Assembly: GCA_023252275.1 (NCBI GenBank)
Contig: JAHHGO010000004.1
Coordinates: 1 to 35,403 of the forward strand
Source: Alphaproteobacteria bacterium
Lineage (GTDB): Bacteria > Pseudomonadota > Alphaproteobacteria > UBA11222
Reading direction: 5' to 3'
DNA: 35,403 nt
In this document: piece after piece, positions 1-35,403 of the stretch
Numbering within the stretch: position 1 is the first letter of the stretch
Layout: every line of letters begins with the position of its first letter
Translations under genes and position numbers: made by a program
Notes under the pieces: model-generated
Databases searched by the model: none
What the model was told of the DNA's origin: nothing
The model's input: only the letters and a program-made list of their open reading frames with translations

Positions 1-36
1 TCCCGTAAATCCGATGAATAAGGTTTCACCATACAT
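1..36 (-). CDS. N-terminus of an unidentified protein running off the left edge (MYGETLFIGFTG...)
   Basis: Reverse strand has GGAGG (SD-like) about 5 nt before ATG at 36 and an open frame to the window edge. Confidence 0.4.
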   Translation of the reverse strand, partial: MYGETLFIGFTG

Positions 37-123
37 ACTGGCCTCCTTCCCCAGCCAGTAGCTTGAATCAGATAAATCCTGATTCGGGAATCCCAAATCG
101 ATTCAGTCAGGTCAGAAAATGGT

Positions 124-807
124 CTAGGGTAGAGCCCACAGCCGCAGCAGATTGTGATAGCATGATGTCAGGCTGACCACCGGCGCGCTGTCGCCGTCGC
201 TCTGCCGCAGGTTCAGGATCGCCACGTCCATGTCGAACAGAATACGGCGGTGTTCGGCTTCCCGCACCATGCTTTCGATCCAGAAAAAGCAGCTGGTGCG
301 CGATCCGCGGGTGACCGGCTGCACCCGGTGCACACTGGATGCCGGATAGAGTATGGCGTCGCCCGCGGGCAGCTTGATGCTGCGCGGACCAAAACTGTCT
401 TCGATGATCAGTTCACCGCCTTCATAGTCCTGCGGGCCGGTCAAAAACAGGGTGCACGAAATATCGGTGCGGACATGTTCGGCGGTTCCCGGGACCGTGC
501 GCACGGCGTTATCGACATGGTCGCCAAAATAATTGGCTTCGCCATCATAGCGATTGAAAAGCGGCGGAAAAACACGCCGCGGCAGGCTTGCGGAGAAGAA
601 AAGGGCGTTCTTCTGCAGATACTCGATAACGATGCTGCGCAGTTCCGGCAACTGCGCGGCATCCGGCGGCAGTTGCAGGTTGTTCTTCACCTTGGCGGAT
701 TGAGTGCCCGCAGTATGCCCGCCCTCCGCCCAGCGTGCTTTCGACAGAAGCTGCCGGCAGCGCTGGAGCGGTTCGTCGGGAAGCAGACCTTTGACGTGAA
801 TAAGCAT
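124..807 (-). CDS. piuC: Fe(II)/2-oxoglutarate-dependent PKHD-type hydroxylase, PiuC/YbiX family
   Basis: 227 aa; HVDNAV / TLFLTGPQDYEGGEL / HRVQPVTRGSRTSCFFWIES motifs; overlaps the stop of the TonB-dependent receptor gene. Confidence 0.9.
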   Translation of the reverse strand: MLIHVKGLLPDEPLQRCRQLLSKARWAEGGHTAGTQSAKVKNNLQLPPDAAQLPELRSIVIEYLQKNALFFSASLPRRVFPPLFNRYDGEANYFGDHVDNAVRTVPGTAEHVRTDISCTLFLTGPQDYEGGELIIEDSFGPRSIKLPAGDAILYPASSVHRVQPVTRGSRTSCFFWIESMVREAEHRRILFDMDVAILNLRQSDGDSAPVVSLTSCYHNLLRLWALP

Positions 808-3017
808 CAGAACTTATAGGACAATGACAACTGCGCCTCAAACGGTATTCCTGGAACGGCATTTGCACCGTTCACATAGATGGACTCATAATATTTCTTG
901 TCCAGCACGTTGAGCAGGTTCAGCTCCAGCGATGTGTTTTCCCGCATTTCCCATTCCACCATCGCGTCGACCCGTGCATAACCGGGGATATGACGTATGG
1001 CGGGCGCGGTATAAGGCAGCGTGGTGCCGATGGCATAGCCTGTACGTTTGCCGACGAAATCCACGCCGCCGCCAATTCGCCACTTCGGCGCGATCTGATA
1101 GCTTGTCCAGATATTGCCCGAATAATCCGGCGTGTTGGGGGGGGTCAAGCCTACCCCGAACGGGTTGATCTGCTCGTCGATCTCGGCGGTCATCAGTGCA
1201 AGCGCGCCAAAGACTTCCCATTTTGGCGTAATGCGGCCCGCGCCTTCAATCTCCACCCCGTCCGTATGACGCCGGCCGGACAGCAGAAAAATGTCGGGCT
1301 GAAACGGGTCGACGTTACGTTCGTCGGTTTTCTCCGTGCGGAAAAGCGCCGTGCGCAGTGACAGGTTTCCTTGCATCAGTTCCCATTTTGCGCCGATTTC
1401 ATAATTGATGCTTTTTTCCGGATCAGTTTTGGCCGAACGTGTAGGCTGGTTTGCCTCTACGGAATAAATATCGCCCGACGGGTTGAAGGCTGTTCCATAG
1501 GCCGCGTAGTAAGTGACATAATCGGTCGGCTGATACATCAGTCCGGTGCGCCAGCTCCATACCTGATCATCGCGCTCATACTCCGCCACTGCATTGGTCG
1601 CGGTTGTAACACTCGAATAATCCGCATTGAAGTCATCGCGCCGGGCGCCGACAAGCACTTTCCAGTGCGGGATGACTTCCACAATATCCTGGACGTAAAT
1701 ACCTGTGTTTTTCGCGGTGAAATCCAGCGGATTGACGCGCTGCAGGGTGAGGCCGTAGGCAGGCGGCAGCGGATCGAAGGGATTGGGATCAAGGACATCC
1801 GCAGCGGGATTATTGAGGGCCGGCGCGCCGAAATAATTCCACCGGTCGGCGGTTTCGCGCACATATTCGACGCCAATAAGCCCCTCATGCTTCATGTTGA
1901 ACAGATCGAATTTTGATGTCAGGTCACTGGACGCGGTTGTATTGTCTTCCTCTGCGCCGCGCGCCTGGCGCCCGCGCGTCACGCTGGTGAGACCCGCATT
2001 CACACGTGGCGCAACCATGCGTAAATCCCGGTCCACCTGGCTTTGGCGCACGACGGTCCTGAGTTGCATGCTGTCATTAAAGCTGTGCACCCACCTGCCG
2101 GTAAATATGTCCGCCGAATCGCGCTGATAATCCACTTCCGCCATGCCGTAAAAATTGCTGAAATCCACACGGATCGGCCTTCCTCCCTGCACGGGGGGAA
2201 TAGGTATCCCGTTGTCCGGTACGTCGTCATATTCAAGATGGTAATATGACAGCAGAAATTCATTGCTGGTGCCGATGCCGAATTTGACCGACGGCGCAAC
2301 GCCCCAGCGATTTTGCTCGACCTCGTCCCGGTGGCTCTCATTGTCATTCGCCATGAGATTTAGCCTGACCGCCGTAGTATCATTGATCTTGAAATTGGCG
2401 TCTGCGGTTTCACGGAAGAAATTATGGGTGCCGGCGGTGGCCTCCAGTTCGGTAATGGTTTTCAGTCCCGGTTCCTTGCTCACCTGATTGACAATGCCGC
2501 CGGTGGAACCGCGCCCGAAAATCATGGACGACGCGCCGCGCAACACTTCGACACGTTCCAGGTTGAAAGTCTCGCGGTTATATTGCGCATTGTCGCGGAC
2601 GCCATCCAGATACAGATCGCTGGAAGCGCCGAAACCGCGAATGGTGATATTGTCACCAATACGTCCGCCCTCCCCGGCGTTGAACGTTAGACCGGCGACA
2701 TTGCGCAATGCCTCCATCAGTGAGGTGACGTTCCGGTCATCCATCAGGCTGCGTGTGACGGTGGTCAGAGACTGAGGAACATCCTTGGCAGGCTGGGCCA
2801 TCTTGCCGACGCTGGTTATGCCGCTCTGGTAGGTACGCTGGGTTTGCGTTTCCGCGGCGTCCCTCACGACAACGGCAGGCAAAGTTGTTTCCTTGCCCGC
2901 TTCCGCCTCCTGCGCGAACAGCGGCATCGGCGCCGTCAAACTGAACAACAGGTAGGCAGACGAGTTACGCAAGACATTCATGCGGCGGCCAGTTTCTTTT
3001 TTGCTATTAATTCGCAT
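807..3017 (-). CDS. TonB-dependent siderophore receptor (catecholate type, Fiu-like)
   Basis: 736 aa; plug motifs (DVPQSLTTVTRSLMDDR, RGFGASSDLYLDGVRDNAQYNRETFNLERVEVLRGASSMIFGRGSTGGIVNQVSK) and C-terminal beta-barrel ending LSLSYKF. Confidence 0.93.
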   Translation of the reverse strand: MRINSKKETGRRMNVLRNSSAYLLFSLTAPMPLFAQEAEAGKETTLPAVVVRDAAETQTQRTYQSGITSVGKMAQPAKDVPQSLTTVTRSLMDDRNVTSLMEALRNVAGLTFNAGEGGRIGDNITIRGFGASSDLYLDGVRDNAQYNRETFNLERVEVLRGASSMIFGRGSTGGIVNQVSKEPGLKTITELEATAGTHNFFRETADANFKINDTTAVRLNLMANDNESHRDEVEQNRWGVAPSVKFGIGTSNEFLLSYYHLEYDDVPDNGIPIPPVQGGRPIRVDFSNFYGMAEVDYQRDSADIFTGRWVHSFNDSMQLRTVVRQSQVDRDLRMVAPRVNAGLTSVTRGRQARGAEEDNTTASSDLTSKFDLFNMKHEGLIGVEYVRETADRWNYFGAPALNNPAADVLDPNPFDPLPPAYGLTLQRVNPLDFTAKNTGIYVQDIVEVIPHWKVLVGARRDDFNADYSSVTTATNAVAEYERDDQVWSWRTGLMYQPTDYVTYYAAYGTAFNPSGDIYSVEANQPTRSAKTDPEKSINYEIGAKWELMQGNLSLRTALFRTEKTDERNVDPFQPDIFLLSGRRHTDGVEIEGAGRITPKWEVFGALALMTAEIDEQINPFGVGLTPPNTPDYSGNIWTSYQIAPKWRIGGGVDFVGKRTGYAIGTTLPYTAPAIRHIPGYARVDAMVEWEMRENTSLELNLLNVLDKKYYESIYVNGANAVPGIPFEAQLSLSYKF

Positions 3018-3062
3018 TATTAACTCCTGAGCGTGAGGGGGTATTCAAGGAAGATTTCTGGA

Positions 3063-3485
3063 TTACTGGGTTTGCGGCAGGATGCTCACAAAGCCCAGCT
3101 TCTCGATCCCGGCTTTCTGGGCGGCGCTCATGATTTCCGCAATTTTCTGATAGCGCGTATCGCGATCGGCGCGCAGGCGCAGTTCGGGTTGCGGCCTGCT
3201 GTTGCCCGCCGCCGTTAGCCGGGCGGCCAAATCACTTTCGCTGACAGGCGCGTCATTCCAGAACAGCCCGCCCTCCCGGTTCAGGGAAAGCGTAATGATA
3301 TCCGGCTTTTCCTGACTGATCGCGCCCTCAGTGGCAGGCAGATTCACGAGAATATTATGCGTGAGCAGCGGCGCGGTAATGATAAACACAATCAGCAGCA
3401 CCAGCATCACGTCCACGAGGGGAGTCATGTTGATTTCGCTCATGGGTGTTTGCGCTGCATGTCTGTTGAAGGCGCCGAAGGACAT
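3063..3485 (-). CDS. exbD: Biopolymer transport protein ExbD/TolR family
   Basis: 140 aa; SEINMTPLVDVMLVLLIVFIITAPLL typical ExbD N-terminus. Confidence 0.93.
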   Translation of the reverse strand: MSFGAFNRHAAQTPMSEINMTPLVDVMLVLLIVFIITAPLLTHNILVNLPATEGAISQEKPDIITLSLNREGGLFWNDAPVSESDLAARLTAAGNSRPQPELRLRADRDTRYQKIAEIMSAAQKAGIEKLGFVSILPQTQ

Positions 3486-4249
3486 CAGGGTGCTACCGTT
3501 TCTACAATACGGAGATTGGAATGCGGCGCCATGCGTTGCCCTGTATCCAGATAGGCATGCAGGTCGTGCGCGAACCCATCGAGTTGCGCCAGCTCGATGC
3601 GGTTCACACGCGTAAAGGCGTTATAGGCCAGAACGGCGGGTATGGCCACGAACAGGCCAGCTGCCGTCATGATAAGAGCCTCACCGACGGGTCCGGAAAC
3701 TTTATCAATGGATGCGGATCCGGTTGCCGCAATACTCAGCAGAGCATGATAGATACCCCAGACTGTTCCGAACAGCCCTACGAACGGCGCAATGGAACCG
3801 ATGGACGCGAGCATCGTCAGGCCGGATTCGAGGCGCGCGGTACTGCGCACGATGCTCTGCCGTATGGCGCGTATCAGGAATTCGCTGCGATCCGTACTGC
3901 CGCCAATGGTTTTGCCGCTATGCATGTCGAAGTGACTGGCGGCCAGCAGAGCCTGGCGGGCAATATCTGCGAATGGATTTTCGCGATTGCCGCCCGTTAG
4001 TCCGGCGACAGCGCTTTCCAGGCTTGCCGCCTGCCAGAAATTTTCCACTGCCGATGTGGTACTCCGGCGATGCGCGGCACGCCAGCATTTCAAAGCTATC
4101 TGCGCCCAGCTGAGGACGGACATGATCAGAAGAACGATTGCCACTGTACGGATAACCAGATCGCCCATCTCCCAGAAATGACTGATACCGTAAATTTCAG
4201 GGGGCGTTTCAATCGCCGGAAGCATCGGGCCTGTAAGGGTTTGATCCAT
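3485..4249 (-). CDS. exbB: Biopolymer transport protein ExbB (MotA/TolQ/ExbB)
   Basis: 254 aa; LASIGSIAPFVGLFGTVWGIYHAL and GEALIMTAAGLFVAIPAVLAYNAF. Confidence 0.93.
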   Translation of the reverse strand: MDQTLTGPMLPAIETPPEIYGISHFWEMGDLVIRTVAIVLLIMSVLSWAQIALKCWRAAHRRSTTSAVENFWQAASLESAVAGLTGGNRENPFADIARQALLAASHFDMHSGKTIGGSTDRSEFLIRAIRQSIVRSTARLESGLTMLASIGSIAPFVGLFGTVWGIYHALLSIAATGSASIDKVSGPVGEALIMTAAGLFVAIPAVLAYNAFTRVNRIELAQLDGFAHDLHAYLDTGQRMAPHSNLRIVETVAP

Positions 4250-4255
4250 TGCGCT

Positions 4256-5032
4256 TTACTGCTCCAGAATAAATTGAACGGGCACGTGCACCCAGGTCAC
4301 GACGAGTTGATCGCCCCGTCTGGCGGGAAGAAAACGCCATCGCCGGACCGATTCCAGCGCCGCATCATCCAGCCGGGCGAAGCCTGAGCTCTGCTTCAGG
4401 ATGACGGTTTCCGGTTTGCCGTCCGTCGTGACATGGACCGCCAGCAAAACGTTTCCCTGTTCCCCGAGACGGCGCGAAAGCCCCGGATAAGCCGGGCGGG
4501 GATTTTGCAGATAAGCTGCATCAAACTGTGCGGGGGTAACGGGGGCCAGCACCGCTGCCCGCGCTATCGCGTTATGAGATTGAGACAGTTGCAGATTGGT
4601 AACTGGTGACGGACTGGTTTTTGGCGCTGGAGCGGCGGGCGCCACTGCTTTTGCAACTTTAACCGCGCGCGCAACAGGTTTTATCTCAACCGTCTTTTCA
4701 GGCGCCGGCTTCGTATCCGGCGGGACTGCAGGACTTGGGACCGGCTTGCTGCTGGATGGTTGCGCCACATCCGGTGACGAGGACGACAAGTCCATCAGCG
4801 TGACCGAAAAAGAAACCGCGGGTGGTGGCGGTGCTACGGCTTCTGACGAATAAACCATCCAGGCCAAAGCCCCGATATGCGCAAGACCGGTGGCAGCTGC
4901 GGCGCGCAGAAAAGGCGACACAGGAGCGGAATAGTTCAAATCCCTGATCAGGGGCGAATACCGCAACCCACGGCCGGATCTGCCGGGTGCCGCCGCCCCG
5001 TCAATTACCGCCAATGTTCCCGCTGAGCCCAT
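4256..5032 (-). CDS. tonB: Energy transducer TonB
   Basis: 258 aa; single N-terminal hydrophobic segment, Pro/Lys-rich linker, C-terminal NPRPAYPGLSRRLGEQGNVLLAVHV...SSGFARLDDAALESVRRWRFLPAR. Confidence 0.92.
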   Translation of the reverse strand: MGSAGTLAVIDGAAAPGRSGRGLRYSPLIRDLNYSAPVSPFLRAAAATGLAHIGALAWMVYSSEAVAPPPPAVSFSVTLMDLSSSSPDVAQPSSSKPVPSPAVPPDTKPAPEKTVEIKPVARAVKVAKAVAPAAPAPKTSPSPVTNLQLSQSHNAIARAAVLAPVTPAQFDAAYLQNPRPAYPGLSRRLGEQGNVLLAVHVTTDGKPETVILKQSSGFARLDDAALESVRRWRFLPARRGDQLVVTWVHVPVQFILEQ

Positions 5033-5059
5033 AGCGCGCCTGTTTCAATAAACATTAAT

Positions 5060-5076
5060 TTGATAATGATTATCAA
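5060..5076. promoter_or_regulatory. Fur-type box upstream of tonB
   Basis: Perfect 17-bp palindrome TTGATAAT-G-ATTATCAA, 28 bp before the tonB start; close to the classical GATAATGATAATCATTATC Fur box. Confidence 0.85.
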
Positions 5077-5108
5077 TAGCGAGCGTATCGGTCAAATATT
5101 TTTTGCGA

Positions 5109-5387
5109 TTAATTCTTAATAACAGAAAAATTTTTCGTATGTTTCGTATGTAATGTAGCTTGCGCAACGCCAGACCACCCCCTGACAAAGCAGCAGCGAT
5201 GGCATTGGCCACCCCCTACATTCGCCAACAAACGAGGTCCGCTGGAATGCGCCGTCTTCGAAGAATAACCCGCACGGATCGCTAATTTTGTGGCATTTGG
5301 ATCAAGTAGATATTCAGTAAAGAATAACTCTTGTCTTGATGGAAGTTCTCGCTTGTTCCTGAAAACTCCCCGGATGGATTTTAGCAC
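5109..5387 (-). pseudogene. Truncated phage terminase small subunit remnant
   Basis: GTG-start ORF; first ~57 aa (RQELFFTEYLLDPNATKLAIRAGYSSKTAHSSGPRLLANV) match the Terminase_2 N-terminus, the rest is unrelated; no other phage genes nearby. Confidence 0.75.
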
Positions 5388-5430
5388 CCTACATTTTAGT
5401 TTATAATTGCTCTAATCAAAAGTGAGGCCG

Positions 5431-5452
5431 TGGGGTATAAACTTGGGGTATA
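5431..5452. repeat. Two direct repeats TGGGGTATA with 13-bp period
   Basis: TGGGGTATAAACT then TGGGGTATATTTG, between the terminase remnant and the 3' end of tRNA-Glu. Confidence 0.7.
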
Positions 5453-5503
5453 TTTGATCGAGCCATATCTAATAAATGGCTATTTTCTGCGGTTTTTATG
5501 AAA

Positions 5504-5579
5504 TGGCGTCCCCTAGGGGACTCGAACCCCTGTTTTCGCCGTGAGAGGGCGACGTCCTGGGCCACTAGACGAAGGGGAC
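5504..5579 (-). tRNA. tRNA-Glu (anticodon CTC)
   Basis: Reverse complement GTCCCCTTCGTCTAGTGGCCCAGGACGTCGCCCTCTCACGGCGAAAACAGGGGTTCGAGTCCCCTAGGGGACGCCA; cloverleaf stems, loop CTCTCAC, GTTCGAGTC T-arm, encoded CCA. Confidence 0.96.
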
Positions 5580-5716
5580 AGGCTGTAATCGGATTACAGA
5601 AATTTTACAGAGATAGTTTTATAGCGCCCCGCGCCGAGGATCAAGGCGCGAGGTTATGGATGCGAAATCAGAACTTCCCTGAAGGAGCATATTGGCGCCT
5701 GCATCTTCAGGGGTAC

Positions 5717-6271
5717 CTATGGAAACCCCGGCACCCCTTCCTCGCGCTGTACGCCCAGCGTGTTCAGCGCCATGGCCAGCATATTATACTGGCCCACCGT
5801 AAACACCACATCCATAACCTGTTGCGTGCTGAGATGTTTGGTCAGCGCATTCCAGGTCGCATCTTCGATAATCGCATCATCGAGCAATTCATCGGTTGCC
5901 TGAAGCAGGGCGCTTTCCAGCTCGTTCCAGCCCGCCGCTTTGGGGCCTTCCTTGATGCGCAAATGATCCGCATGCACCAGCCCGGCAGGGGCGCTCATCA
6001 GCACATGCTGGCCCCATTCATATTCCGACTGGGTCAGCCAGCCCACCCGCATGATCAGCATTTCACGATGGCGTGGATCGAGCGAGGAGGTTCCCATGAT
6101 ATGCCCGGCAAAGCCGTTCCAGGAATTCAGCAGATTCATATTGCGCATCAATGTTTTCAACACATTGAAAACAATTCCGTAGCGCTGCTTCATGGGCGCA
6201 ACGAGTTTGAGCTGCTCCTCGGTCAATTCGGATTCCGGCAATGGGGTAATGCGGGGCTTTGAAAGGCGCAT
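5717..6271 (-). CDS. Carboxymuconolactone decarboxylase (AhpD-like) family protein
   Basis: 184 aa; LDPRHREMLIMRVGWLTQSEYEWGQHV and VMDVVFTVGQYNMLAMALNTLGV. Confidence 0.85.
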   Translation of the reverse strand: MRLSKPRITPLPESELTEEQLKLVAPMKQRYGIVFNVLKTLMRNMNLLNSWNGFAGHIMGTSSLDPRHREMLIMRVGWLTQSEYEWGQHVLMSAPAGLVHADHLRIKEGPKAAGWNELESALLQATDELLDDAIIEDATWNALTKHLSTQQVMDVVFTVGQYNMLAMALNTLGVQREEGVPGFP

Positions 6272-6409
6272 TCTCTATTCCTCCCTGGATTATTATTACT
6301 CCCCAGCATGCCATAAAATTGGCGTTTCCGGCAGAAAATTATGCCGCGCTTGCTGAATAAGCGGGACGGGGTTACACATGCCGCACCTTGTTCATTTCCG
6401 GGAATAACC

Positions 6410-6751
6410 ATGCCGTCCAAAATCAATCCGCTCCGCCTGAACGCGCTGCAACTGAAAACGCTGACCCTGCTGCAGGAATTGACGCGCCACCCCGAGGCCG
6501 GCGAGGCCACCGAAGATGGCGGGTTTCGGATCAACCGCATTCCCCGCGCGCATGGCGATCATTTTCACATAGGCGCCGCCGCCGTGCGCGCCGCGGACGC
6601 CACCGGCCTATCAAATGAAATTGTATGGAAAGCGCTGGAGCGCAAAGAGCTTGCCCGCGCGCTCTATCCGCTGTCCATCACGCTGACCGCGGCGGGCCTG
6701 GCCTATGAAACCGGCCTGCGCGATAAAATTCTGCACGGCACGGATCATTAA
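6410..6751 (+). CDS. Conserved hypothetical protein (113 aa)
   Basis: ORF track starts at 6341, but MPSKINPLRLNALQLKTLTLLQEL at 6410 looks like the natural start; coding-like composition. Confidence 0.65.
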   Translation: MPSKINPLRLNALQLKTLTLLQELTRHPEAGEATEDGGFRINRIPRAHGDHFHIGAAAVRAADATGLSNEIVWKALERKELARALYPLSITLTAAGLAYETGLRDKILHGTDH

Positions 6752-6789
6752 AGTCCGTCACAGCCACAAGGAATAAAGTCAGCTTAATG

Positions 6790-8160
6790 TCAGACGATAT
6801 GTTCGCTGACCCTGTTGCGGCCTTCGTGCTTGGCGCGGTAAAGCGCCTGATCGGCCCGCTTCAGTATGGCCTCGGGCGTATCATCAGCCCCCATCAGGCT
6901 GGTAACGCCGATGCTGGCCGTTACCTGGACGGGTTCGCCCCCTCCAATATCAAATGAAAATGTTTCCGTATGCTGACGAATGCGTTCCGCGACAAGCGAG
7001 GCGATCGCCATATCTGTTTCCGGCATAATGACGACAAACTCCTCGCCGCCAAACCGGCAAGCCAGATCAATACCGCGAATATTGCGCGAAATTCCGCTGG
7101 CAAACTGCTTGAGTATTTTGTCGCCCGCATCATGGCCGTGCGCGTCATTGATGTTTTTGAAGAAGTCGATATCAATCATCAGCAGCGATATGGGCCGTTC
7201 TTCCTCTTTGGCCCGCGCGGTCTGTATCTGAAGATGGGTTTCCATGTAGCGCCGGTTATAAAGGCCGGTCAGGGCGTCGGTCACCGCCATTTGCAGGCTG
7301 AGATGCAGATTACGGCGTAATCTGTCTTCGTAGCGGTGCCAGCGCAACTGGGTACGGATGCGGGCGAACAGTTCATTGCTTTCTATCGGCCGCACCAGAT
7401 AGTCATTGATCCCCATATCAAGACCGCGTGCAAGACGGCTGTCCTCGGAATCCTCGACAATGATCAGCAGCGGCACATTACGGGTTTCCTCGGCGGTCCG
7501 GAACTGCGAGCATAGCCGCAGGCCGTCATAATTGCGGATAGACAGGCTGACAATTATCAAATCAAAAGCGCCAGCTTTGCCCTGCCGAAGCGCCTCGGCC
7601 GGGTCATCCACAATCTGGGCCTGATGTCCGGCCTCATTGAGCGCCCCACTGACGCGCCCGCTGGAGCGCGCCTGATCATCAACAATCAGAATGCGTCCCT
7701 TGATGTCGCCGCTGTCTTCCCAGCCGGGCAAATCGCCCAGGCCAAGATTCTGGCCGGTAAGGTCGCGGGCGCGCAATTCATCGGTCATCATTTTCAGACG
7801 GATTAGGCTGCGCACGCGCGGGAACAGCGGATTGTTCTTGATTGGCTTGCTGATAAAATCATCCGCGCCGGACATCAGTCCCTGCACCCGGTCGGAAGGC
7901 TGATCCAGAGCTGTGACCATAATGATGGGAATATGCCTTAGACGCTCGTTTTCCTTGAGTTTGCGGCAGGCGGTGAAACCGTCCATGATCGGCATCATGA
8001 CGTCCAGCAGTATGATGTCCGGCATTTCAGCTTCGGCGACCTCAATCGCCTGCTGGCCGTTCACAGCGGTTATGACTTCATAATATTCGGCGCTAAGTTT
8101 TGCTTCGAGCAGCTTAACATTTGCCGGAACATCATCAACTACCAGCACTCGGGCAGTCAT
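6790..8160 (-). CDS. pleD: PleD-type response regulator diguanylate cyclase (REC-pseudoREC-GGDEF)
   Basis: 456 aa; REC1 VLVVDD...IILLDVMMPIMDG; REC2 lacks the acceptor Asp (LIIVSLSIRNYDG); FGGEEF active site with I-site RGID five residues upstream. Confidence 0.95.
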   Translation of the reverse strand: MTARVLVVDDVPANVKLLEAKLSAEYYEVITAVNGQQAIEVAEAEMPDIILLDVMMPIMDGFTACRKLKENERLRHIPIIMVTALDQPSDRVQGLMSGADDFISKPIKNNPLFPRVRSLIRLKMMTDELRARDLTGQNLGLGDLPGWEDSGDIKGRILIVDDQARSSGRVSGALNEAGHQAQIVDDPAEALRQGKAGAFDLIIVSLSIRNYDGLRLCSQFRTAEETRNVPLLIIVEDSEDSRLARGLDMGINDYLVRPIESNELFARIRTQLRWHRYEDRLRRNLHLSLQMAVTDALTGLYNRRYMETHLQIQTARAKEEERPISLLMIDIDFFKNINDAHGHDAGDKILKQFASGISRNIRGIDLACRFGGEEFVVIMPETDMAIASLVAERIRQHTETFSFDIGGGEPVQVTASIGVTSLMGADDTPEAILKRADQALYRAKHEGRNRVSEHIV

Positions 8161-8174
8161 TCATTCACACCTGT

Positions 8175-8549
8175 TCAATCGAGGAAACGACGTATGGTTG
8201 TCAGAAAGTCTGTGACCGAGATCGGCTTTGCAATATAGGCTTCACAACCGCCATCCTTAATCCTCGCCTCATCCCCCTTCATGGCAAAGGCCGTGATCGC
8301 CACAACTGGAATATGACGCGTATCGTCATCCTCCTTGATCCATTTGGCAACCTCAAGACCGGAGACGCCCGGCAATTGAATATCCATCAAAATGAGATCC
8401 GGCCTGTGCTTTTGCGCCAGTTCAAGCGCTTCCATGCCGTCAGATGTCTGAATGGTTGCGAAACCATGCGCCACCAGCAGATCGTGAAACAGCTTCATAT
8501 TCAGCTTGTTGTCTTCGCAGATGAGTACTGTCTTTGTCATGGACACCAT
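8175..8549 (-). CDS. divK: Single-domain response regulator DivK
   Basis: 124 aa; [22 protein letters not shown]...[43 protein letters not shown]; immediately upstream of pleD as in Caulobacter. Confidence 0.93.
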
Positions 8550-8773
8550 TACCCGATTTTTCTGGTTTACCTGCCACTACAACCCGTAATCAGTCTACGC
8601 TCAGAAAAGACCATAAGTCTTTCGCCTGCTCATATTCTGGTTCTTCAACTAGTGGGAGGTAAAGCCCGCATAAGGACAAGTGATTGCCACTGATCTCATT
8701 GCTCTTTAGACCCCCCATGATTTATAGATAGAATTAGTATTCTTCCAGTTAATTTTTATTCAACAGAAGCGGA

Positions 8774-9052
8774 ATGACCCAGGAACTAGCCGAAGCCTTA
8801 GCCTTACAGGCGCTCTCGCATATCGTTGCAGAATCAACACTTTGCAGCCGGTTTTTGGAACTGACCGGAATGTCTCCGGATGATCTGCGGGCTCGAATAG
8901 ATGATATTTCTGTTCTTGGCGCGGTTCTCGACTTTCTGCTTTCAGATGAACCCAGCTTGCTGGAATTCTGCACAGCAGCCGATATTGCCCCGCAATTACC
9001 CGCCAGAGCGCGTCTTGTGCTGATGGGCGATACCGCGTCTGAGTGGGGCTAG
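8774..9052 (+). CDS. DUF3572 family protein
   Basis: 92 aa; ALALQALSHIVAESTLCSRFLELTGMSPDDLRARIDD...VLDFLLSDEPSLLEFCTAADI. Confidence 0.85.
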   Translation: MTQELAEALALQALSHIVAESTLCSRFLELTGMSPDDLRARIDDISVLGAVLDFLLSDEPSLLEFCTAADIAPQLPARARLVLMGDTASEWG

Positions 9053-9717
9053 ACCTGATGGAACCCCACGTGCGCGGCCAGCTTGAGGGGCTTTCGCTGG
9101 ATCGCCAGCGCCCCCTTATCGTTACCGACGCCGACGAGGTGGTGGCCTATTTCATCGCCGGTCTGGAGAAGTTTCTGCTGCGCAACGGCCACTGGCTTGA
9201 TCTGAAAAGCTTTGCCATCACCGGCAATATCCGCCGGCAGGGCAGCAATGAGATCAGCACTCAGCCCCAGGTAAAGGAGATGCTTGGCAATTTTTTTGCC
9301 GAAGACACCGAATTGCTTGATCCGGTCGAGGGCGCGGCCGAGGCCTTGCAGGCGTTAAGCGCGCGGGCGCAGATCATTGTACTGAGCAATGTCGAACCCA
9401 AGGTGCATGCCGCGCGCCACCGGTGGCTGCGCCGGCATGGCATGGATTATCCGCTGATCGCTAATTCCGGTTCCAAGGGGCTGCCGCTTCGCTACCTTTC
9501 GGAACAGATAGATGCGCCGGTTTTCTTTCTGGATGATTTGCCGCCGCATCTGGACGCGGTAGCCGAACATGCAAGCCGTGTCTTCCTGTTGCACTTTATC
9601 GCCGATAAACGTCTGGCCGCGCTGGTTGGACCGGCGCAAAATTGCCAGTTGCACACCAGCAACTGGACAGAAGCCAGAAGCTTCATCGACACCAAACTTG
9701 ACGATATGGGATATTAG
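9043..9717 (+). CDS. HAD-like hydrolase family protein
   Basis: 224 aa (GTG start; ATG alternative at 9058); PLIVTDADEVV motif I, IIVLSNVEPKVHAARHRWLRRHG, VFFLDDLPPHLDAV. Confidence 0.65.
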   Translation: MGLDLMEPHVRGQLEGLSLDRQRPLIVTDADEVVAYFIAGLEKFLLRNGHWLDLKSFAITGNIRRQGSNEISTQPQVKEMLGNFFAEDTELLDPVEGAAEALQALSARAQIIVLSNVEPKVHAARHRWLRRHGMDYPLIANSGSKGLPLRYLSEQIDAPVFFLDDLPPHLDAVAEHASRVFLLHFIADKRLAALVGPAQNCQLHTSNWTEARSFIDTKLDDMGY

Positions 9718-10601
9718 CAATCGGGCCGTTTATAGGTTTCGATACGCGACAGCGAAGCATATAGCGCAAACGCCCCATAATCCAAAATCAGATCGGAACT
9801 CACCCCATTGTCATATAATCTGAAGGCCATCTCGAATTCGGGCAGACCCTCATTTTGTTCAAGTCCATAATAGGACACCTGCACCGGCCACCAGGTAAGC
9901 CCGGAAACGGCGCCGGACACAGAATTATGCTCAGCAGGATTTTGGCCCTTCTGTTCCTTCTCAGCCTGCCCCGCGGCGCTAATAGTGGTTCCCGCGCCGA
10001 TCGAGGAAACCACCTCATAATAATCGGATTCCGAAGTGCCATCAAAAACCTGACGCGCAAAAATTTTGCGGCCCCCACGCGCGGCATCCAGCAGGGCCTG
10101 CAAATAGCCGCTGGGGAACAATACACCGGCGGGCAATATTACCTCCTTCTCAACCGGCTTGCGCATTATCGCCTTGCCCTGCCCCAGCGCCGATGCATAT
10201 TCGGCATTGCCGTCATATTCAGCCACCAGTCTGTTATCCAGCCGCTGACGCATGGAAAAGCGGAACCGCAAACCGTCCAGCGATTCCCAGGACGAGGCGG
10301 AAATATCACTCAGTGATTTCTCCCCCGTTTCATCCAGCATATCGGTAACAATACGCTGTTCGGAAATCAGGCCGTCACAGGTTTCCTGCCATTGCGTCAC
10401 CATGCGTCCCTGTACGCTGGAAACCTGGCCGCTATTCTGGCGATCCGCCAACGACACATTGTAAATGGCCCGGTGAGACAACATTGGCGGATGAGCGGCC
10501 AGCGCCTCCACCGCCCACGTATTGCCGGCGCCATCCCCCGCCAGCAAAATAAGCACCGAGAACAGGCCGCATGCCTGACGTTTAATCCAGATCCTGTTCA
10601 T
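9714..10601 (-). CDS. DUF1849 / EipB-family periplasmic cell-envelope protein
   Basis: 295 aa; signal peptide; HRAIYNVSLADRQNSGQVSSVQGRMVTQWQETCDGL...YEVVSSIGAG...; two conserved Cys (CDG and C-terminal RPDC). Confidence 0.85.
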   Translation of the reverse strand: MNRIWIKRQACGLFSVLILLAGDGAGNTWAVEALAAHPPMLSHRAIYNVSLADRQNSGQVSSVQGRMVTQWQETCDGLISEQRIVTDMLDETGEKSLSDISASSWESLDGLRFRFSMRQRLDNRLVAEYDGNAEYASALGQGKAIMRKPVEKEVILPAGVLFPSGYLQALLDAARGGRKIFARQVFDGTSESDYYEVVSSIGAGTTISAAGQAEKEQKGQNPAEHNSVSGAVSGLTWWPVQVSYYGLEQNEGLPEFEMAFRLYDNGVSSDLILDYGAFALYASLSRIETYKRPDC

Positions 10602-10693
10602 ATAAAGCTTTCCCGGGCGGCGTTCGCAAAATTTATCGTGTAGTTAGCTTATAGAGATTCGGCTGTAACGCCACGGGTCATGGCAAGAAAAGT

Positions 10694-10818
10694 CAATAAA
10701 AGCCAAAAAAAGTCCAAACCGGCGCATGGATGGGTGTAACCGGGAAAATCTTTCCCGGCCATGGGCATTTGTTACCGGGCGCCAGCTTTACTGGCTGCCA
10801 TTTTTGACGGCTTTATTG
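10694..10818. other. Structured intergenic region between divergent genes (candidate cis-regulatory RNA or operator)
   Basis: Nested inverted repeats: CAATAAAAGCC/GGCTTTATTG (one bulge), GTAAC/GTTAC, CCGGGAAA-ATC-TTTCCCGG (10740-10758), GCCAG-CTTTA-CTGGC (10781-10795) followed shortly by TTTTT. Confidence 0.45.
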
Positions 10819-10901
10819 GGTTTTTGGTGTGGCACGAACCCTGCTTTTGAACCGGCAGGTGAAGTGTATCCTGCGCGCGCCCAACATAATGGACGGTCAA
10901 A

Positions 10902-11615
10902 ATGAGCCAGTCGTTAGTCAAGAATTCACAACCGCACCCCATGCAGGGGATGGCCGCTGTCACGACGCAGCAATTGCGCAAATTATGCGAAATTCAGAGC
11001 CTGTCCGTTGAGCCTGAAAATAGCGCTTTTCTTACCGAGGTGCGCAATCTGGCCGCGCAGGCGGAGGAGTGCATCGCCGAGCAGGAGGCGCGTATCCATC
11101 ATCTGGAATCCCTGACCAGCACGGATGAACTTACCGGATTGCTGAACCGCCGGGGCTTTATGGATGGTCTGAACCGGGCGCTGCAATCTGCGCGCCGTTA
11201 TGAGGAAGAAGGGGTTCTGTCCTTTATCGATCTGGACGGGTTCAAAACCATTAATGACACCTATGGTCATCCGGCGGGCGATATGGTGCTGCGCCGGGTT
11301 GGCGAACTGCTGCTGAGCAATATCCGCAAGACCGATCTGGTGGCGCGTCTTGGCGGCGATGAATATGCCGTTCTGTTTATCCATGCCGTCAAACAGGTCG
11401 GCCGCAAGCGCGCCGAAATCTTGCGCCATATTCTCAATAATAGCACCCTGACTTATGGCGATGCGTCCATTCCCATCCGGGCGAGCATTGGCTCAGCCGA
11501 TTATAATGGCTGGTCGCTGCCGGAAGAATTGCTGCGCAAGGCCGACCGCGCCATGTACCGCCAGAAACATCGCCGGGCGCGCAATCTGAGCCTGATCAGC
11601 CAGCGCGATAATTAA
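10902..11615 (+). CDS. GGDEF-domain diguanylate cyclase, soluble
   Basis: 237 aa; STDELTGLLNRRGFMDGL, DLDGFKTINDTYGHPAGD, ARLGGDEY with upstream RKTD (I-site-like). Confidence 0.92.
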   Translation: MSQSLVKNSQPHPMQGMAAVTTQQLRKLCEIQSLSVEPENSAFLTEVRNLAAQAEECIAEQEARIHHLESLTSTDELTGLLNRRGFMDGLNRALQSARRYEEEGVLSFIDLDGFKTINDTYGHPAGDMVLRRVGELLLSNIRKTDLVARLGGDEYAVLFIHAVKQVGRKRAEILRHILNNSTLTYGDASIPIRASIGSADYNGWSLPEELLRKADRAMYRQKHRRARNLSLISQRDN

Positions 11616-12625
11616 ACAGCGGGCATTTGCTGCGTGATGCAATGGATGCCGCCGCCGCCCTGAACAATGTCCAGCGCCGGCACCTGCACCAATTCGCGTC
11701 CGGGAAACATGGCCGCCAGAATTTGCCGTGCGGGCGCATCGGCGGGATCGTCAAATGACGGCATGATCAACCCGCCATTCACCAGATAAAAATTTATATA
11801 GGACAGCGTCAAACGCTTGCCGTTTTTGTCGTTGCGGGGTTTCGGCGCGGGCAATTCGACAATTTCCAGCTGCTTGCCGCGCGCATCCAGCGCGGCGTTC
11901 AGGCAGGCGCGATTGGCGGCAACAATCGGATAATTTGCGTCAGCCGGATCGTCGCAGCCCTGAAGCAGCACACGGCCCGGCGCCGAAAAGCAGGCCACAT
12001 TATCAATATGACCATCGGTTTCATCGCCGCTCAAACCTTCGGCCAGCCAGATTATTTTTGAAACGCCAAGCAGCTTTTTCAAAACATCTTCCACCTGATC
12101 CCGGCCCATGCCGGGATTGCGATTGGTGTTCAGCAGGCATTGTTCGGTTGTCAGCAAGGTTCCCGCGCCATCCACATGCAGCGCGCCGCCCTCGGCGGTC
12201 AATGCGGCTTGATGGCAGGCAATGCCCAGTTCATCCAGAATCACCCCGGCGATCCGCGCATCCTTGTCATGCGGCGTATATTTTCCGCCCCAGCCATTGA
12301 AGCGCCAGCACACCCCCGCAAGCTCACCCTGCCCGAGGCGCACAAAGCTGGGGCCGGTGTCACGCATCCAGGAATCATCGATTGCGTGGGCACTGATCGT
12401 AACCATATCGCCGCAAGCAGCGCGCGCGGCCTGAGCCTGTTCGGGATTGGCAATGAGGGTGACCGGCTCAAAGCGGGCAATCGCCCTGGCCACGGCGGCA
12501 TAAGCCAGCCGCGCCTTTTCCAGCGCCGCCGCACTGCCCCACAGGCTGTCGCGGCAGGGCCAGGCCATGAAGCTGCGCTGATGCGGCTCCCACTCCGCGG
12601 GCATGGTCGGGCTGGAAGTTGTCAT
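11612..12625 (-). CDS. aguA: Agmatine deiminase (Porphyromonas-type peptidylarginine deiminase family)
   Basis: 337 aa; MPAEWEPHQRSFMAWPC, DSWMRDTGPSFV, FNGWGGKY, DETDGHIDNVACF, GGGGIHCITQQ. Confidence 0.93.
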   Translation of the reverse strand: MTTSSPTMPAEWEPHQRSFMAWPCRDSLWGSAAALEKARLAYAAVARAIARFEPVTLIANPEQAQAARAACGDMVTISAHAIDDSWMRDTGPSFVRLGQGELAGVCWRFNGWGGKYTPHDKDARIAGVILDELGIACHQAALTAEGGALHVDGAGTLLTTEQCLLNTNRNPGMGRDQVEDVLKKLLGVSKIIWLAEGLSGDETDGHIDNVACFSAPGRVLLQGCDDPADANYPIVAANRACLNAALDARGKQLEIVELPAPKPRNDKNGKRLTLSYINFYLVNGGLIMPSFDDPADAPARQILAAMFPGRELVQVPALDIVQGGGGIHCITQQMPAV

Positions 12626-12678
12626 GACGTTCTGTTCATTCCGATGCTATTATGCACTCACCATGCAGGAGTCTTCAC

Positions 12679-13155
12679 ATGACTAATAGCACAGAGCAAC
12701 GCCTCGCTGAATTGGGTATTGAACTGCCAAAGCCCCGGCCGCCCGCGGCTAATTACACGCCCTATGTGATTACCGGCGATCTGGTGTTCATTTCGGGCCA
12801 GGTGCCGGTTGGGCCAAAGGGGCTGGAATGGCGCGGCAAATGCGGGGCCGCATTTGATGTGGCAGGCGGCCAGCAGGCGGCTCGCCTGTGCGCCATCAAT
12901 CTGCTGGCGGCGCTGCGCGAGGCCTGTGATGGCGATCTCGACCGGGTGCGCCGTTGTGTGCGCATCGAGGGGTTTGTCAATTCGACGCCGGAATTTGGCG
13001 ATCATCCCGCCGTGATGAATGGCGCATCGGATCTTATCGCTGAAGTGCTTGGGCCCAAAGGCGTACATACGCGCTTTGCGGTCGGCTGCAACAGCCTGCC
13101 TTTTGATGTCGCGGTCGAAGTGGCGGGCGTTTTTGAAATCGGGCCTGCCCGTTAA
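12679..13155 (+). CDS. RidA (YjgF/YER057c/UK114) family protein
   Basis: RLAELGIELPKPRPPAANYTPYVITGDLVFISGQVP...VRIEGFVNSTPEFGDHPAVMNGASDL; start taken at the MTNSTEQRL Met. Confidence 0.9.
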   Translation: MTNSTEQRLAELGIELPKPRPPAANYTPYVITGDLVFISGQVPVGPKGLEWRGKCGAAFDVAGGQQAARLCAINLLAALREACDGDLDRVRRCVRIEGFVNSTPEFGDHPAVMNGASDLIAEVLGPKGVHTRFAVGCNSLPFDVAVEVAGVFEIGPAR

Positions 13156-13158
13156 GCC

Positions 13159-13896
13159 ATGACTGAATGGTTGAAAAAATATCTCTATAGCCATCGCGGG
13201 CTGTTTGATAATGCGGGCGCCGCGCCCGAAAACAGTCTGGCTGCGTTTCAGGCTTCGGTCCAAAAGGGCTATGGCATGGAACTGGATGTGCAGGCGGCGG
13301 GCGATGGCGTACCGGTGGTGTTTCATGATTTTACTCTGGATCGCATGACAAATGCGAAGGGACCGGTTGCGGGGCTGGATCACAAAGCGCTGGGAAAACT
13401 GCGTCTTCTGAACAGCCCGGAATATATTCCGGCATTTGCCGAAATGCTGGCATGGGTGGCTGGCCGCGCGCCTCTGCTGATCGAGATCAAGGTGCCCAAA
13501 AATGCGCGCATCGGACCGCTGGAGGCGCGTATCGCCGAACTGCTGGCGGATTATTCCGGGCCATTCGCCGTGCAATCTTTTAATCCGGCCAGCATGGCCT
13601 GGTTTGTTGAAAATGCGCCGGCCTATACCCGCGGGCAGATCGCGCAGAATTTTGTTTCCCGGCCGGAGCGCGGCCTGGCCTGGGCGCAACGGCTGGCCTG
13701 GGGAAAATTATGGAGCTGCGAGAAAAGCCAGCCGCATTTTATATCCTATAATGTGCGGGATCTGCCGGGGCCAGCCACCCGCGCCGTCCGGCGTCAGCGC
13801 ATTCCACTGCTATGCTGGACCGTGCGCACGGCGCAGCAAACCGCCATCGCACGGCGCTATACGGACAGTTTTATATTTGAGGGATTTAATGCCTGA
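13159..13896 (+). CDS. Glycerophosphodiester phosphodiesterase family protein
   Basis: 245 aa; YSHRGLFDN..APENSLAAFQASVQKGYGMELDVQAAGDGVPVVFHDFTLDRMT. Confidence 0.93.
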   Translation: MTEWLKKYLYSHRGLFDNAGAAPENSLAAFQASVQKGYGMELDVQAAGDGVPVVFHDFTLDRMTNAKGPVAGLDHKALGKLRLLNSPEYIPAFAEMLAWVAGRAPLLIEIKVPKNARIGPLEARIAELLADYSGPFAVQSFNPASMAWFVENAPAYTRGQIAQNFVSRPERGLAWAQRLAWGKLWSCEKSQPHFISYNVRDLPGPATRAVRRQRIPLLCWTVRTAQQTAIARRYTDSFIFEGFNA

Positions 13897-15097
13897 CACT
13901 GGCGGAAAGCTTCGCGCACGCATTATCGAAAGCATTGATGCAATCAGCGCCGCGCAATGGGACGCTTGCGCCAACCCCGCCGGCTTGCCGCCGGGGGAAG
14001 AAGTTCCCTATATCCCGTTCCTGTCGCATGCTTTTCTGCTGGCGCTGGAAAAATCCGGATCGGCGACGCCAGAGACCGGCTGGGCGCCGCGACATCTGCT
14101 TCTGGAAGCCGCCGATGGCAGTCTGATGGGCGCCATGCCGATGTATCTCAAATCGCATTCCCAGGGCGAATATGTCTTTGATCATTCCTGGGCCGACGCC
14201 TATCACCGGGCGGGCGGGGATTATTATCCCAAGCTGCAGGTCTGTGTGCCTTTTACGCCCGCCCCCGGGCGGCGCATTCTGATCCGCCCGCATCCCAACG
14301 CTGTGCTGCATCGCGAGGCTCTGATCCAGACCAGCAAGGAAATTGCCGGAAGGTCGGGGGTTTCATCGCTGCATGTCACTTTCATGGAAAAACAGGAATG
14401 GGAGCGGCTTGGCGCGGCTGATTTCCTGCAACGCACGGATTATCAATTCCACTGGATGAACCAGGACTATCAGGATTTTGACGATTTCCTGAACAGCCTG
14501 AATTCGCGCAAACGCAAACAGATCCGCAAGGAACGCCGCGAAGCGCTGGCCAATGGCGTCACAGTTGAAATGCTGACCGGCGCGGCGATCACCGAAGCGC
14601 ATTGGCAGGCGTTTTACCGCTGCTATATGAATACCGGGCGCAACAAATGGGGGCGGCCCTATCTGACGCGGCAGTTTTTCAGCATGATCGGCGAAACTCT
14701 GGCGGATAAAATCGCGCTGGTCATGTGCAGCCGCGACGGCAAACTGATCGCGGGCGCCATAAATTTTATCGGCGATGAAGCCCTGTTCGGGCGCAACTGG
14801 GGCTGTATCGAGGAGCATCCGTTCCTGCATTTCGAAGCCTGTTACTATCAGGCCATCGAATTCGCCATTCAACGCCGCCTGCCCCGCGTCGAGGCGGGCG
14901 CACAGGGCGCGCATAAGCTGGCGCGCGGCTATCTTCCCAATCTGACCTATAGCGCGCACTGGATCAGGGAGCCGCGGCTGCGCGATGCAATCGCGCATTT
15001 CCTGACCCAGGAACGCATGCATGTCAGCCAGGATTCGGAAATACTGGCTGGGCATTCGCCATTCAGAAGAAATCCGGACGAGGAGGAAGAAGAATGA
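13889..15097 (+). CDS. DUF482 (peptidogalycan biosynthesis-type, FemAB-like) GNAT-fold protein
   Basis: 402 aa from ATG at 13889, overlapping the GDPD stop by 8 nt; PYIPFLSHAFLLALEKSGSA, KSHSQGEYVFDHSWADAYHRAGGDYYPKLQVCVPFTPAPGRRIL, EAGAQGAHKLARGYLP. Confidence 0.9.
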   Translation: MPDTGGKLRARIIESIDAISAAQWDACANPAGLPPGEEVPYIPFLSHAFLLALEKSGSATPETGWAPRHLLLEAADGSLMGAMPMYLKSHSQGEYVFDHSWADAYHRAGGDYYPKLQVCVPFTPAPGRRILIRPHPNAVLHREALIQTSKEIAGRSGVSSLHVTFMEKQEWERLGAADFLQRTDYQFHWMNQDYQDFDDFLNSLNSRKRKQIRKERREALANGVTVEMLTGAAITEAHWQAFYRCYMNTGRNKWGRPYLTRQFFSMIGETLADKIALVMCSRDGKLIAGAINFIGDEALFGRNWGCIEEHPFLHFEACYYQAIEFAIQRRLPRVEAGAQGAHKLARGYLPNLTYSAHWIREPRLRDAIAHFLTQERMHVSQDSEILAGHSPFRRNPDEEEEE

Positions 15098-15516
15098 GCA
15101 GCGACCCCAATTGCATTTTCTGTAAAATTCTGCGCGGCGAGATCGGCGCGGTCAAACTGCATGAGGATGCGGACACACTGTCATTCATGGACGTGATGCC
15201 GCAATCGCCGGGACATTGCCTGGTCATTCCCAAACGCCATGCCGCCAATATTCATGAGATCAGCGCCGATGAGGCCGCCATACTTATTCGCGCCACCCAC
15301 CGGCTCGCCCAGGCGGTGAAGCTTGCCCTGCAGCCCGATGGCATCGGCGTGTACCAGTTTAACGGCGGCGCGGCGGGCCAGACCGTTTTCCATATCCATT
15401 TCCATGTCATCCCCCGCACCAGCGGTCAGGATCTGGCTTTGCATGCCCGCAATATGGTGGACCCGGCCTCGCTTCAGCCCATTGCCGCAAAAATAACCGC
15501 GGCGCTGCAATCCTGA
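15094..15516 (+). CDS. HIT family protein (HINT-like)
   Basis: 140 aa; CIFCKILRGEI, HCLVIPKRHA, GQTVFHIHFHVIPR; ATGA overlap with the preceding gene. Confidence 0.95.
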   Translation: MSSDPNCIFCKILRGEIGAVKLHEDADTLSFMDVMPQSPGHCLVIPKRHAANIHEISADEAAILIRATHRLAQAVKLALQPDGIGVYQFNGGAAGQTVFHIHFHVIPRTSGQDLALHARNMVDPASLQPIAAKITAALQS

Positions 15517-15642
15517 AACTGGTTTATCCTGAAACCAGACCGGATGCCGCTAACGCCGTTGAAAAACCGCCCTGCCCAGCAGGACTTCCCTCAAAGGCCC
15601 AGTCAGGCTACAAAGCGGGGGTTAATCCAATTGGGAGTCTCC

Positions 15643-16080
15643 ATGCCGGCGCTTATACTTGTGCTTAACGGCCCTAACCTGAACCTGCTCGGCGCGCGCG
15701 AGCCGGAAATCTATGGAACAACCACGCTGGATGACATTCATCAGCTGATGAACAAATCCGCGTTGGCGCTTGGCTGGCAGCTGGACTTCCGCCAATCCAA
15801 TCAGGAAGGCGAACTGGTTGACTGGATTCAATGGGGGCGGGACAATGCCGACGCCATCATCATCAATGCCGGCGGCTATACGCATACCTCGGTCGCCATT
15901 CTGGACGCCTTGCGCGCCGCTGAGAAACCCGTTGTGGAGGTGCATCTGTCAAACCTTTTTCAGCGTGAGACGTTCCGCCATCATTCCTACATTACCCCGG
16001 TGGCGCTTGGCCTGATCTGCGGCTTTGGCGCGCGGGGCTATGTGCTTGCGCTGGAAGCACTGCGCGACATTGTCAGCTAA
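15643..16080 (+). CDS. aroQ: 3-dehydroquinate dehydratase type II
   Basis: LVLNGPNLNLLGAREPEIYGTTTLDDI, INAGGYTHTSVAILDAL, VEVHLSNLFQRETFRHHSYI; start at 15643 rather than 15544 by family alignment. Confidence 0.95.
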   Translation: MPALILVLNGPNLNLLGAREPEIYGTTTLDDIHQLMNKSALALGWQLDFRQSNQEGELVDWIQWGRDNADAIIINAGGYTHTSVAILDALRAAEKPVVEVHLSNLFQRETFRHHSYITPVALGLICGFGARGYVLALEALRDIVS

Positions 16081-16091
16081 CGGAAAGAAGC

Positions 16092-16541
16092 ATGAATAAA
16101 GAAAAAATAGACAAGGACATGATCCGCGCGCTTGCGGAACTGCTCGATGAAACAAGGCTGACGGAAATCGAGATCGAGCATCAAGGCCTGCGTGTGCGGG
16201 TTGCCCGCCAGCCCGGCGCAGCCGCGCCCGTCATGCACTATGCCCCGGGTGCTGCCGCGCCGGCCCAGACGGCGCAGCCTGCCGCATCCGAAAATCTGGC
16301 CGCACATCCGGGCGTTGTCACCTCTCCGATGGTGGGCACGGCCTATCTGTCGCCGGAACCGGGCGCAACGCCCTTTATCGCTGTGGGAGACGCGGTTGAA
16401 ACCGGGCAGACCCTGTTCATTATCGAGGCCATGAAAACCATGAACCCGATTGCGGCGCCGCGCTCGGGCAAGGTGGTGCGCATTCTCGTCACGGATGGAC
16501 ATCCCGTGGAATTCGGCGAACCGCTGGCCATTATTGAATGA
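16092..16541 (+). CDS. accB: Acetyl-CoA carboxylase biotin carboxyl carrier protein
   Basis: 149 aa; C-terminal biotinyl domain with IIEAMKTMNPI. Confidence 0.95.
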   Translation: MNKEKIDKDMIRALAELLDETRLTEIEIEHQGLRVRVARQPGAAAPVMHYAPGAAAPAQTAQPAASENLAAHPGVVTSPMVGTAYLSPEPGATPFIAVGDAVETGQTLFIIEAMKTMNPIAAPRSGKVVRILVTDGHPVEFGEPLAIIE

Positions 16542-16566
16542 CACGCAGGCTGACAATGGTCCCGCC

Positions 16567-17910
16567 ATGCCCATGATCAAAAAGCTGCTGATAGCCAACC
16601 GGGGTGAAATCGCGCTGCGCATCCATCGCGCCTGCCGGGAGATGGGCATCGCAACGGTTGCGGTGCATTCCACGGCGGATTCAGAAGCCATGCATGTGCG
16701 GCTGGCCGATGAAAGCGTCTGTATCGGCCCGCCTGCCGCCGCCAAATCTTATCTGAATATTCCGGCCATCGTAACGGCCTGCGAAATCACCGGCGCGGAC
16801 GCTGTGCATCCCGGATATGGCTTTCTCTCGGAGAATGCGAACTTCGCCGAAATATTGGCGGCGCATAAAATTACTTTCGTCGGCCCGCGCAAGGAACATA
16901 TCCAGACGATGGGCGACAAGATCGCCGCCAAACAGGCCATGATTGCGGCGGGCATTCCCGTAGTTCCGGGATCGCCGGGCGCCGTAAATGATTCGGATGC
17001 GGCGCAGATAGCGGCAAAAATCGGCTTTCCGGTATTGTGCAAGGCGGCGGCGGGCGGCGGCGGGCGCGGCATGAAAGTGGCCATGGAGCCGGGCCAGCTT
17101 GCCGAGGCGCTGGCCACGGCGCGTAACGAAGCCAAGGCGGCGTTTGGCGATGACGCCATGTATCTGGAAAAATATCTGGCGCATCCACGCCATATTGAAA
17201 TTCAGATCATGGCGGATTCGCATGGCAATGTCGTGCATCTGGGCGAGCGTGACTGTTCCTTGCAGCGCCGCCATCAAAAGGTGCTGGAAGAATCCCCTTC
17301 GCCGGCGCTGGATGATTCGGCGCGCCGCGACATTGGCCGCATCGTGACCAAGGCGATGGCCAAAATAGGTTATCTGGGCGCGGGCACCATTGAATTTCTT
17401 TACGAGAACGGAAAATTTTATTTTATTGAAATGAACACACGGCTGCAGGTCGAACATCCGGTGACCGAAATGGTGACCGGCATTGATCTGGTGCGCGAAC
17501 AAATTCTGGTGGCCAGCGGCCTGCCGCTAAGCTTCAAACAGCAGGATATTGTCATGCGCGGCCATGCCATTGAATGCCGCATCAATGCCGAACATCCCAG
17601 AACCTTTGTGCCGAGCCCCGGCGCCATCCGGAATTTCCATGTGCCGGGCGGCCTTGGGGTGCGCGTTGATTCCGCTGCCTATGCCGGATACCGGATACCG
17701 CCTTTTTATGACAGCATGATCGGCAAGCTGATCGTGCATGGCCGCGACCGGCGGGAATGCATTATGCGGCTGGCCCGGGCGCTGGATGAATTTGTCATTG
17801 ATGGCATTGAAACGACGCTGGATCTGCACCGGGCGCTGCTGAAAGAACCGGAATTTATCAAGGGCGAATATGATATTCACTGGCTTGAATCCCATCTTGC
17901 CAAAGGTTGA
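16567..17910 (+). CDS. accC: Acetyl-CoA carboxylase biotin carboxylase subunit
   Basis: MIKKLLIANRGEIALRIHRACREMGI, KAAAGGGGRGMKVA, FIEMNTRLQVEHPVTEMVTGIDLV; ORF start at 16450 is out-of-frame overlap with accB, start revised. Confidence 0.96.
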   Translation: MPMIKKLLIANRGEIALRIHRACREMGIATVAVHSTADSEAMHVRLADESVCIGPPAAAKSYLNIPAIVTACEITGADAVHPGYGFLSENANFAEILAAHKITFVGPRKEHIQTMGDKIAAKQAMIAAGIPVVPGSPGAVNDSDAAQIAAKIGFPVLCKAAAGGGGRGMKVAMEPGQLAEALATARNEAKAAFGDDAMYLEKYLAHPRHIEIQIMADSHGNVVHLGERDCSLQRRHQKVLEESPSPALDDSARRDIGRIVTKAMAKIGYLGAGTIEFLYENGKFYFIEMNTRLQVEHPVTEMVTGIDLVREQILVASGLPLSFKQQDIVMRGHAIECRINAEHPRTFVPSPGAIRNFHVPGGLGVRVDSAAYAGYRIPPFYDSMIGKLIVHGRDRRECIMRLARALDEFVIDGIETTLDLHRALLKEPEFIKGEYDIHWLESHLAKG

Positions 17911-17926
17911 AAAGTTCAAGCGCTAA

Positions 17927-18577
17927 ATGCCGGAACTCACACCTGAGCTGCTGTTGCGCGCCTATGCCCATGGATATTTTCCCATGGCGGAGCGGCGCGA
18001 TGATCCGGAACTGTTCTGGCTTGATCCCGAACTGCGCGGCATTTTGCCGCTGGAGCATTTTCACATATCACGCAGGCTGGCGCGCACCATTCGTTCGGAG
18101 CGCTTTGAGATACGCATCGACAGCGCCTTCGAGCAGGTCATGCGGGCCTGCGCCGCGCCCCGCCCCGGCCATGATGAAAGCTGGATCAATGAACAGATTA
18201 TCAGCCTCTATACCGCCCTGTTTGAACAGGGTCATGCCCATTGCGTGGAATGCTGTATGGATGGCGAACTTATGGGCGGCATCTATGGCGTGCAGCTAGG
18301 CGCGGCGTTTTTCGGTGAAAGCATGTTCAGCCGGGCGCGCGACGCCAGCAAAGTCGCCCTGACGCATCTGGTGGCGCGTCTGCGCGCGGGCGGGTTTATG
18401 CTGCTGGACACGCAATTTCTGACGCCGCATCTGGCCCAGTTTGGCGGCGAGGAAATTCCACGCGCGAAGTATCAGCAATTATTACGCCGCGCCATCAATA
18501 GCGCGGGCGATTTTTACTCCCTGCCCGGTCATTGTTCCGGCAGGGAGGTTTTGCAATCAATCACCCAGACATCATAG
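17927..18577 (+). CDS. aat: Leucyl/phenylalanyl-tRNA--protein transferase
   Basis: 216 aa; LLLRAYAHGYFPMAERRDDPELFWLDPELRGILPLEHFHISRRLAR, GGIYGVQLGAAFFGESMFSRARDASKVAL. Confidence 0.96.
   Translation: MPELTPELLLRAYAHGYFPMAERRDDPELFWLDPELRGILPLEHFHISRRLARTIRSERFEIRIDSAFEQVMRACAAPRPGHDESWINEQIISLYTALFEQGHAHCVECCMDGELMGGIYGVQLGAAFFGESMFSRARDASKVALTHLVARLRAGGFMLLDTQFLTPHLAQFGGEEIPRAKYQQLLRRAINSAGDFYSLPGHCSGREVLQSITQTS
18517..18547. terminator. Hairpin in the convergent aat / DUF2155 3' overlap, possible bidirectional terminator
   Basis: CTCCCTGCCcGG-loop-CCGGCAGGGAG flanked by TTTTT on the left and GTTTTG on the right. Confidence 0.45.
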
Positions 18578-19110
18578 ATCGGATGCTCCAGCGCCGACAG
18601 GGCCGGGCTGGATGCAAACATCCATCCCGAAAAAACATTCTGTCCCTTGGCCTTGCCGCTGGCCGCCGTGACAGCCGTGCCAAAATCCTCGATCTCAAGA
18701 TAGGCGCTGGTTTCGGGGGGTTCTTCCGGCGGGCGTTTGTGGCAAGTGCGGGCCGTGATCTGAAGCGAGCCGAATTGCGCCGGCTTGTCGATCGGCGCTT
18801 CAAATGACAGGATGCGGCCGGTGATCTTGTCGAGGCCATTCAAACTGACCGTTCTGGCGCGGCGCTGCTCTTCCGTTTCAACTTCAGGCGCCGGCAGCGC
18901 CGCGGGCGCTGAGGCCGCGGGCGGCGGCTGATTCCAGGGCGCAACGCCGCCAAGCTCTTCCTCCAGGCTGGGCACATCCAGCGCGGGTTCCGGTTCGGAA
19001 GGGGGAATGATGTCCTGCGCCACTGACGGGCCCGGCGCCATCAGCACAATGATCAGCATTGCAAATGACCATTTGCCGCCCGGCGCATTTATGAAACTGA
19101 TGCGGCGCAT
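18529..19110 (-). CDS. DUF2155 domain-containing exported protein
   Basis: 193 aa; signal peptide; TVSLNGLDKITGRILSFEAPIDKPAQFGSLQITARTCHKRPPEEPPETSAYLEI...VFSGWMFASSPALSALEHPIYDVWVIDC. Confidence 0.92.
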   Translation of the reverse strand: MRRISFINAPGGKWSFAMLIIVLMAPGPSVAQDIIPPSEPEPALDVPSLEEELGGVAPWNQPPPAASAPAALPAPEVETEEQRRARTVSLNGLDKITGRILSFEAPIDKPAQFGSLQITARTCHKRPPEEPPETSAYLEIEDFGTAVTAASGKAKGQNVFSGWMFASSPALSALEHPIYDVWVIDCKTSLPEQ

Positions 19111-19112
19111 CT

Positions 19113-19892
19113 CTAACCCTTCAAACGCGCGGCAAAACGCAGCCGGACATAATCCGCCGTCCAGTTGCCCCGCGAATCACACAGAGAGGGCTTTAGCAGA
19201 TCGATAACTTCCTGACGGATGGCGTCGCGTTTTTCATCCGGCAGCAGGCGGAAGAAAGGCCCCCTGAAGGTTTCCAGCCAGCCTTCGATTCCGGTTGGCA
19301 AGGGCGTCGGGCGCGGCGCCAATTCTATATTGTCCACCTGAAAACCGCCCGCCGTCAGCCTAACGGCGTATTCATCAGGCGTTGGAAAGAACCAGGGCGA
19401 AACCTCGCTCTCATCCAGACCGTAACGCCGGGCCACCGCCCGAAGGGCGGTCACGATTGCCGCCACATTGCCGTGGCCGCCAAATTCGCCAACGAACCGG
19501 CCGCCCGGACGCAAGGCTTTGGCGACGGCGTGAATCACCAGATCGGGCTGCAATATCCAGTGCAGCACCGCATTTGTGAAAACGGCGTCAAAACATTGGG
19601 TGAAAGGCAAATCCCTGGCGTCGCCGCTGATGGCGTTGACACCGCTGGCGCGCGCCGCCGCCAGCAGCGGCGGGCTTGAATCAATCCCGGTAAGTTCCGC
19701 GCCCCGCGCCATAATGGACAGGCTGAGCGCGCCATCCCCGCACCCCAGATCCAATATCCGCTCGCCCGGTCGCGGGTTTAACAAATCAACCACGGGGCTG
19801 GCCAGATCCGCAACAAACCGGGCATTCCGCGCATAGGATTCGGCCTGCCATAGCTGCGTGCCGGAAATGGCCGATTCGGGAGAGACTGCCAT
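19113..19892 (-). CDS. Class I SAM-dependent methyltransferase
   Basis: ERILDLGCGDGALSLSIMARGAELTGIDSSPPLLAAAR, FDAVFTNAVLHWI, ALRPGGRFVGEFGG; start revised from 19931 to MAVSPES. Confidence 0.9.
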   Translation of the reverse strand: MAVSPESAISGTQLWQAESYARNARFVADLASPVVDLLNPRPGERILDLGCGDGALSLSIMARGAELTGIDSSPPLLAAARASGVNAISGDARDLPFTQCFDAVFTNAVLHWILQPDLVIHAVAKALRPGGRFVGEFGGHGNVAAIVTALRAVARRYGLDESEVSPWFFPTPDEYAVRLTAGGFQVDNIELAPRPTPLPTGIEGWLETFRGPFFRLLPDEKRDAIRQEVIDLLKPSLCDSRGNWTADYVRLRFAARLKG

Positions 19893-19896
19893 TATA

Positions 19897-20388
19897 TCAT
19901 TTCTTTTCAGCACCGCCGCCGGCGGCGTCACCGTCTTTCGCGCTGGAACTGCCGGAGGAATAAATAGCCTGACTAATCAAACTCATTAAATCAATCGAGC
20001 CCTGGGTGAAGCGAATCTCGTCGCCGCTTTGCAGATAGTCCTCGCTGCCACCCGCCTCCAGCGACAGATAGGTCGCGCCCAGCAAGCCTTCGCTGGTGAT
20101 CTTGGCCGACGAATCATCGGGAAGCTGAACCCCCTGATGGATGTCCAATTCTATCACGGCCTGATAAGTATTTGGATCAAGCCTTTGATCTATAACGGTT
20201 CCGACCTTGATGCCCGACACGCGCACATCACTGCCCAACGTCAATCCATCGACCCGGTTGAATTTGGCAATCAGCCTGAAACCGCCATCGCTGGTGATGC
20301 TACTGGTGGAATAACCAAAGGCCACAAAGATACCAGCCACTGCGAGCACCGCCGCACCGATCATGGTCTCGACTAGATTTCCCCCCAT
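19897..20388 (-). CDS. mlaD: Outer-membrane lipid asymmetry maintenance protein MlaD (MCE domain)
   Basis: 163 aa; N-terminal TM; FRLIAKFNRVDGLTLGSDVRVSGIKVGTVIDQRLDPNTYQAVIELDI...GLLGATYLSLEAGGSEDYLQSGDEI. Confidence 0.94.
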   Translation of the reverse strand: MGGNLVETMIGAAVLAVAGIFVAFGYSTSSITSDGGFRLIAKFNRVDGLTLGSDVRVSGIKVGTVIDQRLDPNTYQAVIELDIHQGVQLPDDSSAKITSEGLLGATYLSLEAGGSEDYLQSGDEIRFTQGSIDLMSLISQAIYSSGSSSAKDGDAAGGGAEKK

Positions 20389-20390
20389 GA

Positions 20391-20777
20391 TCAGCCTTCC
20401 GGCTTCCAGGCTTCATAGGCGCCCGCGGCTTTGGGTTTGACGGCTCCGGTCAGGATGCTGCCCTTCGGGCGATAGGCGTTTGGCGTGCCGGTTTGATTCG
20501 GCAGATGGGCGCGTTCATATTTTTTGTGCTTGTGCGTCGCCTCACCAGGCAATTCGTCCACGGTATGATGCAGCCAGATATGCCATTCCGGCGGGATGCG
20601 TGAAGCCTCCACATCGCCATTATAAATCACCCAGCGGCGATCCCGTTTGCGCTCGCGGTAATAGATATTGCCGTTGGAATCGGTCCCGACCCGGACCCCT
20701 TTTCGCCATGTCCATAAGCGGGTTCCGGCGCTTTGCCCGTCCCACCAGGTGAATAGCTGCTTGATCAGGCTGCTCAT
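20391..20777 (-). CDS. NADH:ubiquinone oxidoreductase subunit NDUFA12 family protein
   Basis: 128 aa; GTRLWTWRKGVRVGTDSNGNIYYRERKRDRRWVIYNGDVEASRIPPEWHIWLHHTVDELP. Confidence 0.94.
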   Translation of the reverse strand: MSSLIKQLFTWWDGQSAGTRLWTWRKGVRVGTDSNGNIYYRERKRDRRWVIYNGDVEASRIPPEWHIWLHHTVDELPGEATHKHKKYERAHLPNQTGTPNAYRPKGSILTGAVKPKAAGAYEAWKPEG

Positions 20778-21030
20778 AGGATCTCCAGTTTGGCTAAATC
20801 AGGCTCAGCGCGCAAATCAACGCGAAGCAGCGCTGAATCCGAGGCGAATATGGCATCGGCGATGACGAAGGTCCAGCGCATAAGGTCCTGTCCCCGGCAA
20901 GGTGGTGCGGCTGCAAACCGTCTCACAAAAAATTTTTCCGATAGTGTGATTTTTGCTGCCACCATGAAGCCTGCACACCAATATATTGATTTATAATGAT
21001 AATTTATATAGGGCAGCGTTAAGGTGAAAG

Positions 21031-21075
21031 TTATACACACCCCGGTATGTTGTGGACATAGGGATTTTATCCACA
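21031..21075. promoter_or_regulatory. Cluster of DnaA-box-like 9-mers upstream of nrdJ
   Basis: TTATACACA (21031-21039), TGTGGACAT (21051-21059, reverse, two mismatches to TTATNCACA), TTATCCACA (21067-21075, perfect consensus). Confidence 0.65.
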
Positions 21076-21234
21076 AAATCTTGTTGCGCTTATTTCTCTA
21101 TCGCCTAGTCTTGGTGGTCCCTGGTTGATAAGACACCAGATGTAGTGCTGATGAACAAATATTCGAATCCATCATCGCATTGCGTCCTGAAAGTCTCAGC
21201 CAGACCAGACAAACAATGAATCAGGGCGGTAAAT

Positions 21235-24200
21235 ATGCGCGTGAAGCGTCACTATACGAAAGCAGGCCAGTCTCCCTACGCCAACATCGCGTTTCGCACG
21301 GCGAATAGCGAGATTCGCAATCCCGACGGATCGACGGTGTTCCAATTGCAGGGCATCAGCGTGCCTGCAAGCTGGAGTCAGGTAGCTTGTGACGTTCTGG
21401 CGCAGAAATATTTTCGCAAGGCCGGCGTACCGGTGGAACTGCTTCCCGTCGAGGAAGCGGATGTGCCAGCCTGGTTGTGGCGCAATGTGCCGGACGAGGT
21501 GGCGCTTCAGCGGATCGATCCCACCAAGCGCTTTGGACCCGAAATGCAGGCCGTGCAGGTATTTGACCGGATGGCGGGCGCCTGGACCTATTGGGGCTGG
21601 AAGGGCGGCTATTTCGACAGTCAGGACGATGCGCGCGCCTTTTTCGATGAAATGCGCTACATGCTGGCCAACCAGATGTGCGCCCCTAACAGCCCGCAAT
21701 GGTTCAATACCGGCCTGCATTGGGCGTATGGCATTGATGGGCCGGCGCAGGGCCATTTCTTTGTCGACCATCAGAGCGGCGAAGTGCAGCGCTCCAGCAG
21801 CGCCTATGAGCGCCCCCAGCCGCATGCCTGTTTCATTCAGAGCGTCAGCGATGATCTGGTGAACGAGGGTGGCATTATGGATTTATGGGTGCGCGAAGCG
21901 CGCCTGTTCAAATATGGCTCCGGCACCGGAACCAATTTTTCCGCCCTGCGCGGCGAAAATGAATCGCTGTCCGGCGGCGGCAAATCCTCCGGTCTGATGA
22001 GCTTTCTGCGCATTGGCGATCGCGCCGCGGGGGCCATCAAATCCGGCGGCACCACAAGGCGCGCCGCCAAAATGGTGATCGTGGATGTGGATCACCCTGA
22101 CATTGAAACCTTTATCGACTGGAAAATGCTCGAGGAGCAGAAAGTCGCCGCTCTGGTTTCCGGTTCAAAGCTGCTTGAAAAACATCTCAACGCCGTCATG
22201 CGCGCCTGCATTAATTGCAAAAGTGACGGTGATGAATGTTTCGATGCGAAAAAGAACCCGGCCCTGCGGCAGGAAATTCGCAACGCCCGCGCCATGATGG
22301 TGCCGGAAAATTATATTCAGCGCGCGGTGCAGCTTGCCCGGCAGGGATATAAGCGAATTGATTTCCCGACCTTCGACACTGACTGGGATTCCGAAGCCTA
22401 TCTGACTGTCTCCGGGCAAAACTCCAATAATTCCGTGCGGGTAACAGACGAGTTTCTGAAAGCGGTTGAACTGGACAAGGAATGGACATTAACCCGGCGC
22501 ATTGACGGCGTCCCGACCAAGACCCTGCCCGCCCGCAAATTATGGGATCGCATTGGCGAGGCCGCCTGGGCGTCCGCCGATCCGGGGCTGCAATTTCACA
22601 CCACCATCAATGATTGGCACACCTGCCCCAAAAGCGGGCCAATCCGGGCATCCAACCCCTGTTCGGAATATATGTTCCTGGATGATACAGCGTGCAATCT
22701 GGCCTCGCTTAATCTGATGCGGTTCCAGGATGGCGTGGACGCGTTTGATGTGGCGGGCTTCTCTCACGCCGTGGCGCTGTGGACCATAGTGCTGGAAATT
22801 TCGGTCATGATGGCGCAGTTCCCGTCCAAGCGTATTGCTGAACTCTCCTATAAATATCGCACGCTTGGACTGGGCTTTGCCAATCTCGGCGGTCTGCTGA
22901 TGGGCATGGGGCTTGGCTATGACAGCGCCGCGGGTCGCGCCATTGCCGGCGGCATTTCCGCCCTTATGACCGGCATCGCCTATGCCACCTCGGCCGAGAT
23001 GGCGCGCGAGCTGGGCGCATTCCCGGGCTATGAGCGCAATGCCGAAGCAATGTTGCAGGTGATGCGCAATCATCAGCGCGCAGCGCATGGTGAAAATCAC
23101 GGCTATGAAGGGCTGCATACGCCGCCCGTACCGCTCGACGCGGCCAGTTGCCCGGACACAGCACTGATCGCAGCGGCCAAAGCCGCCTGGAACCGGGCCG
23201 TGATTCTGGGCAAGGCGCATGGCTATCGCAATGCGCAGGCCAGCGTGATTGCGCCGACCGGCACGATCGGCCTGGTGATGGATTGCGATACGACTGGAAT
23301 CGAGCCGGATTTCGCGCTGGTCAAATTCAAGAAGCTGGCCGGTGGCGGTTATTTCAAGATCATCAATCAGACCGTGCCGCCTGCACTGCAGGTGCTGGGT
23401 TATAGCCAGCAGCAGATCGAGACCATTATCGATTATGCGGTTGGCCGCGGCACCCTGGCCGGCGCCCCCGGCATTAATCACGAATCACTGCGCGCGCGCG
23501 GTTTTGGACAGACGCAATTGGACATCGTTGAAGCGGGACTCGAATCGGCCTTTGACATCAAGTTCGTGTTCAACAAATGGTCGCTGGGCGAGGATTTCCT
23601 GACCGGTGTACTGGGTATCAGCAAGGAACTGTCCGAGGATGTGAATTTCAATCTGCTGGGCGAGCTTGGCTTTACCCAGGCCGAGATCGAAGCGGCCAAT
23701 CTCTATTGCTGCGGCACGATGACGCTGGAAGGCGCGCCGGGGCTGAAGAACGAACATCTGCCGGTGTTTGATTGCGCCAATCCTTGCGGGCGCATCGGCA
23801 AGCGCTATCTGAGCGTGGACAGCCATATTGAAATGATGGCCGCCTGCCAGCCCTTCATTTCGGGCGCCATCTCCAAAACCATCAACATGCCGAATGACGC
23901 CACGATTGAAGAATGCTCGCGCGCCTATATGAAATCCTGGCGGCTGGGCATCAAGGCCAACGCGCTGTATCGCGACGGATCAAAACTCAGCCAGCCGCTG
24001 AACGCGCAATTGCTCGACCAGGATGTGGAAACCGCGCAGGAGACCGTGCAGACGGTTATCGAGGCGCCCGCAGCCGCGCGTGCGCAACTGGTCGCCGAAC
24101 AGATGGCGCACCATACGATGGAAAAAGCCGCCGCGCGACGGCGGCTTCCGCAACGCCGCAAGGGCTATACCCAGAAGGCGATTGTCGGCGGACACAAGGT

Positions 24201-24891
24201 TTATTTGCGCACCGGCGAATATGAAGATGGCAAGCTGGGTGAAATTTTCATCGACATGCACAAGGAAGGCGCGGCCTTTCGCAGCCTGATGAATAATTAC
24301 GCCATCGCCATTTCCATTGGCCTGCAGTATGGCGTGCCGCTGGAGGAATTTGTCGACGCCTTCACCTTTACCCGCTTTGAACCGGCGGGAATGGTGCAGG
24401 GCAATGACGTGATCAAAAGCGCCACCTCGATTGTCGATTATGTGTTCCGCGAACTGGCCATTTCCTATCTGGGGCGCGGGGATCTGGCGCATGTCGCACC
24501 CGACGAATATCATTTCGACGCGATGGGTACGGGCATTGAAGGGGTAACCGGGCAGGTCCAGAAGGTTACCAGCACTGGTTTTGTGCGCAGCCGTCTGGTC
24601 GTGCTGCCCGGGGGGGCCGCCAGCCGGGCGGACGACGCGGCGCAGCAGGAATTGCAGGCCAGCCTGCTCAGCGAAATGCGGACCGGCACCGGCCCCATGG
24701 TCAGCAGCGAAAATTTTGCCATAAGCGCCACGATCAGCAGCGGCGGCAAGACGCAGACCAGCCTTCTGATGGAGGCGCAGGTAAAAGGTTATGAGGGTGA
24801 AAGTTGCGGCGAATGCGGGAATTTCACGCTGGTTCGCAACGGTACCTGTATGAAGTGCAACACATGTGGAGCGACCAATGGTTGCTCGTAA
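21235..24891 (+). CDS. nrdJ: Vitamin B12-dependent (class II) ribonucleoside-diphosphate reductase
   Basis: 1218 aa; [74 protein letters not shown]-terminal Cys-rich [28 protein letters not shown]. Confidence 0.96.
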
Positions 24892-24916
24892 CATAAGCTT
24901 ACCAGGAAATTAAGGA

Positions 24917-24978
24917 TTTTCGGCAGTTAGTTGCGTTGCGTACCTCCGAATAGTCATCGGAGTCTTCCCTGCTGAAAA
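24917..24978 (+). ncRNA. Candidate structured RNA element (sRNA or leader) upstream of the GNAT-cNMP gene
   Basis: TTTTCGGCAG (24917-24926) pairs with CTGCTGAAAA (24969-24978) with one G-U; internal perfect hairpin CTCCGA-ATAGTCA-TCGGAG (24944-24962); followed directly by an intrinsic terminator. Confidence 0.45.
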
Positions 24979-24980
24979 CT

Positions 24981-25017
24981 GGGGCCGCCTGGCATTGCCG
25001 TGACGGCCCCCTTTTTT
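24981..25017 (+). terminator. Intrinsic terminator
   Basis: GGGGCCG...CGGCCCC followed by CTTTTTT. Confidence 0.85.
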
Positions 25018-25061
25018 CGGGCCTTAACCCTGTATTCATCAAGTTCATCCAATGTTTACAG

Positions 25062-26276
25062 ATGTTAGACGGCGCCCCGCAAAGCTCAAAACTTCAGGTC
25101 TTCATCGCGCGTGATGATGAGGAACGGCGCCGTATTTACCGCTTCCGGTACCGGGTCAAGGTCGAAGAGCTGGACGCCAAACCGCCGCACGCCAATCATC
25201 GCACCAAAGAAATCGTCGATCCGCTCGACAAATCCGCAATGCATATTTACGTCGCCCAATCGGCCGGCCATGATCTGGTGGCGTCGGCGCGGATTAATGT
25301 CAGGCTGGCCGAGAACAATCTTTCCGATATTACCAGTCTGGAAGGGTTTGGCCCGTTTCGTGAATTCGGCGTGCAGTCTTTGTCGCTTAGCGGCCAGCTC
25401 GTGATTTCGCCCAAATGGGCCAGCAGCCAGGCGGCGTCATTGGCGCTGAGCGCCATCTATAAACTTGCCCGCCAGAATGACAGCCTGTTTGATTTCACCC
25501 AATGCGCACCGGCCCTGCTGCCGCTCTATCAAAGGCTGGGCTATCGTCAGTTCCGCGAAAATTTCATGGATGACGCGCTGGGCTATCAGGTGCCGCTGGT
25601 GATGGTGACACAGGATTTTCAGCATCTGGCCAAGGTTAAATCACCGCTGACTCAGATCGCGCGCGGCATGAACAATCCACCGGAAACCGGCAACTGGTTC
25701 TCGCGCGCCTATCCGGATTATGCCCATGCGCCGGTCGAGGCCGCGATGGCGGATGATGAATTCTGGCATTTTCTGGCGCGCAAACTGAACCAGACGCCAA
25801 ACGCCGGGATACCGCTGCTGGAGGGGCTGGGCTATCAGGAAGCCATGGCCTTTATTCGTGCGGGATCGGTGCTGAATTGCCGCAAGAATATGCCGATCGT
25901 CAAGGCCGGCCAGATGGGCAAGGAAATGTTTGTGATCCTGTCCGGTGCGGTCAAGGTTCTGGCGGGACCGGACAAAGCCGAAGTCGCGCGGCTTAATCGC
26001 GGCGATATATTTGGCGAGCTGGCCTATCTGTCCGAAGTGCCGCGCACCGCTGATGTCGTAACGACAGAAGATACCGAACTGCTGGTTCTAAGCCAGGACA
26101 TTGTCCGCCGCATTATGGACAAAATGCCGGCCATCGCCGCGCGTGTTTTGTTCAACCTGTCGCTGATCCTGTGCAGCCGGGTGGGCCAATCCACCCGAGA
26201 TCTGGTCACCGCCACATCCCCGCAGCAGCCAGCCGGAATTCTGCCGGGGCTTGTTCCGCTAACCTCCAAACCATAG
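25062..26276 (+). CDS. FeeM/N-acyl-amino-acid-synthase-like GNAT domain fused to a C-terminal cyclic-nucleotide-binding domain
   Basis: 404 aa; N-term VFIARDDEERRRIYRFRYRVKVEEL...LVISPKWASSQAASLALSAIYKLA...CAPALLPLYQRLGYRQFRENFMDDALGYQVPLVMV; C-term phosphate-binding-cassette-like GDIFGELAYLSEVPRTADVVTTEDTELLVLS. Confidence 0.85.
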   Translation: MLDGAPQSSKLQVFIARDDEERRRIYRFRYRVKVEELDAKPPHANHRTKEIVDPLDKSAMHIYVAQSAGHDLVASARINVRLAENNLSDITSLEGFGPFREFGVQSLSLSGQLVISPKWASSQAASLALSAIYKLARQNDSLFDFTQCAPALLPLYQRLGYRQFRENFMDDALGYQVPLVMVTQDFQHLAKVKSPLTQIARGMNNPPETGNWFSRAYPDYAHAPVEAAMADDEFWHFLARKLNQTPNAGIPLLEGLGYQEAMAFIRAGSVLNCRKNMPIVKAGQMGKEMFVILSGAVKVLAGPDKAEVARLNRGDIFGELAYLSEVPRTADVVTTEDTELLVLSQDIVRRIMDKMPAIAARVLFNLSLILCSRVGQSTRDLVTATSPQQPAGILPGLVPLTSKP

Positions 26277-26279
26277 AAA

Positions 26280-28088
26280 TCAATTGCGGCTTGTTTTGGG
26301 CGGCGGAACGACGCGGATATGCAATTCGCGTAACTGTTCCGGGGAAACCTCCGCTGGCGCATTCATCAGTAAATCCTGCGCCTGCTGGTTCATCGGGAAC
26401 AGAATGACCTCACGGATATTTGGCTCATCGGCCAGCAGCATGACGATGCGGTCGACACCCGGCGCAATACCGCCATGCGGCGGCGCGCCAAATTTGAAGG
26501 CCGAAATCATTCCGCCAAACCGCTTGTTCACCGTGGCGGTGTCATATCCTGCTATTTCGAACGCCCTGTACATGATGTCAGGGCGGTGGTTGCGCACCGC
26601 GCCCGATGACAGCTCCGTGCCATTACAGACAATGTCATATTGAAAAGCATTGATGCTGAGGGGATCGGCTGTGTCCAGCGCCTCCAGCCCGCCCTGCGGC
26701 ATGGAAAACGGATTATGCGCGAAATCGATCTTGCCGGTCTTTTCGTCAAGCTCGAACATCGGAAAATCAACGATCCAGCAAAATCTGAAAACATCCTTTT
26801 CACAAATTTCAAGCTGCTCGCCGATGCGCATGCGTGCCGCGCCCGCCAGCGCCGCTGCCTGAATTGGCTTGTCGCAGGCAAAGAAAATGGCGTCACCTGC
26901 CTTTGCCCCGGCACGCGCCGCCATCTGCGCCAGAATATCGCCCGGAATGAATTTGGCGATCGGGCCGCGGCCGACCAGCGCGCCCGCCTCTTCTTCCAGA
27001 ATGACGTAACCCAGCCCCGGCGCGCCCATATCCGTGCGCGCCCATTCATTTAGCTTGTCAAAGAAACTGCGCGGTTGCGCCGCAGCACCTGGTGCGGGAA
27101 TGGCGCGCACCACGCCGCCTGAGGCGATGGGTTTCTTGAAGGCGTTGAACGTAACCACGTCGAGTGCAAAAAATTCCGTCAGGTCACAGATTTCAATCGG
27201 GTTGCGCAGATCCGGCTTGTCGCTGCCATATTTCAGCATCGCCTCGGAATAGGGAATGCGCGGGAACGGACGCGGCGGCACTTTACGGCCATCGGCAAAT
27301 TCCTCGAACACGCCATGCAGCACCGGCTCGACCGCCATGAAGATATCTTCCTGGGTGACGAACGACATTTCAATATCAAGCTGATAAAACTCTCCGGGTG
27401 AACGGTCGGCGCGCGCGTCTTCGTCGCGAAAACAGGGCGCGATCTGGAAATAGCGATCAAAGCCCGCCACCATGATGAGCTGTTTGAATTGCTGCGGGGC
27501 CTGTGGAAGCGCATAGAACTGCCCCGGATGCATGCGGCTGGGAACCAGAAAGTCGCGCGCGCCTTCAGGGCTGGAGGCGGTCAGGATCGGGGTCTGAAAC
27601 TCGGTAAAGCCCTGCCCTTCCATGCGCCGCCGCAGGGAGGCGATCACCTTGCTGCGCAGCATGATATTGCGGTGCAGTTTTTCGCGGCGTAAATCCAGAA
27701 AGCGGTTCCGCAAACGAATTTCTTCCGGATAGTTCTGCTCGCCAAATACCGGCATGGGCAATTCCTGCGCCTGCGAGATCAGGGCGTATTCCCGGATACT
27801 GATTTCCACGGCGCCTGTTGGCAGATTGGCGTTGACCGTATCCGCGGCGCGCGCCACGACGCTGCCGGTCAGGGTGATCACCCATTCCGGGCGGACCTGC
27901 TCAAGGGCGGCAAAAACCGGTGAGGACGGGTCCAGCACGCATTGCGTCAGGCCATAATGATCCCGCAGATCGATGAAAATAAGCCCGCCATGATCGCGCT
28001 TGCGATGAACCCAGCCAGACAGGCGCACCGTGCTGCCCACATGTTCCGGACGCAGTTCACCACAGGTATGAGTACGATATAAATGCAT
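26280..28088 (-). CDS. aspS: Aspartate--tRNA ligase (bacterial type; probably Asp/Asn non-discriminating)
   Basis: 602 aa; [118 protein letters not shown]. Confidence 0.97.
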
Positions 28089-28201
28089 AGTCTCTTTTCC
28101 AGTCAGATTGGAGGGGAGAAGCGCATGGAAGCCCGCTAATTGTCAAGTGCCGCCAAGCTTTTTTGCGCGACTGGACAGGCGCGTTCCGCTATAGCTGGTG
28201 C

Positions 28202-29356
28202 ATGAAACTTATTCTGGATACGAACGCGCTGGCGGAATGTTGCGCAAGGCTGGCCCTGGCCCCCTATATCACCGTTGATACGGAATTTCTCAGGGAAAAG
28301 ACCTTCTGGCCGCGCCTGTGTCTGGTGCAGATCGCAGGCCCGGAGGACGAGCTGATCATTGATCCGCTGGCGCCGGGCATGGATCTGTCGCCGCTCTATG
28401 AATTGATGGCCAATACCAGCGTTTTGAAGGTTTTTCATGCCGCCCGTCAGGATGTGGAAATCTTTCACCATGATGGCGGGGTCATTCCCAAACCCATGTT
28501 CGACACCCAGGTGGCGGCCATGGTGTGCGGCTTTGGCGATTCGGTTGGGTATGACACGCTGGCCCGTAAGATCAGCAAAGTTCATATTGATAAAAGCTCG
28601 CGCTTCAGCGACTGGTCGGTGCGGCCGCTGAGCGAGCGGCAGCTGAAATACGCCATGCAGGATGTCACGCATCTGCGCGGCGTCTATGAATGGCTGGCGC
28701 GCGAATTACACAAAAATCGCCGCGAAGCGTGGCTCTCGGAGGAAATGGCGACCCTCACCGATCCCAAAACCTATGTGACAGACCCGCGCGAAGCCTGGCT
28801 GCGAATCAAAACGCGGGGCGGCAATCGCCGGTTTCTGGGCGTGTTGCGGGAAATTACCGCCTGGCGGGAAACCGAGGCGCAGGCGCGCGATCTGCCCCGC
28901 AACCGGGTGATCCGCGATGAAGCGCTGCTGGAAATCGCCGCGCATCCGCCGCACACGCTGGCCGAAATGGGCAAGCTGCGATCGGTCACCTCGGGCTTTG
29001 CCGATGGCAAGCTGGGGGCGTCGCTGCTGGCGGCGATACGTCTTGGCCTGGATGTGCCGGAGGCGGAATTGCCGCCTCTGCCCGAGCGCGACCAGAATGG
29101 CCCGTCACTGGGCGGCATTGTGGAGCTGCTGAAGGTGCTGCTGAAAATCAAATGCGAAGAGGCGGGCGTAGCCAGCAAGCTGGTCGCCAGCAGCGCCGAT
29201 CTGGAGCGTATCGCCACCAATGACGAAGCCGATGTGCCCGCCATGCATGGCTGGCGGCGGGAATTGTTCGGCCTGGCTGCGCTTGATTTGAAGCATGGCA
29301 GGCTGGCAATCGCCATGAAGGGCAATAAAATTGTGCTGGCGCCGTTGCCCGGATAA
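28202..29356 (+). CDS. rnd: Ribonuclease D
   Basis: 384 aa; YITVDTEFLREKTFWPRLCLVQIA, VFHAARQDVEIFHHDGGVIPKPMFDTQVAAM, HRDC-like C-terminus; start moved to MKLILDTN. Confidence 0.95.
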   Translation: MKLILDTNALAECCARLALAPYITVDTEFLREKTFWPRLCLVQIAGPEDELIIDPLAPGMDLSPLYELMANTSVLKVFHAARQDVEIFHHDGGVIPKPMFDTQVAAMVCGFGDSVGYDTLARKISKVHIDKSSRFSDWSVRPLSERQLKYAMQDVTHLRGVYEWLARELHKNRREAWLSEEMATLTDPKTYVTDPREAWLRIKTRGGNRRFLGVLREITAWRETEAQARDLPRNRVIRDEALLEIAAHPPHTLAEMGKLRSVTSGFADGKLGASLLAAIRLGLDVPEAELPPLPERDQNGPSLGGIVELLKVLLKIKCEEAGVASKLVASSADLERIATNDEADVPAMHGWRRELFGLAALDLKHGRLAIAMKGNKIVLAPLPG

Positions 29357-29363
29357 AGCTGCC

Positions 29364-30155
29364 CTAACGCCAGCCGGTGATGCGCTTCACCAGCGGGAAA
29401 TACAGGGCATAGGGCAATAGATTGAGAAATTTCAGCATAAAGGTGAAGCGGCGCGGAAAGGTAATTTCAAAGTCCTGCCGGTGAATACCCGCAAGAATGC
29501 GCTGCGCCGCCAGCCCGGCGGGCATCAGGAACGGCATCGGAAACGGGTTTCCGGCCGTTGCCGGGGTATCGACAAACCCCGGACATACAATGCTGATCCG
29601 AACCCCTGCCTTGTCCAGATCAAATTTCAGGCATTCGGCCAGATTGATCAGAGCGGCCTTGGTCGGGCCATAGGCGGCGGCACGGGGCAGACCACCATAG
29701 CCGGTTACGGAAGATACAATGACCAGATGTCCGCTGCCCCGGGCCATCTGCCGGGAAGCGACCGGGGCCAGACAATTCACCACCCCCAGATAATTGATCT
29801 GCATACTGGTGGCGAAGGGCTGCCGGTCGAACGCACCCCCGGTAAGCTCGACAGGCAGATAAACGCCCGCGTTAAAAATGCTCAGCGCAATGGGGCCCAG
29901 ATCGCCCCAGATCGCCTCGCAGACCTGCGCCGCCCGTTCCGGGTCGGTCACATCAAGCGGATAGGAATGGATGGAGCCTGCCAGCCCCACGGCCTCGGCT
30001 ACAAGCGTGCCAAGCTCCGCCGCACCCCGCGCACTGACGGCAACCCGCCAGCCCTGTTGCGCCAGCGCCAGCGCAACCGCCCGGCCAATGCCCGAACTGG
30101 CCCCGGTTACCCAGGCGCAGCCATCCCCGGGGGTTAGTGCCGCCAATCTATTCAT
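29364..30155 (-). CDS. Short-chain dehydrogenase/reductase
   Basis: AWVTGASSGIGRAVALALAQQGWRVAVSARG, NAGVY, VSSVTGYGGLPRAAAYGPTKAAL (Ser-Tyr-Lys); start moved to MNRLAALTPG. Confidence 0.93.
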   Translation of the reverse strand: MNRLAALTPGDGCAWVTGASSGIGRAVALALAQQGWRVAVSARGAAELGTLVAEAVGLAGSIHSYPLDVTDPERAAQVCEAIWGDLGPIALSIFNAGVYLPVELTGGAFDRQPFATSMQINYLGVVNCLAPVASRQMARGSGHLVIVSSVTGYGGLPRAAAYGPTKAALINLAECLKFDLDKAGVRISIVCPGFVDTPATAGNPFPMPFLMPAGLAAQRILAGIHRQDFEITFPRRFTFMLKFLNLLPYALYFPLVKRITGWR

Positions 30156-30334
30156 CCCATTCCCGACCGAAGTTTTATCAATGCATTTAACCTGATGGTT
30201 TAATCTAACCCGTTCCTGGATGAGAGATGGTAAATTGATGCGTAGTGTCGAATCCAACCGTCCGGCGGTGGATTCATAGCTTACATTAAGCCTGAACTTT
30301 ATTCTTTATCCTATTGCTAATCATGAGTGTTTAC

Positions 30335-31000
30335 ATGAAATATGGCGCAAATGAAGAGCCGCCATTCGGACCCGATGATGTCGAGCTGATCGCGCGGGAC
30401 CGGGTGTTTTCGGGCTATTTCGCGGTTGATCGGCTGCGCCTGCGGCATCGCCGGCATGACGGAGGCTGGACCGGAACCATCCAGCGCGAAGTCTTTATAT
30501 CGGGGGATGCGGTCGTCGTTCTGCCCTATGACCCGGTGCGCGACGAGGTTGTGCTGATCGAACAGTTTCGCGCAGGCCCCTATGCCAATAGCGGCGGCGC
30601 CAGCCCGCAAGCAGCCTGGCTGATCGAAACCATCGCGGGCCGGTTTGAACCTGACGAGGTTCCCGAAGATGTCGCCCGCCGGGAAGCGCTGGAAGAGGCC
30701 GGGTGTCAGCTTGGGCAGGTTTTCCGCATGGGCGATTTCTTCCAAAGCCCCGGTTGCATTGCCGAAAAAATCCATTATTTCTGCGCGATCGCCGATACGG
30801 AACATGTGGGTGGCATTCATGGATGCGACCATGAGGATGAAGATATCCGGGTTATTGTCATGCCGCGAACGGCCGCGCTGCAGGCTGTGGCCAGCGGCCG
30901 GATCTGCAATATCACTTTGGCTTTCGCTCTGTACTGGCTGGAACTGAACAGGGATCGTATTATACGGGAATCAGGCCTGTTTCCGCCTGCCGCCACTTGA
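30335..31000 (+). CDS. NUDIX hydrolase, ADP-ribose pyrophosphatase type (NudF-like)
   Basis: VVVLPYDPVRDEVVLIEQFRAGPYAN, Nudix box GRFEPDEVPEDVARREALEEAGCQLG, FFQSPGCIAEKIHYFCA. Confidence 0.9.
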   Translation: MKYGANEEPPFGPDDVELIARDRVFSGYFAVDRLRLRHRRHDGGWTGTIQREVFISGDAVVVLPYDPVRDEVVLIEQFRAGPYANSGGASPQAAWLIETIAGRFEPDEVPEDVARREALEEAGCQLGQVFRMGDFFQSPGCIAEKIHYFCAIADTEHVGGIHGCDHEDEDIRVIVMPRTAALQAVASGRICNITLAFALYWLELNRDRIIRESGLFPPAAT

Positions 31001-31031
31001 TCCGGCTTGCGCCGTTGAGGATAATAGAGAA

Positions 31032-32030
31032 ATGGAAATCAGAAACGGCCTGACCGACTCAATCGGCAATACCCCGCTTATCCGGCTGCGCAAGGCATCC
31101 GAGGCGACCGGCTGCGAGATACTCGGCAAGGCCGAATTTATGAATCCCGGCCAGTCGGTCAAGGACCGGGCGGCGCTGTTCATTATCCGGGACGCCATTG
31201 CATCCGGGCGGTTGAAGCCCGGCGGCGTCATTGTGGAAGGAACGGCGGGCAATACCGGCATCGGTCTGGCGCTGGTGGGCAATGCGCTGGGCTTCAGAAC
31301 CGTGATCGTCATACCCGACACCCAGTCGCAGGAAAAGAAGGACATGATCCGCCTGACCGGTGCGAAACTGGTTGAGGTGCCCGCGGTTCCGTATCGCGAT
31401 GATAATAATTATGTCAAATATTCCGGTCGCTTGGCAGCAGAACTTAATGCAAAAGAACCTGCGGGCGCGATCTGGGCCAACCAGTTCGACAATGTGGCCA
31501 ACCGGCGCGCGCATTATGAAGGAACCGGGCCTGAAATCTGGGCGCAGACAGATGGCAAGATTGACGGCTTTATCTGTTCGGTCGGAACCGGTGGCACGCT
31601 TGCGGGCGTTTCCATGGCGCTCAAGGAACGCAACCGGCATATTGTCACGGCCTGCGCTGATCCAGACGGTTCGGCCATCCATAGCTGGATCAAGACCGGT
31701 GAACTGAAAGTCAGCGGCGAATCCATTACCGAAGGCATTGGCCAGGGCCGGGTGACGGCCAATCTTGAAGGCGCGCCGATCGATGAATCCTTCAATATTC
31801 CCGATCTGGAGGCCGTACCAATTATATTTGATCTGCTGAAAGCGGAAGGCCTGTGCATGGGCGGATCGACAGGTATCAATGTCGCAGGCGCAATCCGGCT
31901 TGCGCAACAGATGGGGCCGGGGCATCGTATCGTCACGGTGCTGTGCGATTTCGGCACCCGATATCAAAGCAAGCTGTTTAATCCCAAATTCCTTGAAAGC
32001 AAAAACCTTCCCACTCCTGACTGGTTATAA
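31032..32030 (+). CDS. PLP-dependent cysteine synthase A family protein
   Basis: 332 aa; IGNTPLIRL, NPGQSVKDRAALFII, EGTAGNTGIGLALVGNALGF, SVGTGGTLAGVS, GGSTGIN. Confidence 0.92.
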   Translation: MEIRNGLTDSIGNTPLIRLRKASEATGCEILGKAEFMNPGQSVKDRAALFIIRDAIASGRLKPGGVIVEGTAGNTGIGLALVGNALGFRTVIVIPDTQSQEKKDMIRLTGAKLVEVPAVPYRDDNNYVKYSGRLAAELNAKEPAGAIWANQFDNVANRRAHYEGTGPEIWAQTDGKIDGFICSVGTGGTLAGVSMALKERNRHIVTACADPDGSAIHSWIKTGELKVSGESITEGIGQGRVTANLEGAPIDESFNIPDLEAVPIIFDLLKAEGLCMGGSTGINVAGAIRLAQQMGPGHRIVTVLCDFGTRYQSKLFNPKFLESKNLPTPDWL

Positions 32031-32036
32031 TCAAGC

Positions 32037-32885
32037 ATGGCGAATGACGTTCCCAATACCCTTGTAAGCACTGAATGGCTGGCCCAACACCTTAACGCCC
32101 CGGATGTGTGCGTGGTGGATGCTTCCTGGTATCTGCCGGACGCCAAGCGCGACGCCAGGGCCGAATATAAGGCAGGGCATATTCCCGGCGCCGTTTTCTT
32201 TGATATTGATGAGGTTTGCGATACGGACAGCCCATTGCCGCATATGCTGCCCTCCCAGGAAAAATTCGCCAGCCGTATGCGCAAGCTGGGGCTGGGCGAC
32301 GGCAACCGGATCATTGTTTATGATGGCGCGGGCCTGTTCAGCGCCGCGCGCGTCTGGTGGATGTTCCGTGTCATGGGGCATGAGGATGTCGCCGTGCTGG
32401 ATGGCGGTCTGCCAAAATGGATAGCGGAAGGCCGGCCCGTTGAAGACATGCCGCCCATGCCGCGCGAGCGGCATTTTACCGCGCGGCTTAATCGTTTCAT
32501 TCTGCGCGATGTGGGCCAGATGCTGGAAAATCTGCGCACCGGCGCGGAACAGGTGGTGGATGCGCGCGGCCCGGGCCGCTTTGCGGGCACTGAACCCGAA
32601 CCCCGCCCCGGCGTGCGGCCGGGGCATATTCCGGGCGCCATCAATCTGCCCTATGCCAGCCTGTTGCAGGCCGATGGCGCCATGAAGCCCGTTCCCGAAT
32701 TGCAGCAGATTGTAAAAAATGCGGGCATCGACATGACAAAACCCGTGATCAATAGTTGCGGATCCGGGATAACGGCGGCCGTCGTGTTTCTGGCGTTGCA
32801 GCGGCTGGGCCACAAGGCCCAGGCCTTATATGATGGATCATGGGCGGAATGGGGCGGCAGGACCGACCTGCCGGTTGAAAAATAG
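32037..32885 (+). CDS. sseA: Two-rhodanese-domain sulfurtransferase (3-mercaptopyruvate/thiosulfate)
   Basis: 282 aa; VSTEWLAQHLNAPDVCVVDASWYLP, GHIPGAVFFDIDEVCD, PVINSCGSGITAAVVFLAL (CGSGITA active-site loop). Confidence 0.94.
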   Translation: MANDVPNTLVSTEWLAQHLNAPDVCVVDASWYLPDAKRDARAEYKAGHIPGAVFFDIDEVCDTDSPLPHMLPSQEKFASRMRKLGLGDGNRIIVYDGAGLFSAARVWWMFRVMGHEDVAVLDGGLPKWIAEGRPVEDMPPMPRERHFTARLNRFILRDVGQMLENLRTGAEQVVDARGPGRFAGTEPEPRPGVRPGHIPGAINLPYASLLQADGAMKPVPELQQIVKNAGIDMTKPVINSCGSGITAAVVFLALQRLGHKAQALYDGSWAEWGGRTDLPVEK

Positions 32886-32897
32886 GCTGGACGGCGG

Positions 32898-33449
32898 ATG
32901 CCAAAAAAGCTTCGCACCACTGTCACTTTTCTTGAGATGTACAAAAAGCCGCTGAGCCTGCATGTGCCGCCGCCGCTGCGCAATTATGCGCTGCTGCGGG
33001 CCGAAAAGCCGGCATTGCATTTTTACCGCTATCTTTATCATATGGTGGGGCGCGATTACGCCTGGGTAAACCGCAAGCGCATGTCCGATGCGGAACTGCA
33101 GGACATTATTCATCACGAGATGGTGGAAATTTACGTGCTGTATGCCGGTGGCGTGCCCGCGGGGTTTTTCGAGCTGGATTTCAGAAACCTGCCGGATGCC
33201 GATCTGGTGTTTTTCGGATTAATGCCGGAATTTTCTGGCATCGGGCTAAGCCGGTTTCTGCTGTCACAGGCCATTTCGCTGGCCTGGCGCGATGAAACCA
33301 AGCGCCTGCAGGTGCAGACCTGTACGCTGGATCATGGCCGGGCCCTGCCGCTCTATCAGCGTATGGGGTTCGAGCCCTTCGCCCAGGAAGAGGCCGAACT
33401 CATGCCGATTGATGACAGGGATTTCGTGCGCCTGACACCAAGCATTTAG
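32898..33449 (+). CDS. GNAT family N-acetyltransferase
   Basis: 183 aa; VPAGFFELDFRNLPDADLVFFGLMPEFSGIGLSRFLLSQAISLAW, TLDHGRALPLYQRMGFEPF. Confidence 0.88.
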   Translation: MPKKLRTTVTFLEMYKKPLSLHVPPPLRNYALLRAEKPALHFYRYLYHMVGRDYAWVNRKRMSDAELQDIIHHEMVEIYVLYAGGVPAGFFELDFRNLPDADLVFFGLMPEFSGIGLSRFLLSQAISLAWRDETKRLQVQTCTLDHGRALPLYQRMGFEPFAQEEAELMPIDDRDFVRLTPSI

Positions 33450-33456
33450 AAGTTTA

Positions 33457-35403
33457 CTATGGCCCTGCGGCACTCTGGTTAAGTTCTTCCCAGGCGCCAC
33501 CTGCTTGCAGGGACTCGATTAATGCGCTCCTGGTATGTGCGCATTGATCATCACCCGCCCGATCATTACTTCTGGAGATGACTGAACTGGCAGCGCCAAG
33601 GATCAGTCCAAGCGGGCCCAGCGCCACGCCAAGCGCGGTCTTTCCAACCTTCCTTGCCGCAGCGCCCTTGTTCACCTGGATCAGCGGAACCGCCAGGGTA
33701 CCTTTAACATCTATATCGGTGGCCAGATTAAGCAGGGAAAGATCCCGGGGTCTTGGCGACAAACGCAGATTCAGGCGTTCCGTACCCAGATCAATCGTTC
33801 CCTTGCCGCTCATGATCGCATTGTCCGTTATCAGCAGCATCGCATTATTGTCCGCCACGCCCTGATTAATTTCAAATCCGGAAAATCCGCACAGAATAAG
33901 TGAATCATTCCTCTCGCCCTCAAACATATTTTGAACTGAAACGAACAAATTCTTGAGGCTGCCCCCCATCAGTGTGGAAAGCCGCTTGGGAATTGTTCCC
34001 TGCTGAATATCAAAATAAACCCGCCCCGTTAAACCCGCCGCCAGACCGGCAATCGATGATCCGTTGCTGTTCCCCTCGAACAGCATTGTTGCCTTGCCCT
34101 TGGCATATATGGGCAATTCATATTTTTCGAATAGCGTTGCCAGATCAATCGCCCTGGCCTGACTGTTCAGCGCCAAGTCCATGTCTTTGTCACCTGGGAT
34201 CACGCTGAAACGATTAAAAAGGCGGCCACCCGCCATATCCAGATCAAACTGCGTAGCCCGTAATTCCGATTCTTTCATTTGGGCTACCAGCGCCACATTC
34301 GAAAACTCCTGATCCCAGGCTTTCAGTTTATCTATGCGGTGGCGCAGCTCGATCTCCACTGACTGGGGAAGTTCGAACAAGAGGCTGTCCTCAGGGAAAA
34401 TTTTCCCTGGACGTACTGGCGCAGGCGGCGTTTTAGTAGCCTCCTGGTAAGGCTCCAGATCCAGAACTTTTGAGTGCAGGTCAGTAGTTATGCGTGGTGG
34501 CTGTGCCGGCTTAACGATCACAAAACCACTGGCGTCGGTTTTACCTGAATTTGCAAGGAGATTGCCGAAGTGAAGATCATCCCCGAATGGCGTGAGGTTT
34601 CCAGCAACTTCTATGGCCCCCAAATCAGGCAAATCAACGCCAAAATAAGCCGCCACCCGGGTAAGGCCCTTGGGCGCATCCAGTTTAAAATCGGCATAAG
34701 TGAATTCCTTGAACGGAAATTTGACGCTGCCATCCGCCGTCAGCTTCATATCAAAAATTTCCGCCTTCACATCAAATTGCCGCGGCTGTGCGGGACTGAG
34801 GGCATACAGGGGGGCAACCTTGCCCGCAGCCTTGAAGCTGTGTTCATCCAGTGAACCTGTTATCTCATAGCTGCCTATGCCGTTCACTGAATCGTTGGTC
34901 AATGTGGCATTTTCAAATCGCAGACTGTAAAGCACTTTGGCGTCCCGCACGTCGCGATAATCAATCCGTATATCACTTACTTTTATCTCTTCGATTACGG
35001 GAATGTCGGCTTCCTCGCCTTCAGGCGTAACAGCCTGCGCCAGAACATGCCAGTTGCGCCGCTTATCGCCATCGGTTTCCAGATGCACAATGGCGTGATC
35101 GGCGGTTATCGATATTATTTCTGTCCGGCCCTGCAAAAAAGGTATCAGGCGCACGCGCACACTCGCCTGCCCGATGGTGACAAATTTTTTCGCCTTACCC
35201 CAGTCATAGTTGGCGATCTGCATTCCCGCGACATCAAGGACCGGGGTCAGCGAAACGCCGAGCGTAATTTTCCCCGTTATGAGTATATCGCGGCCGGTTG
35301 CCGCCCGCAGCTCGGCGGCAATTTCATTGCGCAGATCCGAGAGATCAACCGGATTTTCCGTCAGATACAGCGCCACGCCGCCCAACATTAAAATTAGCGC
35401 CGC
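33457..35403 (-). CDS. AsmA family protein, 5' end outside the window
   Basis: Reading frame stays open past ATG 35388 to the edge (AALILMLGGVALYLTENPVDLSDLRNEIAAELRAATGRDILITGKITLGVSLTPVLDVAGMQIAN...). Confidence 0.88.
   Translation of the reverse strand, partial: AALILMLGGVALYLTENPVDLSDLRNEIAAELRAATGRDILITGKITLGVSLTPVLDVAGMQIANYDWGKAKKFVTIGQASVRVRLIPFLQGRTEIISITADHAIVHLETDGDKRRNWHVLAQAVTPEGEEADIPVIEEIKVSDIRIDYRDVRDAKVLYSLRFENATLTNDSVNGIGSYEITGSLDEHSFKAAGKVAPLYALSPAQPRQFDVKAEIFDMKLTADGSVKFPFKEFTYADFKLDAPKGLTRVAAYFGVDLPDLGAIEVAGNLTPFGDDLHFGNLLANSGKTDASGFVIVKPAQPPRITTDLHSKVLDLEPYQEATKTPPAPVRPGKIFPEDSLLFELPQSVEIELRHRIDKLKAWDQEFSNVALVAQMKESELRATQFDLDMAGGRLFNRFSVIPGDKDMDLALNSQARAIDLATLFEKYELPIYAKGKATMLFEGNSNGSSIAGLAAGLTGRVYFDIQQGTIPKRLSTLMGGSLKNLFVSVQNMFEGERNDSLILCGFSGFEINQGVADNNAMLLITDNAIMSGKGTIDLGTERLNLRLSPRPRDLSLLNLATDIDVKGTLAVPLIQVNKGAAARKVGKTALGVALGPLGLILGAASSVISRSNDRAGDDQCAHTRSALIESLQAGGAWEELNQSAAGP

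Follow-up and report, generated by a model that had tools for sequence, protein, structure and literature searches.

A FeeM-like acyltransferase domain fused to a cyclic-nucleotide-binding domain and lacking the usual catalytic acid in Alphaproteobacteria

The window, meaning the whole 35,403-nucleotide stretch of DNA analysed here, contains a gene at 25062..26276 (+) that begins with ATG and encodes a protein of 404 amino acids. As defined by its ORF, Pfam matches and an alignment of 29 full-length members (alignment A4), the protein is composed of an N-terminal FeeM-like GNAT domain, a linker module and a C-terminal cyclic-nucleotide-binding (CNB) domain. The coordinates given in the earlier note, which was made from the letters alone, coincide exactly with this ORF; the three motifs that it quoted all occur in the translation, and the domain order that it proposed is correct, as judged from Pfam and from profile matches of relatives. 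The gene is single-copy in its own genome, where three weaker matches cover the CNB part only. Directly upstream on the same strand lies nrdJ (21235..24891, +), encoding a class II ribonucleotide reductase, and aspS (26280..28088, −) is the convergent downstream neighbour, both being assigned from Pfam and synteny. A GC hairpin that resembles a terminator and runs into six T (24981..25017, +; fold z −2.35) separates nrdJ from the gene and argues against their co-transcription, which was thought unlikely. The window’s only Rfam match is a tRNA gene at 5507–5579 (−).

The N-terminal domain (residues ~10–185; 25089..25616, +) is defined by three lines of evidence: a match to Acetyltransf_5, matches to the FeeM model among relatives, and a profile match to the AHL synthase 3p2f. 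Acetyltransf_5 covers residues 28–127 of the window protein (E 3.6e-4), at 21.6 bits just below the cut-off of 22.4. The window protein does not match the FeeM model PF21926 even at E 1, but 16 of the 29 full-length relatives do, several of them above its cut-off (35.8–46.6 bits versus 27, the best being 46.6). In alignment A4, CNB is matched by all 29 members and Acetyltransf_5 by 15. When a profile of the N-domain was compared with solved structures, 3p2f was the first match (E 0.0014), with Arg29, Asp56 and Arg77 aligned with its Arg, Asp and Arg, and the N-domain of the relative L034 matched the 4-coumaroyl-HSL synthase 6wn0. The superfamily positions Arg29, Gly160, Arg162, Pro178, Asp185 and Ser194 are invariant in alignment A4. 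The structural matches, together with the relatives that exceed the FeeM cut-off, assign the domain by sequence as FeeM/AHL-synthase-like, departing from the family at the active site. AlphaFold2 models built with one homologue as input had a mean pLDDT of 36 for the full protein and 38 for the N-terminal part, and were discarded.

A conserved inter-domain module (residues ~186–255; 25617..25826, +), defined from alignment A4 and marked by S-P, W-F, F-W and L-L-x-G-L motifs, connects the GNAT domain to the CNB domain with its C-helix (residues ~256–380; 25827..26201, +). The cNMP_binding family (PF00027) is matched at residues 273–354 with E 5e-18, scoring 65.3 bits where the cut-off is 27.5. 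The phosphate-binding cassette, FGELAYLSEVPRTADV, spans residues 317–332 (26010..26057, +) and is intact, with Glu319 and Arg328 each kept in 28 of the 29 full-length relatives. No helix-turn-helix follows the CNB domain: 24 residues remain past the C-helix and have no Pfam match, so that the protein lacks the C-terminal hallmark of a CRP/FNR transcription factor. The earlier note had read the cassette as intact, had seen no helix-turn-helix and had argued for allosteric rather than transcriptional control; the first two observations hold, and the third is the best reading of a FeeM-like GNAT joined to an intact cassette, direct control of the enzyme half being the natural interpretation where the helix-turn-helix is lacking. 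Class III cyclase matches number four in the source genome and three to six in each of the six genomes of the order, so that a ligand is available. With the cassette residues kept and cyclases present throughout the order, control by a cyclic nucleotide is well supported, and gating of the protein is likely from its sequence. A Thr beside the cassette Arg is compatible with either cAMP or cGMP in CNB domains; here that residue is Thr329, so the sequence cannot tell which of the two is the ligand.

The gene was found in all six available genomes of the source order, with 53–82% identity over the N-terminal 239 amino acids. Of 385 alphaproteobacterial genomes sampled, 26 matched the N-domain profile, and the search for the GNAT-then-CNB order that the earlier note had suggested found it in 25 of these. 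One of the 25 copies, in the Baikal-deep-G66 alphaproteobacterial MAG, a near relative (L011:8001-9214), has a frameshift near residue 251, reflecting either an assembly error or real decay. Between order members, dN/dS ranges from 0.05 to 0.26 in both main domains, with dS near saturation in several pairs; both domains are under purifying selection. Sharing across the order, a domain order that recurs through the class and the low dN/dS together mark the ORF as a real gene, beyond what chance would give. A phylum-wide draw of 399 genomes yielded no C-terminal CNB domain among the best matches read outside the class; a FeeM-family search of 399 genomes of one non-alphaproteobacterial order yielded two FeeM–CNB proteins, L217 and L218. 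The plasmid search returned matches to the CNB half only, and the phage search returned none. At L054:1631-4189 (−) the GNAT–CNB gene is tandemly duplicated.

The neighbourhood recurs as well: in 14 of 28 loci nrdJ directly precedes the gene in the same orientation, 8 of these loci being outside the order, and aspS is usually convergent downstream. Since nrdJ also adjoins aspS in four sampled genomes that lack the GNAT–CNB gene, this synteny is read as marking a chromosomal slot and not a functional link; the recurrent slot suggests that the gene was either inherited vertically and lost in places or inserted at a single site. No neighbouring gene indicating a product was found within the window. 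A link to exosortase, as known for some N-acyl amino acid synthases, was unsupported, the exosortase lying on another contig and being present in only three of the six order members. Elsewhere, a tight run at L060:6131-10395 comprises genes for an ABC1 kinase, a CNB protein, the GNAT–CNB protein and an MFS transporter, and at L041:1038-2830 (−) a gene for a haem-oxygenase-like iron-containing redox enzyme (PF14518) lies directly upstream of the GNAT–CNB gene; these contexts hint at small-molecule chemistry in relatives, though not in the window.

The catalytic acid of N-acyl amino acid synthases is Glu95 in FeeM and Glu103 in Nas354, in which Glu103 is essential and the Ala mutant is inactive (PMC4897644). 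The corresponding β4 position, taken as the residue three before the conserved Arg in canonical FeeM-type proteins, is acidic in 32 of 34 canonical sequences versus 0 of 32 CNB-fused proteins (the 29 alphaproteobacterial GNAT–CNB proteins, L217, L218 and the CNB-first protein L078). In the window protein it is occupied by Leu109 (codon 25386..25388, +). The acid is also absent from the nearest CNB-less relatives, L075–L077, and its absence is thus a property of the branch and not a consequence of the fusion. Asp144 (codon 25491..25493, +), on the predicted strand β5, is a candidate replacement base: 25 of the 29 relatives have Asp at position 144 or 147; among 26 canonical sequences tabulated, none has Asp at either position and two have Glu at 147. 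This β5 Asp may replace the lost catalytic acid. The earlier note’s identification of the protein as an acyl-amino-acid synthase is not supported as such, given Leu109 and the lack of an acid there in every CNB-fused relative; the label, and with it an N-acyl amino acid product, is plausible, but its defining active-site feature was looked for and found lacking.

The phylogenetic tree sets the CNB-fused proteins, along with their closest relatives, apart from the canonical FeeM-type proteins, albeit with weak support (77/87), and a single supported group (97/88) takes in 26 of the 29 proteins from Alphaproteobacteria; long branches make the placement of L042, L078 and L075–L077 unsure. The protein at L078:1444-2499 (−), of 352 amino acids, has CNB first and FeeM second, and because a sample of 121 genomes of its family turned up this architecture just once, it was not used as strong evidence.

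The reading that we prefer, at about even chances, is that of a soluble acyltransferase gated by a cyclic nucleotide, in which the CNB domain switches the FeeM-like GNAT through the inter-domain module. cAMP or cGMP made by the class III cyclases would be bound by the C-terminal CNB domain, and the signal would pass through the conserved module to the N-terminal domain, which would then move an acyl group, probably a long chain from acyl-ACP, onto a small amine. In its favour stand the two domains, the intact cassette, the cyclases, purifying selection on a domain order kept through the class, the cAMP-activated NasP as a biochemical precedent, and the related proteins L217, L218 and, with CNB first, L078. 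Acyltransferase activity is probable and the designation of a cNMP-gated acyltransferase likely; gating is inferred by analogy with NasP, and acyl-ACP and a small amine are the presumed donor and acceptor. With the usual catalytic acid missing, catalysis would need another residue, perhaps Asp144 on β5. Counted against this mechanism are the branch-wide absence of the β4 acid, a GNAT match below its cut-off, a FeeM model that does not match directly and a neighbourhood without a product-indicating gene.

The loss of the β4 acid throughout the branch would also suit a non-catalytic sensor, whose FeeM-like domain would hold acyl-ACP (or acyl-CoA) without passing on the acyl group, so that the protein integrates lipid state with the level of cyclic nucleotide and acts on a partner. 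This is unlikely, as the six invariant positions and the common β5 Asp suggest a working site and no partner gene is apparent within the window. Mycobacterial Pat (of the Rv0998 type) also carries CNB and GNAT in one protein and is regulated by cAMP, which raises the idea of a protein-lysine acyltransferase under cNMP control with the domains reversed. The Pat model NF058543 gives a weak match of 25.9 bits versus a cut-off of 460, confined to residues 279–363 in the CNB part, and in its GNAT half the protein looks like FeeM and the AHL synthases, not like the protein-lysine acetyltransferase of Pat, in which the CNB domain comes first; such an enzyme is improbable here.

Less probable again is an OlsB-like aminolipid acyltransferase under cNMP control that makes a lyso-ornithine-type lipid. 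OlsB belongs to the same superfamily (Acetyltransf_5), and its NCBIfam model matches the window protein weakly (23.1 bits versus a cut-off of 350), as it does 18 of the 29 relatives at E < 0.001; the genome, however, has a separate OlsB-type Acetyltransf_5 gene (G000:C55:16429-16758, E 2e-33) that keeps the ELSR catalytic motif, the Glu of which is absent from the window protein. That the CNB domain binds no cyclic nucleotide and serves only in structure or protein docking, as certain CNB-fold domains bind no cNMP and a few divergent relatives (L043) have altered cassettes, is very unlikely given the canonical cassette and the cyclases in every genome of the order.

Beyond the gated acyltransferase itself, a bolder and rather doubtful extension is that the CNB-fused FeeM-like proteins form a distinct, vertically kept enzyme branch in which the catalytic acid has moved from β4 to β5, and which makes a not yet described acylated product under direct cAMP or cGMP control, serving Alphaproteobacteria as a lipid signal or effector system gated by a second messenger. 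In this class, cyclic nucleotides are mostly known as ligands of CRP-type transcription factors. A recurrent enzyme under their direct control would, if real, provide a testable link between the cyclases and lipid-derived metabolites, and the missing acid sharpens the question of whether another base, another acceptor or a sensor role is involved.

The closest known system in regulation is NasP (ABB76600; reported in 2007, Clardy & Brady, J Bacteriol 189:6487), which a passage of one paper (PMC4897644) describes as directly activated by cAMP and a passage of another (PMC5643525) as acylating phenylalanine. Compared here by description only, NasP shares the regulatory idea, and a FeeM–CNB domain content would fit it; it is beta-proteobacterial, whereas the window protein is alphaproteobacterial. 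L217 and L218 (G1092 and G1064, of one genus), with 406–422 amino acids, are, of the proteins compared, the closest candidates for NasP-type enzymes by sequence; approximately 90 further residues follow their CNB domain, resembling a CRP-type tail, as against the 24 after the C-helix here, and they too are without the β4 acid. Among the papers covered by a text search, none pairs ‘N-acyl amino acid synthase’ with ‘cyclic nucleotide-binding domain’.

The same plan of acyltransferase, linker and C-terminal second-messenger domain is found in Nas343 and Nas354, in which an N-acyltransferase (FeeM) domain is followed by a linker of 60–80 residues and a PilZ domain (PMC4897644). There the messenger domain is of the c-di-GMP type in place of CNB, and Nas354 keeps the essential Glu103 that the window protein lacks. 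L157, L209 and L211–L215, FeeM proteins of 436–465 amino acids, look like further members of the Nas354 type by their C-terminal PilZ-like motif only, with the catalytic Glu kept where read; in L221 and L228 a FeeM-like domain precedes a large one that by eye resembles a class V aminotransferase.

FeeM itself (PDB 2G0B) has a homologous GNAT domain with the positions of Arg29, Asp56 and Arg77 in common; it possesses the β4 Glu/Asp that is missing here, and the window protein adds a C-terminal CNB domain. The AHL synthases, such as 3p2f and 6wn0, are likewise similar, with the conserved Arg, Asp and Arg aligned in 3p2f, but the Glu of their E-x-S-R-F motif is absent from the window protein, which has the CNB fusion in addition. 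The autoinducer synthase family PF00765 is not matched by the window protein and, in Pfam searches of the 29 relatives, is matched by one, weakly (E 0.039). With NasP activated by cAMP and the PilZ-fused Nas343 and Nas354 in parallel, a cyclic-nucleotide-gated FeeM-like acyltransferase is an already known kind of enzyme. What is new, as read from the sequences, is that the CNB-fused proteins stand outside the canonical FeeM group, none of the 32 having the β4 acid, and that the alphaproteobacterial version is distinctive in having lost the catalytic acid, in forming a branch of its own and in the conserved module between its domains.
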